Of a stretch of 64,000 nt of DNA, positions 1-64,000 are shown one piece after another (the stretch's first letter is position 1; the number at the start of each line of letters is the position of its first letter). The notes beneath the pieces were generated by a model. The model did not search any database, was not told the DNA's origin, and saw only the letters and a list, made by a program, of their open reading frames with translations. Source of the DNA: Deltaproteobacteria bacterium HGW-Deltaproteobacteria-2 (GTDB lineage Bacteria; Desulfobacterota; Syntrophia; Syntrophales; Smithellaceae); NCBI GenBank assembly GCA_002840505.1, contig PHBC01000003.1, forward strand, positions 261,789 through 325,788, written 5' to 3'. The translations under genes were made by a program, and so were the position numbers.

Positions 1-367
1 ACTGTACCTTACGGAAATGTCTGCTAATAAATCAGCAATTTGTCAATCAACTAATGAGTCTGAATTAATGCCGTTTTGAATAATTTTTGAAACTGTATAT
101 CTTACTGGCTTCTGTGTCAATATGATATTTCTTTCATGTTAAAAGTAAGTAATAATAAGATGTTGTAACATATAAGCTGTTCAGTTTGAAATGTTGTGTG
201 AATTGGAAAAATTAAAAAAGCGACACTATCAGAAGAAGTTTTTATCCTTTAATTTTCTTTAAACTTCCGACTTGAAGTACCCCATACCGGATTTGAATAT
301 TGTCCACTCAAGAGTTCTTTCACTGTTTTCCCTCCATCAATCTTCGTTTTTCCCAAGGCTTAAAAAG
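1..367. other. Intergenic AT-rich region, no gene seen
   Basis: I see no convincing gene here. Short open frames exist but have no ribosome-binding site or recognisable motifs. The stretch lies just downstream of the HU relic on the minus strand. Confidence 0.5.
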
Positions 368-484
368 CTACGTCACCGTTTCATTAAATGCCATTGCTGG
401 CTTAAATTTTGCTGTAAATCTGGCTGTTATTTTTATTGTTTCACCAGTCTTTGGATTTTCCTCTTTTAAAAACAATGAATAGTG
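368..484 (-). pseudogene. Relic of an HU/IHF-type DNA-binding protein (C-terminal part only)
   Basis: Translating the minus strand gives about 38 residues ending in a TAG stop at 368-370. They contain NPKTGETIKITARFTAKF followed by KPAMAF, which matches the conserved C-terminal arm of HU proteins (RNPxTGxxIxIxAxxxxxFKPGKAL). The frame is closed upstream by TAA at 485-487, so the N-terminal dimerisation part is gone. HU is a small nucleoid protein of about 90 residues, so only the last 40 percent survives. It could be a degenerate remnant left by a mobile element or an old duplication. Confidence 0.6.
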
Positions 485-601
485 TTATTATAATATTAAA
501 CTAAAGCGATGTTTGGCCAGTATAATACCATTGATGAAGATGACTTTAAGAAAGCTATCAGAATGTTGAAGTAAATAACATTTAAAGAAAGGAATCGCAA
601 A

Positions 602-808
602 ATGGCTTATAAAGAATTATTAAAGAAGCAGATTGGAAGAGAATGCACATTTAACCCAAACCATACTAAATGTACGATTAATTTTGGAGCGCCGGAACCT
701 TTTGCAAGTGAGGGAATCATTGATGATGTTACCGATGACTATGTAGTTATAAAAAGTCAAGGCGGAACAATGATTTATCTTCTCGTTAATACCGCAATAT
801 CTTATTGA
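602..808 (+). CDS. Small Sm-like (Hfq-like fold?) protein, 68 aa
   Basis: A ribosome-binding site (AAAGAAAGGA) lies about 8 bases before the ATG. The protein is small and has no signal peptide. Residues 39-68 contain GIIDDVTDDYVVIKS, a short gap, then MIYLLVNTAISY. This spacing resembles the Sm fold, where an Sm1 motif (G-x-hydrophobic-x-x-x-D-x-[FY]-hydrophobic) is followed by an Sm2 motif ending in YxHAIS in Hfq. The basic His of Hfq is not present; Asn-Thr stands there instead. Function is unknown. An RNA-binding or protein-scaffold role is only suggested by the fold guess. No neighbour appears co-transcribed. Confidence 0.55.
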   Translation: MAYKELLKKQIGRECTFNPNHTKCTINFGAPEPFASEGIIDDVTDDYVVIKSQGGTMIYLLVNTAISY

Positions 809-1289
809 TAAGATGAAACTTCTAAACTTTTGCGCCTTCGTAGGATTCCGAAGCACATGAAGTTCTTCAACTTATAAATATCAACACAGCACCTCACATT
901 TTATATTCAATTTTTCATTTCAGCTTTTATTTTTTTTTGTTTGCATTCAGCATAAGCAACATTTGCCAGAGGGTTACCTGAATTGATAAATAAAGAATTG
1001 CTGAAAAGTAAAATAACGTATGTTACAAGTAACCCGGGTCAGGTTAAGATGCTGTGACCATCTATCATTTATCGTATGATATCATTATAGTAGATAACAA
1101 CTCTGATGATAATGCACGATTTGTTTCGAAGAAATCGAGAAGAGCTTCGAATCAATAATAATATATGCAATGGGAAATAGACGCTTCATAAAAGATAGTT
1201 TCAATATTAAATTAATTTTTGTCATATATTGCGATTCGTATAATGGACAGTGAAATGGATATTCATTAAATCATAATTATAGGCGAGTT
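809..1289. other. Intergenic region with one glycosyltransferase relic
   Basis: Apart from the relic at 1048-1158 I see nothing coding. The stretch is AT-rich and precedes the radical SAM gene, so it should hold that gene's promoter, but I could not pick out a clear one. Confidence 0.4.
1048..1158 (+). pseudogene. Relic of a GT2-family glycosyltransferase (N-terminal piece)
   Basis: This short frame between two stops reads YDIIIVDNNSDDNARFV. It matches the conserved start of GT-A fold family 2 glycosyltransferases (YEIIVVDNNSxDGT), which binds the nucleotide. There is no start codon in a normal context and no remainder of the enzyme downstream. It is probably a dead fragment, consistent with other relics nearby and with the glycosyltransferase-rich locus that follows. 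Confidence 0.4.
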
Positions 1290-2378
1290 ATGTTGTCTCT
1301 TTTTCGTAAATATTTTAGAATAATAAGTTTTATTCACTCCAATTATTTTTCAAAAGGGCCTGTCTGTGTTGATATTGAGTTGAGTAACAAATGTAATTTG
1401 AAATGTAAAATGTGCTGGTTTCATGGTGAAAGTGGGATTGGTGATAGATATTTAAATTCAGAGATGACGACAGCAGAAATATTAGGGTTAATAGATCAGT
1501 TAATCGTGTATAGGCCTCATATATATTTCGGAGGAGGTGAACCATTTATCCGGGAAGACTTCTTGGAAATAATTGCTTATGTAAAAAAATTCAATTTACA
1601 AGCATCATTTACAACAAATGGAATTCTTTTGGACAAACAGAAGATTCAGAAAATCGTACAATTGGGTGTTGACCATATTACTTTTTCAATCGATGGGCCC
1701 GAGGCGTTACATGATAAAATGCGCGGACAAGGTAATTACAGAAAAGTAATGTCTAATATGCAGCATTTTTTGAATTGCAAACAAGGGGAAGACATTACAA
1801 AGCCTCTAATAACTGTAAATATAACTATTAGCCCTTCGATTGTTGGTCATTTAAAAAAAACTATTAACTCAATAAAAAAAATGACCGGAGATAAGGTAGA
1901 TTATTTTACAATCCATCATCTTTGGTTTATTACTCCATCTGAGTTGCAGCTTCACAAAGTAACCGTTAATAAAAATATTGACAGAACAGCTCCTGGATCG
2001 GGATCTCATTGCATCCCTTTTTCTCAATGCATTGATTCAAATGCATTGTCCGATGAAATATTTCAGCTAAGAAGTGAGGAAAAAATTAAATTCTTTCCAA
2101 ATCTTAAAGGCAAAGCAATTAACGAATTTTATTCTGATGGCTATAGGTTAAAGAAAAGATGTGTGGCACCTTTCCTTGCAGTACTTGTGAAACCTAACGG
2201 CGATTTAAAATTCTGTCCTGACGAGTGGATTGATGACTATATACTTGGCAATATCCGTGAGAATAGTTTTGAAAATATTTGGAACTGTAAGAGTGCCAGA
2301 CATTTCAGATCAATAATCTTTCGGGAAAAACAGTTTCCCGCCTGCAAAAGATGTAGTTGGATGCATAACACTTTTTAA
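1290..2378 (+). CDS. Radical SAM/SPASM domain protein
   Basis: The radical SAM cluster motif CxxxCxxC is at C35, C39 and C42 (NKCNLKCKMCW) and the GGEP motif at residues 82-85. The C-terminal 75 residues are a SPASM-type region with Cys in RCVAPF, KFCPDEW, WNC and ACKRC, which would bind one or two extra [4Fe-4S] clusters. SPASM enzymes modify peptides or other substrates by radical chemistry, using S-adenosylmethionine. No precursor peptide is visible nearby. The gene is followed 45 bases later by the phosphodiesterase-superfamily gene and is likely co-transcribed with it. The substrate is unknown; a role in cell-surface glycan or small-molecule modification is inference from context. Confidence 0.85.
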   Translation: MLSLFRKYFRIISFIHSNYFSKGPVCVDIELSNKCNLKCKMCWFHGESGIGDRYLNSEMTTAEILGLIDQLIVYRPHIYFGGGEPFIREDFLEIIAYVKKFNLQASFTTNGILLDKQKIQKIVQLGVDHITFSIDGPEALHDKMRGQGNYRKVMSNMQHFLNCKQGEDITKPLITVNITISPSIVGHLKKTINSIKKMTGDKVDYFTIHHLWFITPSELQLHKVTVNKNIDRTAPGSGSHCIPFSQCIDSNALSDEIFQLRSEEKIKFFPNLKGKAINEFYSDGYRLKKRCVAPFLAVLVKPNGDLKFCPDEWIDDYILGNIRENSFENIWNCKSARHFRSIIFREKQFPACKRCSWMHNTF

Positions 2379-2423
2379 GAAGATTAAAAGCCAGGATTCT
2401 TATAATTATCAGGAGATGCAGTA

Positions 2424-4043
2424 ATGAAACCTTTCGCTAAAATCGTGTTACTGGCAATGGATGCGGGGGATAAATTTTTAATCCAAAAATGGGCCACGGA
2501 TGGAACATTACCGAATATTCAATCGCTTTTTGCAAAAGGATTTGTCGGAGAAACAATGAGTATTGAAGGGTTATATGAAGGATCAACCTGGCCATCTTTT
2601 TATACAGGCGTGAATCCTGCGCGTCATGGTTTCCATCGTTTAAACCAAATAAAACCGAATACTTATGAATTCCATCATTGTAATCCTGGTGAATTTAGCA
2701 AACGGGAACCTTTTTGGAATCTTCTGAGCAACGCCGGGAAGAAAGTTGCTATCTTGGATATTCCCTTGTCCGGAACATCGCAAGGATTGAATGGCATTCA
2801 AATGGTGGAATGGGCATCCCATGATGGAGTATACGGATTTAATACATGGCCGGAAAAATTAAAGGGTGACGTAATCAAGAGATTTGGGTACCATCCGGTT
2901 AAAGCATCTTGTGACTCCTATGGGAGGTCTCCCCGTGATTTCTGCAGATTTATAAATCACCTGCTCGAGGGTGTTAATAAGAAATGCGAGCTTACCGTAA
3001 ATTACATGGATAAAGATGAATGGGACTTTTTTGCTCAGGTGTTTTCTGAGAGTCATTGTGTAGGTCATCAATGTTGGCATCTTCACGACACTAACCATCC
3101 TAATTATAATAAAAAAATTGTTGCTCTCACGGGAGATCCTGTCCGTGAAGTATATAGAGCCATCGATAGTGCTGTGGGAAAGATCTTAGAACATGTTGAC
3201 GAAAACACGCTTGTTTTTTTCCTTGCAACTCATGGCATGGCCCATAATATTGGTGCAAACTTCTTGCTTGAAGATATTTTAGAGAAGTTGAATCTGTTAA
3301 GAAAAAGACCTGTCTCCGATGTTCAAGGGATAATTAAAAAGACTTTTAATATGACAAGAGCAAAATGGCAGAAAATACCCAATACAATTCAGGAGGCTTT
3401 GAGGCCGGTACTATTTCCACTCTACAAATCAGCCAAACAAAACCTGGTTGTTGGTGAAGATCCTTCACAAATCTCTTTCAAATTTGATTTAAAGCATTGC
3501 AAATGTTTTCCCCATGAAAATGGAAACCTGGTAAGCGGCATCCGGATTAATCTGAAAGGAAGAGAACCAGATGGTTTTATAAAATCGGGAAAAGAATTGA
3601 ATGATTTATGTCAGGAATTAAGTAAAGATCTGCTAAGTATTGTTGAAATGGATAGCGGTAAACCGATGGTGCAAAGGGTCATAAGAACTTCTGACTTTTT
3701 TCAAGGCGAATATATTGATCATTTACCGGATCTTTTAGTCGAATGGAATGAACAAATTATGATAGGAAGCAAGAGATTGAATAACAAATCCTGTTTGCTT
3801 AAATTGACTTCGGAAAAGATTGGATTACTCGAAGGTGAGTACAATTATTGCCGCACGGGAGATCATAGGCCCCATGGATTATTTATTGTGACGGGACCCG
3901 GAATCAGACCTGGATCTATAGGAAGAACGATTTCCATTATGGATTTCGCGTCCACATTTTTACATTTATTTGGTTTAACAAATTACGACTTGGATGGAAA
4001 ACCGATTAGCGAAATTATCGATTCTTACTCCCCATATACGTAA
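2424..4043 (+). CDS. Alkaline phosphatase superfamily protein (type I phosphodiesterase/nucleotide pyrophosphatase-like)
   Basis: AGGAG lies 8 bases before the ATG. The N-terminus has the metal-site aspartate (VLLAMDAGD, D13), and GSTWPSFYTG at 53-62 carries the expected nucleophile T55. HRPHGLFIVTGPGI near the C-terminus holds the last histidine ligand. Two places differ from ordinary family members. The SDHGM motif is ATHGM (T269-H270), and the D-x-x-x-H segment reads ESHCVGHQCW around 209-218. Metal binding may therefore use other residues, or activity may be changed. The protein is probably cytoplasmic, as no signal peptide is seen. It follows the radical SAM gene closely. The substrate is unknown. 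Confidence 0.8.
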   Translation: MKPFAKIVLLAMDAGDKFLIQKWATDGTLPNIQSLFAKGFVGETMSIEGLYEGSTWPSFYTGVNPARHGFHRLNQIKPNTYEFHHCNPGEFSKREPFWNLLSNAGKKVAILDIPLSGTSQGLNGIQMVEWASHDGVYGFNTWPEKLKGDVIKRFGYHPVKASCDSYGRSPRDFCRFINHLLEGVNKKCELTVNYMDKDEWDFFAQVFSESHCVGHQCWHLHDTNHPNYNKKIVALTGDPVREVYRAIDSAVGKILEHVDENTLVFFLATHGMAHNIGANFLLEDILEKLNLLRKRPVSDVQGIIKKTFNMTRAKWQKIPNTIQEALRPVLFPLYKSAKQNLVVGEDPSQISFKFDLKHCKCFPHENGNLVSGIRINLKGREPDGFIKSGKELNDLCQELSKDLLSIVEMDSGKPMVQRVIRTSDFFQGEYIDHLPDLLVEWNEQIMIGSKRLNNKSCLLKLTSEKIGLLEGEYNYCRTGDHRPHGLFIVTGPGIRPGSIGRTISIMDFASTFLHLFGLTNYDLDGKPISEIIDSYSPYT

Positions 4044-4205
4044 ATTATAGAAAGTCCGGTTGAACTGCATCCCTGGGGTGCAGTCCATTTACTTTCAACT
4101 ACATATCGTTTTAATATTTGACTATTCCTGCAGAGTTACAGTAATGGGCCGCTGTCAGACTTAAGGATTGATATTCATAATCAATTTTTTGAGTTCACCA
4201 TCAAA

Positions 4206-5135
4206 TCAACGGCAGTATTTTTTCCCGTTAGCTGATTCTAACAATTTGCAACTTCCCAATTCACATGCTTTTTGCGCATCACTGCATCCAGACTCTTTGT
4301 CACCCTGAGTAAGATAAGCATCACCCCTGTTGCTGTAGGCCATGGCATAATCCGGTTTCAGGCGGATGGCTTCATTGTAGTTCTCAATTGCCTGCTGATT
4401 TTGGCCAAGATCACGATAAGTAACCCCCCTGTTATTATAGGCCATGGCGTCATTCGGGTTTAAGCGGATGGCTTCATTATAGTCCTCAATTGCTCGCTGA
4501 TTTTGGCCAAAATCGCGATAAGTAACCCCCCTGTTATTATAGGCCATGGCATAATCCGGTTTCAGGCGGATGGCTTCATTATAGTCCTCAATTGCTTGTT
4601 TATGCTGGCCAAGGTCACCATAAACATTCCCCCTGTTGTTGTAGGCCTCAGCGTAATCCGGTTTCAGTTTAATTGCTTCGTTCAGATATTCAAGAGCCTT
4701 TTCGGGGTCGGTACATTTTCCCCTGGAGCACAGGGCAAATGCATTACGGAACAAATTATTAGCCACGACAGGTGTCGGAGCAGGTTCAGATGCTGAAGTA
4801 GATTCATGTACCGGAGCAGCGGGAGCATCAAACTTCTGGGGTTCAATCGCTTTTATTTGTTGGGCGCTTTTGTCGACGTTTGGTTTTTGTGAAATTGTGA
4901 ATATAATGCTGACGACTAAGATAATAATTACAATGATGGGTATCCTATAGTCTTTCCCTATTTCCCCCAGCTTTGTTTGCCAGTCAATAGAATCCGTTCC
5001 ATTTTGTCTTTTTTTCGGAGATTTGACGGAAGTCTTTTTTCCAATCAGCGGTACTGTTTCAAGCCGCCTGCCACAGTAACGACATATAGTAACTTTATCC
5101 GGAAACTCTTCCAGGCAAAATGAGCATCTTTTCAT
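4206..5135 (-). CDS. Zinc-ribbon and TPR-repeat membrane protein
   Basis: The N-terminus has a zinc-ribbon pattern (CSFC then CRYC within the first 25 residues). A single transmembrane segment follows near residues 70-90, then a Pro/Ala/Glu-rich linker. Four tetratricopeptide repeats of 34 residues come next, with the recurring core AYNNRG and AIEDYNEAIRL. The tail GCSDAQKACELGSCKLL closely resembles that of the TPR protein at 35930-36556, so the two are paralogues. I chose the second ATG (5135) because GGAG sits 8 bases before it but only 2 bases before the upstream ATG at 5141. TPRs usually mediate protein-protein contacts; the partner is unknown. Confidence 0.8.
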   Translation of the reverse strand: MKRCSFCLEEFPDKVTICRYCGRRLETVPLIGKKTSVKSPKKRQNGTDSIDWQTKLGEIGKDYRIPIIVIIILVVSIIFTISQKPNVDKSAQQIKAIEPQKFDAPAAPVHESTSASEPAPTPVVANNLFRNAFALCSRGKCTDPEKALEYLNEAIKLKPDYAEAYNNRGNVYGDLGQHKQAIEDYNEAIRLKPDYAMAYNNRGVTYRDFGQNQRAIEDYNEAIRLNPNDAMAYNNRGVTYRDLGQNQQAIENYNEAIRLKPDYAMAYSNRGDAYLTQGDKESGCSDAQKACELGSCKLLESANGKKYCR

Positions 5136-5224
5136 AATCATATCTCCATACAGAATCTTTTATTAATTAATATCCGACTTTACATATAAGTCAATCAAGG
5201 AATCAACTCTTTGCCTTTTCTTTG

Positions 5225-5577
5225 CTATCTTTTGAGCCAGTCTCTTGCAACATCAATATCAGTAAAACATTTCATTTTGCTCCGGCATTACTTGCCACGG
5301 TCTCGAAAATTTTGGAATTCAGTATTTCCCGGAATGTCCACAAACACAGGCTGAATATGCAAAAGGGTAGGATCATTTCTGATACTGAAAATATGCGAGG
5401 TATCTTCAACGTGCAAAAATCCGCTAACAAACTATCGTGGTCCATTAACTTTACTATAGCATTTACTTCGTTCTTCAAATTTTCGACACAATCCTCTATC
5501 GCGTCTTCTGTGAAAACAATTTAAATATTTTTTCTATTTATAAATGTTGAGATATTATTTGTTGGCTTATTTTCCAT
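5225..5577 (-). pseudogene. Decayed paralogue of the STAS/SpoIIAA-like protein at 63371-63751
   Basis: It starts with a good site (AAAGGAG, then ATG at 5575-5577). The frame then hits TAA after about 18 codons and recovers after a frameshift. The pieces line up with the intact protein near the window end. NEVNAIV matches NEVTAVI, VDIPGNTEFQNF matches MDIPQNANFQSF, and DIDVARDWLK matches NNDAARDWLK. A second in-frame TAA interrupts it after FRDRGK. The internal stops are TAA, so selenocysteine is not an explanation. This is a clear dead copy. Confidence 0.75.
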
Positions 5578-5905
5578 TTGTGAACTCCTTTAAGAATGCC
5601 AATGGTTAATCAATTTCTTTGGGAAATTCAAGTGCTTTCCCGTGTATAAACTTATTACCACAAGTTAAGGTTTCAGTCTGCAATAAACAATATTAATTCT
5701 CTAAGATTTTCTTGACATACAGAATTACCTTTCTTATAGTTCGCCCTTGTGAAAGTAATATCCTGTCAAAAAGCGGGGAACATGTATCAGATACTTTAAT
5801 CGATATATGTTATCCGCCCCTGCTGAAAAGTAGAATATTTGTTGTTTCCACGGAAGCATCCAAGTATGGATATCGCTGAAAGATTATTTTGTTGACAAAT
5901 AAATT
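5578..5905. other. Intergenic region with a sigma70-type promoter
   Basis: No gene is seen here. The only structured signal is the promoter at 5712-5740, which faces the glycosyltransferase gene that starts at 5906. Confidence 0.5.
5712..5740 (+). promoter_or_regulatory. Sigma70-type promoter
   Basis: TTGACA at 5712-5717, a 17-base spacer, then TATAGT at 5735-5740. It is oriented toward the membrane glycosyltransferase at 5906, giving a leader of about 155 bases. Confidence 0.6.
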
Positions 5906-7573
5906 ATGTCGAAGAGAAAGAAAAAAAATAACCGGCAGGATGTAAAAGCAACAAAACTCAAATCCCCGCCTGATAATAATCAGATACAAAAAGAAGGCAT
6001 TATCAAAAGCCTCAGGTATAACAATCGCGTGATCAAGTATTCTGGATATGCCTTTCTATTGGTAATCGCGGTCTTAGCAATTTTTTTGCGGTTCTATGAT
6101 ATCAGCGCTGAAGATGTTTGGCTTGACGAAGCAAATTCCGTAATTATTGCGGAGCTCAATCCTTCCGGTGTCATTGCCCGTATCAGCCATGATGCAAGCC
6201 CTCCTCTTTATTATTTGTTATTACATTACTGGATGGATGTATTCGGAAAAACGGAATTGGCATTACGCAGTTTGTCCGTTCTGTTCGGAGTTTTGTTGGT
6301 CATTGCTGTTTATTTTACCGGCAAAAGAATATTTTCCGAAAAAGTGGGAATTTATGCGGCATTGATTGCTTCTGTAGCCCCTATTCAGATCATGTATTCA
6401 CAGCAAATCAGGATGTACACACTTCTGCCCCTCATGTCTCTTATGTCCATGTACTACCTGTTGCTTTTTATTCGGGAAAAGAAGCGCTCATTTCTTGCAG
6501 CGTACGGAATATTCACCATACTATGCCTCTTTACTCATAATTACGGTTTGTTTCTTCTTCCCGCCCAGGCTTTGCTGATCCTTCTTTTTTTTCGACAACG
6601 CCGAACTATTTTGTGGTGGGGCTTTAGTATGGTTTGCATAGGTGCTGTCTATGCCATCTGGATCCCATCTCTTTCCGGCCAGATCTCAGCACTACCCAAA
6701 ACCGGATGGAGGGATTACTTCTGGAATCTATACGGCTTCGGAGGATCGCTTTTCATGAGCGTTTCTTCCTTCTCTCCCGGAGGTTCGCAGCCTCCCTATG
6801 TGCCCCTTAATTCACTGCGCTGGATGCCTATCCTGCCGGTGCTGATTATGCTTTTATTACTAATAATCAGTCTGGTTCCCCTGTTCAGCAAAAAATATGA
6901 CCGTTGGAAAACAGGAGTTGGCTGGCTTGCCGTCTATTGTTTCATTCCTTTGCTTTGCGCGGCAATTGTATCCTGGTTACGCTCCAGTATATACATACCA
7001 GGACGCACCGACCAACTTGTTTTTCCAGCTTTTTGTCTTTTGACCGCAGTTGGCATTCAACAGTTCCGTCCCGTTTTTCTACGGTATGCGGTAGTTATTC
7101 TTATTATGTTTTTTTCTTTATTTACATTGTATGATTATTACAGAATCGACCTGAAACCCGGGAACAAAATAATAGCGCAAACCATCAAAGAACGTTTGGT
7201 TCCGGGCGACACCATTATTTGCACGTCTTTGACCAGGGGATTTCTCGAATATTATCTGAGAGAGGAAAAACCACATCCGCATTTCTATTCGTATCCACCG
7301 TCGAAATTACGAAGCATAGGCGGTCAAAACGTTTCCCGACTTCTCAAGAATCAGACGAAACTCGCCGAGGATGCAAAAATGTTGTTTAATGAAGTAAAAA
7401 CCCATTCCTCAAGCGGACGCTGTTTCATTGTATATATTCCAAACAAGGTCAATCAATTTCTGGCGGAAACATTCGGTACAAATGTCCCGGCTGGTCAAAT
7501 GACAAGAATTGGAACGTTCAAACAATCTCTCCTGAATAAAGCAGATGTAAATATTATTCTGGTTCATTTTTAA
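5906..7573 (+). CDS. Membrane glycosyltransferase, PMT/ArnT-like (GT39/GT83 superfamily)
   Basis: A basic cytoplasmic N-terminus leads into a first membrane helix near 48-65. VWLDEANSV follows, with the DE pair that is the conserved acidic site of lipid-linked sugar transferases. Then DASPPLYYLLLHYW precedes about ten further helices and a soluble C-terminal domain. The length (555 aa) fits the family. These enzymes move a sugar from a polyprenyl-phosphate donor to a lipid, protein or glycan on the outer face of the inner membrane. A DPM1-like donor-making enzyme lies at 7896-8858, which is a natural partner. No strong ribosome-binding site is seen; the start is the first ATG of the frame. 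Confidence 0.8.
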   Translation: MSKRKKKNNRQDVKATKLKSPPDNNQIQKEGIIKSLRYNNRVIKYSGYAFLLVIAVLAIFLRFYDISAEDVWLDEANSVIIAELNPSGVIARISHDASPPLYYLLLHYWMDVFGKTELALRSLSVLFGVLLVIAVYFTGKRIFSEKVGIYAALIASVAPIQIMYSQQIRMYTLLPLMSLMSMYYLLLFIREKKRSFLAAYGIFTILCLFTHNYGLFLLPAQALLILLFFRQRRTILWWGFSMVCIGAVYAIWIPSLSGQISALPKTGWRDYFWNLYGFGGSLFMSVSSFSPGGSQPPYVPLNSLRWMPILPVLIMLLLLIISLVPLFSKKYDRWKTGVGWLAVYCFIPLLCAAIVSWLRSSIYIPGRTDQLVFPAFCLLTAVGIQQFRPVFLRYAVVILIMFFSLFTLYDYYRIDLKPGNKIIAQTIKERLVPGDTIICTSLTRGFLEYYLREEKPHPHFYSYPPSKLRSIGGQNVSRLLKNQTKLAEDAKMLFNEVKTHSSSGRCFIVYIPNKVNQFLAETFGTNVPAGQMTRIGTFKQSLLNKADVNIILVHF

Positions 7574-7895
7574 AATGAAATTTGAACATGCTCTTCATCT
7601 GTTTATATTTTATAAATTTTCGTGAAAACAGCCGTATTAATCCGATTTCTGACATTTTTTAGAGCTATGTAACGATCCAATAATATGGTTATGAATATTT
7701 GATGGGATTATCCCGTGGTACAAATATTTGGAGCGGATTAAGACCAGCATAATAACAATATTATAATTGACAATAACGAAGGTCTTTACTTGTACAACAG
7801 TGGATTTTAAAAAAAAGTGCCAAAACGCCAAGATCGGGTTTATATATTACAACCACTGTGATGATTTATTACCTTAACACCCCGTCTACACGATG
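7574..7895. other. Intergenic region between converging genes, no gene seen
   Basis: This lies between two convergent glycosyltransferase genes. It has an open frame on the minus strand but no ribosome-binding site or family resemblance. I call nothing in it. Confidence 0.4.
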
Positions 7896-8858
7896 TTATG
7901 AATCAACCTCTCGATTGTCTTTAGAATCACTGTTTCCCATTTGCCGAAAGCTGATCTTCTCGAGCAGCACCCGGTTTGAAGCCAGCAAGTCTGTGACAAA
8001 AGCCACCATGATCGTCTGGAAACCCATGCCCAAAAGTACCGACGCAAGAACAAGAGACTGGATGTGACCGCCTCCGCCACCTGTGAAATAATAATAGAGG
8101 AATCTCATTCCTACTATAAATCCCAAGCCAAATAAAAGCAGGCCAATGGCTGCAAAAAAACGGAAAGGCCGATAGATTACAAAAATCCGGACAATTGTCG
8201 CAAACGATTTAAATATATAAACCGGTACACTTTTAATAAGTCGCGATGGACGAAGATCCGGATTGACGCGCACAGGAATGGAAACGACCGACATGTTCTT
8301 TAGACCCGCCTGAATGAGTGTTTCTAAGGTATAGGTATAGTTGTTGAATACCACGAATTGTCTTGCCGCGTTTCGACTGAACGCCCTAAAACCACTCGTC
8401 GCATCGTCAACACGTGTCCGGCTGACAATTCGAACTACCCAACTGCCGATCTTCTGAAGGATTTTTTTCAGTGGCGAAAAATGGCGGATGCTGTAAATGG
8501 GGCGCGCACCGATGACCAAATCGGCACGTCCGTCCAAAACCGGCTGAGTCAAGGCGGAAATATCGTCCGCGCAGTATTGATTGTCCGCATCCGTGTTCAC
8601 AATCACATCCGCCCCGAGCCGGATACATTCGTTTATTCCGGTCATAAAAGCACGGGCCAGTCCCTGATTACGAGTGTATCTTACAATATAATCCGCTCCT
8701 GCTTTCTTTGCCACACTCGCGGTATCATCAGTGCTACCGTCGTCAATAACCAGCCATTCCACTTTATTGAAACCGGGAACAGACCGCGGCAAAGCGGCAA
8801 GAGTAATGGGCAAAGTTTCAGATTCGTTATAACATGGAATTTGAATGATCAATTTCAT
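7896..8858 (-). CDS. GT2 glycosyltransferase, polyprenyl-phosphate sugar synthase (DPM1/GtrB-like)
   Basis: The N-terminus IIQIPCYNESETLP followed by VIDDGSTDDT, and a DxD-type NTDADNQY near residue 90, are the GT-A family 2 signature. The C-terminal third has two transmembrane helices (about 230-256 and 263-290), as in bacterial dolichol-phosphate mannose synthase homologues. The expected product is a polyprenyl-phosphate-linked sugar, made at the cytoplasmic face for use by membrane transferases such as the one at 5906-7573. It is the last gene of a long minus-strand polysaccharide run, 27 bases after the flippase gene. Confidence 0.85.
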   Translation of the reverse strand: MKLIIQIPCYNESETLPITLAALPRSVPGFNKVEWLVIDDGSTDDTASVAKKAGADYIVRYTRNQGLARAFMTGINECIRLGADVIVNTDADNQYCADDISALTQPVLDGRADLVIGARPIYSIRHFSPLKKILQKIGSWVVRIVSRTRVDDATSGFRAFSRNAARQFVVFNNYTYTLETLIQAGLKNMSVVSIPVRVNPDLRPSRLIKSVPVYIFKSFATIVRIFVIYRPFRFFAAIGLLLFGLGFIVGMRFLYYYFTGGGGGHIQSLVLASVLLGMGFQTIMVAFVTDLLASNRVLLEKISFRQMGNSDSKDNREVDS

Positions 8859-8885
8859 TGCTTGGTCCTTTTTATATGGGAATAA

Positions 8886-10364
8886 TTATTTAATAAAAGA
8901 CAATTTCTTTCTTATCCATACAAAAGAATCTTTCAGCCAGATTATTTCCTGAGGTGTCAGGTATTTAATGAAATAACATATTAGAAACATAATTGCAAAA
9001 GCTCCCAGAAGAGAAAATATCGGTCCGGCAAAGTTCAGGCCATAAAACACTACGACAGTGGGAACGACAACCAGTAGCGGTTTTAGAATTACAGAATGCA
9101 GATCGATCGCGATATACCTTCGCAATAAAAACATAAAATAAAAGGTTGTCAGAGACATAGCAACCGCAGTGCTTAATATAGCGCCTGCAGCTTTATATCT
9201 CAAAACCGCTTCTGAAATTATTATGACAAAAGTACCAGCGGCAATCAATGCGCCGACTAATATTTGAAAATCTTTTTTATGAGCCAGCAATACACCGGAT
9301 AAAGCCTGGCGTACTGTAAAGGGAATTAATATCCACAACACCGGTCCCATCAAATTGCCGGCCTGAGCATAGCGAGCTCCGAATATTTTTATTATCAACC
9401 AGGGAGCGAATGCGGTTCCCAACAAAGCCACCAAGCATCCAAGTAGTACCGAAAAGCGAATCATCGTTTCCGCGTAAATGCGGTCTTTCCCATCTTTTCT
9501 GCTCGCTGACCTGCTCAGAACCGGAAGAGATGTGCCACTCAAGGCATACGGAATATTGGCAAGAAGAAATAAAGGCTGCATGGCCAACGCAAGCTGTCCA
9601 AGAATATCGCCGGAAGAAATCACATGACGAAAAAATACTAACGGCCCCTGATACGGTATGGTCATTAAAAGCATGGAAATACCCAGAGGAAGCTCCTGCT
9701 TAAAAATATGACTCATTTCTGCAAATTTTACATTTAATTTTAAAACCAGTACGCGGCGGTTTATTATTACCAGACCGTAAATGGCTTCCAAACACCAGAC
9801 TAATCCATGAATCGCAACCACCAGGATAACTTCTTTCCAGATAAAAATTACGACGAGACCAAGAACAACTTCCAGAGAACGAAACAATGATTGTTGACGG
9901 AAGGAATATTGATTGCATTCATAGGCAGTGTAAACGCTTCCTGTCCAAAGAGCCAGTGAACGGCCGATTAACGCAAAAGAAAAAATAAGCACCATTGAAC
10001 GGGACGCCGGGTCATTTTCAAAATAAAGTGAAATAATTATGTAAGCCGCAGTTACCGCGATTATTGACACTATACTGAGAGCCAGAGTAACATTTGCCGT
10101 ATGATCGCCTGTTTGTCTGCTTTTCCCCGCATCTCGGCTTAAAACTACCGACATACCCATCCTGGTAAGAGGTATAAACATCAAATACCAGGCTATCCCA
10201 TAATTTATCATACCATAGATTTGAGGGCCAAAAACTCTTGCCACAATGACAACGTAGAAGAAGCGCGTAACAAAATACACTCCCTTACCGCCAAGCAGGT
10301 ACATTAAGTTTTTGACTATGGAGGCAACGCCTCTGCCATTAATAGTTGGTGTTGTTTTGGACAA
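8886..10364 (-). CDS. Wzx-type polysaccharide flippase (MATE/MOP superfamily)
   Basis: The 492-residue protein has 12-14 predicted hydrophobic segments, starting with a typical N-terminal YLLGGKGVYFVTRFFYVVIVARVFGPQIYG. This is the polysaccharide biosynthesis protein pattern, where one helix precedes a conserved short loop. It should carry lipid-linked glycan units across the inner membrane. It lies within a minus-strand series of glycosyltransferases, 38 bases downstream of the GT2 gene. The absence of an adjacent Wzy polymerase leaves the assembly route open. Confidence 0.85.
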   Translation of the reverse strand: MSKTTPTINGRGVASIVKNLMYLLGGKGVYFVTRFFYVVIVARVFGPQIYGMINYGIAWYLMFIPLTRMGMSVVLSRDAGKSRQTGDHTANVTLALSIVSIIAVTAAYIIISLYFENDPASRSMVLIFSFALIGRSLALWTGSVYTAYECNQYSFRQQSLFRSLEVVLGLVVIFIWKEVILVVAIHGLVWCLEAIYGLVIINRRVLVLKLNVKFAEMSHIFKQELPLGISMLLMTIPYQGPLVFFRHVISSGDILGQLALAMQPLFLLANIPYALSGTSLPVLSRSASRKDGKDRIYAETMIRFSVLLGCLVALLGTAFAPWLIIKIFGARYAQAGNLMGPVLWILIPFTVRQALSGVLLAHKKDFQILVGALIAAGTFVIIISEAVLRYKAAGAILSTAVAMSLTTFYFMFLLRRYIAIDLHSVILKPLLVVVPTVVVFYGLNFAGPIFSLLGAFAIMFLICYFIKYLTPQEIIWLKDSFVWIRKKLSFIK

Positions 10365-10402
10365 TTACGATTATCCTCTTTTTATGAAATAATGGACGTA
10401 CG

Positions 10403-11326
10403 TTAATAATAGACTCTGCCTGACAGTTTTTTCAATTTATTTATCGTTTCTCTGGAAATACAATAACGAGTTTGTATCGCCAGAGAACCACCTGCCAACG
10501 CGTCCTTAATACCTTGAACAAAATAAGTAAAATGCCGATGTCGAAGTGATAAGATAAAATAATATCCGCACCATAAAAAAGTATATGAAACCGCGTACAG
10601 CCATGGCAGGTTGCGCAAGGAAATCCAAAACCGGCTTCGAATACCGAAATATATCCATTTTCCCGGAACCCTCGCCTGCGGTGTTTCATAATGCATAACG
10701 GATATCGAAAAAGGATGCAAAATCTTATATCCTTTATCCATAAGGCGATAACTGAAGTCCTGTTCTTCACCGATAAAAAACAGGTGATCCCAGAACATCC
10801 CGATTTCCAAAAAAATCTCGCGTCTAACAGCAAAACCGGCACCGCAGAAATAGCTGCACTCATAATCTTCATTGATTATTTTTTTGTCCCCTCTGGGAAT
10901 GCTTTTGTATTCCTCTAACCCATCACTCGGCTTCACAATTCGAAAGGCAAGGCAACCTAATCCCCTATCGGAGCGAAAATAAGAAACTACACGGCTAAGT
11001 GCTTTGTCATCAGCGAAAACAGCATCGTCATCGATAAATACACAGAACTCCCCTGTGGACATTCGCACTCCGTAATTCCTTCCGCCGGGAACACCAAGAT
11101 TATCACTAGAATAAAAATATCGCACATCCGGGAAAATGCCTTGAATCATGTCCCCGGTTCCGTCAGAAGACGCGTTATCGACCACAATAATTTCCATATT
11201 CGGATGCGCCTGTTTCTGCACTGACCTCAAACAACTCTCCAGCATCTTTTTCCGGTTCATGGTCAAAAGAATAACACTGACTATTGGTGAACTTTTCTTA
11301 CTGTCTTCTTTTTCAATATTGCTCAT
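10403..11326 (-). CDS. GT2 glycosyltransferase (rhamnosyltransferase-like)
   Basis: VSVILLTMNRKKMLESCLRS, then IIVVDNASSDGTGDM, and FIDDDAVF around residue 95 form the nucleotide-sugar site of family 2. Further on, IGEEQDFSYRL is the ED-type acceptor-side motif (E/D-D-x-D-hydrophobic) of rhamnosyltransferase-like members. It is soluble except for a hydrophobic stretch near 235-255. It would add one sugar to a growing surface glycan on the cytoplasmic side. The donor sugar cannot be told from the sequence. Confidence 0.85.
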   Translation of the reverse strand: MSNIEKEDSKKSSPIVSVILLTMNRKKMLESCLRSVQKQAHPNMEIIVVDNASSDGTGDMIQGIFPDVRYFYSSDNLGVPGGRNYGVRMSTGEFCVFIDDDAVFADDKALSRVVSYFRSDRGLGCLAFRIVKPSDGLEEYKSIPRGDKKIINEDYECSYFCGAGFAVRREIFLEIGMFWDHLFFIGEEQDFSYRLMDKGYKILHPFSISVMHYETPQARVPGKWIYFGIRSRFWISLRNLPWLYAVSYTFLWCGYYFILSLRHRHFTYFVQGIKDALAGGSLAIQTRYCISRETINKLKKLSGRVYY

Positions 11327-11387
11327 ATTTTTTAATTAAAGATGTTTCTTTCTTTAGCAAAGAGAGCTTCATAAAGATTAAAATAAA

Positions 11388-12554
11388 TTACTTAATTCCT
11401 GTATGCCGGGAATCCAGCATCAGCCCGATATAGCGCTCCCAACTGAACCGCCAACGATACTGCCGCACTTGCCCGGAGTCAACTGGTTTGTTCAAGAAGA
11501 GCTCCATCTTGTCCGCAAGATCCCGCGCATCTCCCGTCGAAAAAAGGTATCCGCTTTCTCCATGACTGACACATTCACGAAAGGCCGGTAAATCACTGGC
11601 GATAACTGGCTTGTCAAAAGCATAAGCCACCTGAAGTGGTCCGGATTGTGTTACTGACAGATACGGGGTAACCAGCACGTCGGCAACTGAGAAATAACGG
11701 CCAACCTCCTCGTTGGCCACATAGCGGTCGATCCGGACAATTTGTTTCCTGATGGGATCGTCCAGCGGCAAGTTCCTGAGAAGAGAATCGTTTTCAGGGT
11801 TTTTCCCTTGTGTCTCGTGAAATTGTTCTCCCACCACAAGCAGGGAAACGTCAGGATATCTGGCCGCAAGATTGCAGAATGCTTCCACCAGGCATTCCAG
11901 CCCTTTGTAAGGCTTGATGAATCCGAAAAAAAGGAACACAATTTTACGCAGACCGAGGTCGCGTTTAATTGACTCCCGCGGTTCGGTCGGGAGCGCAAAT
12001 TGATCATAAATGGGGTGAAATGCTGTTACTATATTTTCTTTCTTCAGCCCGATTCGTATACCCAGCTCTGATTCCGGAAGACTATGCATTACCAGCCGGT
12101 GAGCCATTTTCATAACGGACTTACTCATAAAGGCGGCGCCGGGCACATGCTCGTGGGGCAGGCAGTTATGCACGATCAGGCATATATTTGTTTTCGTCAA
12201 GAACCGGATAGCCGTGAATAGAAATTTAAAAACCGGAAAGTGAACCGGGTGCACCCAATGGGTTATGAAGATGTCGTATCGGCCACGCCGCAAAAGTCTG
12301 ATCAGAGTTATCCATGTCATGGGATTGGTATAACTCAGAATACTAAGACCCACTTGGTGAAAGGTTGTGGAGCTTTGCTCATCCGGCCAGGAAGCGGCAG
12401 CGCCGGCATTCAAAAAAGTGGGATAGGGCTTGGACCAGTAAAACAAATCCACATTCAATTCCTGTCTGCTGCGGAGAGCTTTGGCCAAATTGCCGTTGAA
12501 ATGTACAATCCCACCCCGAAAAGGATGTGTCGGACCTAAAAGAGCAATCTTCAC
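11388..12554 (-). CDS. GT4-family glycosyltransferase (glycosyl transferase group 1)
   Basis: The N-terminal glycine-rich start (ALLGPTHPFRGGIVHF) and the C-terminal Rossmann part (FFGFIKPYKGLECLVEAF, then GPLQVAYAFDKPVIASDLPAFRE with the EX7E-type acidic site altered) identify a GT-B fold enzyme. The length of 388 aa is normal. It retains configuration at the anomeric carbon in known members. It sits between a GT2 enzyme and the radical SAM gene in the same minus-strand run, so a role in the same glycan is likely. Confidence 0.85.
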   Translation of the reverse strand: MKIALLGPTHPFRGGIVHFNGNLAKALRSRQELNVDLFYWSKPYPTFLNAGAAASWPDEQSSTTFHQVGLSILSYTNPMTWITLIRLLRRGRYDIFITHWVHPVHFPVFKFLFTAIRFLTKTNICLIVHNCLPHEHVPGAAFMSKSVMKMAHRLVMHSLPESELGIRIGLKKENIVTAFHPIYDQFALPTEPRESIKRDLGLRKIVFLFFGFIKPYKGLECLVEAFCNLAARYPDVSLLVVGEQFHETQGKNPENDSLLRNLPLDDPIRKQIVRIDRYVANEEVGRYFSVADVLVTPYLSVTQSGPLQVAYAFDKPVIASDLPAFRECVSHGESGYLFSTGDARDLADKMELFLNKPVDSGQVRQYRWRFSWERYIGLMLDSRHTGIK

Positions 12555-12707
12555 TGTCTATAACCCACCTCGATATGAACTTGGAGCCTCTAACCGGCAA
12601 CCCTGGCCGCGAAGTGTTGCCAGCGCCTGAGGCAGAAGTTTCCCCCTATAACAAACTGGATTTATCCTGCTAAACTTCGGCATCAATCCATACTCCGGAT
12701 ACACTCA

Positions 12708-13829
12708 TCATGGTTTTGCAGGCTTGATATTGAAACGTTCGATTGTGCAATCATCGGCAATTCTGTTCTTATAGGTACAGTTGCGGCACAAATAAGAATC
12801 ATTATTCCCCAGATTGAATACCTTCCGGAAATCCTCAGAAGCTTTACTCTTCCAGGCACGGAGTGTTCCATTATGGCCGATGTTTCCGAAGGAATGTGCA
12901 TTTTTGTAGTCGTATTCGCAGGCAATGACCTCACCGGAAGCTTCCAGAGTAACGCGCTTCCACGGTCGCATACAGACAAAAGGTTTTTCTTTCCGCGTAA
13001 AAGTTTCCTTATCGTAGTCGTACCTTCGGTAACTGTTTTCCCCCGGCGCATAGGTTTTATCAAGATCGCATCCTCTATCCAGAGGCATATCCACCGTTTT
13101 CAGAGTAAAGAAATCAACCCCTAGTTTTTGAGCAAGCTCCCGGACTTGTTGTAATTCGGATTCATTATGGTGCATGACGACAAAACGCATATTGAGACGA
13201 GGCGTTGTTCGGCCTTTTGCTGAGCGTACACGGAGAATATTTTCAATGTTCAAAATAACCCGATCCAAACGGCCACCCTGCCGGTATTTCTCATAGGTTT
13301 CCTGACTGGCGCCGTCCACAGCCACGACCAGACTATCCAGACCGGAATCCACCAATGCTTCAATTTGTAACTCATTCAGCGACACATTACCGTTGGTGCT
13401 GGTATGAACGACTATTCCCTTCGCTTTGGCATAGGTGATCATCGGAATAAGATCAGGGTTCAGAAATGGTTCTCCCCAGTTCCAGAGGATGAGCAACAAC
13501 AGATGGTCTCCGCATTCGTCTATGAAACGTTTAAAGTTTTCCAGCGACAAAAGAGCTTTGGGCCTGGCTTTGGTTACGGATGAAGTCAAACACAGCGGGC
13601 AATTAAGATTGCAGTAATTAGCCGGTTCCACCTGGGCAATGACCGGATATCCCAGCGGCCGCGCCGGCAATAAAAACTGGTTCAGGCCGGCTATAAAAAA
13701 ATTGACCGCTTTACGCAAGCGTATATTCTCCGCTCTGTAAGGCAGCATTTCGAATTCAAAATCAAATTTACCTTTCAGCATGAGAGCAGGTATTTGCGGT
13801 AGTACATCCCTAAGGTTAAATATTTTCAT
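12708..13829 (-). CDS. Radical SAM/SPASM protein coupled to a sulfotransferase
   Basis: CxxxCxxC is at C73, C77 and C80 (NYCNLNCPLC) and the GGEP-like motif reads WNWGEPFLNP. A SPASM-type C-terminus shows Cys in CMRPWKR, IACEYDYKN and YLCRNCTY. Its start overlaps the stop of the sulfotransferase gene by four bases (ATGA), so the two are translationally coupled. Similar enzymes occur in cell-surface glycan loci, where their substrate is mostly unknown. A role in modifying a sugar, lipid or peptide attached to the glycan is inference. No precursor peptide is seen. Confidence 0.85.
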   Translation of the reverse strand: MKIFNLRDVLPQIPALMLKGKFDFEFEMLPYRAENIRLRKAVNFFIAGLNQFLLPARPLGYPVIAQVEPANYCNLNCPLCLTSSVTKARPKALLSLENFKRFIDECGDHLLLLILWNWGEPFLNPDLIPMITYAKAKGIVVHTSTNGNVSLNELQIEALVDSGLDSLVVAVDGASQETYEKYRQGGRLDRVILNIENILRVRSAKGRTTPRLNMRFVVMHHNESELQQVRELAQKLGVDFFTLKTVDMPLDRGCDLDKTYAPGENSYRRYDYDKETFTRKEKPFVCMRPWKRVTLEASGEVIACEYDYKNAHSFGNIGHNGTLRAWKSKASEDFRKVFNLGNNDSYLCRNCTYKNRIADDCTIERFNIKPAKP

Positions 13830-14770
13830 TTATCTTCTCCTTTGAGCCAGGAACTCAAGTCTCTACCAATATAATCCTGCAGTTTTAAAATATCATCGCG
13901 ATAGAACCGCCTGAGTTCCTGTTCAACTTCAGGATTCATGGGCAATGGCTTTTGCATGTTGGTAGCGCGAATACCATCACGCAGGCTAATCCATCGATCC
14001 ATGCCTAATATAGTACCGCCAATTTTTCGGGCAACTTTGTGTAGTCTTTTCGGTTTCATAAAAAGATTATTCAAAAGACGCCAGCGGGGAATGGCTGAAG
14101 TATTGTGTCTGTGTTCCGTATTCGGAATGAAGTCGGGATCAATATCAAGAAACGCATATACTGATTGAACCAGCGTGATTGCATCTCGCATTAAGTCGTC
14201 GTAGAGTAAAATTTTTACCCGGCTGAAATTAGTTTGAAAGGCGTGCACCGGACAAGCATACAAACCACATTTCCTATATTGCCAAATAAATGAGTATTCA
14301 TCTCGCCTTCCTTGTTCCTCCGCGATCAGGGCATTTTTGAAGGACAGTTCTTCGTATCCATCCCGTACTAAAAAATTATAGGCGGAATAGGCACGTCTTA
14401 TCGGATTTCTCAGGATTATAATGATCCGGGGATCACCAAGATAGCTTTTAATAGCTGGTATTGTTCGCTCAAAATAGAAAATTGTGTCTACACTTGCCTC
14501 GCCCACTGCCTTCTTGCCGTTGTTTGTTTTGAAAAGTTTAACGTAATCATCAAAAGAATTAATTTTTTTTTTAAATCTAAAATTGTCGCCCATACCTTTG
14601 CCTGGAGTCGTCTTATAATTACTAAAAAATTTAGGTTCTTTCAAGGGACTCATAAATACGTCAGGATGTTGCTTAAGGTAGTAGTAAAGAGACGTTGTCC
14701 CACATTTGGCAGCTCCGACAATCAAAAAATTCGGCAATACCGGGGCGATTTGTTTTAAATTTTCTCCCAT
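13826..14770 (-). CDS. PAPS-dependent sulfotransferase
   Basis: FLIVGAAKCGTTSLYYYL at residues 15-32 is the 5'-phosphosulfate loop. LKEPKFFS follows, and IIIILRNPIRRAYSAYNF carries the 3'-phosphate-binding Arg and Ser. The fold is that of heparan-sulfate and carbohydrate sulfotransferases. It should move a sulfuryl group from PAPS to a glycan or lipid. The genes for making PAPS (cysD and cysNC) lie immediately upstream on the same strand. This supports sulfation of the polysaccharide made by this locus. Confidence 0.9.
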   Translation of the reverse strand: MGENLKQIAPVLPNFLIVGAAKCGTTSLYYYLKQHPDVFMSPLKEPKFFSNYKTTPGKGMGDNFRFKKKINSFDDYVKLFKTNNGKKAVGEASVDTIFYFERTIPAIKSYLGDPRIIIILRNPIRRAYSAYNFLVRDGYEELSFKNALIAEEQGRRDEYSFIWQYRKCGLYACPVHAFQTNFSRVKILLYDDLMRDAITLVQSVYAFLDIDPDFIPNTEHRHNTSAIPRWRLLNNLFMKPKRLHKVARKIGGTILGMDRWISLRDGIRATNMQKPLPMNPEVEQELRRFYRDDILKLQDYIGRDLSSWLKGEDK

Positions 14771-14916
14771 TTAACCCTTTTTTGTTTATTTCTATTTATA
14801 TTACATTCCTATTTGGTTATTCAGTGGTACTCTAATGACAGATCGTAAACAACCTATTGTAAAATATCATTATCATATCTTAAGTTAAGATTCAGCCATT
14901 TCTTACCCGTATTCTG

Positions 14917-16833
14917 TTAATTCGAAATGTTTTTATTGTGGATTATGGAATGACCGATTAGAAACTCTTCCAATATGTCAACGCATTTTTGCAAGGTGTA
15001 ATTTTGGGTATCGATGATTAAATCAGGTTTTTCCGGAGACTCGTAGGGTGAAGAAAGTCCTGTAAAATCTTTTATCAGCCCTGAATGCGCTTTTTTGTAT
15101 AATCCGTTCGGATCACGCCTGCGGCATTCATCGATATCGCAACGAACATGAATTTCAATGAATTTTCCCTCGGGGAAAAGACTTCTTACGAAATTTCTGT
15201 CCTGCCTAAAAGGCGAGATAAATGTGCAAAGAACGATATTGCCATGCTCAAAAAATAATTTCGCGACTTCCCCGGCCCGGCGAATGTTTTCTTTTCTGTC
15301 CAAAGCGGAAAAGCCCAGATCGGAACAGAGACCGTGCCTGATATTATCGCCATCAAGCAACGTTGTCTTACAGTCTCGATTAAACAATCTTTTCTCCAGA
15401 GTGGCGGCGATTGTTGATTTACCGGAACCGGATAAGCCGGTAAACCACAGCACAACCGCCCTGTGAGCATTTTGCTTTTCTCTGTCGGCAAGTTCAATAT
15501 TTAATCCCCGCCATATGGTATGCGGCGATTTTTTAGGTTGATCGCCTCCTTTGGGCTTTGTATCAGCATAATCTTCAATATGTCTGGCGACATCTCTGAT
15601 CATTCCGGCGGCAACCGTGTTATTGGTCAGAGGGTCAATCAAAATGAAACTGCCGGTGACATGGTTTAACTTATAAGGATCGAAAAAAACCGGTGTTAAG
15701 GTGCTAATCTCTATTCTTCCTATGTCATTGAGATGAAACTCTTCAACCGGTTGGCGATGCAGTGTATCAACATCAACCTTGTAAATTATTTTTGTTATAT
15801 TAGCTTTAACGTATTTGGTCGTATGTTTCATAATATATGTTTTGGTCATGGTCATGGGTTTTTCATCCATCCAGCAAATCATGGCTTCCATGCGATTTTC
15901 AATTTGAGGCAGATTTTTCTTCCGGACAATCATATCACCCCTGCTGACATCAACTTCATCGTTCAGCGACAGAACGACCGATTGCGGACAAAAGGCTTCC
16001 CTTAATTCACCGTCATAAGTCGTAATGGCTTTGACAGAAGATGATTTACCTGAAGGCAGGACGACCACTTCTTCTCCCGGCGTAATCGTTCCGGAAATAA
16101 TTTTCCCCGCGAAACCCCGGAAATCAAGATGCGGACGGATGACATACTGCACGGGGAAGCGAAAATCGACCAGATTACGATCCGCGGTCACATGGATATT
16201 TTCCAGATAATGCAGCAGCGGTGTGCCGTCATACCAGGGCATCTTCTTGCTCTTGGTAACAACATTATCTCCTTTGAGGGCCGATACGGGAATATAAACG
16301 ATATCGTGAATATCCAGTTTCTGAGAGAAGTTTTCATATTCTTCGATGATACGACTGAAAACATCCTCTGCGTAATCAACCAGGTCCATTTTGTTAACCG
16401 CAACAATCAGATGCGGAATCTGCAAAAGAGAGACAATGAATCCGTGTCTCTTCGACTGGGTTAAAACTCCATTGCGGGCGTCAATCAAAATTACGGCGCA
16501 ATCGGCCTTGGAAGCTCCGGTCACCATGTTTCTGGTGTACTGCACATGACCCGGCGTATCGGTGATGACAAATTTTCTTTTGGGCGTTTCAAAATAACGG
16601 TAAGCCACATCAATCGTAATGCCCTGTTCTCTTTCCGCCGCCAGTCCGTCCAACAGGTAGGCCAGTTCGACTTCCTTTAATCCCTTCTTTTTGGAGGTTT
16701 TCTCGATTGCCGCGAACTGATCGTCATAGATGGATTTCGTTTCATACAACAACCGCCCGATCAGCGTTGATTTTCCGTCATCAACACTACCGGTGGTCGT
16801 GAAACGCAGCAAAGATTTTTCACCTGAGTACAC
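14917..16833 (-). CDS. Bifunctional sulfate adenylyltransferase subunit 1 / APS kinase (CysN-CysC fusion)
   Basis: The N-terminal EF-Tu-like GTPase has GSVDDGKSTLIGR at about 14-26, DTPGHVQYTRNM and NKMDLVD. After two beta-barrel domains a linker leads to an APS kinase domain with a second P-loop, LWFTGLSGSGKSTIA, at roughly 465-480. Together with CysD it makes adenosine 5'-phosphosulfate, which the kinase domain phosphorylates to PAPS. The length of 638 aa is standard for the fusion (NodQ-like). It overlaps the stop of cysD by one base and precedes the sulfotransferase by 146 bases. Confidence 0.95.
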   Translation of the reverse strand: MYSGEKSLLRFTTTGSVDDGKSTLIGRLLYETKSIYDDQFAAIEKTSKKKGLKEVELAYLLDGLAAEREQGITIDVAYRYFETPKRKFVITDTPGHVQYTRNMVTGASKADCAVILIDARNGVLTQSKRHGFIVSLLQIPHLIVAVNKMDLVDYAEDVFSRIIEEYENFSQKLDIHDIVYIPVSALKGDNVVTKSKKMPWYDGTPLLHYLENIHVTADRNLVDFRFPVQYVIRPHLDFRGFAGKIISGTITPGEEVVVLPSGKSSSVKAITTYDGELREAFCPQSVVLSLNDEVDVSRGDMIVRKKNLPQIENRMEAMICWMDEKPMTMTKTYIMKHTTKYVKANITKIIYKVDVDTLHRQPVEEFHLNDIGRIEISTLTPVFFDPYKLNHVTGSFILIDPLTNNTVAAGMIRDVARHIEDYADTKPKGGDQPKKSPHTIWRGLNIELADREKQNAHRAVVLWFTGLSGSGKSTIAATLEKRLFNRDCKTTLLDGDNIRHGLCSDLGFSALDRKENIRRAGEVAKLFFEHGNIVLCTFISPFRQDRNFVRSLFPEGKFIEIHVRCDIDECRRRDPNGLYKKAHSGLIKDFTGLSSPYESPEKPDLIIDTQNYTLQKCVDILEEFLIGHSIIHNKNISN

Positions 16834-17735
16834 TAGAAGTAGCCTTCCTTCTTTTTTTGTTCCATGGAGCTGTCGCTGGTCAAGTCAATGACGCGGTTTT
16901 CTCTTTCCGATTTTTTCGCGGCTCTAACCTCACCGATAATTTCGTCAATAGTTGTCGCCGCGGAGGCGATGGCTCCGGTGCAGGGGATACAACCTAGAGA
17001 GCGAAAACGGCACAAAACCGTTTTTACTTTCTTTCTATCACCGGTGAAATCATCGGAGACTGGAATAAGAATACCTTTTTGAACAATTACTTCCCGCTGA
17101 AGAGAAAAATAAATAGGAACAACGGGAATCTGTTCCAGTTTGATATATTCCCAGATATCCCGCTCTGTCCAGTTGCTCAAGGGGAAAACACGCATTGTTT
17201 CTCCCTCGTTAATTCTGGTATTATATATATCCCACAGTTCCGGACGCTGATTCTTGGGATCCCACTGCCCGAAGGAATCCCGCAGGGAAAAAACTCTTTC
17301 TTTGGCACGGGATTTTTCTTCTTCCCTTCTGGCGCCGCCGAATGCGACGTCAAATCCGTGTTTTCTCAAAGCATCCAGCAGAGCACCGGTCTTTAGATGG
17401 CTGCAGCATTTATCCACGCCTATTTTCTGCGGATGACAACCTTGGACAATCCATTCCTCGTTTCTTTCCACAATCAGGCGCGCTCCGATTTTTTGACAGA
17501 ATTCTTCGCGGAATTTGTACATCTCCGGAAACTTGTAACCAGTGTCCACATGCATCAAAGGAAAAGGAAATTTGCCCGGATAAAACGCTTTCTGCGCCAG
17601 GCGCACCATCACACTGGAATCCTTGCCCACCGAATAAAGCATCACCGGATTTTTAAATTCGGCAACAACTTCACGCATGATGTGGATGGATTCCGATTCA
17701 AGATGCCTTAAGTAAGATATGGAAAAAGAATTCAT
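16833..17735 (-). CDS. Sulfate adenylyltransferase subunit 2 (CysD)
   Basis: The PP-loop YSVGKDSSVMVRLA near the start is the ATP pyrophosphatase motif. DTGYKFPEMY and GARREEEKSRAKER are conserved in CysD. It forms the catalytic subunit with CysN, making adenylyl sulfate from ATP and sulfate in the cytoplasm. The length (300 aa) is normal. It starts one base after the pstB-like stop codon, which ties it to the ABC transporter operon. It shares a one-base overlap with cysNC. Confidence 0.95.
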   Translation of the reverse strand: MNSFSISYLRHLESESIHIMREVVAEFKNPVMLYSVGKDSSVMVRLAQKAFYPGKFPFPLMHVDTGYKFPEMYKFREEFCQKIGARLIVERNEEWIVQGCHPQKIGVDKCCSHLKTGALLDALRKHGFDVAFGGARREEEKSRAKERVFSLRDSFGQWDPKNQRPELWDIYNTRINEGETMRVFPLSNWTERDIWEYIKLEQIPVVPIYFSLQREVIVQKGILIPVSDDFTGDRKKVKTVLCRFRSLGCIPCTGAIASAATTIDEIIGEVRAAKKSERENRVIDLTSDSSMEQKKKEGYF

Positions 17736-17736
17736 T

Positions 17737-18546
17737 TCAGCTTATTTCTCCACTGATATAGGCCTTCGTTTTTTCATTCTCCGGTCTTTCGAAAAACTCC
17801 GCCGCCGGTTTGTGTTCGATTAAATCACCCATGTACATAAAAACAATGTAATCGGCCAGTCTTCTGGCCTGACGCAGAATATGGGTAACAATAATAATCG
17901 TGTAATTTTTCTTCAGCAGCTTGAATTGTTCTTCCACAAGCTTCGCGGAAACAGGATCAAGGGCAGATGTCGGCTCATCGGCCAGAATGACTTCAGGCTC
18001 GATGGAAAGAACACGCGCCAGCGCTAACCGTTGCTGCTGGCCGATGGATAGCTTTGCCGCCGGTTCATGCAGTCGATCTTTGACTTCCTCCCAAAGACCT
18101 GCCAAACGAAGATAGTGCTCCACAAACAAAAGCATGTTTGTTTTGCTTTTACCCTTTAAACGCTGGCCGTCATTTGCTACGGCCTTGTCAGCGCGGGGAA
18201 AATATTTCAAACCATGAATACGTGGTCCAAATGCAACATTGTCAAAAACAGACATGGGTAGAGGATAAGGGCGCTGCGGCAGAAAACCTATTTTTTTTCT
18301 CAGCTCAGTGACATCCATAGCGGCATTATAAATACTAACACCGTCAATAAGTATATCGCCCATTGCCGTTACATCCTCATTCAAATCCAGAAGTCTGTTC
18401 ATGCTCTTGAGCAGTGTTGTTTTCCCGCAACCTGATGGACCTATAATAGCGACAATCTGGCGATCGGGTATATCAAGACTGACGTTTTTTAAAACCTGAT
18501 GACGTCCATATGATATATTTAATTGCTTAATCCTGATATGCGACAT
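17737..18546 (-). CDS. PstB-like ABC transporter ATPase
   Basis: Walker A is IIGPSGCGKTTLL, the signature is LSIGQQQRLALAR (Ile in place of the first Gly of LSGGQ), and Walker B is VILADEPTSALD. The family is PstB. An insert of about 30 residues (around PRADKAVANDGQRLKG) precedes the signature. I start it at MSHIRIKQ (18546). The longer frame would begin inside pstA, and this start leaves a 9-base gap after it. It energises the permease pair PstA-PstC. With cysD one base downstream, transport of sulfate rather than phosphate is plausible. Confidence 0.85.
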   Translation of the reverse strand: MSHIRIKQLNISYGRHQVLKNVSLDIPDRQIVAIIGPSGCGKTTLLKSMNRLLDLNEDVTAMGDILIDGVSIYNAAMDVTELRKKIGFLPQRPYPLPMSVFDNVAFGPRIHGLKYFPRADKAVANDGQRLKGKSKTNMLLFVEHYLRLAGLWEEVKDRLHEPAAKLSIGQQQRLALARVLSIEPEVILADEPTSALDPVSAKLVEEQFKLLKKNYTIIIVTHILRQARRLADYIVFMYMGDLIEHKPAAEFFERPENEKTKAYISGEIS

Positions 18547-18554
18547 TGTTGAAG

Positions 18555-19403
18555 TTATCTCACTATATTTTTTGAAAACCGCCATCCTAAAATTCTGGCG
18601 ATGATATTAATTATCATTACAATAAAAAGAAGAATCAGGGCCGCAGCAAAAGCCCTGGCCTGAACCTCCGGCACCGGTGTACCCGCCTGAAAAAACACGG
18701 CCAGCGGCAGTGACGCCACCGGATCCATCAGAGAGCGAGGAATCTCGTCCGTATATCCCGCCGTAAACAATATTGACGCGGCATCGCCGATTCCTCGACC
18801 GAATGCCAGAATAACCGCCGTGCACAAACCGGGAAACGCCTGTCGCAAAACAACGGCCAGTGTTGTCTCTATCTTTGTCGCGCCCAGAGCGTAAGACATT
18901 TCCTTAAGCTCAAAGGGAACAAGACGAATGGCTTCATCCATGGCCCGGCTCATAATCGGAATCATCAGCAATGTTAATACTATAATGCCGCCTAAAAGAG
19001 AAGCTCTCAAACCAAAATAAACCATGATGACAAAACCAAAGGCACCGTAAACAATCGAAGGCGTTCCCCAGAGAATATCGAGCACAAGTCTGGTAAAATC
19101 AGCGAAACGTCGTCCCAGATATTCCTTCTGCAGTGCCAGAGCTATTGGCAGGCTGAAAATAATCGACAAAATAGTAGCGCCGATTACCAGATAAAGCGAC
19201 CCAATGATGGCATTGGCAATGCCCCCCTCCTTGCCCAGATAGTAACCGCCTTTCGGCGTCTCGGTAATCATGGAAAGATTAAGAGAAGAAAGGCCTTTTA
19301 TGGCTACAACAATGATAATGCCTGCCAGGGCCAGAAAGACCATAAAAAGCGCCAAAGCCATGAGGAACTTGAAAATATTTTCTTCAATCTTTCTTGATTT
19401 CAT
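18555..19403 (-). CDS. PstA-like ABC transporter permease
   Basis: Six hydrophobic segments are visible. The coupling loop reads ELKEMSYALGATKIETTLAVVL, close to the family EAAxxLGASxWxT motif. The Pst-type region DILWGTPSIVYGAFGF is also present. Its start overlaps the stop of pstC by four bases (ATGA). It forms the inner-membrane channel together with the PstC-like protein. It belongs to an operon ordered pstS-pstC-pstA-pstB-cysD-cysNC. Confidence 0.9.
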   Translation of the reverse strand: MKSRKIEENIFKFLMALALFMVFLALAGIIIVVAIKGLSSLNLSMITETPKGGYYLGKEGGIANAIIGSLYLVIGATILSIIFSLPIALALQKEYLGRRFADFTRLVLDILWGTPSIVYGAFGFVIMVYFGLRASLLGGIIVLTLLMIPIMSRAMDEAIRLVPFELKEMSYALGATKIETTLAVVLRQAFPGLCTAVILAFGRGIGDAASILFTAGYTDEIPRSLMDPVASLPLAVFFQAGTPVPEVQARAFAAALILLFIVMIINIIARILGWRFSKNIVR

Positions 19404-20308
19404 CGTTCGATTGTTTCTCCAATTCTCAGCAGTGTGTAATGAGCGGTCAGGCTAAACAGCGCGACAACAAGCATTAGTATCAACGCCGCGGACATAAGAG
19501 CCGCATCATACAAAGGTATGGACATAACTTCACCATAATTATTCGCAATCAAAGCGGGCAAAGGATAAGCAGGATCAAAAACCGAAGATGGCAGCAAGGC
19601 AACATTGCCCACAACCATCAACACGGCCATTGTTTCGCCAAATGCGCGGGCAAATCCCAGAACAACAGCGGCCATAATTCCTCTTTTTGCTTTTTTAAGA
19701 ACCACATATTTTATTGTTTCCCATTTGGTTGCACCCAGAGCCAGAGCGCATTCTCTGATTGGCTCGGGCACCATTCTCAATACTTCCACTGTAATAGAAA
19801 TAATAAATGGAATAACCATGACGGCCAAAACAAGACCACCAGCAAGCAGGCTGTAACCGGTTGTCGAAACTCCGGCAAGTTCACCAATAGTGCCGACCAA
19901 TGGCACGATGACCAGCACACCGCACAGACCATAGACAACTGATGGAATACCGGCCAGAATATCGATAATGAACCGCGCGAATTCGCGAAAATGCCGGCTC
20001 GCGTATTCCGAAAGATAAATAGCCGCAAGCAGACAGACGGGAACGGCAATAATCATGGCCAGCATGGTTACTTCCAGCGTGCTGACAATGAAAACGAACA
20101 AGCCGAACTCATTTTTCATCGGATGCCAGGATGATGAAAATAATAAATCGGATATTGATATGGTCTGGAGAATCGGTTGAGCTTTCAGTAGTAATCCGCA
20201 AAAAATAAGAAGCGCCAAAGCATTGATAAAAATCAACATTAAGCGACCGGAATAAAGCGCGAGAACCTCTTTGATCTGTCTTTTTTTCAACAAACCTTCT
20301 CCAAACAT
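19400..20308 (-). CDS. PstC-like ABC transporter permease
   Basis: It has six membrane segments, IIDILAGIPSVVYGLCG before the fourth, and the cytoplasmic coupling loop ECALALGATKWETIKYVVL. These are diagnostic of PstC. It pairs with PstA. It starts 22 bases after the substrate-binding protein and overlaps pstA, so the whole transporter is one transcript. No phoU or phoBR gene accompanies it, which is unusual for a true phosphate operon. Confidence 0.9.
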   Translation of the reverse strand: MFGEGLLKKRQIKEVLALYSGRLMLIFINALALLIFCGLLLKAQPILQTISISDLLFSSSWHPMKNEFGLFVFIVSTLEVTMLAMIIAVPVCLLAAIYLSEYASRHFREFARFIIDILAGIPSVVYGLCGVLVIVPLVGTIGELAGVSTTGYSLLAGGLVLAVMVIPFIISITVEVLRMVPEPIRECALALGATKWETIKYVVLKKAKRGIMAAVVLGFARAFGETMAVLMVVGNVALLPSSVFDPAYPLPALIANNYGEVMSIPLYDAALMSAALILMLVVALFSLTAHYTLLRIGETIER

Positions 20309-20330
20309 CCTCCCGCCTTTTTCTCCCTCA

Positions 20331-21323
20331 TTACTTGCCTGTTTTATTCAAAGCTTCTTTAATCTGTCTGGCACTTAATTTTAAATAACCGACTTCCTCA
20401 ACATATTTCTGTCCGTCGGAAAGTATCCATTGCACAAATACTTTTGACGCACCTCGCAAGGAATCCTTGGTCACAAGATAAAGGTCTCTTGCTGGTGGGG
20501 ACGGATAAATACCGGACAATATTGCCTTGATAGCCTCCTTTTTTGTGCGTAGTTTTTCGCCGGAATCCACACGGCCGTTCTCGTTGACATCTACTGGTAC
20601 CACCTGAAGGCCAGATTGCGGCTGTCCCGTTTTCATATCGTAGGCGTAATTCAGATTGTTATAACCAAGGGACGTTTTATCTTTTCTCACGGCTTGGGCA
20701 ACACCAGGATCGCCATAAACAGCTACTCCTTTAAGATCTTCCTGTTTTGCACCCAGATATTTGGCCCATGTTTCTGCCGCGCCGCAGGAATCGGAACGAG
20801 TGTAAACTCTTATTTTCTGATTATTGTTTACGCCGGTTAATTCACCCCAGGTCATTTCCCTGCCGGTCACCCACATGTCCTGCATAAACTTCTTCTTCAA
20901 TCCCTTCTGTGAAAGTTCTTTCATTACCGGATTGCCTGAATTGATTGTCGGGAAAACGGCATCTTTAACTACTGACACATAAAAAGCCTTTTGTCTTATT
21001 TCCTCCGGTCTCAGTTCTCTGGAAACCATACCGATATCCACCAAACCTGTCAGAGCATCCGTCACGCCCTTTCCGGCTCCGCCGGCGGACACATCTATTC
21101 TAACCTGCGGATAAATTTTCTTGAATTCTTCCGCCCATTTGATCATCATGGGATACAACGCCCATGCACCGGAAACCCTGATGGTTCCTTCAATGGATAC
21201 TTTTTTATCCGCTGATGCCGCCATAGCCGGAGCTGGTTTTGACAAATCATATTGAAAAAAAACGGCGACAACCGCCATTAAAAACACAAAGCTTGATTTC
21301 TTGTTAATCCATTTCAGAAGCAT
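20331..21323 (-). CDS. PstS-like periplasmic binding protein, possibly oxyanion other than phosphate
   Basis: I start it at the ATG at 21323, where GAGGGG lies about 11 bases upstream and the product opens with a signal peptide (KWINKKSSFVFLMAVVAVFF, cleavage near AMAASA). The mature part has RVSGAWALYPMMIKWAEEF and VSAGGAGKGVTDALTG. These take the place of the GSSxP and GxGSSGG phosphate-contact motifs of standard PstS. It is the first gene of the pstSCAB-cysD-cysNC run. The altered binding motifs and the sulfate-activation neighbours suggest sulfate or another oxyanion as ligand, which is inference. Confidence 0.8.
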   Translation of the reverse strand: MLLKWINKKSSFVFLMAVVAVFFQYDLSKPAPAMAASADKKVSIEGTIRVSGAWALYPMMIKWAEEFKKIYPQVRIDVSAGGAGKGVTDALTGLVDIGMVSRELRPEEIRQKAFYVSVVKDAVFPTINSGNPVMKELSQKGLKKKFMQDMWVTGREMTWGELTGVNNNQKIRVYTRSDSCGAAETWAKYLGAKQEDLKGVAVYGDPGVAQAVRKDKTSLGYNNLNYAYDMKTGQPQSGLQVVPVDVNENGRVDSGEKLRTKKEAIKAILSGIYPSPPARDLYLVTKDSLRGASKVFVQWILSDGQKYVEEVGYLKLSARQIKEALNKTGK

Positions 21324-21832
21324 AAAAAACCAACCCCTCGAAAATTTTTTTGTTAAGTTAAAAATTGCGGGAGAAAAATTAAGATCGTAATTTACATCTG
21401 TGTGATCACAAACAAGATACTGACTTATTTTTTCCGCCACATCAACCGACCAGTGATAAAAAGGCACGCATTAAGGGGAAATACAATGCCCTGGGAAATC
21501 GAAAGGACTATTATCACAAAGTATGGTTTTTCGCGAGGTTAAAAAATTATTTAGGTCATTCTAATGTAGATTAATATTTCTTCGAATTGAAAATAGTATA
21601 ATTTTCTAACTTAACTTTCTCCGATAACTTAAATAACCTGAAGATCACGTCGGTCACAAGTGAAACTAACGCATAACAGCAAATAATCATTTTTTAAGAA
21701 TAAAGTACATGGTATTCTTTGCACGAATTGCTTGTTTGACTTTAACTGCTAAGTTGCTGTTGAGCATGACTGCAAAATTTTTAGATTATCATTTGAATTG
21801 CGGTATCCTAAGACGGTACAAGCAAATATAAT
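21324..21832. other. Intergenic region upstream of the pstS-like gene
   Basis: No gene is seen. The frame of pstS extends upstream to 21467 but lacks a signal peptide there, so I treat it as leader. The promoter of the transporter and sulfation operon should lie here. I could not identify a clear -35/-10 pair. The base composition is AT-rich. Confidence 0.4.
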
Positions 21833-22747
21833 CTATTTAACCCACTCACTCATTTCCTGTCTGGATCGTTCCCACTTGTTACCATACGATCGATTGCTTA
21901 TATCGCAATAGCGGCAAAATGGCTTTGGATTGCCGATAAAATTAAGAAGTTCAGATACTTTTTCTATACTGTAAATATCCAGAAAATCTCCATCTTCAAG
22001 TTTCATGTTCGTTCCAAACCTCTTATTGAAATGACGAACATTTGGCGCAATGGTGCATCCATACAATTTGCCCTCCATCAAAAGCGGATACATATTGTCA
22101 CCAAAACATTCGATAAAGCTCTTTGTCGGATTCTGGTTTCCCTCAATGTCTAAAGTTTTCTTATAAGAATATCTGGGAAACTTTTCGGTGCCTCTGCCAT
22201 ATTCAAACATAACACCATGAGTCGCCGCTGTTTCTTTCATCGCCTTGTAATCTAAATTGATAGGGTATCTAGTGTTGGCAATGATAATATTTTGTTCGCG
22301 GCATATCCGCCAGAAATCTTCGTCTTGCTTCAGCAATAGAATCCCGTTTGTTAAAAGCTCAATTAGTGTCTTTGGAAAGGACAATCGTGTGGAAATCAAT
22401 ATTTCTTTCAGTTGCGGATGCAGTAAAGGTTCTCCTCCCATTACCCCGATGCGTGGAAAATCTCCTTTCAGTATTTTTGACATTTGGGCCAAGTCTTTTT
22501 TTATATCATCCGCTGAAACAAATCTCTCATCTGCAACAGAGGCAAAATGGTCGCAACCTTTGCACTTAAGATTGCAATGGTCAAGAATGTTCAAAACAAA
22601 ATATGACAGTTGATTTTGCGGCGACAGACGCTGTTTTACGCTCTTTTTTAAATATGCCTGCCGGAATATCCTTTTGGAAGCCAGCTTATGACTCCAGGAA
22701 AAACCATTCAAAAATTGTCGTATCTTGTGCCTGAACATAACGACCAA
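21833..22747 (-). CDS. Radical SAM protein with short SPASM-like tail
   Basis: ILDHCNLKCKGCDHF carries the CxxxCxxC motif and VMGGEPLLHPQ the GGEP motif. Near the C-terminus YGCTIAP and PFCRYCD supply a further three or four Cys, suggesting one auxiliary cluster. The length of 304 aa is on the short side. It follows the GT8 glycosyltransferase after 5 bases and is likely in the same transcript. Related enzymes appear in capsule and O-antigen loci with no defined reaction. I do not know its substrate. Confidence 0.8.
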   Translation of the reverse strand: MVVMFRHKIRQFLNGFSWSHKLASKRIFRQAYLKKSVKQRLSPQNQLSYFVLNILDHCNLKCKGCDHFASVADERFVSADDIKKDLAQMSKILKGDFPRIGVMGGEPLLHPQLKEILISTRLSFPKTLIELLTNGILLLKQDEDFWRICREQNIIIANTRYPINLDYKAMKETAATHGVMFEYGRGTEKFPRYSYKKTLDIEGNQNPTKSFIECFGDNMYPLLMEGKLYGCTIAPNVRHFNKRFGTNMKLEDGDFLDIYSIEKVSELLNFIGNPKPFCRYCDISNRSYGNKWERSRQEMSEWVK

Positions 22748-22752
22748 TCACT

Positions 22753-23715
22753 TTATATTTTCAACATTTTTTTTCTTATTTTGCCCATGGCGAATTTAAA
22801 ACCATTATTATGCCAGTGCTGGAGGAAATTATATGGTAGTTTTGTAAAATTATGTGAGTCTATAAATCTTCGCAATTTAACTGACTTTCGTTTTAATTTG
22901 TGAAGTTTAAACGGTGACTTTTTAAAATACTCGTCCCACTCACGGACAAAATCACTATCAAAATAAATCCAAGGCTTTTCGTGGCTGGCCAAATGGATAA
23001 TGTATGAATCATTTATTATATTATCCAAAGATGAATAATCCGTTCCAAAACATTTGTTTATATTATCAAGAGTGTAACCGCCTCTATAATGCATAAAAAT
23101 GTTATAACAACAATTATATATTGTCGGCAATAATTTAACTTTCTTATCAAACAAAATGTTGAAGCAATCCTGATCCATAAAAGTCAAGTTTTCCGCTGAT
23201 TTGCGATAATTAAACAATGCCGTCGATGCATTGTTTTTTCTCATCAATTTAAGATTCAGCATCATTACTCCGGAGTTAAAATAATCTTTAATATGAAGAT
23301 CATTATCAACCATCCCGATATCTTTGACCACTGCGGCATAATAATCATCGACGTTTATTTCAAACAGACCACTCAAATCTTTTTGTATTATAATATCACT
23401 ATCCAAATACAGAATTTTATCATGCTGGGGAATTAAATTCGGTAAATCAAATTTAAAACAAGACGTAGAAGTAATGTGAATAAATTGAGGTATGTCTTTA
23501 AACTTTTTCGAAGATACTTTTATTATATGAATATCGGCCCTGCTTGCTCTTAATTCATAAAATTTTTCTATTTCTATTTCCGATAAGTCGGCTGCTATTA
23601 TATAAATATCATAATACGTTTCCTGATTCTTATTGCAAATCAGGGAAGTGATAGCAACAGCGGTTGGTAGAGCGTAACGGCTGTCACAAATGAAAGCTAC
23701 TGGAACATTTGTCAA
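22753..23715 (-). CDS. GT8-family glycosyltransferase (LgtC/GspA-like)
   Basis: VAFICDSRYALPTAVAITSL at the N-terminus and KILYLDSDIIIQKDLSGLF with the DSD metal motif are the GT8 hallmarks. FNSGVMMLNLKLMR and the DQDCFN motif follow. HYRGGYTLDNI and IIHLASHEKPW provide the C-terminal H-x-G-type site. Known members transfer galactose or glucose from UDP-sugars to lipopolysaccharide. It forms a two-gene unit with the radical SAM gene that follows. Confidence 0.85.
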   Translation of the reverse strand: MTNVPVAFICDSRYALPTAVAITSLICNKNQETYYDIYIIAADLSEIEIEKFYELRASRADIHIIKVSSKKFKDIPQFIHITSTSCFKFDLPNLIPQHDKILYLDSDIIIQKDLSGLFEINVDDYYAAVVKDIGMVDNDLHIKDYFNSGVMMLNLKLMRKNNASTALFNYRKSAENLTFMDQDCFNILFDKKVKLLPTIYNCCYNIFMHYRGGYTLDNINKCFGTDYSSLDNIINDSYIIHLASHEKPWIYFDSDFVREWDEYFKKSPFKLHKLKRKSVKLRRFIDSHNFTKLPYNFLQHWHNNGFKFAMGKIRKKMLKI

Positions 23716-24056
23716 ACAAGTGTCCTCCTTATTCTAAAACGTATACTATTTTTTAAATTATAACATATATTAAGTTTGATCTCAGCAGTTTTTGACCAGT
23801 TTCTGTTTAAATGTTGAGTGAATTGAACAAATAAGAGGACGATGCTACGGTCCTAATTTTTTAAACACTTTTATGACGGTCGGAGGAACCAAAATAAAAG
23901 TAAGATTTTCAAGAGAACTGATATCGCAAAATACCACCACTTCTCTCATCGGTGTAGCACTATAAATTTCGAGGCTAAATCTTCATTGACATACAATTAT
24001 GATTAACCTATATTTTCCCTCAAAGAAAATAAGCTTTACAAAAGAATAATGACTAG
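23716..24056. other. Divergent intergenic region with plus-strand promoter
   Basis: It separates the minus-strand GT8 gene from the plus-strand adenylating enzyme. A strong sigma70-like promoter at 23986-24014 faces the plus-strand operon. No gene is seen. Confidence 0.5.
23986..24014 (+). promoter_or_regulatory. Sigma70-type promoter of the A/T-TE/MT/DH cassette
   Basis: TTGACA at 23986-23991, a 17-base spacer, then TATATT at 24009-24014. The start codon of the first cassette gene is at 24057, giving a leader of roughly 35 bases. The match to the consensus is close (12 bases with one mismatch). Confidence 0.7.
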
Positions 24057-25580
24057 ATGAATTGTCTTTCACAGAACAATAGTATCAAAGAAGTAATAAA
24101 GAATTCTGCTCATGTAAATCCGGCAGCTGTTGCCATAATATCTTCAAAGTACCATCCACTTTCGTATGCCCAACTGGCGGGGCAGATAGACCACGTTGCT
24201 GACACACTGAACAAATCAGGACTTAAAGATTATGCCCGTATAGCAATTGCTGTAAAAGATACAGCACCGGCCACACTGGCAATAGTAGCTGTTGCGTGTT
24301 TTGCGGCAGCCGTTCCCCTGGACCAGAATCTGACAGAGGCAGAAATTGAAATACGGCTCAAACTTCTGAACATAGACGCAGTCTGCGTGCTGGCCGGTGA
24401 AAATACCGCCACCCGGTCTGTCGCTGAAAAGCAGGGGATTGCTATATTCGAACTTATACCACAGGATAAGCATGAACTTTCTTTTTCGATGTCTGCTCCT
24501 GATATTTCAAATAAATTTAAAATGAATAATGGACCATCTGATGATGTCGCTGTCATATTTCAAACTTCCGGAACTACAGCAGAACCGAAATTAGTTCCTT
24601 GCCATCACTCAGGCTTGCTGGCCGCGGCCCAACGCACTCGTACTTGGTTTAATCTCAATCAAAACGATCGATGTCTGAGCATTGCGCCTCCATATTACAG
24701 CCATGGACTGACATTCACAATACTGGCACCTCTTCTTTCCGGCGGCAGCGTAGCGTTCCCATCGAGTCCTAATGAGGTGAATTTAGTTGAATGGTTTGAG
24801 AAATTAAGTCCGACATGGTTTTCAGCATCACCTACAATGCATTTGGTAATTTCTGAAAAATTAGGTTCAACCTCATCGGGCTTGAATCATAAGCTTCGCT
24901 TTGCCGGTTCAGGTGGCGCCCCATTACCTGAAAATGTTCGATCAAACTTGCAACTGGCGCTGGGAATTCCTGTTCTTGAACACTATGGCATGACGGAAGC
25001 AAGTCAGATTTCCACAAACTTGCCTCCACCCGGGCCATGTAAATCAGGAACTGTCGGAATTCCGCCTCATGATACCGTGATCATCGCCGGAAACAACAGT
25101 GATTCTTTACCGTCAGGCCAGAAAGGGGAAATCTGGGTTCGCGGGCCTAATGTTATAAAGGGATACTTAAATGGTCAGGAGTTGAATCAGACGGCTTTTT
25201 CCAAAGACTGGTTTCGGACGGGAGACATTGGCAGTTTGGACAAGGATGGTTTTTTAACGATTCACGATAGAATTAAGGAGCTTATTAATCGCGGTAGTGA
25301 AAAAATTTCACCCTTTGAGATTGAAGCCATTATATTAAAACATCCAGATGTTCTCGAGGCTGTGGCCTTTGCCGTACAGCATCCGCGACTGGGCGAGGAT
25401 GTTGCAGCTGCAGTAGTGTTACGTCCTGGAGCAACTTTGGACACTGTCGAATTTCGACGCTTTATGAGCGCACATTTATCATGGAATAAAATTCCCCGAC
25501 GAGTTCAAATCGTGGAAAGTATTCCGAAAGGTCTTGGCGGGAAGGCGCTGCGCAGAAAATTAAGCGAGCTTTATTCATGA
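24057..25580 (+). CDS. Acyl/aryl-adenylating enzyme (ANL superfamily, stand-alone A domain)
   Basis: The 507-residue protein has VIFQTSGTTAEPKLV at 167-180 (phosphate loop), HYGMTEASQ (A5), WFRTGDIG (A7), DRIKELINRGSEKISPFEIE (A8) and a C-terminal catalytic Lys in GGKALRRKL (about K496). It activates a carboxylic acid as acyl-AMP and passes it to CoA or to a carrier. The next gene overlaps it by four bases and encodes a carrier domain, so loading of that carrier is likely. The closest look is of acyl/oxalyl-CoA synthetases rather than amino-acid A domains. The substrate cannot be read off here. Confidence 0.85.
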   Translation: MNCLSQNNSIKEVIKNSAHVNPAAVAIISSKYHPLSYAQLAGQIDHVADTLNKSGLKDYARIAIAVKDTAPATLAIVAVACFAAAVPLDQNLTEAEIEIRLKLLNIDAVCVLAGENTATRSVAEKQGIAIFELIPQDKHELSFSMSAPDISNKFKMNNGPSDDVAVIFQTSGTTAEPKLVPCHHSGLLAAAQRTRTWFNLNQNDRCLSIAPPYYSHGLTFTILAPLLSGGSVAFPSSPNEVNLVEWFEKLSPTWFSASPTMHLVISEKLGSTSSGLNHKLRFAGSGGAPLPENVRSNLQLALGIPVLEHYGMTEASQISTNLPPPGPCKSGTVGIPPHDTVIIAGNNSDSLPSGQKGEIWVRGPNVIKGYLNGQELNQTAFSKDWFRTGDIGSLDKDGFLTIHDRIKELINRGSEKISPFEIEAIILKHPDVLEAVAFAVQHPRLGEDVAAAVVLRPGATLDTVEFRRFMSAHLSWNKIPRRVQIVESIPKGLGGKALRRKLSELYS

Positions 25581-26680
25581 GCAGTATAAAACAGGAAAGT
25601 TTGAGTGACATTACAGTGGAAAAAGAAATTTTGGATATCTGGAGAAGTGCACTCAAGAATGAACATTTGACTATCGATGACGACTTTTTTGAGTGTGGCG
25701 GAGATTCATTACTCTCAATGGAAGTTTTGCTGGAAATCGAAAAGCTCACAGGAAAATCATTACCGAAGTCAATAATATTCGAGACGGGCACGGTACGGGT
25801 TTTATTAAATAAAATTATGTCAGCGGATAAAATTAAGCCTCAAGTATCCGTTTTGATAGGTTCTGCAAATGGGAAGATAATTCATTTTTTTCATGCCAGC
25901 ATAGAGCATGGAGGGTGGTCCGTAAAAAGCTTCTCCAAAATGCTAGGCGAAGATTACCTTATCAACGCAATAGCGCCTCATTTACCTCATGAAGGGAATA
26001 TGCCCGACTCCATCGAAGATATGGCAAAAGAAAGGTTGCAAAATGTTCTTGAAGAACAACCAGAGGGTACGTATATATTACTGGGACACTGTAAAGGAGC
26101 GTTGGTTGCATTTGAAGTGGCAAGACAACTTATTTTAATGGGCAAAGAAATAAAAGCTGTGGTCATGATCGATCCGGTAATAATGTCAGTCAGAAAGTCC
26201 GCACAGTTCATTTATACAACTTCAGATTTCTTTATGCGTTTAATGGGTTTTCATAAAAGTAAGCGGCATAAGCACCTGATCTGGATCTGGAGAAAATTGA
26301 TAGGGTTGGACGCTTTGACGAAAGATAGCTGGCGTCGCGTTCTTCTCTTCTGTCAGGAGTCATGGCCTCAAAAGCGAACATCAATAAAAGATTTTTGGGG
26401 ATACTATACAGGCAGACTTTTCCATACGCAAAGGCTTGATGACAAATCCGAAGAACGCCAAAAGATAGAACAGCATTACAGAAATGTTTTCTTCAATTAT
26501 AAACCTCTTTCACTAAATGTATCCGTATTATATATTGCTCTGCAATTTAGTGGGTACGCGTGGAGACGGATTTCCAGAGAAACTGTTTATATTAACATAT
26601 GTCGTGGGCATCACAACTCCTGGACGGAAGATTACTCACAGGATCTCGTTAATAAAATAAGGAACTTTATAAACCGCTGA
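25577..26680 (+). CDS. Peptidyl/acyl carrier domain fused to a thioesterase
   Basis: Residues 1-85 form a carrier domain. FFECGGDSLLSMEVL has the phosphopantetheine-accepting Ser (S44). From about 100 onward an alpha/beta-hydrolase thioesterase follows. Its nucleophile motif is GHCKG (170-174), with Cys172 in place of the usual Ser. The Asp is probably in MIDPV and the His in RGHHNSW near the C-terminus. Cys nucleophiles are known in some carrier-linked thioesterases. With the preceding adenylating protein this makes a split A-T-TE set. The gene overlaps its upstream neighbour (ATGA), so they are translated together. Confidence 0.85.
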   Translation: MSSIKQESLSDITVEKEILDIWRSALKNEHLTIDDDFFECGGDSLLSMEVLLEIEKLTGKSLPKSIIFETGTVRVLLNKIMSADKIKPQVSVLIGSANGKIIHFFHASIEHGGWSVKSFSKMLGEDYLINAIAPHLPHEGNMPDSIEDMAKERLQNVLEEQPEGTYILLGHCKGALVAFEVARQLILMGKEIKAVVMIDPVIMSVRKSAQFIYTTSDFFMRLMGFHKSKRHKHLIWIWRKLIGLDALTKDSWRRVLLFCQESWPQKRTSIKDFWGYYTGRLFHTQRLDDKSEERQKIEQHYRNVFFNYKPLSLNVSVLYIALQFSGYAWRRISRETVYINICRGHHNSWTEDYSQDLVNKIRNFINR

Positions 26681-26687
26681 AAATATA

Positions 26688-27701
26688 ATGAATAAAATAT
26701 CAAACAATCCGGTGTATGATATAAGTCTTTCATACCAAAAGACAGCAGCAATGAAGGCCGCTATTGAATTAGATATTTTTACCAATATCGGTAATCGCTG
26801 TTTAAGTGCTGAGCAAATCTCCGATATTACCGGTGCTTCACAGCGCGGCGTGCGTATTCTTTGTGATTTCCTTTGTGCTATTGGTTTGTTGGGAAAAAAT
26901 ACAAATCTCTATAATCTTTCAGCAGAAGCAAAAAGGTTTCTCGATCGGACGTCGCCTAATTATCTTGGTGATGTAATTGATTTTCTGGCTGCGCCGGAAA
27001 TAGTCTCTATGATCATCGACGATCCATCGTCTTATGTGATAAGAGGAGGAGCTTCCGGATTGACAAAGATTTCACAGGAGAGCCTCGTTTGGGTAAAATT
27101 CGCGCAGGCAATGATTCCTTTCGCTTCTGTAGCGGCTAAAAGAACCATCGCCTACATTGCAAAAAAAGCAATGCAACCACGCAGAGTGTTAGATGTAGCG
27201 GCAGGTCACGGCCTTTTTGGCATAGAAGTGGCAAATGTTATAAAAGATGCTTTGGTCACGGCCATTGACTGGGAAAATGTTTTGGCGGTTGCCAGAAGAA
27301 ATGCCGATTTAGCCGGAGTGGCTGATCGATATATAACAATGAGTGGTGATGCTTTCGACATTGACTGGGGCAATAACTACGATCTTGTTTTACTGCCTAA
27401 TATACTTCATCATTTTAATCAAGATGGATGCGTTCATCTGCTTTGCAAGGCTAAAGATTCTCTTTCTGTCGACGGTTCTGTCTTTGTGATAGATATTATG
27501 CCCAATCCGGACCGCATATCACCACCGGAGCAGGCGGCGTTTGCTTTTAGAATGTTGGCAACAACTCCGCAAGGCGATGCTCATACTTGTGCCGAATATG
27601 AGACGATGGCCAAAGCCGCGGGGTTGACTTTGGCGGGCACAATGCAACTTTTGCCCACACATCAATCGCTGATGGAGTTCAAACCTTTAAAGGTGGAGTG
27701 A
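26688..27701 (+). CDS. SAM-dependent O-methyltransferase (class I, dimerisation domain type)
   Basis: The N-terminal 95 residues are a winged-helix dimerisation domain (SAEQISDITGASQRGVRIL), as in acetylserotonin and hydroxyneurosporene O-methyltransferases. The SAM-binding motif is RVLDVAAGHGLFGIEVA near 163-179. AIDWENVL and LLPNILHHFNQ follow, the latter with His-His at the active-site position. The enzyme probably methylates a hydroxyl of the cassette's product. It lies 8 bases after the carrier-thioesterase gene. The acceptor is unknown. Confidence 0.85.
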   Translation: MNKISNNPVYDISLSYQKTAAMKAAIELDIFTNIGNRCLSAEQISDITGASQRGVRILCDFLCAIGLLGKNTNLYNLSAEAKRFLDRTSPNYLGDVIDFLAAPEIVSMIIDDPSSYVIRGGASGLTKISQESLVWVKFAQAMIPFASVAAKRTIAYIAKKAMQPRRVLDVAAGHGLFGIEVANVIKDALVTAIDWENVLAVARRNADLAGVADRYITMSGDAFDIDWGNNYDLVLLPNILHHFNQDGCVHLLCKAKDSLSVDGSVFVIDIMPNPDRISPPEQAAFAFRMLATTPQGDAHTCAEYETMAKAAGLTLAGTMQLLPTHQSLMEFKPLKVE

Positions 27702-27708
27702 ATGATTT

Positions 27709-28830
27709 ATGGAATCCAGAGTCGTTGTCGTTTATGCGGACATTGATCCTGTAAAAGGTATTGCCCGACCAGGACCTCACCAAATATACAAGAACCCCAG
27801 AATAGTGGTGGAAAAACGAAAATTACCGTTACTGCGTCCGGACGAAATTCGGGTAAAAATGCTGTACGCGGGCATATGCGGTACGGACATACATCTCGTA
27901 ACCGCGCATCCTGATACAGGCTATATAAGATGTTCAGCGCCGGCTCAGATCACAGCTGCGGGCCGGATAATCGGCCACGAGGGAATCGGCAAAGTTCTGG
28001 AAGTCGGATCGCAAGTCCGCCACATTCAACCCGGCGCTTGTGTTACATTTGAATCAATTATAGTCTGCCACTATTGCGATGAATGCCGAAGGGGTGACTT
28101 TAATCAATGCCGCCATGCGCTACTTTTGGGATTGGAAAAAGACGGGCTCTTCGGTGATATTGTCGACGTTCCTTCCATGATTACCCACGATGTCAGCGAT
28201 ATAGCACAAAATGAAAAAGGAATGCGGGCTGCCGCCTGTATAGAACCTGCCGGGGTCGCCTATGTAGCTTGCCAGAACACACATGTGGGAGCCGGAGACG
28301 TTGTTGCCATCTTTGGTGCCGGTCCTATTGGATTATTTGCTGCCATGTTGAGCAAGTTTGTTTTCGGTGCCTCTCAGGTGCATATGGTTGAACCTGTTTT
28401 GTTCAGGCGAAAACTGGCCGAAAAATGGAGCAATGAGATCTACGACATTGATGAATTCTTCGAGCATGGCCCGTCCTCTATTGATGTTGTAATAGAAGCG
28501 TCCGGAAACATGGCCAATATCAGCAGGGTATTCCGCAGATTAAATGCTAACGGACGCGTAGCTATTCTCGGCAGGAGCGGTGAGCCTTTGTCATTGGATG
28601 CAGTGGACCACATGATTACCAATGCGGTTTCTATAATAGGGTCGAGAGGGCATCTTGGCGGTGCATTTGCAAAGATTTTGACTTTGTGTCGCAATGGGCG
28701 CATATCTCTTGACGATGCGGTAACCTGTATCATCAATGGTCCGGATGAAATCAGTGACCTTTTAAATTTACCGGAAAAGATTCTTGAAGAAAACTGTAAG
28801 GTTTTAGTGAACTTTAATTGCGACAAGTAA
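27709..28830 (+). CDS. Zinc-dependent medium-chain dehydrogenase
   Basis: GICGTDIH carries the catalytic Cys and GHEGIG the catalytic His-Glu. A structural-zinc lobe follows with four Cys (CHYCDECRRGDFNQC). The Rossmann motif is GAGPIGLFAAM. The length (373 aa) fits alcohol/threonine dehydrogenases. It should oxidise or reduce an alcohol/ketone in the pathway of this four-gene cassette. It begins 8 bases after the methyltransferase gene and is the last gene before the terminator. Confidence 0.85.
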   Translation: MESRVVVVYADIDPVKGIARPGPHQIYKNPRIVVEKRKLPLLRPDEIRVKMLYAGICGTDIHLVTAHPDTGYIRCSAPAQITAAGRIIGHEGIGKVLEVGSQVRHIQPGACVTFESIIVCHYCDECRRGDFNQCRHALLLGLEKDGLFGDIVDVPSMITHDVSDIAQNEKGMRAAACIEPAGVAYVACQNTHVGAGDVVAIFGAGPIGLFAAMLSKFVFGASQVHMVEPVLFRRKLAEKWSNEIYDIDEFFEHGPSSIDVVIEASGNMANISRVFRRLNANGRVAILGRSGEPLSLDAVDHMITNAVSIIGSRGHLGGAFAKILTLCRNGRISLDDAVTCIINGPDEISDLLNLPEKILEENCKVLVNFNCDK

Positions 28831-28930
28831 AGTCTTTTATTTGCACCACATGCCTAAGTTATAGATCAGTTTTTTTAAATATTCACGAAAACCTTATAAG
28901 TTACACGGTTAATTTTTCAGCTTCAGTAAA

Positions 28931-28962
28931 CCTTGATCCTGTAAAAGCATCAGGTTTTTTTC
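28931..28962 (+). terminator. Intrinsic terminator of the A/T-TE/MT/DH cassette
   Basis: CCTTGAT pairs with ATCAGG around a loop, with one bulged base, followed by a run of seven T. It lies about 100 bases after the dehydrogenase stop codon. Confidence 0.5.
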
Positions 28963-29089
28963 TTTAGCCTGCAACTATTTATTGATCAGCCGTTGTCGGA
29001 TTTAAGGATTTCAATTTGATATAGATTAAACGATGGATTGCGAAACACATGAAAAATAGTTTTTCTCCGGTGCATAGTCCGGTTTTATT

Positions 29090-29857
29090 TTATTCCCTTG
29101 CAGCGTGAATTATCACTGGTATCCTTAAATTATTTTTTGACTTTTTTATTAAGTCAACTGCAAACCCAAAAGATTTTATCTTCTCCACAAAATTTTTTAT
29201 ATTATTATCTTTGTTGAAAGGATGATATTCAATAACCATCTCACGTATATTACTAAGATCTGTTTGCTCTATTTTTTTGAAGACCTCTAATTCTGCGCCT
29301 TCTATGTCACATTTTATTATTTGCGGATTGTAAGTTTTGATAACTTCCGGGAGAGTAATGCTCGGCACTTTCTCCCTGATCGCTGCTTCTTCAAAATGGT
29401 TGTATACAGAAACACGACTTTTTGATGTTTTATAGCTGAATAATTCTACTCCCAAATCATCTTTCCATACTGCTTTCTTGACCGGTATTATGTTTTTGCC
29501 GATAACATTACTGGCAAGTAACTCATAGTTTTCACTGTCGGGTTCAAAAGCTATTACCTTTGCTCCTTTAGACGCAGCATACAATGAAAACGATCCTATA
29601 TTCGCACCGAGATCAAGACAGGTGTCACTTTTTCTTATTTTAAGCATTTCGTAATCTTTTATGACCTGTAAAAAAGTATGTATGTCGGTCGTCCCTTGAC
29701 GTATGTTTATAGAACCATATCGGGTAATTAATTTTGAAGTCCTTATCATCTTTCTCCGTGCTAACATGGCAATTGGGAAATGAATTCCAAACGCCCTCAT
29801 CCACAGAGGTATGTTACTGAGTTTCATATGACACAGTACCTTTTTAATAAAAATCAT
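29090..29857 (-). CDS. FkbM-family methyltransferase
   Basis: CLDLGANIGSFSLYAASKGAKV is the SAM-binding motif I, and VIAFEPDSENYELL follows with the acidic residue that binds the ribose. IIKCDIEGAELEVFK is the diagnostic FkbM motif. A hydrophobic N-terminus (about 40 residues) may anchor it at the membrane. FkbM enzymes methylate hydroxyl groups of sugars, polyketides or peptides. Its location between glycan genes and the natural-product cassette does not settle which. It is oriented against the cassette and probably has its own promoter. Confidence 0.85.
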   Translation of the reverse strand: MIFIKKVLCHMKLSNIPLWMRAFGIHFPIAMLARRKMIRTSKLITRYGSINIRQGTTDIHTFLQVIKDYEMLKIRKSDTCLDLGANIGSFSLYAASKGAKVIAFEPDSENYELLASNVIGKNIIPVKKAVWKDDLGVELFSYKTSKSRVSVYNHFEEAAIREKVPSITLPEVIKTYNPQIIKCDIEGAELEVFKKIEQTDLSNIREMVIEYHPFNKDNNIKNFVEKIKSFGFAVDLIKKSKNNLRIPVIIHAARE

Positions 29858-30158
29858 TCTTCTTGTGTGAGTATAAGAAACGTAACCTTGCGTGTCAAGG
29901 CAATCATGATCGCAAAAAGTGTTGAACTGTGTTTATTTCGGATTTTAAAATTTGATTTAACAAATAATGAACTTTGCAGATATATTCGCGGAAGTGCATA
30001 TAGGGTTACTATCTGTTAATTTATTATTATTCAGATTATGCATTGGATATAGCCAACTATATTAATAAATATGGGAGACTTAAAAAGATTAAGACACACA
30101 CCTTAGCCAACCAGAACTGGAGGATTTTTCTTTATTAACAGCAAAGCTCTCCCAAAAA

Positions 30159-30938
30159 TCAAACCGGCAGGATCAGACACATAAAAAAGGTCCCTATCTC
30201 TCTGACAGGATCAAACATGGTGGCAATTTGATATGTCAGAAGAAAAAAACACGCATAAAAAGAGCGCGGTTCCTTGCTGAGCCAAAGAATTGCCGGTTGT
30301 GATATATATTTACTAATTTTTGTTGTAATAACAAGCCATCCAATTCCAACACCTACAAGAGCACCGGCAAAGATGTCTGTTGGATAATGAAGACCACAGT
30401 AAACTCTTGGAAAGCAAATTATCAGAAGAATATATATTGTTACCAGCGTGCCGGTCATTCTTGATATTAAAAATATCCCCGTTGCCAGTGCAAAAAATAA
30501 AACGGCATGATCGCTGGGGAATGAACTCCATGAACCAAAAGCATTCGGATCGATCCCATACGGGGCAATGAAGTTAACCATGCCTTGCAAGGGCCGAAGT
30601 CTGAAGGGCAGAACATAAGCTAAAAATCTACCCAAGAATATAGCAATAAGACATGCTACTAACGTCAATACAATGCGCTCACGCAAAAGCTTATTCTGCT
30701 TTTCTTCCTTACACTCACGTACAGGCTGATTCTGCTTTTTACCTTTAAGCTCGCGCAAAGGCTGATTTTGTTTTTTATCATTTTTATCCCAAAACCAGAA
30801 CCACCAAAGTATCGTCATCAGGATTCCACCTTTTACAAGGTAATTGCTTATCAAAAGAGCCATGAAATAATCAAAGGCTTCGGATACTCTGGAAAACCCG
30901 TTAAGAGCATTAATTATTGATTCATCAAAATAATTCAT
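30159..30938 (-). CDS. PAP2-family membrane phosphatase
   Basis: The phosphatase motifs are LRPL, SSFPSDHAVLF (PSDH) and RVYCGLHYPTDIFAG (R-x5-H-x3-D). At least five membrane helices are visible. These enzymes hydrolyse lipid phosphates such as undecaprenyl diphosphate. I start at the third possible Met (30938) because AAAGGA lies 7 bases before it. The cytoplasmic loop after helix one contains a threefold 12-residue repeat (KKQNQP-type), which is odd for the family. A link to the nearby glycan or lipid pathways is likely but unproven. Confidence 0.85.
   Translation of the reverse strand: MNYFDESIINALNGFSRVSEAFDYFMALLISNYLVKGGILMTILWWFWFWDKNDKKQNQPLRELKGKKQNQPVRECKEEKQNKLLRERIVLTLVACLIAIFLGRFLAYVLPFRLRPLQGMVNFIAPYGIDPNAFGSWSSFPSDHAVLFFALATGIFLISRMTGTLVTIYILLIICFPRVYCGLHYPTDIFAGALVGVGIGWLVITTKISKYISQPAILWLSKEPRSFYACFFLLTYQIATMFDPVREIGTFFMCLILPV
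30669..30776 (-). repeat. Three tandem 36-bp units inside the PAP2 gene
   Basis: Three consecutive 36-base units encode KKQNQPLRELKG, KKQNQPVRECKE and EKQNKLLRERIV. The two upstream units are nearly identical, while the third has diverged. The repeat lies in the cytoplasmic loop after the first membrane helix and preserves the frame. Confidence 0.75.
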
Positions 30939-31096
30939 AGTCATTCCTTTTCTTAAAAATATTTGCAATAAGATATCGCTTAACAATTAACAGATTGATG
31001 TTTTCTTAGGATAAATCAATATGCTTGAATCAGCAAGAGTTCGGATTACCATTAAAATATTTTTAATTCGATATTAACATTATTAATTCATGTTAA

Positions 31097-31525
31097 TTAT
31101 TTTTTAGACTGAGACCAACAGTCACTCCACGACGAAGGAGCAGAACCTTCTGATTTGCACATGGCAGCACAATTTTGATTCTCCGCAGTGCAAAGCCTGC
31201 TGTCAGCAGTAAAGTTATAACATCCCGGAATCCTGTCATTGCAACAATTAATGCAATCATTTATACGTTTCACTTTTGCTTCGGATGTTACTTTTTCTCG
31301 TTCAACTACCTTATCTTTTTCTACAATCTTTCCCTTTTCACCTTCCGTCTCTTCCGATGAAGGTTGTACATAAGATTCTTCTAGAACACAACCTCTCATC
31401 CCATCTTGCGGACTGTCTGTAAATACTGAATTACCTCTGCTATCAATACATCGATACAATTCTCCGGCGTTAGCAGAAATTACCAAAGCGAAAAATACAC
31501 ATGATATAAAAAGAATTCGTTTCAT
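31097..31525 (-). CDS. DUF4124-domain secreted protein
   Basis: A signal peptide (MKRILFISCVFFALVISANA) is followed by ELYRCIDSRGNSVFTDSP, the conserved DUF4124 N-terminal motif. A charged region rich in KVVEREK follows. A C-terminal part has eight or so Cys (INDCINCCNDRIPGC and CTAENQNCAAMCKSEG). The protein is probably periplasmic and disulfide-bonded. DUF4124 proteins are widespread with no defined function. It stands alone on the minus strand. Confidence 0.75.
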   Translation of the reverse strand: MKRILFISCVFFALVISANAGELYRCIDSRGNSVFTDSPQDGMRGCVLEESYVQPSSEETEGEKGKIVEKDKVVEREKVTSEAKVKRINDCINCCNDRIPGCYNFTADSRLCTAENQNCAAMCKSEGSAPSSWSDCWSQSKK

Positions 31526-31832
31526 ATTCCCCCCTTAAGGTAATTGGGAAAATTTATATATTGATGTAATATTTTATACATTTATCATACTTAACAATTG
31601 AAATCCACAACAGCAAATAATTCATTTTGCCTGAAAATTTACAGGCACAGACAAACATTTGTTTTTTACCTTGACAGACCAGTTCTTGCTAATTAATTAA
31701 CATTACCATATAATCTTAACAGCGGATTGAGTTCGATTTCCAGGCACTCCCGCCAATTATTCAGACTCTTATGAAAATAAGAGCAGCTTTATTTTATTAT
31801 GTAATTTTTGGAACATTTGAGGAGCAATCAAT
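31526..31832. other. Divergent intergenic region
   Basis: It lies between the minus-strand DUF4124 gene and the plus-strand nitroreductase. The only signal is the weak promoter-like site at 31671-31699, and no gene is seen. Confidence 0.4.
31671..31699 (+). promoter_or_regulatory. Possible promoter for the nitroreductase gene
   Basis: A perfect TTGACA at 31671-31676 is followed after 17 bases by TAATTA. The -10 box is a poor match, so this is tentative. Confidence 0.35.
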
Positions 31833-32501
31833 ATGGATTTGATAGAAGCCATTCAGCAGCGCAGAAGCATCCGGGCATTTAAAAACAAGCCGGTACCCAA
31901 AGACACAATTATGGAAATTCTAAACATTGCCTGCAGAGCTCCATCGGCCATGAATACCCAACCATGGGAATTTGCGGTGGTGAGCGGCAAAAAGCTCGAC
32001 AAACTCAGAGCCGCTATCGTGGAAAAACTAAAAAACGGGGCGCCCATTGTACCGGATCATCTGGTGGTAAGCTGGCCTAATGAAGGTGTTTACAAACAGC
32101 GCCAGATAGCTCTCGCCAAACAGTTGTTCAAAGCTATGGACATCCAGCGTGAAGATACGGAAAAACGCGCCTGGTGGCTGGAGCGGGGTTTTCGTTTTTT
32201 CGATGCTCCGGCAGCCATCATCATCATATGCGACAAAGTTTTAGGAGAAGCAGGACCACTGCTTGATCTAGGCGCGGTAATGCAGAACATCTGCCTTGCG
32301 GCGATGCACTTTGGCCTTGGTACCTGCATCGAGGATCAGGGCGTCTTATATCCGGAAGTGTTTCGCGAACATACCGACATACCGCAAACCAAGCGTTTAA
32401 TGATTGCAATTGCCATTGGCTATCCTGATCTGAATTTCCCGGCTAATCACATTCGCTCGGAAAGAGAACCGGCGGAAAATCTGACTACTTGGGTGGAGTG
32501 A
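31833..32501 (+). CDS. Nitroreductase-family FMN oxidoreductase
   Basis: RSIRAFKNKPVPKDTI at the N-terminus and RAPSAMNTQPWEFAVV are the FMN-binding signature. LGAVMQNICLAAMHFGLGTCIEDQG is the central helix region. The length of 222 aa is normal. GAGGAG lies 8 bases before the ATG. It reduces nitroaromatics, quinones or similar compounds using NAD(P)H. It stands upstream of the MarR regulator gene but is separated from it by 138 bases with its own promoter-like site. Confidence 0.85.
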   Translation: MDLIEAIQQRRSIRAFKNKPVPKDTIMEILNIACRAPSAMNTQPWEFAVVSGKKLDKLRAAIVEKLKNGAPIVPDHLVVSWPNEGVYKQRQIALAKQLFKAMDIQREDTEKRAWWLERGFRFFDAPAAIIIICDKVLGEAGPLLDLGAVMQNICLAAMHFGLGTCIEDQGVLYPEVFREHTDIPQTKRLMIAIAIGYPDLNFPANHIRSEREPAENLTTWVE

Positions 32502-32577
32502 ACGCTGAAGTAATTAACTGTGTAATAATTATTATTTAAACAACATTCCGTATTTGCTATTTCTTTAAATTATCTTA

Positions 32578-32627
32578 TTGACAAACAAACCAAAACCAAT
32601 TAACGTGTTAACTATTAATCTGTTAAC
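32578..32627 (+). promoter_or_regulatory. Promoter and probable MarR operator
   Basis: TTGACA lies at 32578-32583. TTAAC-GT-GTTAA (32600-32611) and GTTAAC (32622-32627) form inverted repeats that would overlap the -10 region. They sit immediately upstream of the MarR gene, which fits autoregulation. Confidence 0.5.
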
Positions 32628-32639
32628 ATAGGCAGGAGT

Positions 32640-33065
32640 ATGAATACATTCAGAGATTATTATTGTTTCCGATTGGGAGCGCTTGCGCGAAAAACGCAGC
32701 GTTTCTATAACAACACTCTGTCAAAATATGGCGTAACCATTGGTCAGGTATTTATCCTTTTAGATTTGCTCGAGAACGAATTCAGTAATGTTAAAGACAT
32801 TGCAGAACGAATACAGGTAGAAAGTCCAGCCATCACTGGTTTTACCGATCGTCTCGTCAAGGAAGGATTGGTAGAGCGAAAAGAAGACTCTTCAAACCGG
32901 CGTAGTATCTGTATTCAGTTATCCCCTAAGGGTCGGAAATTGGCTGAAGAAATACTGCCCCTCATACGGCAACTAAATGAAGACATTAAAAAAACGCTTA
33001 ATAAAGATATGGTTGCGTTTGAACGTTCGCTGGAAAAGCTAGGACAAAAAATGACGGAGGCCTGA
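32640..33065 (+). CDS. MarR-family transcriptional regulator
   Basis: The 141-residue protein has a winged helix-turn-helix: IGQVFILLDLLENEFSNVKD, then the recognition helix in AITGFTDRLVKEGLVERKED. SSNRRSICIQLSPKGRKLAEEI is the wing. GGAG lies only one base before the ATG, a tight spacing. It probably represses its own operon (membrane protein and Fe-S protein downstream) through the GTTAAC repeats. The ligand is unknown. Confidence 0.85.
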   Translation: MNTFRDYYCFRLGALARKTQRFYNNTLSKYGVTIGQVFILLDLLENEFSNVKDIAERIQVESPAITGFTDRLVKEGLVERKEDSSNRRSICIQLSPKGRKLAEEILPLIRQLNEDIKKTLNKDMVAFERSLEKLGQKMTEA

Positions 33066-33147
33066 TAGTGGGACACTTGGTTGGAAAGGAACTTTATCAA
33101 AGGCCTTTTAATTTATTTACAATAAATTAATACAGAAGGAGGTCGCA

Positions 33148-33570
33148 ATGTCTGCAAACATTAATGTTCGATGGTCTTGGTTGAAGTTGATGTACTGGTA
33201 TACCATACTAGGTGCGGGGGGTTACGGATTATTAATAATTGTAGCTCCTGCTTTTGTTCAATCAACAACCCAATGTTTAATGCCTTTTCCCGCTCAGGAT
33301 CCCTTAATTTTTGGATATATGGGCAGTGCCATGGTGGCTTTTGCCATTCTGTCAATTTTTGCTTTACGCGCACCGCTCCGATTTGTACCCGTCCTTATGC
33401 TGCAGCTTGTATATAAGACAGTATGGATGCTCGGCGTATATATTCCCCTGGTGATGAGCGGAAATAATTCATTATATGCGACTCTCTTAGCGGCAATTTT
33501 TGTGATATACATCATAGGCGATTTAGTTGCTATTCCATTTTCATATCTCTTGGGAAGGGAAACGGATTAA
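33148..33570 (+). CDS. Small four-helix membrane protein, function unknown
   Basis: AAGGAGGTCGCA gives a strong ribosome-binding site before the ATG. Hydropathy shows four transmembrane segments (about 15-35, 53-72, 78-98 and 107-130) in 140 residues. I recognise no family. It lies between a MarR regulator and an iron-sulfur protein, and the three appear to form one transcript. Confidence 0.6.
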   Translation: MSANINVRWSWLKLMYWYTILGAGGYGLLIIVAPAFVQSTTQCLMPFPAQDPLIFGYMGSAMVAFAILSIFALRAPLRFVPVLMLQLVYKTVWMLGVYIPLVMSGNNSLYATLLAAIFVIYIIGDLVAIPFSYLLGRETD

Positions 33571-33627
33571 TAAATAGATGCCTTTTATAATATTGGATTT
33601 ACCTGTTTGGAAGCTGAGGAAATAATT

Positions 33628-34935
33628 ATGAATGAATCCCCGTATGTCGCAATTGCCGCCAATATTAACAAAATGGCATGGCGGGCACCCCGATCAAAAT
33701 CCGGCGAGGGTTTCTCGGAAGCTTTTTTAGAATACCTTCAGTTACTTTACACACCCCAGGAAGCAACAATAGCCAGACATCTTAACGTCATAACCGACAT
33801 TTTTTCTACCACAATCAAGCCTGCAAGTTTCATGACCGCAACCCAAATAGCTAAAGTTTCCGGCCAGCCACTTGTGGAAGTTAATAAAGCGCTAAAGCAG
33901 ATGTCTGATAAGAATGTCGTGGTTGATATGCGTAAAATCATCAAGGCCTCAAAGGCAACATGGCCTATTCGGACAGTCGTTGTGCTATGGAAAGCCTACA
34001 AAGGTGAAGGACTCAAAGAAACCGCCAGAGTCCTGGCAGAGTTTTTCACGAGCACTTTGGAGAGTGTCAGAAGATACGGAATAAAGTCGGGCATGGAATT
34101 TATTTCCATGAAATTATACGCATTTCCTCACATATCGCTTCTGAAAAATCTTCAGAATTTTCATGATCGAATCAGTCCCGAAGTCTTGAAAGGAGCTGAG
34201 TTATATAAGAAATTTTTCATTGAAGACAAATACTATAAATTCTATGAAACGGGCGCAAAGGGAACCCCTTTATACCGGACAATTCCTGTTTCTAAAACAC
34301 TTGCCCCTGAACAGAAAATCCTGGATACCGAAGAAGCACACGAAATCATAGACGCAGCAGCCTCTGCCACGCTCGTGCCTTGTCCGTGCCGGGAGCGGAC
34401 TGAAAAACTCGGTATCCGGGAATGCAGGGAAAGAAATCCTATCGGTTCATGTATCATGCTTGGTTTTATGGGACAGGCAATGGAGGGCATGGGTTTGGGC
34501 AGGCAGGTAACCAAGAAACAAGCCAAAGATTATCTTGATGGGATGATGGAAATGGGGCTTGTTGCGGCAACGGAAAACTCGGAGGAAAACACCAGCAGGG
34601 TAATTTGCCTTTGTTGCGAGTGTTGTTGTTCCGAAGTTCGTGGACGGACACGCTGGGACAATCCCACTGCTGTGGCGCCTTCTAACTTCCTTCCTAAATC
34701 GAATAAGGAAATTTGCGCTTTCTGCGGGAAATGCGCTAACCGATGTTTATTCCATGCAATTACCGTTGATAAAGACAACAAGCGATGGAAATTAAAGCCG
34801 GAGCTATGCATCGGCTGCGGCATATGCGCCATTGGATGCAAGCAGAGCGCCGTCAAACTTCATCGCGTAGAGAGACACAAGCCGTTTAAGACACCGCAGG
34901 ATCTTTACAGACATATCGACATGGAAAATCGATAA
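33628..34935 (+). CDS. Cys-rich iron-sulfur protein with C-terminal 2x[4Fe-4S] ferredoxin domain
   Basis: I start at ATG 33628, which has GAGGA 7 bases upstream; an earlier TTG at 33607 is less likely. The N-terminal part has a possible winged-helix segment (ATQIAKVSGQPLVEVNKALK). In the middle, VPCPCRER and VICLCCECCC form an unusual Cys-rich site. The last 75 residues are a bacterial ferredoxin (CAFCGKCANRCLFH and CIGCGICAIGCKQ). The same architecture occurs in the gene at 46717-47916. It is probably a redox or sensing protein. It follows MarR and the membrane protein. Confidence 0.75.
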   Translation: MNESPYVAIAANINKMAWRAPRSKSGEGFSEAFLEYLQLLYTPQEATIARHLNVITDIFSTTIKPASFMTATQIAKVSGQPLVEVNKALKQMSDKNVVVDMRKIIKASKATWPIRTVVVLWKAYKGEGLKETARVLAEFFTSTLESVRRYGIKSGMEFISMKLYAFPHISLLKNLQNFHDRISPEVLKGAELYKKFFIEDKYYKFYETGAKGTPLYRTIPVSKTLAPEQKILDTEEAHEIIDAAASATLVPCPCRERTEKLGIRECRERNPIGSCIMLGFMGQAMEGMGLGRQVTKKQAKDYLDGMMEMGLVAATENSEENTSRVICLCCECCCSEVRGRTRWDNPTAVAPSNFLPKSNKEICAFCGKCANRCLFHAITVDKDNKRWKLKPELCIGCGICAIGCKQSAVKLHRVERHKPFKTPQDLYRHIDMENR

Positions 34936-34970
34936 AGATCGATGATGATCTTTTTCAGATTAAGTTGTGT

Positions 34971-35744
34971 TTATGCTTTTCGTTGCGGTTTCAGCCAGTC
35001 TTCAACATATTGAGCAATTTCCTGCCACCCTGGCTCACCGATAGCCCAGTGGCTATGGTTGGGGAATTCTTTGTATGTGGAAACGGTTTTATATTTATTT
35101 GCCACCTTTTTCACCACGGAAGCCGGAGTAATCCCGTCTTCTGATCCTGCGACAACCAACACAGGGCATGTCACTTTGGATTCATCCACATATGTAGCTT
35201 TGCGCCAATCAAATAACCAAAATCCTATCTCGGCCGCAGCACGTCCGGACTCATACACGAAATGCTCGTATATCTCCCGTTGCCCCCTCTCAGGAAATAC
35301 TTGTAACATGGAATATACTGCTTCATTAAATTTCAGCCTGAATGGTTTTCTCCATCCTCTCCAAGTGGTTAGAGAACTCCAAAAGCTCCTCCAAACTGAA
35401 TATTCTAACACAAGGATTCCTCTTGGCGATACAGGTGTCAGAAGGATGAGAGATTGGGCAAGACCTCTGCTTCCGAGAATCTGGGCAAGCAGACCGCCCA
35501 TGGAATGACCCATCAGAATGGGCATAGAATCAAGTCGCTTAATTTCTCTTTCAAGATCGTCAGCGTAATCAAGGATGCTTGTTATTCCAAGCTCCGGGGG
35601 AGGAACAGATTTGGGATCAATATCATGATACCGCAAGATTGGGGTAATACAACGATATCCTCTGTCTTCAAAAAACTTTTTATAGTTTTGCCAGTACCAG
35701 TCATTACACCACATTCCGTGAATCATCATAATTGTTTGAGACAT
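34971..35744 (-). CDS. Alpha/beta hydrolase
   Basis: ILMGHSMGGLLAQIL carries the nucleophile Ser (GHSMGG), VVAGSEDGITP the likely acid and NHSHWAIGEPGW the His. The N-terminus IMMIHGMWCNDWYW has the oxyanion HG motif. GGAGG lies about 8 bases before the ATG. No signal peptide is seen, so it is cytoplasmic. The substrate is not indicated. It is convergent with the iron-sulfur gene. Confidence 0.85.
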   Translation of the reverse strand: MSQTIMMIHGMWCNDWYWQNYKKFFEDRGYRCITPILRYHDIDPKSVPPPELGITSILDYADDLEREIKRLDSMPILMGHSMGGLLAQILGSRGLAQSLILLTPVSPRGILVLEYSVWRSFWSSLTTWRGWRKPFRLKFNEAVYSMLQVFPERGQREIYEHFVYESGRAAAEIGFWLFDWRKATYVDESKVTCPVLVVAGSEDGITPASVVKKVANKYKTVSTYKEFPNHSHWAIGEPGWQEIAQYVEDWLKPQRKA

Positions 35745-35929
35745 TTGTCTGCCTCCATATTTTCTATCTCAACCTGGAGTTGATTTTTAGCATGAAAGAA
35801 TAAAAAAACAAAGATAAAAGAGCGGAACAAAAAACCGTTTTATGATCTCACTTCCGCCAAATTAAAAAATCTTTGCTGCAATTTTTCTCATAATTATGAT
35901 ATCAATATAAATGTGTAAACGGAGGCGTT

Positions 35930-36556
35930 ATGCGCAAAATTGTAATTCCCATATTTCTTGTTTTAACATTTCTTTGCTCCCCGGCCATGAGTGAAACAGC
36001 GGCCGACTGGTTCAATAAGGCAATCGCCTTGTCGGATGGCAAAAAATTTACCGACCCGCATAAAGCTATCTTATATTTGGGCAATGCCATTAAAATCCAA
36101 CCGAATGATGCCGAAATTTATTACAACAGGGGTGTTGCTTACGAAAATCTTGGCCAGTACCAGCCTGCGATAAAGGACTACAATCAGGCAATTAGCCTCA
36201 AACCGGCTTATTCCGAAGCATTTTACAACAGGGGAACCCTTTATAGTGAAATCGGCCAGTATCAGCAAGCCATCGAAGATTTTAATCAAGCCATTAGCCT
36301 GCAACCGAATGATGCCGAGGCCTATCATGGTCGGGGATTTGCTTATGATAAACTTGGCCAGTATCAGCAAGCCATCGAAGATTACAATAAGGCCATTAGC
36401 CTGCAGCCAAATTATGCCAGCGCTTATAATAACCGGGGTATTTATTTCTTATCGCATGGCAACAAAACGCTTGGCTGTTTCGACGCGCAAAGAGCTTGCA
36501 CATTGGGAAATTGCAAATTGTTAGAAATGGCTAAAGACAATGGTTTTTGCCCTTAA
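35930..36556 (+). CDS. Secreted TPR-repeat protein
   Basis: A signal peptide (RKIVIPIFLVLTFLCSPAMS) starts the 208-residue protein. About four tetratricopeptide repeats follow, with cores such as YYNRGVAYENLGQYQPAIKD and AYHGRGFAYDKLGQYQQAIED. The Cys-containing tail GCFDAQRACTLGNCKLLEMA matches that of the zinc-ribbon TPR protein at 4206-5135. GGAGG lies 4 bases before the ATG. It is likely periplasmic and may work as a protein-protein adaptor. Confidence 0.8.
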   Translation: MRKIVIPIFLVLTFLCSPAMSETAADWFNKAIALSDGKKFTDPHKAILYLGNAIKIQPNDAEIYYNRGVAYENLGQYQPAIKDYNQAISLKPAYSEAFYNRGTLYSEIGQYQQAIEDFNQAISLQPNDAEAYHGRGFAYDKLGQYQQAIEDYNKAISLQPNYASAYNNRGIYFLSHGNKTLGCFDAQRACTLGNCKLLEMAKDNGFCP

Positions 36557-36585
36557 TTTGAGACAACGTTAATCACGGGTATGAA

Positions 36586-36642
36586 ACCCCAAAGCAAGCT
36601 GCGGGGTATTACACCCTCCGCTTTGTCCCGACGAAGTCGGGA
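36586..36642. repeat. Pair of palindromic intergenic hairpins
   Basis: ACCCC/GGGGT flank 36586-36607, and TCCCGAC-GAA-GTCGGGA (36626-36642) is a perfect seven-base stem with a GAA loop. They lie between convergent genes and may be a repetitive extragenic palindrome or act as terminators. No T-run follows. Confidence 0.6.
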
Positions 36643-36732
36643 TTCGACTTACAAATTTCAATTCACTTCATTTTTGAAATTTGAGTCTCACAATAAATAC
36701 TTAGAACCTCAAATCCAGTTTTGACGTTGTTA

Positions 36733-37662
36733 CTACTCAACTAAAACGGACAGATTGATAAATTTTAAAATCGATGTCTGAAACTTATCGAAATACTCTT
36801 TAGCCTTACCGGCTTTGGATGAAGGCAACTCTAAGGTTAACGTAAAAATATTTCTTTCATGGCCTGCATAATTGCCCAAAGAACCGGGGAAAAACCCAAA
36901 TTTCCGCAAAGGGTGATTTGATTCTTTACTTATTTTTTCCAACCAGTGTTCAAATGAATCCAAATCAGAGGAAGGACCGTCATAATCGAAAAAATTAAGC
37001 GGCGAGTGAACGGAAAGTATTTTTTGCGGATTAAACCTTTTTATCAGGGCAATCTGAAACATAGTTTCCTGTTCCGATGACGGTTTTTGCCCGGGATAAT
37101 ATCTCCTGTTTTTATGCTGTTTTCTCTTCCACTGTTTCAGCGCTTCATCATGCCAGTCTTTAGTGGGAAAGTTTCTGTTGATATCAACCCCGTTGGCATT
37201 GACCCGCCGGGGATTTTTTGAAAGGAACCCATCGGGATTAACGAGTGGCGCAATGACAATGCACTTATCTTTAAAAATCTGCGGATTGTCTTTTATGTAG
37301 TGAGCCATTTTGAGCATAAGATATACGGTCGGCGGCTCGTCACCGTGAACAGCCCCAAGAAAAAGAACGCAATTTTTTCCCGAATCGCCAAAATGAACAA
37401 AAATGAGCGGGTGTTTTTTCTGCGTTGTGCGATAATATTCCCATGGAATCTCTCCCGGCTTGATATCACTCCAGCCATATTTCGCGCATTGTTTCTTCAG
37501 AGCTTCGATATAATTTGTCAATTCTTTGGGAAGAGGATTATCAGCAGCCGACACGGGCAGAGGCAGCAGAAAAAAAATTAACAAACAAAAATAAAATATC
37601 TTTATTAACTCTTTTAATTTTCTTGCTTTTATTTCCTCACGATCCAATATGTTCCAATCCAT
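36733..37662 (-). CDS. M14-family zinc carboxypeptidase (MpaA-like)
   Basis: FLGAVHGDEPPTVYLMLK supplies the H-x-x-E zinc pair, NANGVDINRNFPTKDW the conserved N-R region, LSVHSPLNFFDYDGP the third zinc His and FTLTLELPSS the catalytic Glu. The N-terminus has a charged stretch and then a hydrophobic segment (IFYFCLLIFFLLPLPVSAA), so it is exported. Members of this family trim murein peptides or other small peptides in the envelope. It stands alone in the convergent region. Confidence 0.85.
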   Translation of the reverse strand: MDWNILDREEIKARKLKELIKIFYFCLLIFFLLPLPVSAADNPLPKELTNYIEALKKQCAKYGWSDIKPGEIPWEYYRTTQKKHPLIFVHFGDSGKNCVLFLGAVHGDEPPTVYLMLKMAHYIKDNPQIFKDKCIVIAPLVNPDGFLSKNPRRVNANGVDINRNFPTKDWHDEALKQWKRKQHKNRRYYPGQKPSSEQETMFQIALIKRFNPQKILSVHSPLNFFDYDGPSSDLDSFEHWLEKISKESNHPLRKFGFFPGSLGNYAGHERNIFTLTLELPSSKAGKAKEYFDKFQTSILKFINLSVLVE

Positions 37663-37832
37663 TACTTAAGTTTAAACCTTTCTTGATAGTTCATTGAGCT
37701 GTACATTTACTCTTTAGTTGCCATTTAATATGCGGGTAATTAAGCATACCTGCGCGATAGTCGTATTAATGGTAAAACTGGCCACCATATATATGTTTTT
37801 TTTATTAATGGCAAATTATTCCGGTGGTGACC

Positions 37833-38450
37833 TCATGCTTTTTTTGAACACGGTAAGCAAACCTGCCGCCCATCTTCTAATCTCATCATTTTTGATGCCA
37901 TAGTCATCTCACCGCATATTGCACACGGTTCAGATGGAGCAAGCGGAGCGTAAAGTGGTTCATCGAATGGCATTTCTGTAGTTGTAAATATTTCTTCGAA
38001 GGGACGCTCCAAGAGATCATTTACCTTTAGTCGCTTCAGATTGCGCCGATCATCTTCCGACGCATTTCCGGCAGCAACAACAGCCTCCAACCGGTCAAAC
38101 TCGCTTTTGGCCTTGCCTTTGTAATCATAACGGGTATTTCGAGAAAATCTATAAGCCTGACGCTGGGAGCGGCTCAGTACCGTGAAAGCATTCTTCCCGA
38201 AATTATTTATTATCAGATTACCTTTCCCCACCACAGTCCCCAGCAAAACCTGAAGAGCATCCACAGCGCAGGAATCATTTTCACAAATGGCAACAACTTC
38301 CTCATCAACAGATCGCGAGAGGTTCATTAATTTCATCGCCTCTTTGGCCACCCGGTAACCGTATATCAAGCCGGGGCAAATATGTCCGTGAAATTCCACG
38401 CATTTATTCAGATCATCCGGTATTTCCTTGTTACTGTTTATATTAGACAT
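37833..38450 (-). CDS. FmdE-family protein with C-terminal zinc ribbon
   Basis: CVEFHGHICPGLIYGYRVAKEAM is the FmdE signature (H-G-H-x-C-P-G) and CENDSCAVDALQVLLG the second Cys motif. The C-terminal CAICGE ... CLPCSK is a zinc finger. The family name comes from subunit E of molybdenum formylmethanofuran dehydrogenase. In bacteria without that enzyme the role is unclear, perhaps metal or cofactor handling. The length (205 aa) is normal. It is divergent from the CMD-like gene. Confidence 0.8.
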   Translation of the reverse strand: MSNINSNKEIPDDLNKCVEFHGHICPGLIYGYRVAKEAMKLMNLSRSVDEEVVAICENDSCAVDALQVLLGTVVGKGNLIINNFGKNAFTVLSRSQRQAYRFSRNTRYDYKGKAKSEFDRLEAVVAAGNASEDDRRNLKRLKVNDLLERPFEEIFTTTEMPFDEPLYAPLAPSEPCAICGEMTMASKMMRLEDGRQVCLPCSKKA

Positions 38451-38596
38451 AAAACCTGTTCCAAAATTTTTATTTGAACGTAATTTAAAAAATCGCTACG
38501 TTTTAATAAATCATAAAATTACTTATTGCAATATGAAAAGATCAACAGCATATTATCAGGAAAGGTCTATAAATTAAATCTGCCAAGGAGTTGATT

Positions 38597-39175
38597 ATGA
38601 AAGCCTTTATCGACCCACCTAAACATATCCCCTTTTATTTAAAAATCGGCATTTGGATTTCCAGAAAAGTGACTGGTCGTGATCTTTTGCCCGGTAAATT
38701 GCTGGCTTGGTATCCAAAAGCAGCCATCAGTTCCGGAATCATGGAAGCCTTGGTTGCGCACAAAGATGGCAATCTGGACAAACGGATACTCAAGCTTGTC
38801 CGTCTGCGAACCTCCTTTTCCTTAGCCTGTCCTTTCTGCATCGATATGAATTATTATGACTATGATCAATACGGAATTACGGCGAAAGAGCTTGCGGTGC
38901 TGCAGGGTATAAATGATATTGCTTCTGTAAAAACATTTTCACCTCGCGAAATTACCGCAATGGAATATGCTGTTTTAATTTCCCGCACGCCTTTACAATT
39001 TCCGCAGGAATTCATCAGTAAATTAAAAGCCGAATTTAGCGAACGGGAAATCGTGATTCTGGCTAGCACTGCTGCTCAAGTTAATTACTGGGCGAGACTC
39101 TTGCAGGCGATGGGCGTACCACCCGCCGGATTTTCAGACCGCTGCGAGATTAAACCATCAGGATTAAGGTATTAG
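38597..39175 (+). CDS. Carboxymuconolactone decarboxylase/AhpD-like protein
   Basis: I start at ATG 38597 with AAGGAG 7 bases upstream. The motif KLVRLRTSFSLACPFCIDMNYYD carries the C-x-x-C of AhpD-like peroxidase/CMD proteins, followed by helices of that all-alpha fold. The C-terminal half (TAAQVNYWARLLQAMG) also fits. Such proteins reduce peroxides or act on lactones. There is no AhpC partner here. A strong hairpin follows the stop codon. Confidence 0.8.
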   Translation: MKAFIDPPKHIPFYLKIGIWISRKVTGRDLLPGKLLAWYPKAAISSGIMEALVAHKDGNLDKRILKLVRLRTSFSLACPFCIDMNYYDYDQYGITAKELAVLQGINDIASVKTFSPREITAMEYAVLISRTPLQFPQEFISKLKAEFSEREIVILASTAAQVNYWARLLQAMGVPPAGFSDRCEIKPSGLRY

Positions 39176-39201
39176 ATTGATTATTCAGGGCATAATATTA
39201 C

Positions 39202-39238
39202 AAAAGCGGCATCCTTACTTTTGGGGGATGCCGCTTTT
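39202..39238. terminator. Strong bidirectional-type terminator hairpin
   Basis: AAAAGCGGCATCC at 39202-39214 pairs with GGATGCCGCTTTT at 39226-39238, a 13-base perfect stem with an 11-base loop. A T-rich tract follows on the plus strand. It lies between convergent genes. Confidence 0.85.
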
Positions 39239-39291
39239 GTTTTACATTCCATTTTTATTGTGCGTCCGGGGCAAACACATTATGCAATCGT

Positions 39292-40410
39292 TTACCATCG
39301 CGGCTGTGGTCGCTGCTTTGTCTTTTCCTCCGGTGTCTGTTCTTGTTCTTGTTCTTGTTTCTGATCCTTTTCCGGTTTCTTTCTTATCTTTTTCTGCTTC
39401 TCCTGCAAACGTTTTTGCTTTTCTTTCTGATAAAGCTGTTTTGTCTGTTGAGATGGCTGACGCAAGGTCCCCTGCTGAGTCTTAGGCTGCTGCTGTCCCC
39501 ACTGCGGGCGCTTATCTGTCTGTTGCGGTTCCTTTTTACCCCATTGAGGTTTTTGTTCTGTTTGTTGAAGTTGTTGCCCCCATTGGGGTTTCTTTTCCAC
39601 CTGTGGGGTTTGCTGCTGACCCCATTGAGGACGCCTGTCTGTTTGCGGTGTTTCCTGTTCACGCAATTGAGGTTTCTTCTCTATCTGTTGAGGCTGTTGG
39701 CTCCACTGAGGTCGTTTCTCTGTCTGCTGTGGTTCCTGCTCGCCCCATTGAGGTCTCTTCTCCACCTGCGGAATTCCTTTCTGTTCCAGTGAAGGACGCT
39801 GTTCTGTTTGTTTAGGAGGCGGCTCTCCCCACTGAGGTCGCTTCTCTATTTGCGGAGGTTGTTTTTGTTCCAACTGCGGCCTTTGCTCTCCAGGTTTTGG
39901 TCTTTGTTGATCCGGTTTTTTAGGATGCTTCAAACCATAGTAATTGTCGGGGTGAGAAATCTTATGGTTTTTCCGTAGTTTTTCACGATGTTTGAAAAAT
40001 TCAGGACCACGAATTCTATGATGCGGATTTGTACGTATATAATCGGGAGAGATTCTTCTTCCATGATCATACCATGGTTCATGATGGTAACGATGTCCAC
40101 CCCTCCAGAAGACAATGTCTACATACCCGCCAACCATTTCATATGTAAAATAATCGAAGACAAATGTTACAGTTATCGGAGGTGTATAGTACATTGGCTC
40201 TCCGTAAACTATCGGAACATCGACATACTCGTCGTCGTAACCATAGCCATATTGATCGTCATATCCATATTGATTGTCGTAGCCATAACCATAACCATAC
40301 GGCTGTTCATAGCCTGGTGACGAAGTACCTACGGGAACCGGCACTGGTATACAAGCGTTGACAATAAAAACAAAAATAAACAGCAAAAATACTTGCGTGA
40401 TTTTTTTCAT
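39292..40410 (-). CDS. Repeat-rich surface lipoprotein (QWG repeats)
   Basis: The signal ends in FVFIVNACIPVP, a lipobox-like site. A Gly/Tyr-rich segment (YGYGYGYDNQYGYDDQ) and a folded-looking His-rich part around 85-150 follow. After that come about ten degenerate copies of a roughly 14-residue unit with cores such as KRPQWGEQEPQQTE. The C-terminus is very basic and Gln-rich. This low-complexity architecture fits a cell-surface or envelope-spacer protein. I recognise no family. It is alone in its transcription unit. Confidence 0.7.
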   Translation of the reverse strand: MKKITQVFLLFIFVFIVNACIPVPVPVGTSSPGYEQPYGYGYGYDNQYGYDDQYGYGYDDEYVDVPIVYGEPMYYTPPITVTFVFDYFTYEMVGGYVDIVFWRGGHRYHHEPWYDHGRRISPDYIRTNPHHRIRGPEFFKHREKLRKNHKISHPDNYYGLKHPKKPDQQRPKPGEQRPQLEQKQPPQIEKRPQWGEPPPKQTEQRPSLEQKGIPQVEKRPQWGEQEPQQTEKRPQWSQQPQQIEKKPQLREQETPQTDRRPQWGQQQTPQVEKKPQWGQQLQQTEQKPQWGKKEPQQTDKRPQWGQQQPKTQQGTLRQPSQQTKQLYQKEKQKRLQEKQKKIRKKPEKDQKQEQEQEQTPEEKTKQRPQPRW

Positions 40411-40535
40411 TAAACAATCCTCCTTTAACCAAGACTGGACAATTAAGAATACGCCTTATTTGTTAGTTTTTATACATTTCTTTTTAATTAAAATCATTAA
40501 TTATTTAGATGGTTATAGCGTTCACTACCTCACCA

Positions 40536-41183
40536 TCAGAAAATAATGGCATTCAGTTTCGTAAAACCCGCATAGACAAAATATCCGGCAAACACAACCA
40601 AAAAAACAGCACAGACCGCAATCAGGCCACGGTAAAGGCGGTCAGTTAGAAAATTCCTTCCTCCGGCAACCGCCGCCGATACAAGAGAATACCAGCTCAG
40701 ATCAGCCAGAATATGTCCGGTAAAGAAAAAGGCAATTCCCCAGAACCCAAACTGCCAGGAATAGAGGATATAACCAAGTCCTATTGTGGCCCACCATATT
40801 ATCCAATAGGGATTAGCCACGCTCATTAATATACCACTGATCATCGGGTGATTTCTTCTTGTGTTGTTTCCCTCCAGTGAAAGATGCAGCGAAGGCAAAG
40901 AACGGAACATTCCGAAAGCCATCCAGAAGAGAATCAAAGCTCCTCCAATGGCGCTTACGACAAAAACAGCAGGCAACTGAAAAAAAGGTGCCAAACCAAG
41001 AAGAAGGGCAGCGACAAGCACAAGTTCCAGAATAGCATGGCCGGCAATCAACAGCGGCCCTGTAATAAAACCGCGCTGTGAGCTCTCACTTATCGTAACA
41101 GTTAAAAGCGGCCCCGGCATTAGAGCGCCGGAGAGCGCAATAATAAAAGATGAAACAAAAATGGTTAAAAGAGTAGTCAACAC
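40536..41183 (-). CDS. LysE/RhtB-family amino-acid exporter-like protein
   Basis: The 215-residue protein has six hydrophobic segments. The LysE region near the start reads GALMPGPLLTVTISESSQRGFITGP. These inner-membrane proteins export amino acids or metabolites. It starts 15 bases after the stop of the M48 peptidase gene and is likely in the same transcript. The exported compound is unknown. Confidence 0.8.
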   Translation of the reverse strand: MLTTLLTIFVSSFIIALSGALMPGPLLTVTISESSQRGFITGPLLIAGHAILELVLVAALLLGLAPFFQLPAVFVVSAIGGALILFWMAFGMFRSLPSLHLSLEGNNTRRNHPMISGILMSVANPYWIIWWATIGLGYILYSWQFGFWGIAFFFTGHILADLSWYSLVSAAVAGGRNFLTDRLYRGLIAVCAVFLVVFAGYFVYAGFTKLNAIIF

Positions 41184-41198
41184 TGTTATTGTAAAATT

Positions 41199-42143
41199 TT
41201 ATTTCTTTTTCATCGCCACGGCAATCTGTTTAGCTTTGTTGAAATCTGCGGTGTTAGTGATGGCTTTTCTTACCGGGCTTTGAGCGGCCATTTCATTCAT
41301 CTGTTTGACTCTTTCCTCGCTGGGCGGGTGTGTGCTTAAGGCGTCAGAAAGATTTTTGACAAGGGGCCCCCCGCTTTTGTTGCCGCTTTTTTCCATTTCC
41401 AGAAGCTTTTCGTAAAATTTACCCACCTGATCTTTATCGTATCCCGCTGCTACAGCAAACTTAAAACCGGCACGATCAGCTTCCATCTCATCTTCTCTTG
41501 AATTTACCAGAAAGGTATATTTCTGGGCAAGAAAACCGCCACCCACACCGACTGCTCCTCCTAATAAGGCAGCTTTGGCATGACAGGCTGTATCACCTTC
41601 GTCACAAATAAGTCTTCCCAGACCATAACCTACGACTGCGCCAACAGCGGCGCCGCCGGCTGCATACATCCAAGTCTTATTCTGAGCTTTTTCCATGGCG
41701 TACATTCGCTCCGCTGCATGCCGGGCGACAACGTGGCCGATTTCATGAGAAATTACACCGGCAAGTTCCGCCTCATTGGAAGCCATAGCGATAAGAGGTG
41801 CTGTCACAAATACTGACCCGGCGGGCATGGCAAAAGCATTGATATCGGCAACATCAACAACAGTAAATGTGTAATGATAAGGATTCCCCTCCAGCTTATT
41901 GGCCCTGACAATTTTGATTCCCAGACCGGAAACATATTTTTGAATTTCCTGATTTTTAGCTGCCGGATAATCCTTAAGCATTTTGGGAAGCGCTTCTTTA
42001 GTTAAACGCTGTTCATCCTGCACCGTCAGATTAGTAACCTGTCCCTCATTGGATCCTTCGCGATAACGTGAAGCATCGGTCGCCGCGCATGATATAACCG
42101 CAACCAAAAAAAGTAATATCAACGAAAATATTTTTTTATTCAT
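41199..42143 (-). CDS. M48-family zinc metalloprotease lipoprotein
   Basis: ELAGVISHEIGHVVARHAAE holds the HEIGH zinc motif (residues 133-137) and EDEMEADRAGFKFA the third ligand Glu. The N-terminus has a lipobox (AVISC, Cys19), so it is an envelope lipoprotein of the LoiP/BepA type. A glycine-zipper stretch near 155-195 is inserted after the active site. Such peptidases cut misfolded outer-membrane proteins. It is 15 bases upstream of the LysE-like gene. Confidence 0.9.
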   Translation of the reverse strand: MNKKIFSLILLFLVAVISCAATDASRYREGSNEGQVTNLTVQDEQRLTKEALPKMLKDYPAAKNQEIQKYVSGLGIKIVRANKLEGNPYHYTFTVVDVADINAFAMPAGSVFVTAPLIAMASNEAELAGVISHEIGHVVARHAAERMYAMEKAQNKTWMYAAGGAAVGAVVGYGLGRLICDEGDTACHAKAALLGGAVGVGGGFLAQKYTFLVNSREDEMEADRAGFKFAVAAGYDKDQVGKFYEKLLEMEKSGNKSGGPLVKNLSDALSTHPPSEERVKQMNEMAAQSPVRKAITNTADFNKAKQIAVAMKKK

Positions 42144-42326
42144 TTTGTTACCTCTAAAAATATATTTTTATATTTAATGAAACATCCTGCCGTTGCATCG
42201 TTGTAATAGAACATGACGACAACTTACTGTCAAGGCTCTTAACTGAAATATATCGTAATTATTAATGAATTTTATTATCGGATTGAATAACAAATATAAA
42301 GCGATTTTCAGATTCAGAGAAAAACT

Positions 42327-43751
42327 CTAAAAAACCCATTTCACACCAAACATTACCTGATAACTGAGAGTGCTGCCAAATTCAGTATCTCCCGGTCCGG
42401 CATTGACTACACCCGAAGAAAAAAGTTCCCAATGGTCTCCAAGGGAATAAGACAAAAGACCAAGAAATTGAGCGGAGCCGTCATCGATATTTTGTGTCCA
42501 ACGAACTGTAACGTCCAATTTATTTCTGATGTTTGCCTGATTATATTGCAGCATCACATAATTTCTTCTTAAAAATCTCAGTCCGGGATTTGCTGTCTGG
42601 GATAAAACAGCTTGTCCCAGTAAGCCCGGAGATCCGCCGGCTTCAAAAGCTGTGGCCGCGTCGCGTCTGAGTGCGAAGTAAGTATCGGCTTCTTCGCTGT
42701 TGTATCCAGGCATGTTATAGACGTATTCAAGAGAAAAAGTCCCACTGCCTTCCAGAGTATAAGAACTTCCCACCAAAATAATCGGTTTGACATCCCTGTC
42801 ACCCTCATAGATTTTGCTCATTGACGCTCCTAAAGGCGATACATCCTTTTGAGGATACAATGCATCACTTCCTCTCTGTATGCTGCCTTCTCCATAAAGC
42901 AGCAAAGCGTCAGATACAGTCCATCCACCGAATAATCCCAATGTCTTTCTATGATCTTTTCGCGAAACAATTAAAGAGGCATAATTTTCCCTGCCCGTGT
43001 AATCTATTTTTACAGCGTAAGTTTTTTCAAAGGGATCGGGACCAGGAAGAATATTGCGGCCTTCATTCATATTGACTATTAAAGATATTGTCCAGAGACG
43101 GTGAGGAATAAATACCAGACGGCCGAAATCCATACCCGGAATTTCAACATAAGGATTGCGCCTGCCATTATCGTAGAAAAAAGGATTAGACGGAGAAAAA
43201 AGGAAGGAAGGCCCCCATTGCAGATTCTCCCGTCCATAGGACACAAAAAGTTTTTCCCATGCTTTAAAACGAACCAGCCATTCGTTTACATACCACTCAT
43301 CGTCCCACTTAGTTTCGTCTTTGAGCACTCCTTCCTGCCATGATTGAAAGTCGAATTTAGCCCGTGGTTTGAAGACCATGTCCAGGAATTTAGAATCAAA
43401 ACGAAAATCAGGCCTTATTTCCGCAACGGCCATATACTGAGGATACTGCATAAAATCATTGTTGGGATTCTGGCTCGTTTTGGCCGGTTCCTGAACAATG
43501 CCATAAGTATAAATCCGCAAATCTGCGGAAAAATGATTTTTGATTTTTTGGAATTGAGTTTGATTTTCATCTGATGATTCCGTAACTTCGGCGTCAGTCG
43601 CATTTCCCGGAGCAACTTTTTCGATCTGCTCTCCGGTATTTTTCCCTGAAGAAATTTCCTCTGCCACGGTTATAACCGGCAGCCACAAAAAAAAGACTAT
43701 AAACAGAAAAAAAGTCGCACAAATAATTTGGGGAGTTTTGTCTTTTCTCAT
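42327..43751 (-). CDS. Predicted outer-membrane beta-barrel protein
   Basis: A signal peptide-like start (ATFFLFIVFFLWLPVITVA) is followed by alternating hydrophobic segments typical of a beta-barrel, such as YVMLQYNQANIRNKLDVTVRW. It ends in aromatic FGVKWVF, a C-terminal Phe signature. At 474 aa it is compatible with 14-18 strands. It follows the LolA-like gene after 9 bases, in an operon with a LolD-like ATPase and FtsX-like permease. I cannot assign a family. Confidence 0.7.
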   Translation of the reverse strand: MRKDKTPQIICATFFLFIVFFLWLPVITVAEEISSGKNTGEQIEKVAPGNATDAEVTESSDENQTQFQKIKNHFSADLRIYTYGIVQEPAKTSQNPNNDFMQYPQYMAVAEIRPDFRFDSKFLDMVFKPRAKFDFQSWQEGVLKDETKWDDEWYVNEWLVRFKAWEKLFVSYGRENLQWGPSFLFSPSNPFFYDNGRRNPYVEIPGMDFGRLVFIPHRLWTISLIVNMNEGRNILPGPDPFEKTYAVKIDYTGRENYASLIVSRKDHRKTLGLFGGWTVSDALLLYGEGSIQRGSDALYPQKDVSPLGASMSKIYEGDRDVKPIILVGSSYTLEGSGTFSLEYVYNMPGYNSEEADTYFALRRDAATAFEAGGSPGLLGQAVLSQTANPGLRFLRRNYVMLQYNQANIRNKLDVTVRWTQNIDDGSAQFLGLLSYSLGDHWELFSSGVVNAGPGDTEFGSTLSYQVMFGVKWVF

Positions 43752-43760
43752 AAAACAATC

Positions 43761-44525
43761 TTATCTTGTAAGAAGGTTAAGATTAAAAACAGCATTCGAA
43801 ACTTTTTTCAGTACAGGTTTGCTATATTTAATAGCCGTAACATCATCTTTTATTATCGCGCTGTTGATTATCATTTTGGAGATAAACTCACGCGGCTTGT
43901 CATTTATGGTAATGCTGTTCTTGTATTCAAACGTCGCCGTTTTAAACATTTTACCGGAGACGGTATAGAATTCGGCTTTTAACCCAACAATACGTTCCTT
44001 CGATACCCAGTATTTTATCCGGTCATAAGTTGCTCTGCTGTCCACAGCCTGCAAATCCATTACCAAACACGCTTCGCTGTTCAATTGACCATCTTCGGTG
44101 CTTACAATTTTATAATCACCCGCGTAATTAGTAGAAGCAATATCTCCATTAGCCGCGGTACCCATCAGTTTTTGCCGCGGGGAAATCGGAACCGCTTTGG
44201 AAAGCCCCGGCTTGGAAAACCACATATTACGGTCCTGCATTAACAGCTTTTGACCTTTCACATTAGCCGGCGCCAAAGTATCGACAAGAGAATTATAACC
44301 TCTGGCGTTTACCCGTAATGTTCTATGCTGCTCACGTCCGCCCTCAATAGAATCCATGGAAATCTCCCACTGTATTCCCTCGGCGTTGCCGCGAGCTTCA
44401 TCCGCTTTTTGAAGCATTTCCTTGTGACTCATCTGTGCGTGAACCGTTGGCACAAACACACCCAAAAAAGCAATTAAAACAAATCCAATTATAATAAAGG
44501 ATAGTTTCATAAATTGTTGACTCAT
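43761..44525 (-). CDS. LolA-like outer-membrane lipoprotein-sorting protein
   Basis: GGAG lies 6 bases before the third in-frame ATG, so I start at 44525. A signal peptide (LSFIIIGFVLIAFLGVFVPTVHA) is followed by a LolA/LppX-type fold region. NMWFSKPGLSKAVPISPRQKL and DRIKYWVSKERIVGLKAEFY are typical of COG2834 proteins. These carry lipids or lipoproteins across the periplasm. It sits between the FtsX-like permease and the beta-barrel gene. This completes an inner membrane-periplasm-outer membrane set. Confidence 0.8.
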   Translation of the reverse strand: MSQQFMKLSFIIIGFVLIAFLGVFVPTVHAQMSHKEMLQKADEARGNAEGIQWEISMDSIEGGREQHRTLRVNARGYNSLVDTLAPANVKGQKLLMQDRNMWFSKPGLSKAVPISPRQKLMGTAANGDIASTNYAGDYKIVSTEDGQLNSEACLVMDLQAVDSRATYDRIKYWVSKERIVGLKAEFYTVSGKMFKTATFEYKNSITINDKPREFISKMIINSAIIKDDVTAIKYSKPVLKKVSNAVFNLNLLTR

Positions 44526-44575
44526 CATCATCTCCACAAAAAAAATTTTAACATATACTATTTAGATTGGAAGCT

Positions 44576-44671
44576 GCCGCCTGATAGGCGTCACTTCCCG
44601 GTAATGTAATATCCTTTGTTTTTATTGCGCGCCCTTCGGTTGCGCACCCGGTCAAAGGATAACGAGGCGGC
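44576..44671. repeat. Nested palindromic element between the permease and LolA-like genes
   Basis: Three nested arms are visible. GCCGCCT (44576-44582) pairs with AGGCGGC (44665-44671), TATCCTTTG (44610-44618) with CAAAGGATA (44653-44661), and GCGC (44627-44630) with GCGC (44642-44645). The apical part carries CCCTTCGG. It could be a structured RNA in the operon or a small palindromic repeat. Confidence 0.6.
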
Positions 44672-44688
44672 ATTGTATTTAAACGTTA

Positions 44689-45927
44689 TCAGACATGTCC
44701 CAGCGCATCTACTATATTCTGCCTTGCCGCACGTCTCGCGGGAATTATCGCCGCGACCATGGACAGCAAAACAAGGCTCAGTAATAAAACACCCAGTACC
44801 AGCGGTACCATATCCACATACATCGACACGGGTTTGGAAAATCCGGGAGGTATGTACTTGGGCGGATAAACTTTAACAATGGCCCATACGCATGTATGCA
44901 ATACAATGCCCATTAAACTGCCGAAGAATCCCAGCATGGCTCCTTCCAGAGCGAAAAGAACGGATACTCCCTTGCGTTTCAAACCTAAAGCCCGCAACGT
45001 ACCAATTTCTCTGGTCCTTTCCAGAATAGCCATGCCCATCGTATTGACCGTAGTCATTACCACTATCACCAGAACAATGGAGAAAATAAACATAAACATC
45101 GTATCGAGGAAAGCTTTTTGTTTGGAGAAAGACATGGAAAGCTCATTCCATGTTCTGATTTCGCAATCTATGCCTGCTGCCTTTAATTTTTTAAGAAGCA
45201 GCATTCGCATCTGCTCAGTTTCTTCCCAATTTTTAAGCAGGATCACGATTCTTTCCGCCGACTGAGTGTCCAGCAAAGACTGAGCGAAATAATAATTGAA
45301 GCGCATAAATTTATCGTTGGAAAAATCATTGCCGGAATCATAAACTCCGTTTATTTGTATATCCAGAGCATTCATCTGTCCGCTTATTGTGGGCGCCATA
45401 ACAACCCCGTCCTTGTTCGGCGTTAAATCGAGATATTTGCTCAGATCTTTCGTTATTTCCACTCCATAGCGTTTATCGTCGCTCAAGCGTTGTCCAATAA
45501 CCGGGAAATATTCAGTCCATCGTCCTTTAATAATTTTGTCATCCCTGGGAACAACACCCTGAGCTATAAAAACAGTGGAAACTATTCCATTGGTTACGAT
45601 GCCGGTAACCTGAATCTGCGGCGTAGCCAACATTACGCCCTTTTCTTCTCCGACAAGCTTGATGATTTTTTGAGTATCCTCACCGGAGAACATATATTTT
45701 TCCGGCTCGAGCTTTCCTTTTTCCTGCCAACCGGCTCTGTTGATTCTTAAATTACCCAGCCCCTCGCCTCGAATCGCCATAATTTCAAGTCCGTTATACA
45801 CATTATGAATATACCCGTAATACAGGCTGATCGCGGCAAAACCTACGCCGATAGCAACCATCGTAACAAAAGAGCGACGCCTGTTTCTCAAAATATTCCG
45901 GAATGCCAGCTTCATCCATTTCATCAT
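44689..45927 (-). CDS. FtsX-like (LolC/LolE/MacB-type) ABC transporter permease
   Basis: The first 40 residues, LAFRNILRNRRRSFVTMVAI, hold a membrane helix next to a basic motif. A long periplasmic domain follows (about 45-270), then three C-terminal membrane helices. LERTREIGTLRALGLKRKGV is the FtsX/MacB cytoplasmic motif. It overlaps the LolD-like ATPase gene by four bases (ATGA). The system probably extracts lipoproteins or lipids from the inner membrane. Confidence 0.9.
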   Translation of the reverse strand: MMKWMKLAFRNILRNRRRSFVTMVAIGVGFAAISLYYGYIHNVYNGLEIMAIRGEGLGNLRINRAGWQEKGKLEPEKYMFSGEDTQKIIKLVGEEKGVMLATPQIQVTGIVTNGIVSTVFIAQGVVPRDDKIIKGRWTEYFPVIGQRLSDDKRYGVEITKDLSKYLDLTPNKDGVVMAPTISGQMNALDIQINGVYDSGNDFSNDKFMRFNYYFAQSLLDTQSAERIVILLKNWEETEQMRMLLLKKLKAAGIDCEIRTWNELSMSFSKQKAFLDTMFMFIFSIVLVIVVMTTVNTMGMAILERTREIGTLRALGLKRKGVSVLFALEGAMLGFFGSLMGIVLHTCVWAIVKVYPPKYIPPGFSKPVSMYVDMVPLVLGVLLLSLVLLSMVAAIIPARRAARQNIVDALGHV

Positions 45928-46610
45928 GTATATGCCGCTCCATTAACAATCTTACCGTCTTCCAGAAGCACAGAGCGCTTAACCTTATCCAGGAGTCTCT
46001 GATCGTGGGTGGAAAAAATAAAAGTGATTTCGTCTTTTTCGTTCAGCTCGCGCATAATCTCAATTATCATCCGGGCGGTTTCGGAATCGAGATTGGCAGT
46101 AGGTTCATCGGCAATGATAAGAGAAGGATTATTAACCAGCGCCCGCGCGATCGAAACCCTCTGCTGCTGGCCACCCGACATTTTCGCCGGACGATTATGG
46201 ATAAGTTCGCTCAAGCCGACTTCTTCCAGACGGGCCAGCGCCTGTTTTCTCGCCTGGGTCACCGGCGCACCTTTGATTTGCAGGGGCAGCATCACATTTT
46301 CCAGTGCGGAAAGAACAGGAACCAGATTAAATCCCTGAAAAATGAATCCGATGGCCTGATTGCGATGTTCACTTTTCTGATCATCAGTCAATAATCGCAC
46401 ATCTTTACCGGCAATTGTCAATTCACCCAAAGTAGGTTCATCAATGGCGCTGATCAGATTCAGAAGAGTTGTTTTTCCGGAACCTGATGGTCCCCATATA
46501 GCCACAAACTCTTTTTTATCTATCTGCAGGTCAATGCCTCTCAGAGCATGCACCACCGTTTCGCCAAGATAATAATCCTTGGTTATATTTTTCATTTCGA
46601 TTAAGGCCAT
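45924..46610 (-). CDS. LolD/MacB-type ABC transporter ATPase
   Basis: Walker A is IWGPSGSGKTTLLNL, the signature is MSGGQQQRVSIARALVNN and Walker B is LIIADEPTANLD. The length of 228 aa is standard for LolD-like ATPases. It is the first gene of the run LolD-FtsX-LolA-barrel. It powers the mechanotransmission-type permease downstream. Confidence 0.9.
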   Translation of the reverse strand: MALIEMKNITKDYYLGETVVHALRGIDLQIDKKEFVAIWGPSGSGKTTLLNLISAIDEPTLGELTIAGKDVRLLTDDQKSEHRNQAIGFIFQGFNLVPVLSALENVMLPLQIKGAPVTQARKQALARLEEVGLSELIHNRPAKMSGGQQQRVSIARALVNNPSLIIADEPTANLDSETARMIIEIMRELNEKDEITFIFSTHDQRLLDKVKRSVLLEDGKIVNGAAYT

Positions 46611-46716
46611 CTTATTTTTCCATAGATGAAAGTATTGATTAAAATCGATTATTCATTTGAACTGAATCAGCAATACCTTATTGTTCTCCCAGAGTTTCAT
46701 ATGCGTGACATCGTCA

Positions 46717-47916
46717 TTATGTTGTTATTCTTATCTCGGATTTTTTGAGCATCGGCAGAAACGCGGTGCGTTTATTCTCAACAAGTTCAACGGCTGAGAA
46801 GGCACACTGATGAACGCATTGACCGCAACCAATGCATTTCTTTGTATCAAGCTGCACTTTTTTATCTATGACTGATATCGCGGCTGTCGGACAATACTTT
46901 GCACACTTTCCGCATCCCGTGCATTTTGAGCTATCTGTAATCTTAGCCATATAAAAACAGCTATAGCGCAAAGGAACTGCTCCCATGTTGTAGGAGCGTA
47001 ATATTCCGCAGCAGTCCCAGCAGCAGTTGCACAGAGCGACTTGAGGGAGCTTCGTATCATCCTTTTCGTGAAACACCGTATGGACAGCGCCGCAATCTCT
47101 TGCCTTTTGTATAATATCAAAGGCTTCTTCCTTGCTGATTTGACGCATATATCCATATTTCATATAAGTTTTAATTTGATCGCCAAAACCCATGCATCCT
47201 ATATCGTCTGGCATCTTAAAGCGGCATGGATCACCAACATTTTCAGTTACCTTACGGCACATGCAGGCTTTAAACTGACCGATGATGCTTTTCCTTCCAT
47301 ATTCCATAATCATATCATTAATGGAATTTGCCGGATAAATCATAGAATCCGGCACAACTATTTTTTCATCAATAATGATCCTGGACTTTCCCTTTTCGTT
47401 CTTTGACTCATGAACTATGCCGACACTCTGATTGGATACCGGAGCATACTTGCCCATGATATCCATTACCTTTCTGATGGGGAATAAGTTACGATTCCTC
47501 AGCGAATTAAAAAAGTTCATATATCGTCGCGCGAATTCTTTTTCTTCGGGTTTGCCGAGCAAGTAAGTAACAATGCCTTCAAACCAACCGACGATAAAAG
47601 GATTAAGAGTATATTGTTCTGTACCTGCTTCAGAATATTGTGTCTTTATGAATGCCTTTTGTTTAAGGACTTCGAATAATGGATTGAATTTTTCACTACT
47701 CATGCCGCTGAGCGCTAAAGCTTGTTCATATGAGTACAAACCCGTGCCCATTTTCAAGAGTAGGGCAAGCTCTTCCGGCGTTGTCACCAAATCAATGGCT
47801 TGGAGTATCGGCTCGAATGGAGGTATAAACCTCTTATTCTGTTTGTTCATTAAAATGACTAGTTTTCTGAGATCACCCTTCTTGTTGCGCAGAACTACTT
47901 TATTATCTTTTGTCAT
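46717..47916 (-). CDS. Cys-rich iron-sulfur protein, second copy of the 33628-34935 family
   Basis: A winged-helix-like N-terminus leads to CMCRKV and a Cys-rich CNCCWDCCG near residue 300. A C-terminal 2x[4Fe-4S] ferredoxin follows (CTGCGKCAKYCPTA and CIGCGQCVHQCAF). The order of domains is the same as in the protein at 33628-34935. I infer redox sensing or electron transfer. It stands upstream of the LolD-like gene on the same strand, separated by 106 bases. Confidence 0.75.
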   Translation of the reverse strand: MTKDNKVVLRNKKGDLRKLVILMNKQNKRFIPPFEPILQAIDLVTTPEELALLLKMGTGLYSYEQALALSGMSSEKFNPLFEVLKQKAFIKTQYSEAGTEQYTLNPFIVGWFEGIVTYLLGKPEEKEFARRYMNFFNSLRNRNLFPIRKVMDIMGKYAPVSNQSVGIVHESKNEKGKSRIIIDEKIVVPDSMIYPANSINDMIMEYGRKSIIGQFKACMCRKVTENVGDPCRFKMPDDIGCMGFGDQIKTYMKYGYMRQISKEEAFDIIQKARDCGAVHTVFHEKDDTKLPQVALCNCCWDCCGILRSYNMGAVPLRYSCFYMAKITDSSKCTGCGKCAKYCPTAAISVIDKKVQLDTKKCIGCGQCVHQCAFSAVELVENKRTAFLPMLKKSEIRITT

Positions 47917-48021
47917 ATGTCTGCTCCTAAGGTTATATTTGATGAAAAGTTTCTCTGTAATGTGGAAAGATAAGAGAGTATCGGCTGCGTGTCAATGGTT
48001 ATTTGAGTAAGGAGTTTTAGT

Positions 48022-48046
48022 GAACCCCTTTTAAAAAAAGGGGTTC
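48022..48046 (-). terminator. Hairpin downstream of hisF
   Basis: GAACCCCTTTT (48022-48032) pairs with AAAAGGGGTTC (48036-48046) across three A bases. It lies just beyond the hisF stop codon on the minus strand. No long T-run follows, so strength is uncertain. Confidence 0.5.
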
Positions 48047-48104
48047 CGAAATCCTCCCCGCCCTTCCTTTTTTCGAGGATTGAATTTATAACAATTCTAA
48101 TTTG

Positions 48105-48866
48105 TTAAGCGACGGTCAGGCCTCTATTCCGCAAATACTTTTTCACATCCTGAATTTTCAGCAGGCGGAAATGAAAAACCGAAGCAGCCAGCAGAATGGT
48201 TGCACCGCCTTCCACAACGGCTTCGTAAAAATCTTCCAGTTTGCCCGCGCCGCCGGAAGCCACAACCGGCAGGGTGACAGCTGCGGAAATTGCTTTGGTG
48301 AAAGGAATATCATAACCGGCTTTGGTACCGTCGCCGTCCATGCTTGTGGGCAGAATAACACCGGCACCCATCTCCTGACAAGTTTTCGCCCAGACTACGG
48401 CATCTTTGGCCACAGGCAATGTGCCGCCGGAAACAACCAGCTCAAAACCCGAAGGCATTTGGACGTTTCTTTTCGCGTCAATAGCTACCGTTATTTTATC
48501 CTTGCCGAATTTATCAGCCGCCTGTCGAATAAGCGCAGGATTTTTCACCGCCGCGCTGTTCATTGAAACTTTAGACGCTCCCGCTGACAAAACCATATCA
48601 ATATCTTCCAGTGAAGAAATTCCGCCGCCGACAGTCAGAGGAATATTTATTACCCTGGAAACATTTTTTACCCATTCCAGGCGTGTCTTGCGATTTTCCA
48701 GCGTGGCGGCAATATCCAGCATCGCCAGCTCATCAGCGCCTTCTGTTTGATAAAAGGCAGCGTTTTCGACAGGATCGCCCGCTTCCTTAATATCAATAAA
48801 ATGAATTCCCTTGACAACTTTTCCGTTTTTCATATCCAGACAAGGCATTATTTTAATCGGCTGCAT
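48105..48866 (-). CDS. hisF: Imidazole glycerol phosphate synthase subunit HisF
   Basis: IKIMPCLDMKNGKVVKGIHF at the start, LTVGGGISSLEDI and VVASGGAGKLEDFYEAV are the phosphate-binding motifs of the HisF barrel. Asp in MPCLD and in ISVAID-type (VTVAIDAKR here) are the catalytic residues. It is a cytoplasmic (beta/alpha)8 barrel. Together with HisH it converts PRFAR to IGP and AICAR in histidine synthesis. The other his genes are not in this window, so its isolation is slightly unusual. Confidence 0.9.
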   Translation of the reverse strand: MQPIKIMPCLDMKNGKVVKGIHFIDIKEAGDPVENAAFYQTEGADELAMLDIAATLENRKTRLEWVKNVSRVINIPLTVGGGISSLEDIDMVLSAGASKVSMNSAAVKNPALIRQAADKFGKDKITVAIDAKRNVQMPSGFELVVSGGTLPVAKDAVVWAKTCQEMGAGVILPTSMDGDGTKAGYDIPFTKAISAAVTLPVVASGGAGKLEDFYEAVVEGGATILLAASVFHFRLLKIQDVKKYLRNRGLTVA

Positions 48867-49019
48867 AGTATATTTTCCCCCAAATTATTTTAATGTATGG
48901 TCTTTTTAAACCGAACTTATTCATATTACAACTAAAATAATTAAAATATTTAATTCTTGAAAAGCAAATCATTTTAATTTAGATAATCAACCATCTTATT
49001 TAACCACAAAGGAGACACC

Positions 49020-49988
49020 ATGATTAAAATCAAAGAAATTAAAGCAGCGAACATGAACACGGAGAAATTTATTGAAGATAAAGTACGCGCTATTCGGGAA
49101 GCCGTTGGCGACGGATTTGCCGTCAATGCACTCTCCGGGGGAGTTGATTCCTCTGTGGTTACGGCGCTGGGGCACAAGGCGCTGGGTAAAAAATTGAAAA
49201 CTTATTTCATTGATAATGGCATCATGCGGGAAAACGAACCAGCCAGAGTGGCAGCATCTTTTAAAAAGCTCGGCATTCAGGTGGAAGTAGTACCTGCCTC
49301 CAAAGCTTTCTTCGCCGCACTCAAAGGCATTACCGATCCCGAAGAAAAAAGAGAAGCCATCACCCAGACTTTTTACAAAAATATATTCGGCAAACTGGTA
49401 ATTAAAAGCAAAGCTAAATATCTCCTGCAGGGAACCATTCTGACCGATGTAGATGAAACGGTCGCGGGAATCAAAAGGCAACACAATGTTTTTGAACAAC
49501 TCGGAATTGATCCGCAGAAAGCTTTCGGCTATAAAATTTTAGAACCGCTGATTGAGCTGCGCAAGGACGGAGTTCGAAAAGTCGGCCGCGGATTGGGTTT
49601 GCCGGAGGCTATGTTTGACCGGATACCATTTCCCGGACCGGCATTGGCTGCCCGTGTAATCGGCGAAGTCACACCCGCCAGGATTGCCCTGGTTAGAAAG
49701 GCGACCGCCATTACAGAAGCGGCGCTTAAAGATGTCAAAGTGTTTCAGTATCTGGCTATTTTGCACGAAGATCGCGTTACAGGCATGCGCAACAACAAAA
49801 GGGTTTTCGGCAATCAAATTGAAATCCGCTGCTGGGACAGCGTGGACGCGCGAACCGCAACGCCGACACGTCTTTGTTTTGATGTTCTGGAAGACATCGC
49901 CGCCAAAATCACCAAAACAATTCCCGAAGTCGTCAGCGTAACTTACAACATCACCACCAAACCGACATCAACGATTGAAGCCGTCTAG
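49020..49988 (+). CDS. guaA: GMP synthase, stand-alone ATP pyrophosphatase (subunit B-like)
   Basis: The PP-loop LSGGVDSSVVTAL starts the catalytic part. YLLQGTILTDVDE, RIPFPGPALAARVIGE and the C-terminal dimerisation segment (YNITTKPTSTIE) are GMP-synthase motifs. At 322 aa it lacks the N-terminal glutamine amidotransferase domain of fused GuaA. It would need ammonia or a separate GATase subunit. This split layout is usual in archaea and less common in bacteria. AAAGGAG lies 7 bases before the ATG. Confidence 0.8.
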   Translation: MIKIKEIKAANMNTEKFIEDKVRAIREAVGDGFAVNALSGGVDSSVVTALGHKALGKKLKTYFIDNGIMRENEPARVAASFKKLGIQVEVVPASKAFFAALKGITDPEEKREAITQTFYKNIFGKLVIKSKAKYLLQGTILTDVDETVAGIKRQHNVFEQLGIDPQKAFGYKILEPLIELRKDGVRKVGRGLGLPEAMFDRIPFPGPALAARVIGEVTPARIALVRKATAITEAALKDVKVFQYLAILHEDRVTGMRNNKRVFGNQIEIRCWDSVDARTATPTRLCFDVLEDIAAKITKTIPEVVSVTYNITTKPTSTIEAV

Positions 49989-50007
49989 CATTTTTTCCCT
50001 CTTTCTT

Positions 50008-50026
50008 CCCTCCCTTGAGGGGAGGG
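50008..50026 (+). terminator. Hairpin after the GMP synthase gene
   Basis: CCCTCCC (50008-50014) pairs with GGGAGGG (50020-50026) around a TTGAG loop, 20 bases after the stop codon. No T-run follows. Confidence 0.4.
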
Positions 50027-50084
50027 ATTGAGGGAGGGTGAATTTTTCCCCCACTGTTATTCCGGCCACATATGACTCCACGCA

Positions 50085-50888
50085 TCAGCGAATAATGGCG
50101 AAAACCCTGGCCGGAGCTCCCGTTCCGCCTTTTATCGACATGGGTATCACATACAGAGTTGCTCCCTTGACGGGAAGTTTGTCCAGGTTGGCAATATTTT
50201 CCAACGCGAGTTTATCGGCGCCGCAAATAACGCGGTGGACCCAAAATTCAGTTGACTTGCCATAATCAATGCTTGGTGTATCAAGGGCAATCCCTTTAAT
50301 ATTTCGTTGTTTCGTAAGAAATTCCGCCGATTCCCGGGAAAACGCCGGGAAACTCAATTCAGGAAGCGCCGGCAGACCTTTCTTATCGGTTCCTAAAACA
50401 CTCTTGCGGTCGGGATAAAATTGTGTGCCGATTCCTGTGTACATAATTACCCATGCTCCCGCCGGAATCCGGCCGTACTTTTTCTCCCATTTCTTAATAT
50501 CCTCGACGGAGAGCAGGTAATTTCTATCGCTGGCACACTGCTGCCGCACGTCGATTTTTATTGCCGGTCCGATCCATTCCTCAAGAGGAACCTGATCAAT
50601 GGTGCGCCCATTTTTTGCAAAGTGAAGCGGCACGTCGGCATGCGTACCGCCGTGTTCTGAAGCGGCATAAAAGTTGGCCGCATACCAGTAACCTTTCTCG
50701 GTCATTCCATGAAATTCCGGCGTCAATTTAAATGGTGTTGCGTTTGGCCAGTAGATCGTATTTTCGTCATAAGCATATGTCATGTCCAGAATATGTCCAA
50801 TATGTCCGGCAGCATATCCGGTCCAGGACGTCATTGTCATCATTACAGCTATAAACACTGCCGCAATAAATATTTTTTTCATTTTCAT
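50085..50888 (-). CDS. Secreted cyclase-family (kynurenine-formamidase-like) metal hydrolase
   Basis: A signal peptide (KKIFIAAVFIAVMMTMTSWT) precedes the fold. YAASEHGGTHADVPLHF holds the HGGTHxDxPxHF metal motif, and IKGIALDTPSIDYG follows. AAAGGAG lies 10 bases before the ATG. Family members hydrolyse amides or lactones with zinc or manganese. Its start lies 29 bases after the stop of the MerB-like selenoprotein gene, so the two are likely co-transcribed. Confidence 0.85.
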   Translation of the reverse strand: MKMKKIFIAAVFIAVMMTMTSWTGYAAGHIGHILDMTYAYDENTIYWPNATPFKLTPEFHGMTEKGYWYAANFYAASEHGGTHADVPLHFAKNGRTIDQVPLEEWIGPAIKIDVRQQCASDRNYLLSVEDIKKWEKKYGRIPAGAWVIMYTGIGTQFYPDRKSVLGTDKKGLPALPELSFPAFSRESAEFLTKQRNIKGIALDTPSIDYGKSTEFWVHRVICGADKLALENIANLDKLPVKGATLYVIPMSIKGGTGAPARVFAIIR

Positions 50889-50917
50889 TATTGCTCACTC
50901 CTTTTTCTTTTTCTCTC

Positions 50918-51664
50918 TTACTCAATTAGATAAAGAGCGCTGAAAAAAATACGTATCAGTCCCATACATTTTTCCATGGGGATATAAATCCCCATCACCG
51001 CTTTGTTATTTCTTCGATATTCCCTGGCATCATCTTCCGACCGGAAGAATACGCACACCGGTCAAAACCTGTCCCGTATGCCATAATAATATGAACCAAA
51101 TATCACCAACGGGAAAAAAAGAAGCGGGGCAGAACCTTCATCAAGCACCTGATAATTTAATGCGCTATCAATCTCCATGCGAATGGGACTTGATGAATTC
51201 GCGCACTTTGTTTCCAGTATCATGCTGCATGGCTGGCCGGTTAATTGCCCTTTCACGAAGGGCTCCCCGAGGGAGTCGCCTGCTCAAGGTGCCCAAACCT
51301 GTTCACCGGTGTTATAAGTAATTTTGAATTTCGTTTCTTCCACAGTAACCGGATAAGTCCAGGTTACTTCACCCTGTACGTTTCTCACAATCCAGTTCTG
51401 TCTCTTGCCAATCTTATCCAGAATTTCTCGCACCCTATCAAGCGGCATATTCAAACTCTCGGCGATATGTTCAGGAGAAATGGGCTTACGCAGACGAAGA
51501 AGCTCCAGGAAAAGAAAACTTCTGACCCTGTAGTGATCTTTGGAAAACATCCTTGGATAAACAGTCCGCATCACCTTTCCGGCAATACTAATTCCAGCTT
51601 CGCACAACCAGAATGGAGCAGGAGCAACCTTTTTTCCAACACCCAGCCATACTTTGTTTGCCAT
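50918..51664 (-). CDS. Alkylmercury-lyase (MerB)-like selenoprotein with two UGA-encoded selenocysteines
   Basis: Read through two in-frame UGA codons (51284-51286 and 51062-51064), the minus strand gives a 248-residue protein ending in TAA at 50918. Residues 40-125 are the MerB winged-helix and wing (LRKPISPEHIAESLNMPLDRV, then TYPVTVEETKF). The first UGA is codon 127 in VWAP-U-AGDSL, matching the MerB AWCALDTL with Cys96 and Asp99. The second is codon 201 in RDRF-U-PVCVFFRSEDDA, matching RQSFCCHVHFF with Cys159. The MerB triad thus appears as Sec-Asp-Sec. Each UGA is followed by a SECIS-like hairpin. The start at 51664 has AGAGG 5 bases upstream; 51679 is an alternative. Whether it cleaves organomercury is inference. 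Confidence 0.8.
51033..51048 (-). promoter_or_regulatory. SECIS-like hairpin after the second UGA
   Basis: UCUUCC and GGAAGA form a perfect six-pair stem with a GGUC loop that starts 20 bases after the UGA. GGUC is the loop core of the E. coli fdhF SECIS. A U below the stem can bulge, allowing further pairing. Confidence 0.75.
51247..51263 (-). promoter_or_regulatory. SECIS-like hairpin after the first UGA
   Basis: On the minus strand GCCCUU and AAGGGC form a six-pair stem with loop CGUGA. The loop starts 27 bases after the UGA and has G in its second position. This fits the bacterial rule (loop 16-37 bases after UGA with G in the first two loop bases). Confidence 0.65.
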
Positions 51665-51811
51665 CACAACCTCTTTCATTAATTGGAGATGTCTTTAATT
51701 ATTTGTCATTCCAATCCACTTTGTCACTGCAAGCAATCTCTTTATTAATTCTATTTCATTGTCCCTCTAAGATGGCTATTTCGGCGAACGTGCGATTAAT
51801 TATTTACACAC

Positions 51812-52702
51812 TTACCCTGCTGCTACGGTTGTCTGTAAAGCAGGAAGTTTTAAATACGAACCAAGAAAATAATCAAACGAGTCGGGATCGAGTTTGCACA
51901 GTCCGGCCAGGGGATAAAAAGTCATTTCCCCGAAATATATCCGGTTATTTACATAAATCAAATCCACCCGGACAAAAGGAAATCCTTTCGAAAGGACAGC
52001 GGCATACTCAAGCATTTTCTCATACTGTGGAGTTCTTGTAACCGGTTCCTGCAAAGCAGGGTCACCATATTTGTTTTCTAAAAGATTCAAATCAATGTCA
52101 AACATATTTACCCTGAATAAGTCGGCTTGGTATTTATTTATCTCTACCTGGCGCACGACACCGTCATAGCAATAGAAACCATATTCATAAAGCATTTCGT
52201 CATTCTTAGTCAGATGCTCTTCGCAGATGAGACGGGGAGTGATATTCTTGTATGCCCATTCTCTATAGATGGGATAAAGATCTTTCTTAAAATATTTTTT
52301 TAACAGATGAAAGGAATGCTTCCACTCAAATTCCGATTTTTTTTTGCAGAATATATTCTGTTTGCAGCCACGATTCACTTTCAAGACGAAAGCATCCGGC
52401 AGCTTGTTGATATCAATATCTTCCGGTTTTTCATAAACGCCGTATAACTCTTTTAGTATTTCAGGACCGATCCTTTCTTGCACAAACTTGCGCACTTCAT
52501 ATTTATCCGCGCATTGTGTGAGGATATCATCATGCCAATTTAATTTAAGCCACTGAATTTTTTCGGTGAAAGATTGAGGATCTTGCAGATTCAGACGCCT
52601 GCGCATTCTTCTTCGATAATAAAGCGAAAGAAATATTCTGTCAGGAATGCACCGTCCTAAAACACTTCTGGCGAAGATGAAAAATAATTTTTTTTTTAGC
52701 AT
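51812..52702 (-). CDS. TupA-like ATP-grasp protein
   Basis: The N-terminal half has FTEKIQWLKLNWHD and DKYEVRKFVQERIG, typical of the TupA family. A central KVNRGCKQN and the C-terminal FVRVDLIYVNNRIYFGEMTF (ATP-grasp metal site with Asp and Glu) follow. Known relatives form amide bonds with a carboxylate in cell-wall polymers such as teichuronopeptide. Here it is the last gene of the RiPP-like operon, 29 bases after the radical SAM gene. It could add an amino acid or other amine to the peptide, which is inference. Confidence 0.8.
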   Translation of the reverse strand: MLKKKLFFIFARSVLGRCIPDRIFLSLYYRRRMRRRLNLQDPQSFTEKIQWLKLNWHDDILTQCADKYEVRKFVQERIGPEILKELYGVYEKPEDIDINKLPDAFVLKVNRGCKQNIFCKKKSEFEWKHSFHLLKKYFKKDLYPIYREWAYKNITPRLICEEHLTKNDEMLYEYGFYCYDGVVRQVEINKYQADLFRVNMFDIDLNLLENKYGDPALQEPVTRTPQYEKMLEYAAVLSKGFPFVRVDLIYVNNRIYFGEMTFYPLAGLCKLDPDSFDYFLGSYLKLPALQTTVAAG

Positions 52703-52731
52703 ATAAACGCTTACCGCGTGCCGCTATATTA

Positions 52732-54201
52732 TCAATAAATTTTGTAAAGCCCGCTGCCGATAAATTCCCATGACTTCAAAAAATCAAGACGGTCTTTTTC
52801 GATCATCATCTTATCTATGTCGGCTTTTATTTTTAAATCATAATCTCTATAGAATTTTTTAAAAACATCACCGTTATTCATTTTTTTAATAAATAATTCC
52901 TGAAAACTCTTTATGGCCACGGAATTTTTTATTTTCATTTCGTGTACAAATTTTCTTTCAACAAAAATTTTTCGGCGGGAATTTAATGCGATTTCTTTGC
53001 TGTTTTCATCTTCCTCATCGCGGACAGTCGCCAACTGCGGCGCGAAATAAGCTACAATCAGGCCGTGCTTATTAAAATCAATATATTTCAGAAGCGAATG
53101 GTGGACAATCAATTCCGAACTGTTTTTGTTTAAAGACCACAAGCTATCATTACATTTATTTTCCTGAAATGTCTTCACGAGTCTTTTTATTTTTACCGGA
53201 GTATCCTCAATAGCCAGTCTTCTGATAAATCCCGATTCCGTGGACACTTCGTATCGTTTTTTAATAAAAGTCTGGAATCTTTCCCTGTATGCTTTTTGCT
53301 GAAATCTGTGTTTATAAATTGAGCAACAGTAATTAATGGGCAATCCGATGTTTTTATCCACGGCATATTTAATCAATCGTAATGCAGTTAATTCCGATTC
53401 CAGAACAGGCATGGTGGGCTGGTGCAAAAAGGTGTACTGGCGATTAATAAATTGCTTATAGCAGTATTGAGTGGGGAATAATTGATGCAAATTTAAATGC
53501 GCCACACCAATCGCTTTCATTCGCGGCAAACATTTTTTCAGTATTTCATAATCTTCCGGAATAGCGGGAATCTCAACCGTAACCTTATCGATAATACCCA
53601 CAGACATCTTTACTGCTTTTAAGTCATAATTTCTCGCCGCGATATCAAATCGTATCTCATTAAGACCGGCCTCTTTCAAGCTGTTTAGCTTATGTTTATC
53701 AACCAGGTCGCCGTTTGTATACAACCAGATATAGATTCCCTTGCCAAATCTCTCTCTTGTTTTTCTGATATAAGTCAGTATTTTTTTATACTTTAGAAGA
53801 GGTTCTCCTCCGGAAAAGCTAGCGCCTTTAAATTTAAATTTCTCCAGATAATCAACATAGTCGTCAGGATTATCAAAAATAAGCCCTGATTCCGTTGGCG
53901 GCTCTTCCTTCTTGTTTTTCCGGTCCTGAGGACAGTAGAAGCAATTGGCCGTACACAAGCAATCAATAAAAATACATGACCATGTTCCCTGCCCGCAACT
54001 CATACATCCGGGCGATAATTTCCCTGGTCCGATTTTATTTCCCAGAAAATTACTGTTTACCCTGCCGGATATGGATTGCAGAAGTTCATTTCTCTTTTGA
54101 TTTGCTTCCCTGGCCTGGGTTTCCGTCAGCCATTTCATGTCGTAATAAGCCCAGCCGAGAATTTCCCGGGTATCCTGAATATCAATTTTCTTATTTATCA
54201 T
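52732..54201 (-). CDS. Radical SAM enzyme of the RiPP-like operon
   Basis: CLCTANCFYCPQD holds CxxxCxxC and SFSGGEPLLKY the GGEP motif. Upstream, GCMSCGQGTWSC supplies extra Cys that may bind another cluster. The C-terminal half is long and lacks a classic SPASM pattern. At 489 aa it resembles the COG2108-like radical SAM group. It follows the PqqD-like protein by 17 bases, so it probably acts on the precursor at 54688-54858. The bond it makes is unknown. Confidence 0.85.
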   Translation of the reverse strand: MINKKIDIQDTREILGWAYYDMKWLTETQAREANQKRNELLQSISGRVNSNFLGNKIGPGKLSPGCMSCGQGTWSCIFIDCLCTANCFYCPQDRKNKKEEPPTESGLIFDNPDDYVDYLEKFKFKGASFSGGEPLLKYKKILTYIRKTRERFGKGIYIWLYTNGDLVDKHKLNSLKEAGLNEIRFDIAARNYDLKAVKMSVGIIDKVTVEIPAIPEDYEILKKCLPRMKAIGVAHLNLHQLFPTQYCYKQFINRQYTFLHQPTMPVLESELTALRLIKYAVDKNIGLPINYCCSIYKHRFQQKAYRERFQTFIKKRYEVSTESGFIRRLAIEDTPVKIKRLVKTFQENKCNDSLWSLNKNSSELIVHHSLLKYIDFNKHGLIVAYFAPQLATVRDEEDENSKEIALNSRRKIFVERKFVHEMKIKNSVAIKSFQELFIKKMNNGDVFKKFYRDYDLKIKADIDKMMIEKDRLDFLKSWEFIGSGLYKIY

Positions 54202-54218
54202 ATGTATACCGTAATAAA

Positions 54219-54530
54219 TTAAGTCCCTGAGACTTCAACAAGCATCTTTCTCATCAGGAGTTTTTCCACAAACCCGATAACGTCCTTTTCAATAACTTTT
54301 ACAGGAACCTTAAACTCAGCAGCCAAATCCATAATTATTTCTTTCAGGCTCTTCCGTCCGTCCAAACTTTGCCAGATAACCTGTCCTGTAGTGTTGAGGA
54401 AATATGGTTCGTTCTCCGAATCGTTGACACCGGATGCAAACGGGATGATGATCATCTCACTTTCCACTTCACGCACAACAACATCACCAGACGCCACATA
54501 TACGGCGTCTGGTTTTATTTTTGTTTTCAT
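54219..54530 (-). CDS. PqqD-like RiPP recognition element protein
   Basis: The 103-residue protein contains YFLNTTGQVIWQSLDGRKSL and IIMDLAAEFKVPVKVIEKDV, the PqqD/RRE pattern of N-x-T-G-x-x-[IV]-[LW]. RREs are small winged-helix proteins that bind the leader of a ribosomal peptide and hand it to modifying enzymes. AAGGA lies 7 bases before the ATG. It is between the precursor gene and the radical SAM gene. Confidence 0.85.
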   Translation of the reverse strand: MKTKIKPDAVYVASGDVVVREVESEMIIIPFASGVNDSENEPYFLNTTGQVIWQSLDGRKSLKEIIMDLAAEFKVPVKVIEKDVIGFVEKLLMRKMLVEVSGT

Positions 54531-54687
54531 AAAATATTCCTTGAAATAAATAAGTGCCGGGTCCGGCTTAAATAATTGTCAATTATCACCGCATCGGTCA
54601 AAGAAAACTAGCCCTCGTCTGTATTAAGCACTATAGGAAAAATACAAACAGTAAATTTACTCTTTTAAAGCCGGTGTCTTGAGCCTT

Positions 54688-54858
54688 CTATTCAACGTCT
54701 TTAATACAAGCCATTTTAACAGGAGGCACTGGAGGAGTAGGACCAATGCCTGTATTGTAACGCACGTTCCCTTTACTGGATGATCCAATAACCTTCTTTG
54801 TGTTTCTTTGTTTCATTACATCCAATTCCGGTTTCTGCCATTGTCTATCTTTTTTCAT
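54688..54858 (-). CDS. Candidate RiPP precursor peptide, 56 aa
   Basis: A near-perfect site (AGGAGG) lies 6 bases before ATG 54858, and the stop TAG is at 54688-54690. The leader part reads MKKDRQWQKPELDVMKQ, with the W-x-x-PEL pattern seen in leaders recognised by RRE proteins. The likely core is the C-terminal half (around GIGPTPPVPPVKMAC, then IKDVE). It is rich in Pro, Gly and Val and has one Cys. It is too short for most gene callers. A promoter lies 60-90 bases upstream. Cleavage site and modification are unknown. Confidence 0.8.
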   Translation of the reverse strand: MKKDRQWQKPELDVMKQRNTKKVIGSSSKGNVRYNTGIGPTPPVPPVKMACIKDVE

Positions 54859-54919
54859 TTTGCACCTCCTGTGCGTTTAACAAGAAATGTTTTTATGGGT
54901 AATTTGTTGTTTAGGTGCC

Positions 54920-54948
54920 AATATAGGGAAATTCCATTTGCAAGTCAA
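54920..54948 (-). promoter_or_regulatory. Sigma70-type promoter of the RiPP-like operon
   Basis: On the minus strand TTGACT (54943-54948), a 17-base spacer and TATATT (54920-54925) form a strong promoter. The precursor ATG is about 60 bases downstream. It gives the peptide operon transcription independent of the glycosyltransferase genes upstream. Confidence 0.7.
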
Positions 54949-54969
54949 TTATTATTTTATACCATATTA

Positions 54970-56112
54970 TCATATAGTTACAATTTTATTTTTCAGTCGA
55001 AGCTTGCCGTTCTCCCGGATAACGATACCTTGTTCCAAGTCAAAAAACCGCGCCTCAACATGATATTGCCGAACAGCATCGTTATAGGCCTTGCGCTGCC
55101 GGGCTGATGGCTCTTCCCATTTACTTCTGAGTCTTAACATACGCAAGATTCGGGCGACTTCTCCTCTTATATTCATATACAGATCGCGCCAGCCCCATTG
55201 CTCGTCTAGCCATTCCGGCCAGGGAGAATCCTTAAGGAAATCCTTATAGCAGCAATAGGCTGTCAGGTCAGGGAAGAACAAAGGCTTGCCATAGACGAAC
55301 CGGCGCCATGGTTTTTGATCACCCATATGGTGAATGATGACCGCACTGGATTTACCGTTTTTTATTTTTTGCCATCGCGGGGAAGGCGCCGTATTCCATA
55401 TAGGCGATAATTGTGCGATGTTGCCATCCAGAATAGCATTCAGCGCGTGTTCATCAGGAAGAGAACAGAGCTCGGTATTTTGCCGGATAAATTCCAGCGC
55501 CCTTTCACCTAATTTTTCGCTGTTCCATCTTTCGACATCAATGTAGAGAACACCGGTATTGAAGAAGCGATAGGGTTTGGTCATGCCTAATTTGTGGCAA
55601 TGATCATTGAAATCATCGTGCACCTTCTTATTTAAACCAGTCCAAACACGGCCAGAAGGAACAGCGGCCAGCGCAAACGGTGCCGTATCCAGAGAAAATA
55701 TTGAAGATATGTCGCCGTGGATAGTCAGGTCACAGTCGAGATAGAATATTTTGTCGTAACGGCCGGCAAGATGTTCAGCCAGAAATAGTTTCATCATCGT
55801 GGCAGTACTTAACCTTTCAATAAATTTACCGACACCTCGTTGACGCGACATGTCCATATCTTCGCAAAATAGTATTCCGCGCTGTTCCATCCAACTTCTG
55901 TGGACATCCGTCACTTCCGAAGGCTCCGCGAAAATAATAGTATCAAAGCTATGATCCGAACCTTTGGCGAAAGACTTCACCGCATCAGCAACGAATAACG
56001 CGGGAATCAACATTTTTCGGTCGGTGCAAAGACAAACGGCGTTTCTTATTGTCTGTTGTTTATTAAAAGTTCCGGCAGAGGTCAGATTACCGGTCTGAAA
56101 ATTTTCTTTCAT
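54970..56112 (-). CDS. GT8-family glycosyltransferase
   Basis: AVCLCTDRKMLIPALFVADAV at the N-terminus and KIFYLDCDLTIHGDISSIF with the DCD metal motif define GT8. FNTGVLYIDVERW, then DEHALNAIL and IIHHMGDQKPW complete the active site. It lies 112 bases upstream of the precursor gene. It overlaps the preceding glycosyltransferase by 26 bases. A role in surface glycan synthesis, or in decorating the RiPP product, is possible. Confidence 0.85.
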   Translation of the reverse strand: MKENFQTGNLTSAGTFNKQQTIRNAVCLCTDRKMLIPALFVADAVKSFAKGSDHSFDTIIFAEPSEVTDVHRSWMEQRGILFCEDMDMSRQRGVGKFIERLSTATMMKLFLAEHLAGRYDKIFYLDCDLTIHGDISSIFSLDTAPFALAAVPSGRVWTGLNKKVHDDFNDHCHKLGMTKPYRFFNTGVLYIDVERWNSEKLGERALEFIRQNTELCSLPDEHALNAILDGNIAQLSPIWNTAPSPRWQKIKNGKSSAVIIHHMGDQKPWRRFVYGKPLFFPDLTAYCCYKDFLKDSPWPEWLDEQWGWRDLYMNIRGEVARILRMLRLRSKWEEPSARQRKAYNDAVRQYHVEARFFDLEQGIVIRENGKLRLKNKIVTI

Positions 56113-57136
56113 TTATCAACCTTCTCAAGAATTTATAAGTATCGGGATAGTTTTTTTCAAGAAACATTCTTACAATACTTCTTAACTTATAATAAAGACT
56201 TTTTACATTTATAGAAATATTACCCGTCAGCCGTTTCACTATACCCAAAATCATTCTGAATACTTTGACCGAAAAGCCATTTTCGCCCAACGCTATGGCC
56301 TTGTATTCTTCCAGTAAAACCGTGCAGTCTTCGAGGTAATCTCTCTGAATATAAAATGCAAAATGGCCAAACAGAGCGTCACCGCAAATCATGTTGGGAC
56401 GATTCAGCCTCTGCGGCAGGTCCTGTGATAAAAATGATTCGTCACTATGAATGAAACGCCACGCTCCCGTCCTGCAATCTATCGTTTCATCAAAACCTGA
56501 ATTTAACTCCGGCAGACCTTTTAAATCACGTCCGAACCAGCACATTACGCCAATCGAAAATCTTCTGAAATCATTCATTATTACGTGATCTATTTTCCAT
56601 CTGTTCAGATTGTCCGATTTTATATCATTAATAAATTTTCTGTGAATTTTCCCGGCAAATTTTGGATTCTGCCAACCGTTAATATCCAGGCATTCATATC
56701 CGACCTTGCCCCATTGCATCGGAACAATTCCTTCCTTCTGAAAAAAGTGTGAACATACTGCGTTATTAACAATGTTGCCGAAAACAAAAAGAGGTTTCGG
56801 ATTATTGATCCTGTGTTCAATAAGATTTTTCACGGCATCTTTTTCGAAAAAACAGATATCATCATCGAACTTGATATAGATGGTATCATCATCAACATAA
56901 TCCCTGTAATACTGCCAGATACTGTTCACTGATTTTTTAAGCATTTCTTTCCTGTTGATTTTAAAGAAATCGGGATGCTTAGCTGCAAGCATTTCAATAT
57001 AAGCAATGTCATCTTTAACAGAAGTATTCAGCCAGAAGTGATGCTCTGAAATGTACCGGCGATTATTAAGAAGATACTCAGCCAGTATTTCCAGATAATG
57101 TTTCCGTCCCGCAGGAGTAACAGTAATGACCTTCAT
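56087..57136 (-). CDS. Glycosyltransferase-like protein with DDD motif
   Basis: VITVTPAGRKHYLEILAEYL at the start and YIKFDDDICFFEKDAV near 120 are a GT-A-like donor site. CWFGRDLKGLPELNSGFDET and IHSDESFLSQDLPQRLNRPN follow. I recognise no named family with certainty. It overlaps the GT8 gene downstream by 26 bases and starts 14 bases after the GT8 gene upstream. It appears to belong to this glycosyltransferase trio. Confidence 0.65.
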   Translation of the reverse strand: MKVITVTPAGRKHYLEILAEYLLNNRRYISEHHFWLNTSVKDDIAYIEMLAAKHPDFFKINRKEMLKKSVNSIWQYYRDYVDDDTIYIKFDDDICFFEKDAVKNLIEHRINNPKPLFVFGNIVNNAVCSHFFQKEGIVPMQWGKVGYECLDINGWQNPKFAGKIHRKFINDIKSDNLNRWKIDHVIMNDFRRFSIGVMCWFGRDLKGLPELNSGFDETIDCRTGAWRFIHSDESFLSQDLPQRLNRPNMICGDALFGHFAFYIQRDYLEDCTVLLEEYKAIALGENGFSVKVFRMILGIVKRLTGNISINVKSLYYKLRSIVRMFLEKNYPDTYKFLRRLINERKFSDR

Positions 57137-57150
57137 TAGAAATCCCGATA

Positions 57151-58188
57151 TTACATCAATGTTTTGTTTCTTAACTTTCTTTGAAGTTTGAAAATTTGCG
57201 GATAATTATTTTTCAGAAAAACACCTGCACGCAGCCTGTATTTATTGTATCTGTAATAATAAGACATTTTATAACGGCAATATTTATATAAATCACGTTT
57301 ATGCAGATTCTTTAAATAAAAATCATTTTCCGCCTCTTCCCGCTTACTCAATATTTTATTAGGCGTTTGCGGATTAACAATATCAATCAGGTCGGCTTTA
57401 TCCAGATTTGATTTCCATTCGGAATTCAAAGGACTTTTAGGATTCCAGGGTTTTCCTCCCGGGAAATTAGAATATGTGTGTAAAACAATTCCTTTCAAGT
57501 TATCCGGACTGCCTCCCGAATGATAAATCTCATAACTTGGACAAATATTATAAACCTGAGACAGCTCCTGCCACTTGCCATGAAAATAAATATTCAGAAC
57601 CGTTTCTTCCGAAATATAAATAATATCCTCGAAATGCAAAAGAATATTTTTAAGATTCTGAAAATCATCTTCGGATATCATATCCGTGCAAAAAGCCATT
57701 ACACCGGAATTAAACGCGGGCCTGCTTAAATCACATTTACTCTCCAGCTCTCTGAAGAGATGCTTATTGCGCCTGTTGCGATCATGAAACTGCCCTTTCA
57801 GCGAAGTACGCAGCAAGTTAAGAATTCTTACCGCCGCAAATCCCTTCGCTTCAGTAAGAGATTCCAGTGAACCTCTTACAACGATATCCCCGTCGAGAAA
57901 CACAACATTTTTCCATTTCTTAAATTCCGGCGTAAACAAATAAAATTTGCAGAGAGTCGTTAAAGGAGCATGGCCGATACGGATTTCAGTTTCTGTCAAT
58001 ATCGGTTCGCATTTCCTGATCAGAATCCCTTTATCATAGAACCATCTCAAATCTTTTTCAGGAATATCATAAGCCAGCAGCATGTAATCGCCCTTCCAGC
58101 CCGCATTCCAATACACGCTGGAAAAAAGCTGCCTGGCCTGATCAACGTAATTGCCATCCGCCAAAGTCACCAGCAAATCCTTTTTCAT
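57151..58188 (-). CDS. GT8-like glycosyltransferase
   Basis: LLVTLADGNYVDQARQLFSSVYWNAGW, read in two parts around residue 20, and VVFLDGDIVVRGSLESLTEA with the DGD motif show a GT8-type fold. FNSGVMAFCTDM and VLHTYSNFPGGKPW complete the site. The length (345 aa) fits. It is the first gene of the trio on the minus strand. Donor and acceptor are unknown. Confidence 0.8.
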   Translation of the reverse strand: MKKDLLVTLADGNYVDQARQLFSSVYWNAGWKGDYMLLAYDIPEKDLRWFYDKGILIRKCEPILTETEIRIGHAPLTTLCKFYLFTPEFKKWKNVVFLDGDIVVRGSLESLTEAKGFAAVRILNLLRTSLKGQFHDRNRRNKHLFRELESKCDLSRPAFNSGVMAFCTDMISEDDFQNLKNILLHFEDIIYISEETVLNIYFHGKWQELSQVYNICPSYEIYHSGGSPDNLKGIVLHTYSNFPGGKPWNPKSPLNSEWKSNLDKADLIDIVNPQTPNKILSKREEAENDFYLKNLHKRDLYKYCRYKMSYYYRYNKYRLRAGVFLKNNYPQIFKLQRKLRNKTLM

Positions 58189-58279
58189 TCCATTTTCCTT
58201 ATTTGTTATTGCAACACGCGCTCTCTAGTGATCCATTGGTGGAAATGCTATTTGGGTGGCATAGCTCGCGCAAAGATGT

Positions 58280-59185
58280 TTAACGAGCAGATATTAACGC
58301 TACCTGCCGCACTTGCGCTTTTAAATTCTCAAGATAAGATTCTCTGGGCTGGGCAATCGTGCCTTTTTCATCGTACTCTTTTTTTGCCATTAATTGCACA
58401 GCATCATTGATGTCGCCGTTTGCGGCATCGAGATATGTCTCAATCAGCTCTCGATACCGGGGAGTGGATTCACGGGATCGCTGTAAAAACTCGGTGGCGT
58501 CACCGTCTGTAAAGACCCACAAGTGAGCCATGCCGATAAATTTTGGATGAAGCCCTATGAGCTTATCCAGCGATGAAACGTAGTCGTCATAGGAAGATAG
58601 AAATTCGGCTTTTGCGTGGCTGTCTTTGTCGCCTTCCGGAAGACCACAAGCTTCTCCCGCGAAGAGCGCGCGAATTTCGGGAATGAAAAACGCCAGCGAG
58701 TCGCCGGTATGTCCCGGCACCTCGTAAACTTCGCAGGTCAAACCACCAAGATCAAACCGGTCTCCTTCTTTGAGATTAAACTCAAAATTCACAGGTTCGA
58801 GACGAACATCCTCATCACCGACGATATCTTGATAAAATCCTCTTTGGAGCTCGCTTAAGGAAGTCATCAGATCGAGAACGGATTTCTTTTTCATCAGAGT
58901 TCCGACTCTTTCGAATGCACCGGCCTGAAGATCAGGTAGTTTTCTCTTGAGATAGGGAATAGAACCCACGTGATCGAAATGGGAATGGGTCGCAAAAACA
59001 TAGTCCAGAGCGTTTTTGTCCCCGAAGACTTTTTCCAACGAAGCAATATATGCCGGACCTATCAGATTCATTCCTGCATCGATCATTAAATGCCGCTGCC
59101 TACCCTTAATGATATAACCCGGATAAAGCTGGTTTCCTCCAACGGTTATCCACTCGCCAAAATCGCCCTCTGCCTGTATTTTCAT
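58280..59185 (-). CDS. Metallo-beta-lactamase-fold hydrolase
   Basis: FATHSHFDHVGSIPYLK is the HxHxDH zinc motif. YEVPGHTGDSLAFFIPE adds the next His and IGMAHLWVF the last one. The length of 301 aa and a long C-terminal helical part fit glyoxalase-II-type or related MBL hydrolases. It is cytoplasmic with no signal peptide. The substrate is unknown. Confidence 0.85.
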   Translation of the reverse strand: MKIQAEGDFGEWITVGGNQLYPGYIIKGRQRHLMIDAGMNLIGPAYIASLEKVFGDKNALDYVFATHSHFDHVGSIPYLKRKLPDLQAGAFERVGTLMKKKSVLDLMTSLSELQRGFYQDIVGDEDVRLEPVNFEFNLKEGDRFDLGGLTCEVYEVPGHTGDSLAFFIPEIRALFAGEACGLPEGDKDSHAKAEFLSSYDDYVSSLDKLIGLHPKFIGMAHLWVFTDGDATEFLQRSRESTPRYRELIETYLDAANGDINDAVQLMAKKEYDEKGTIAQPRESYLENLKAQVRQVALISAR

Positions 59186-59269
59186 GTTTGTAACACATCC
59201 TTTATTTATTGATTACCTCCACAATAGCGATTTCTCCCGATGTGAGAAGTAAAATTATTCCACAAGATA

Positions 59270-59899
59270 TCAAACCCACCCGAGTATTGTTGCAAACACA
59301 ATATGACACATGATTGCAAGGACAGGCATAAGCACCACGCCGATCTTTTTCGCCCGCAACGTCAGATTATCATGCAGCCAGACAAGCACCAGCAGTGGGA
59401 AACAGTAGGCAACAACAATGAAATAAATGTTAGGCCAGCTCCAGTATTTATAGGCCCATATCAGCATGTTGCTTTTGTTTAAAAGCACCTCGACAAATAC
59501 GCCGGCAAGACCCAGGATCGTGGGGATGAATAACCGGTTGGGGATGCCCAGGATTTTCATATTTTTATCTTCCGGCAGAATTTTTAAGACCATCAGGCCG
59601 TAAACAGCAAAGAAAAATGATATTTCAATGTTCAGACCCGCATAAATAACAAAAGCCGATTTCCCCGGCGTTGTCCACAGAGGCGCGTAATCTGTAAAAT
59701 GCAACAGCAGCGCGTTGAAAATCTCCCAGATAAACTCGATTGCCCAAAACGCCAGTCCCAGCAGAACCGGGCTCCAGTTTTTCTTCTCGATTTCAACAAA
59801 GTAGATGTACACGACGGACACCATCAACGGTATGATGTACCATTGCAGGTTTTCAGTGCTTCTTAAAACACTTAATGCTTGAGCGCTTGCAGCAGTCAT
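59270..59899 (-). CDS. Multi-pass membrane protein, function unknown
   Basis: AAGGAGG lies 8 bases before the ATG. The 209 residues form about six hydrophobic segments with Trp-rich loops (AFWAIEFIWEIFNAL, YKYWSWPNIYFIVVAYCF). I do not recognise a family. The region upstream holds two hairpins that may lie in its leader. No clear operon partner is seen. Confidence 0.6.
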   Translation of the reverse strand: MTAASAQALSVLRSTENLQWYIIPLMVSVVYIYFVEIEKKNWSPVLLGLAFWAIEFIWEIFNALLLHFTDYAPLWTTPGKSAFVIYAGLNIEISFFFAVYGLMVLKILPEDKNMKILGIPNRLFIPTILGLAGVFVEVLLNKSNMLIWAYKYWSWPNIYFIVVAYCFPLLVLVWLHDNLTLRAKKIGVVLMPVLAIMCHIVFATILGWV

Positions 59900-59973
59900 T
59901 TTCCATCCTCCTTATTGAGTCCCAAGTTTCAAAAGCGTAGCACACCGAAACTTGTTGGACGAATTATCCAATA

Positions 59974-60021
59974 TCCAAAGGCTATTTGGAAATTATCCCA
60001 GGCACGCAGTGCCGTGGGATA
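59974..60021. repeat. Two adjacent hairpins upstream of the membrane protein gene
   Basis: TCCAAA/TTTGGA (59974-59990) and TATCCCA-GGCAC/GTGCC-TGGGATA with one bulged base (59994-60021). They lie about 75-120 bases before the start codon at 59899. Confidence 0.6.
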
Positions 60022-60055
60022 TTGAACACCTCTCTGTCCAGTAATTCCAACAGAA

Positions 60056-60090
60056 ATTGAACTATAAGAATTTCAGCCTTGTATGTCAAT
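60056..60090 (+). repeat. Left copy of a 35-bp imperfect direct repeat
   Basis: It matches 61865-61899 at 30 of 35 bases. All five differences are transitions. Together the copies frame the truncated GDPD gene and the AI-2E-type transporter. Confidence 0.7.
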
Positions 60091-60236
60091 TCAATAGTGA
60101 CACTTGCCGATAGAGGCAAAGATTGCATATTGCTTCATGATACTTATTTTGCTAACTTAAAAACGGCAGAACGGCCATTTTGCTTCCAATGGCGCTTCAC
60201 TTTTTTTTATGAAATGGAGGCTAAAGTAAATTAATC

Positions 60237-60518
60237 ATGAAATGCAAACGGTTTGTCTGTCAGATCATATTTTTGATCATATTGAGTTTTTTGGGTATTT
60301 CCTGCAGCGGTGGCAGTTCGGATTCTCCGCAGAGCTTACAGCAGAATGGGTCACCACTCGCTTATGAATGGCTAATGGATCCAACTTCGATCGGGCCACT
60401 TGTAGCAGCACACCGCGGTGCGCATAAAAATGTTCCCGAAAACTCGCTCGCGGCAATTCGTGCAGCATCGCAACTGGGTGCCGACCTTAGAGTTCTAGTA
60501 TATATCGTTTGCTCTTAA
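60237..60518 (+). pseudogene. Truncated glycerophosphodiester phosphodiesterase lipoprotein
   Basis: The start is a lipoprotein signal (VCQIIFLIILSFLGISC with lipobox Cys). VAAHRGAHKNVPENSLAAIRAA and SQLGAD follow, the conserved N-terminal HRG and ENS motifs of GDPD enzymes. After that the frame diverges and stops at 93 residues. The ExD metal motif and the rest of the barrel are missing. No remainder exists downstream, so the gene is broken, probably by a deletion at the edge of the GC-rich segment. Confidence 0.75.
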
Positions 60519-60580
60519 AGGCAATTATGTCAAATTATAGAATATCAGAAAACAAATTCAACCCGGATTATTATCTTTAG

Positions 60581-61819
60581 TCATTTTTTACCGGGTGCAT
60601 CAGTTTTTCTCGTCAGACTATTTTCTTCCTTCTGACGATCGGCAGAAATATCGACGGCGATGGCAGCGGCCTGCTCGGCGGGCATGCCTTCAGCCCGGCG
60701 TTCATACTCCTTTTCACCTCGGTCGTCGCGTTCCCTAATCGCCACATCTTCCGCTTGCTCCTGCTGTCCCGGCAAATCGACGCGCAGTTCCTCAATAAGC
60801 ATCATCACTGCCGCCGCTACCGGAAGAGCAAGAAGCGCCCCGGTGATGCCATATAAAACTCCTCCCGCCAAAAGCGACAAAAGGATTACGGACGAAGGGA
60901 GGCGCAACGCGCGTCCATAGATCCGCGGAATTATCACTCGGCTTTCGAGTTCTTCGTAGGCAAGCATTAGCACGAGCACAATGATAATGACGGTAGGACC
61001 ACGAGAGATAGCTGCCGCCACTGCGGCGCCCACCGAAAACAGGGGACCAATATAAGGAAGGACGTCGGCAGCGCCCGCAAACACCGCGATGGCCAATGCG
61101 TTAGAGACACCGCAGGCAGTCAGGAGGATGAACACAAAAGCGCCCATTAAAGCACAGGTAATCACCTGCCCGCGTATGTAGGCACCGACGATGGTTTCCA
61201 GATTCAGCATGATCCGGGAAAGCCGGATGTGGTGGGACCTGGGGACCATAGAAAACAGGCCTCCTCGCAGACGATCCCTATCGATCATGATGTACAGCGC
61301 GAGGAATACGGAACTCAGGATATACGCGAAGATCTCGACGACGCGGGTGGAAAACTCGAGGGCATTCGAGGTAACCATTTTTAAAAGATCGTCGGGATGC
61401 ACTTTGCTAAGTAGTACTGCCAAGGGGCTGGTCAGTTGGGAACCCGCCAACCAATTCACCAAACGTTTCCGCAGTTCAGGTTCCTGATTCAGAAGGCTCG
61501 TAACCTGCTCTATGAGTGATGGAATTGTCATTGTGATAAAGAGAACGGTGACTGCCGAGAGTGCGGTGAAAACTATCGCGATGCCCAGACCCCGGCGCAT
61601 GCGCCGCTTTTCAAACCACTCAACAGCGGGACCTATGGTGCCGACGATAATGAGGGCCGCCACAAGTACCAGAACCACCGGTAGAAGCCTGTTCAGCACC
61701 CACAGACCGGCGAATAGTAGCAGCAAAACGATAATAGTGCCGGGAGAGGGTTCAATGCGAATCACACGTGGACGGTGTTCCTTTGGGGTGGATTCAATGG
61801 ATTCCTGACTCGGTATCAT
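60581..61819 (-). CDS. AI-2E-family transporter (PerM-like)
   Basis: The 412-residue protein has about eight hydrophobic segments, with VVEIFAYILSSVFLALYIMID in the middle and GAADVLPYIGPLFSVGAAVAAA, the diagnostic AI-2E motif. VLYGITGALLALPVAAAVMML comes next. A charged C-terminal tail follows. GGAGG lies 4 bases before the ATG. Its base composition is GC-richer than neighbouring genes, which suggests transfer. The two 35-bp repeats bracket it. Confidence 0.85.
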   Translation of the reverse strand: MIPSQESIESTPKEHRPRVIRIEPSPGTIIVLLLLFAGLWVLNRLLPVVLVLVAALIIVGTIGPAVEWFEKRRMRRGLGIAIVFTALSAVTVLFITMTIPSLIEQVTSLLNQEPELRKRLVNWLAGSQLTSPLAVLLSKVHPDDLLKMVTSNALEFSTRVVEIFAYILSSVFLALYIMIDRDRLRGGLFSMVPRSHHIRLSRIMLNLETIVGAYIRGQVITCALMGAFVFILLTACGVSNALAIAVFAGAADVLPYIGPLFSVGAAVAAAISRGPTVIIIVLVLMLAYEELESRVIIPRIYGRALRLPSSVILLSLLAGGVLYGITGALLALPVAAAVMMLIEELRVDLPGQQEQAEDVAIRERDDRGEKEYERRAEGMPAEQAAAIAVDISADRQKEENSLTRKTDAPGKK

Positions 61820-61864
61820 ATCGCCTCCGTTCCGGCGTCGTTGATATGATCTTGCCTCTTCATA

Positions 61865-61899
61865 ATTGAGCCATAAGAATTTCGGCCTTATATATCAAT
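61865..61899 (+). repeat. Right copy of a 35-bp imperfect direct repeat
   Basis: Second copy of the sequence at 60056-60090, in the same orientation. Confidence 0.7.
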
Positions 61900-62037
61900 G
61901 AACACTAAACACCTGATAATCTAACCAACTGAATGTGTTTAGATTATTCAGGTTATTGGCAATCCAGTTCTTAATTCCTTAAACTTTTCACGTTTCTTTA
62001 CTAACCCGTCCAAACATCTAATCCTCTAGTTTCCTGG

Positions 62038-62077
62038 ATTCCGGCCGGAGTTTATCCCGCGTATGCGGGGCCGGAAT
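62038..62077. repeat. Nested palindromic repeat
   Basis: ATTCCGGCC (62038-62046) pairs with GGCCGGAAT (62069-62077) and the inner CCCGC with GCGGG around GTAT. This looks like a repetitive extragenic palindrome. Confidence 0.65.
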
Positions 62078-62203
62078 GACAAAGGAAGTATTTCCTTAAT
62101 TACTTAAATCTTGTCCCTTCTTTTCACATTTCACTATTCACTGTTTCTTCTAATCTTCCAATCATCTAATCTTCTAATCCTCTATTTTTCACCATTCACT
62201 GTT

Positions 62204-62758
62204 CTAGTGTTTCATACCCTTCATATCATCCGCTGTTTTTTTATGGCTTTGTTTTTTATGGTCTTTTTTATCCATCTTCTTTTCGTGTTTTTCCTCACCC
62301 ATTTTCATGTACATCATCTTATGCATGTTTTTAAACTGTTCTTCCGTCAAAATAGCCCGCATATCTTTCATGGCTTTTAGCATTTCCAAATGCTGAGCGG
62401 TTTTCATATCTTCAATTTTCTTAACCGCGAATGTGGCCTTATCCAAATCAAAATTTTTCACTTCCATAATTTCCATAAGTTCGATCTGGGCAATCTTAAG
62501 GTCAGCTTTTGATCTTATTTGCTTTTTCTGCATTTCTCTGTGTATTGGTTTCATCTTCGCCATCTGGTCATCGGTAAGCCCCATATGATCCGCATTCTCC
62601 ATGCACATCATATCACCGCCCATCATGTCCATGTGGTCCATTTCCATCATCTGTCCATGTCCGCCACCATGACCTCCCATGGGCATATCCCTCATCTGTG
62701 AAAAAGCAGGTACAGCAAAAACAAATGTCAATAACAACGAAAGTAATATTTTTTTCAT
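62204..62758 (-). CDS. Spy/CpxP-like periplasmic protein, Met/His-rich
   Basis: I start at 62758, where GGAGAAGG is 2-3 bases upstream and the signal peptide begins (KKILLSLLLTFVFAVPAFS). The mature N-terminus is rich in Met, His and Gly (GGHGGGHGQMMEMDHMDMMGG), a likely metal-binding part. LTDDQMAKMKPIHREMQKKQ and ILTEEQFKNMHKM match the LTxxQ repeats of Spy/CpxP chaperones. It probably protects envelope proteins or buffers copper. Confidence 0.8.
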   Translation of the reverse strand: MKKILLSLLLTFVFAVPAFSQMRDMPMGGHGGGHGQMMEMDHMDMMGGDMMCMENADHMGLTDDQMAKMKPIHREMQKKQIRSKADLKIAQIELMEIMEVKNFDLDKATFAVKKIEDMKTAQHLEMLKAMKDMRAILTEEQFKNMHKMMYMKMGEEKHEKKMDKKDHKKQSHKKTADDMKGMKH

Positions 62759-62831
62759 AACCTTCTCCAGTTTGTCTGATTTAAATTCTTTTATTTGTAA
62801 GTCGAACATTCCCGCCAAAGGCGGAACAAAT

Positions 62832-63041
62832 CTATTCAGGTTTATACTTAAACGATACTCTTAATTTCGCCCGATACTCCACAACTTTTCCTTTTTCCAC
62901 TCTCATATCGAGTTCTTTTACTTCAGCAATCCTTATTTCTTTTAAGGTTTTTGCTGTGACTTCAACAGCATTTTTAGCAGCATCTTCCCATGATTTATCA
63001 CTGCTTCCGATAATTTCGATAACTTTATAAACATTGCTCAT
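62832..63041 (-). CDS. Dodecin
   Basis: The 69-residue product starts with SNVYKVIEIIGSSDKSWEDAAKNAV (read in two blocks) and continues with VKELDMRVEKGKV. This is the dodecin fold, whose dodecamers store flavin. I start at 63041, where AAAGGA is 10 bases upstream; the longer frame to 63164 has no such site. It sits beside CsbD and STAS-like genes, suggesting stationary-phase or stress use. Confidence 0.85.
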   Translation of the reverse strand: MSNVYKVIEIIGSSDKSWEDAAKNAVEVTAKTLKEIRIAEVKELDMRVEKGKVVEYRAKLRVSFKYKPE

Positions 63042-63151
63042 AATCTTTATCCTTTCTTTTAATTTGGTTAAATAAAAATGGTTAATCGGGCTGTTTTCAT
63101 ACGTTAAAAAATCTTCCATATGAATAATATCCAAGCTTATGCGTTCTCTTA

Positions 63152-63331
63152 CTACCGCCCCCAAACCTTCTTGACCTGACCGATCTTTTCCTGAACCTGG
63201 CCGGTTATCTTTTCAACTGTACCTTCCTCTTCCAACTTGGGATTGTCGCTTATTTCCCCGGCAACTTCCTTGACCTTACCCTTCACTTTGTGAAACATGC
63301 CTTCTGCTTTGTCTTGTGTGCTCGATTTCAT
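63152..63331 (-). CDS. CsbD-family small stress protein, 59 aa
   Basis: AAAGGAG is 6 bases before the ATG at 63331. The protein reads DKAEGMFHKVKGKVKEVAGE and GTVEKITGQVQEKIGQVKK, the CsbD pattern of repeated KxxGxxKxxxG. It is an unusually short, Lys-rich, soluble protein linked to general stress in other bacteria. It is too short for standard ORF cut-offs. Dodecin and STAS-like genes flank it on the same strand. Confidence 0.85.
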   Translation of the reverse strand: MKSSTQDKAEGMFHKVKGKVKEVAGEISDNPKLEEEGTVEKITGQVQEKIGQVKKVWGR

Positions 63332-63370
63332 ACTGTTCTCCTTTAGGTTTTTGATTTATCTGCTGGAGTG

Positions 63371-63751
63371 TTATTCTTTTTCCTTGCTCTTAAGCCAATC
63401 TCTCGCAGCATCGTTATTGGTAAAATATTTAAATGACACACCGGCTTTCTTTGCTGTAATTTCATGAAACGATTGGAAGTTAGCGTTCTGAGGAATGTCC
63501 ATAATGGCGACTTTAAGCCTATAAATATCGGGAGGGTAATTTCTGACATTAAAAAATGCTTCTGTAAAGAAACGTCCCTTGATAGCACGAATATCCGCCA
63601 GCACATTCTCTACGCTATTTTCCATTATGACTGCGGTCACTTCATTTGTTATCTTTTCAGCAGCACTTTCTATTACTTCGCCTGTTAGAATAATTTCAAG
63701 AATTCCTTCATTCACAGATGATGAGATTTGATATTCTTCTTTCTTTTCCAT
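63371..63751 (-). CDS. STAS/SpoIIAA-like protein
   Basis: The 126 residues show the alternating beta-alpha pattern of SpoIIAA-like (STAS/SEC14) proteins. The strand GILEIILTGEV comes first, then VENVLADIRAIKGRFF, and VAIMDIPQNANFQSF. The C-terminal motif NNDAARDWLKSK is common in this family. A dead paralogue lies at 5225-5577. A regulatory role by protein binding is likely. It lies 39 bases upstream of CsbD. Confidence 0.8.
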   Translation of the reverse strand: MEKKEEYQISSSVNEGILEIILTGEVIESAAEKITNEVTAVIMENSVENVLADIRAIKGRFFTEAFFNVRNYPPDIYRLKVAIMDIPQNANFQSFHEITAKKAGVSFKYFTNNDAARDWLKSKEKE

Positions 63752-63852
63752 TTATGAATTCTTTATCGCTTAACAATTAATATTCTAACTTCGCTTTTCC
63801 CGATAAGTGGTATTGCCTACTCAACTTTTTTGTCTCAACATGCTGACGGTCT

Positions 63853-64000
63853 TCATTTCGTCTCCGTTACCTCTATCTTTTCTGCTCTGCTCTCTCTTAA
63901 TTCATCGTCTGTCTTTATCCCTCTTGACTGGGAGATCTGCTCGGCAACAAAAATAAATGCTATCAAAATAATGGATGCCATAAACGAAAATAACACCCAT
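63853..64000 (-). CDS. Partial small membrane protein cut by the window edge
   Basis: The minus-strand frame is open to the window edge and stops at TGA 63853-63855. The visible part has one transmembrane helix (FMASIILIAFIFVAEQ) and a charged tail (DDELRESRAEKIEV). Its start lies outside the window or at the Met near 63981. I do not recognise it. Confidence 0.45.
   Translation of the reverse strand, partial: WVLFSFMASIILIAFIFVAEQISQSRGIKTDDELRESRAEKIEVTETK

Follow-up and report, generated by a model that had tools for sequence, protein, structure and literature searches.

A gene in the window, the whole 64,000-nucleotide stretch of DNA analyzed here, is likely to encode a MerB-superfamily protein that is a true double selenoprotein and acts as an organometal (probably organomercurial) lyase with a Sec/Asp/Sec site. 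That selenocysteine (Sec) occupies both positions is close to certain. The fold, the alignment of the residues, the conservation of the UGA codons, the hairpins, purifying selection past each UGA and the selenocysteine machinery were all computed. The gene and its start and Sec codons are as follows.

50918..51664, minus strand: MerB-superfamily coding sequence, 248 aa with two Sec; the frame is open with TGA read as Sec
51679, minus strand: ATG, longer start option giving 253 aa; the whole frame is 50918-51679
51670..51676, minus strand: putative ribosome-binding site AAAGAGG, presumed from the letters 5' of the second ATG
51284..51286, minus strand: UGA 1, Sec codon at the MerB Cys96 column, read from the letters
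51062..51064, minus strand: UGA 2, Sec codon at the MerB Cys159 column, read from the letters

As described in the original prediction, an apparent 131-aa open reading frame ends at a TGA (51284-51679, minus strand), and the same frame runs on through a second TGA to a TAA at 50918-50920. Counting from the first ATG gives 253 aa, with U132, D135, C159 and U206; counting from the second ATG (51662-51664, minus strand) gives 248 residues, with U127, D130 and U201. The second ATG is likely the start, judging from the AAAGAGG upstream of it, the alignment of the homologue starts at this point and a stop codon just before it in three homologues. These three (L053, L063 and L070) carry the stop just ahead of the true start, and their rows were retained in the 81-sequence set described below.

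Membership of the protein in the MerB superfamily was assessed by sequence profiles and by structure. The Pfam MerB family PF03243 matched the read-through protein with 48.6 bits (E 9.7e-13; cut-off, 27), which places it in the family. A search of the PDB with the single sequence did not find MerB, and a profile was required; when a profile built from 53 homologues was searched against all PDB sequences, the five best matches were MerB2 (5c17, E 8.5e-8) and four MerB entries (E 1.5e-5 to 7.1e-4). Against individual MerB structures, the profile gave E values of 1.5e-5 (3f2g) and 3.2e-5 (1s6l), and hhalign against three plasmid MerB proteins gave a probability of 99. An AlphaFold model computed from the homologue alignment had a mean pLDDT of 91 and a pTM of 0.87. 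All 11 Foldseek matches of this model with E <= 0.001 were MerB or MerB2 (3f0o, E 1e-11), and VIA-align returned Z scores of 22.6 to Hg-bound MerB2 (5c17) and 21.0 to Hg-bound MerB, with the best unrelated row at 5.4. The match to the MerB fold spans model residues 23-253 and includes the winged-helix part. The MerB fold that had been proposed from the letters is therefore borne out by the Pfam match, by the profile and hhalign alignments and by the structural searches. At the level of named subfamilies, no NCBIfam model reached its cut-off for the window protein; the MerB equivalog NF009710 gave 46.9 bits against a cut-off of 193, and the SaoL model NF040728 gave 38.7 bits against 140. Over the 53 family members, only the MerB and SaoL models matched widely, in a comparison for which cut-offs were given for the first member only.

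Both UGA codons had been predicted to lie on the catalytic cysteines of MerB, with the catalytic aspartate kept, and the alignments agree. In the profile alignments to 1s6l, 3f2g and 5c17 and in the hhalign alignments, U132, D135, C159 and U206 fall on what we take to be MerB residues Cys96, Asp99, Cys117 and Cys159, respectively. The window protein thus resembles MerB (PF03243; 3f2f, 1s6l and 5c17) in its fold, its winged-helix part, the order of its catalytic columns and its Asp99. It differs from MerB in that both catalytic cysteines are Sec, in an identity of only about 20%, in some 20 N-terminal residues that the MerB match does not cover and in that no mer operon was seen.

To follow the two codons across homologues, 80 loci from a scan of named GTDB genomes were combined with the window into a set of 81 sequences. 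The record titles of the 80 loci name Deltaproteobacteria, Desulfobacterales, Syntrophus, Smithella, Chloroflexota, Acidobacteriota, Actinomycetota, Nitrospirae, Spirochaetes and others; the closest relative, from Smithella sp. SCADC, is 68% identical. A query of genome contigs with the single protein returned zero relatives, and a query with the alignment succeeded. In this set, whose counts are biased because one of the two peptide patterns used in the scan overlies hairpin 2, site 1 is UGA in 80/81 sequences and site 2 is UGA in 81/81. The remaining site 1 is a Cys codon (TGT) in L102, a locus that covers the query only partly. The Asp99 column is Asp and the Cys117 column is Cys in all 81. 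Judged from these alignments, the recurrence of both TGAs at the same columns is far beyond chance. Both columns hold UGA in place of random residues, in accordance with the earlier argument that two stops on the catalytic cysteines are not the product of random decay.

Two further surveys gave the same picture. Among the genomes of 99 relatives, the family is present in nine; each of the eight full-length copies has exactly two TGAs, and the ninth (G009) is split by a frameshift and retains both. PF03243 missed members in five of these nine genomes (G001, G003, G009, G053 and G072), so counts based on it are lower bounds. When 395 genomes of the phylum were searched with a profile, a survey free of the peptide-pattern bias, 25 genomes matched, and exactly two TGAs were found in all 14 matches above 280 bits. 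The other 12 rows scored 51.5 bits or less and are weak relatives and fragments; one short, C-terminal-like fragment without a TGA (L154, in G420) looks like a broken copy. On these alignments the double-UGA gene is not an isolated oddity, and its pattern is kept across many bacterial groups.

Each UGA is followed, within the coding sequence and at a constant distance, by a SECIS-like hairpin, as judged by a structural filter, by the freezing of codons and by covariation.

51247..51263, minus strand: SECIS-like hairpin 1, GCCCUU CGUGA AAGGGC, loop 26 nt past UGA 1
51027..51054, minus strand: SECIS-like hairpin 2, apical stem UCUUCC GGUC GGAAGA, loop 19 nt past UGA 2

Across the 81 sequences, hairpin 1 has the form GCCCUU-loop-AAGGGC, starting 20 nt after UGA 1 with the loop CGUGC in 75/81, and hairpin 2 has the form UCUUC(Y)-GGUC-(R)GAAGA with the loop GGUC in 81/81. 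A bSECIS-type filter, modeled on the constraints given in the legend to Fig. 2 of PMC13188914, was passed by 73/80 site-1 and 76/81 site-2 sequences, compared with 4173/14605 (28.6%) of the other codon positions in the same genes; because so many other positions pass, the filter alone is weak evidence. The freezing of synonymous codons is, on this alignment, the stronger evidence. In hairpin 1, P140 is CCC in 78/78, F141 is TTC in 81/81 and V142 is GTG in 79/81, and in hairpin 2, F211 is TTC in 81/81, F212 is TTC in 79/80 and S214 is only TCA (71 sequences) or TCG (10 sequences). At most other conserved residues, synonymous codons vary freely.

Covariation was measured against shuffled alignments. 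The pair closing loop 2 is U-A in 71, C-G in 6 and U-G in 4 sequences and is paired in all 81 (300 shuffles: mean, 75.7; highest, 78), and pair 21-37 of hairpin 1 is standard in 77/81 (shuffles: mean, 63.6; highest, 67), these shuffles ignoring kinship. In the six rows where Arg (CGG) replaces Trp (TGG), TCG always stands in place of TCA, so that both sides of the stem have changed. The outer pairs are not conserved, pair 19-39 of hairpin 1 being standard in 10/81 and pair 12-31 of hairpin 2 in 6/81. L102, the sole row with Cys at site 1, is also the sole row in which hairpin 1 loses pairs 23-35 and 24-34; its hairpin 2 is intact, and this is a single case from a metagenome assembly. In the window itself, the 44 nt past UGA 1, taken together, are no more stably folded than shuffled sequences (z, 0.08), which speaks against a hairpin there, whereas the 16-nt hairpin alone gave a z score of -2.0; hairpin 2 folds at -12.5 kcal/mol (z, -1.95). 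The Rfam SECIS model matched nothing in the window or the genome, which says little because the model also matched 0/14 control genomes.

The ratio of mean pN to mean pS, from 216 homologue pairs that are 60-97% identical, was 0.33 both upstream of UGA 1 and between the two UGAs, and it was 0.26 downstream of UGA 2. Purifying selection is thus, by this measure, similar along the whole gene, with selection at the protein level continuing past each UGA. These values bear on whether the gene is instead a decaying pseudogene, or carries sequencing errors that give two in-frame stops. Standard ORF calling does shorten the gene to 131 aa, and broken relatives do exist, namely, the frameshifted copy in G009 and the truncated copies of a second group in G031 and G035. 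Against this, the UGAs recur at both columns, pN/pS is unchanged past each of them, synonymous sites are frozen in the hairpins only, and sequencing error is excluded because many independent assemblies carry the UGAs. With the 14/14 two-TGA matches in the phylum, we regard decay or error as barely credible and reject it for practical purposes.

The machinery needed to read UGA as selenocysteine is complete in the host genome, a result that favors the original prediction: selA (628 bits), selB (377 bits) and selD (383 bits, with one TGA within) were all found over their cut-offs, together with tRNA-Sec (selC). Two tRNA-Sec candidates with the anticodon TCA scored 73.8 and 54.9 bits (cut-off, 47), and ARAGORN concurs on both; a third Rfam match over the cut-off is a tRNA-Ser according to ARAGORN. 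The lower-scoring candidate (L012, G000:C1:453455-453545) is a second, divergent tRNA-Sec beside the usual one (L011). Among the relatives, selA is present in 91/99 genomes and does not discriminate between them; it was not found in G001, a genome of 94% completeness that carries a family member.

Since the frame is open whichever residue UGA encodes, it could also be asked whether UGA specifies another amino acid genome-wide, through a changed code or a suppressor tRNA. However, 19 of the 50 window ORFs of at least 200 aa end at TGA, which is thus an ordinary stop in this host, and the genome has the full Sec machinery. The two UGAs, moreover, sit on the catalytic Cys columns with SECIS-like hairpins after them. 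Reassignment is therefore rejected, and we consider it extremely improbable.

PF03243 searches in the relatives revealed a second group of MerB-like proteins, in which both catalytic columns hold Sec and the Asp99 column holds Glu. It comprises 10 full copies (L110-L118 and L122), two more (L153 and L155) and two broken ones (L121 and L126). In the 10 copies, GGUC is present at the hairpin place after both UGAs, and the best predicted fold shows the loop after UGA 2 in 8/10. At several loci of this group, the gene adjoins an iron-sulfur, cysteine-rich oxidoreductase-like gene, as judged by eye from translations. Trees separate the window family from the second group, and an approximately unbiased (AU) test does not reject a single clade (P = 0.21); on these trees, the double-Sec state may have arisen once or twice. 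A Cys/Cys MerB relative (L119, L120 and L128) clusters with the second double-Sec group; it has retained FF-SEE, the stretch encoded by hairpin 2 in the Sec forms, perhaps as a trace of a Sec ancestor.

Among the closest known relatives with selenocysteine is SaoL (NF040728), a MerB-like organometallic lyase that, like the window protein, belongs to the MerB superfamily and has known Sec forms. Table 1 of PMC13188914 gives SaoL the motif CU, with one Sec. Two loci scored over the SaoL cut-off of 140 (L147, 173.9 bits; L152, 147.2 bits), and in both the Cys96 column holds Cys and the Cys159 column holds Sec, as is also the case in the MerB relatives L150 and L151; L148 and L120 are Cys/Cys. The CU motif of SaoL places a Cys directly before its only Sec, which falls on the Cys159 column; in the window protein, both columns are occupied by Sec. 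From the columns sampled, Sec at the Cys159 column is thus common to SaoL, and what the window family adds is the Sec at the Cys96 column.

The double selenoprotein MbdU (NF045648), named as metal binding in Table 1 of PMC13188914, was also considered and rejected, since its 468-position model has no match in the host genome and matched 0/53 family members at E <= 1. Elsewhere, the MbdU model matched in part (G023:C72:51209-51775) with 118 bits against a cut-off of 600, at a distance of about 2.4 kb from the MerB-like gene of that genome.

The claim that no organomercurial lyase homologue with such a Sec pair had been described holds in part. The pair itself, and with it a MerB-superfamily member with a Sec/Asp/Sec site, appears to be new within the literature searched; only the pair is new, because a Sec-containing MerB relative, SaoL, is already listed with its one Sec in Table 1 of PMC13188914. 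In that table (2026; 119 families), SaoL is the sole MerB-type entry and most families have a single Sec; two papers that this review cites, Haft and Gwadz 2023 and Haft and Tolstoy 2025, may mention the family. Among the predicted selenoproteins tabulated in PMC7435645 is an "organic mercuric lyase MerB2", given by name alone; this entry may be the window family or SaoL. MerB and mercury terms are absent from PMC5029168 and PMC12013277.

The surroundings of the gene were compared across the same 81 loci.

50085..50888, minus strand: putative cyclase (PF04199, E 2.8e-37), 29 nt downstream of the MerB-like gene and possibly co-transcribed with it

The cyclase has a signal-like N terminus. A homologue of the cyclase lies directly after the MerB-like gene in Smithella sp. 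SCADC (L027) and 1.5 kb off in L045; by clustering, it was found in no other of the 81 loci and is not a conserved partner of the family. With an upstream view of at least 600 nt in 72 of the 80 fetched loci, a regulator lies just upstream in some, of the MarR type in 7/81 and of the MerR type in 5/81; a MerR-type regulator is also upstream in L007 and L008. Apart from such regulators, the neighborhood is not conserved among the 81 loci and gives no pointer to function.

Mercury genes were searched for beyond the locus. No mer operon was found, and merA was below its cut-off in the host genome (best, 279 bits; cut-off, 454). The host genome does carry the mercury methylation gene hgcA (G000:C5:53054-54040; 464.8 bits; cut-off, 275). 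Among the 99 relatives, hgcA is over its cut-off in 6 of the 9 genomes with the window family and in 43 of the 90 without it (Fisher P = 0.32), an association that is not significant. For the second group alone, the count is 8/10 (P = 0.05), the broken copies in G031 and G035 being excluded from the ten. When both groups are pooled, it is 14/19 versus 35/80 (P = 0.02), a result that is not relied on because it is uncorrected for kinship or for pooling.

These observations have to be weighed in deciding what the Sec pair does. A possible but less probable reading is a double selenoprotein of MerB fold that cleaves no metal-carbon bond and instead captures a soft metal or metalloid or uses the Sec pair, together with the conserved Cys at the Cys117 column, for redox reactions. 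That Cys, invariant in the set, could serve as a third soft ligand; mer genes do not adjoin the gene and merA is not over its cut-off; and the MarR-type or MerR-type regulators upstream of some copies have no tie to mercury. The families treated in PMC13188914 also include many redox or metal-binding selenoproteins. What speaks against a pure binder is the Asp99-column residue, for which it would have no need and which is nonetheless Asp in 81/81. MerB needs Asp99 for protonation. MerB-like working of the window protein is most likely because the Sec pair and the Asp occupy the MerB catalytic positions.

For a lyase, we infer that the cell inserts selenocysteine, that the protein acts as a lyase with mercury as its metal and that it serves detoxification, as follows. 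SelA, SelB, SelD and tRNA-Sec of the host would decode both UGAs as selenocysteine, with a separate hairpin, a short way downstream within the coding sequence, directing each of them. The folded protein would then hold two Sec at the MerB Cys96 and Cys159 places, and the conserved Asp (Asp99) would lie between the two Sec in the site. The two selenolates would bind a soft-metal organic compound, most likely organomercury, and the Asp would aid protonation of the carbon as the metal-carbon bond is cut. A diselenide-type site, as proposed in the original prediction, may have a stronger affinity for the metal than a dithiol. In PMC11639659, selones that mimic organomercurial lyases are described as reacting faster than their sulfur analogues, which fits a benefit from selenium. 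More specifically, and tentatively, the protein could be a selenium-based organomercurial lyase that serves as a self-protecting methylmercury demethylase independent of any mer operon, its two catalytic thiols having been upgraded to selenols, in Sec-using, largely anaerobic bacteria, some of which, like the host of the window, have hgcA.

In this gene, both members of the catalytic pair known from a metal enzyme would be Sec, with the two residues 74 positions apart and served by two SECIS-like elements, in many phyla. Its truncation to 131 aa by ORF calling may explain how it escaped notice. To our knowledge, how anaerobes without merB demethylate methylmercury is still open. If the protein does cleave organomercury, the family would provide a gene through which the breakdown of methylmercury can be tested in anaerobes, one of them a carrier of hgcA, as well as a natural comparison of Sec and Cys at a mercury site. 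Genes for methylmercury breakdown would then be present in organisms now annotated as having no merB.
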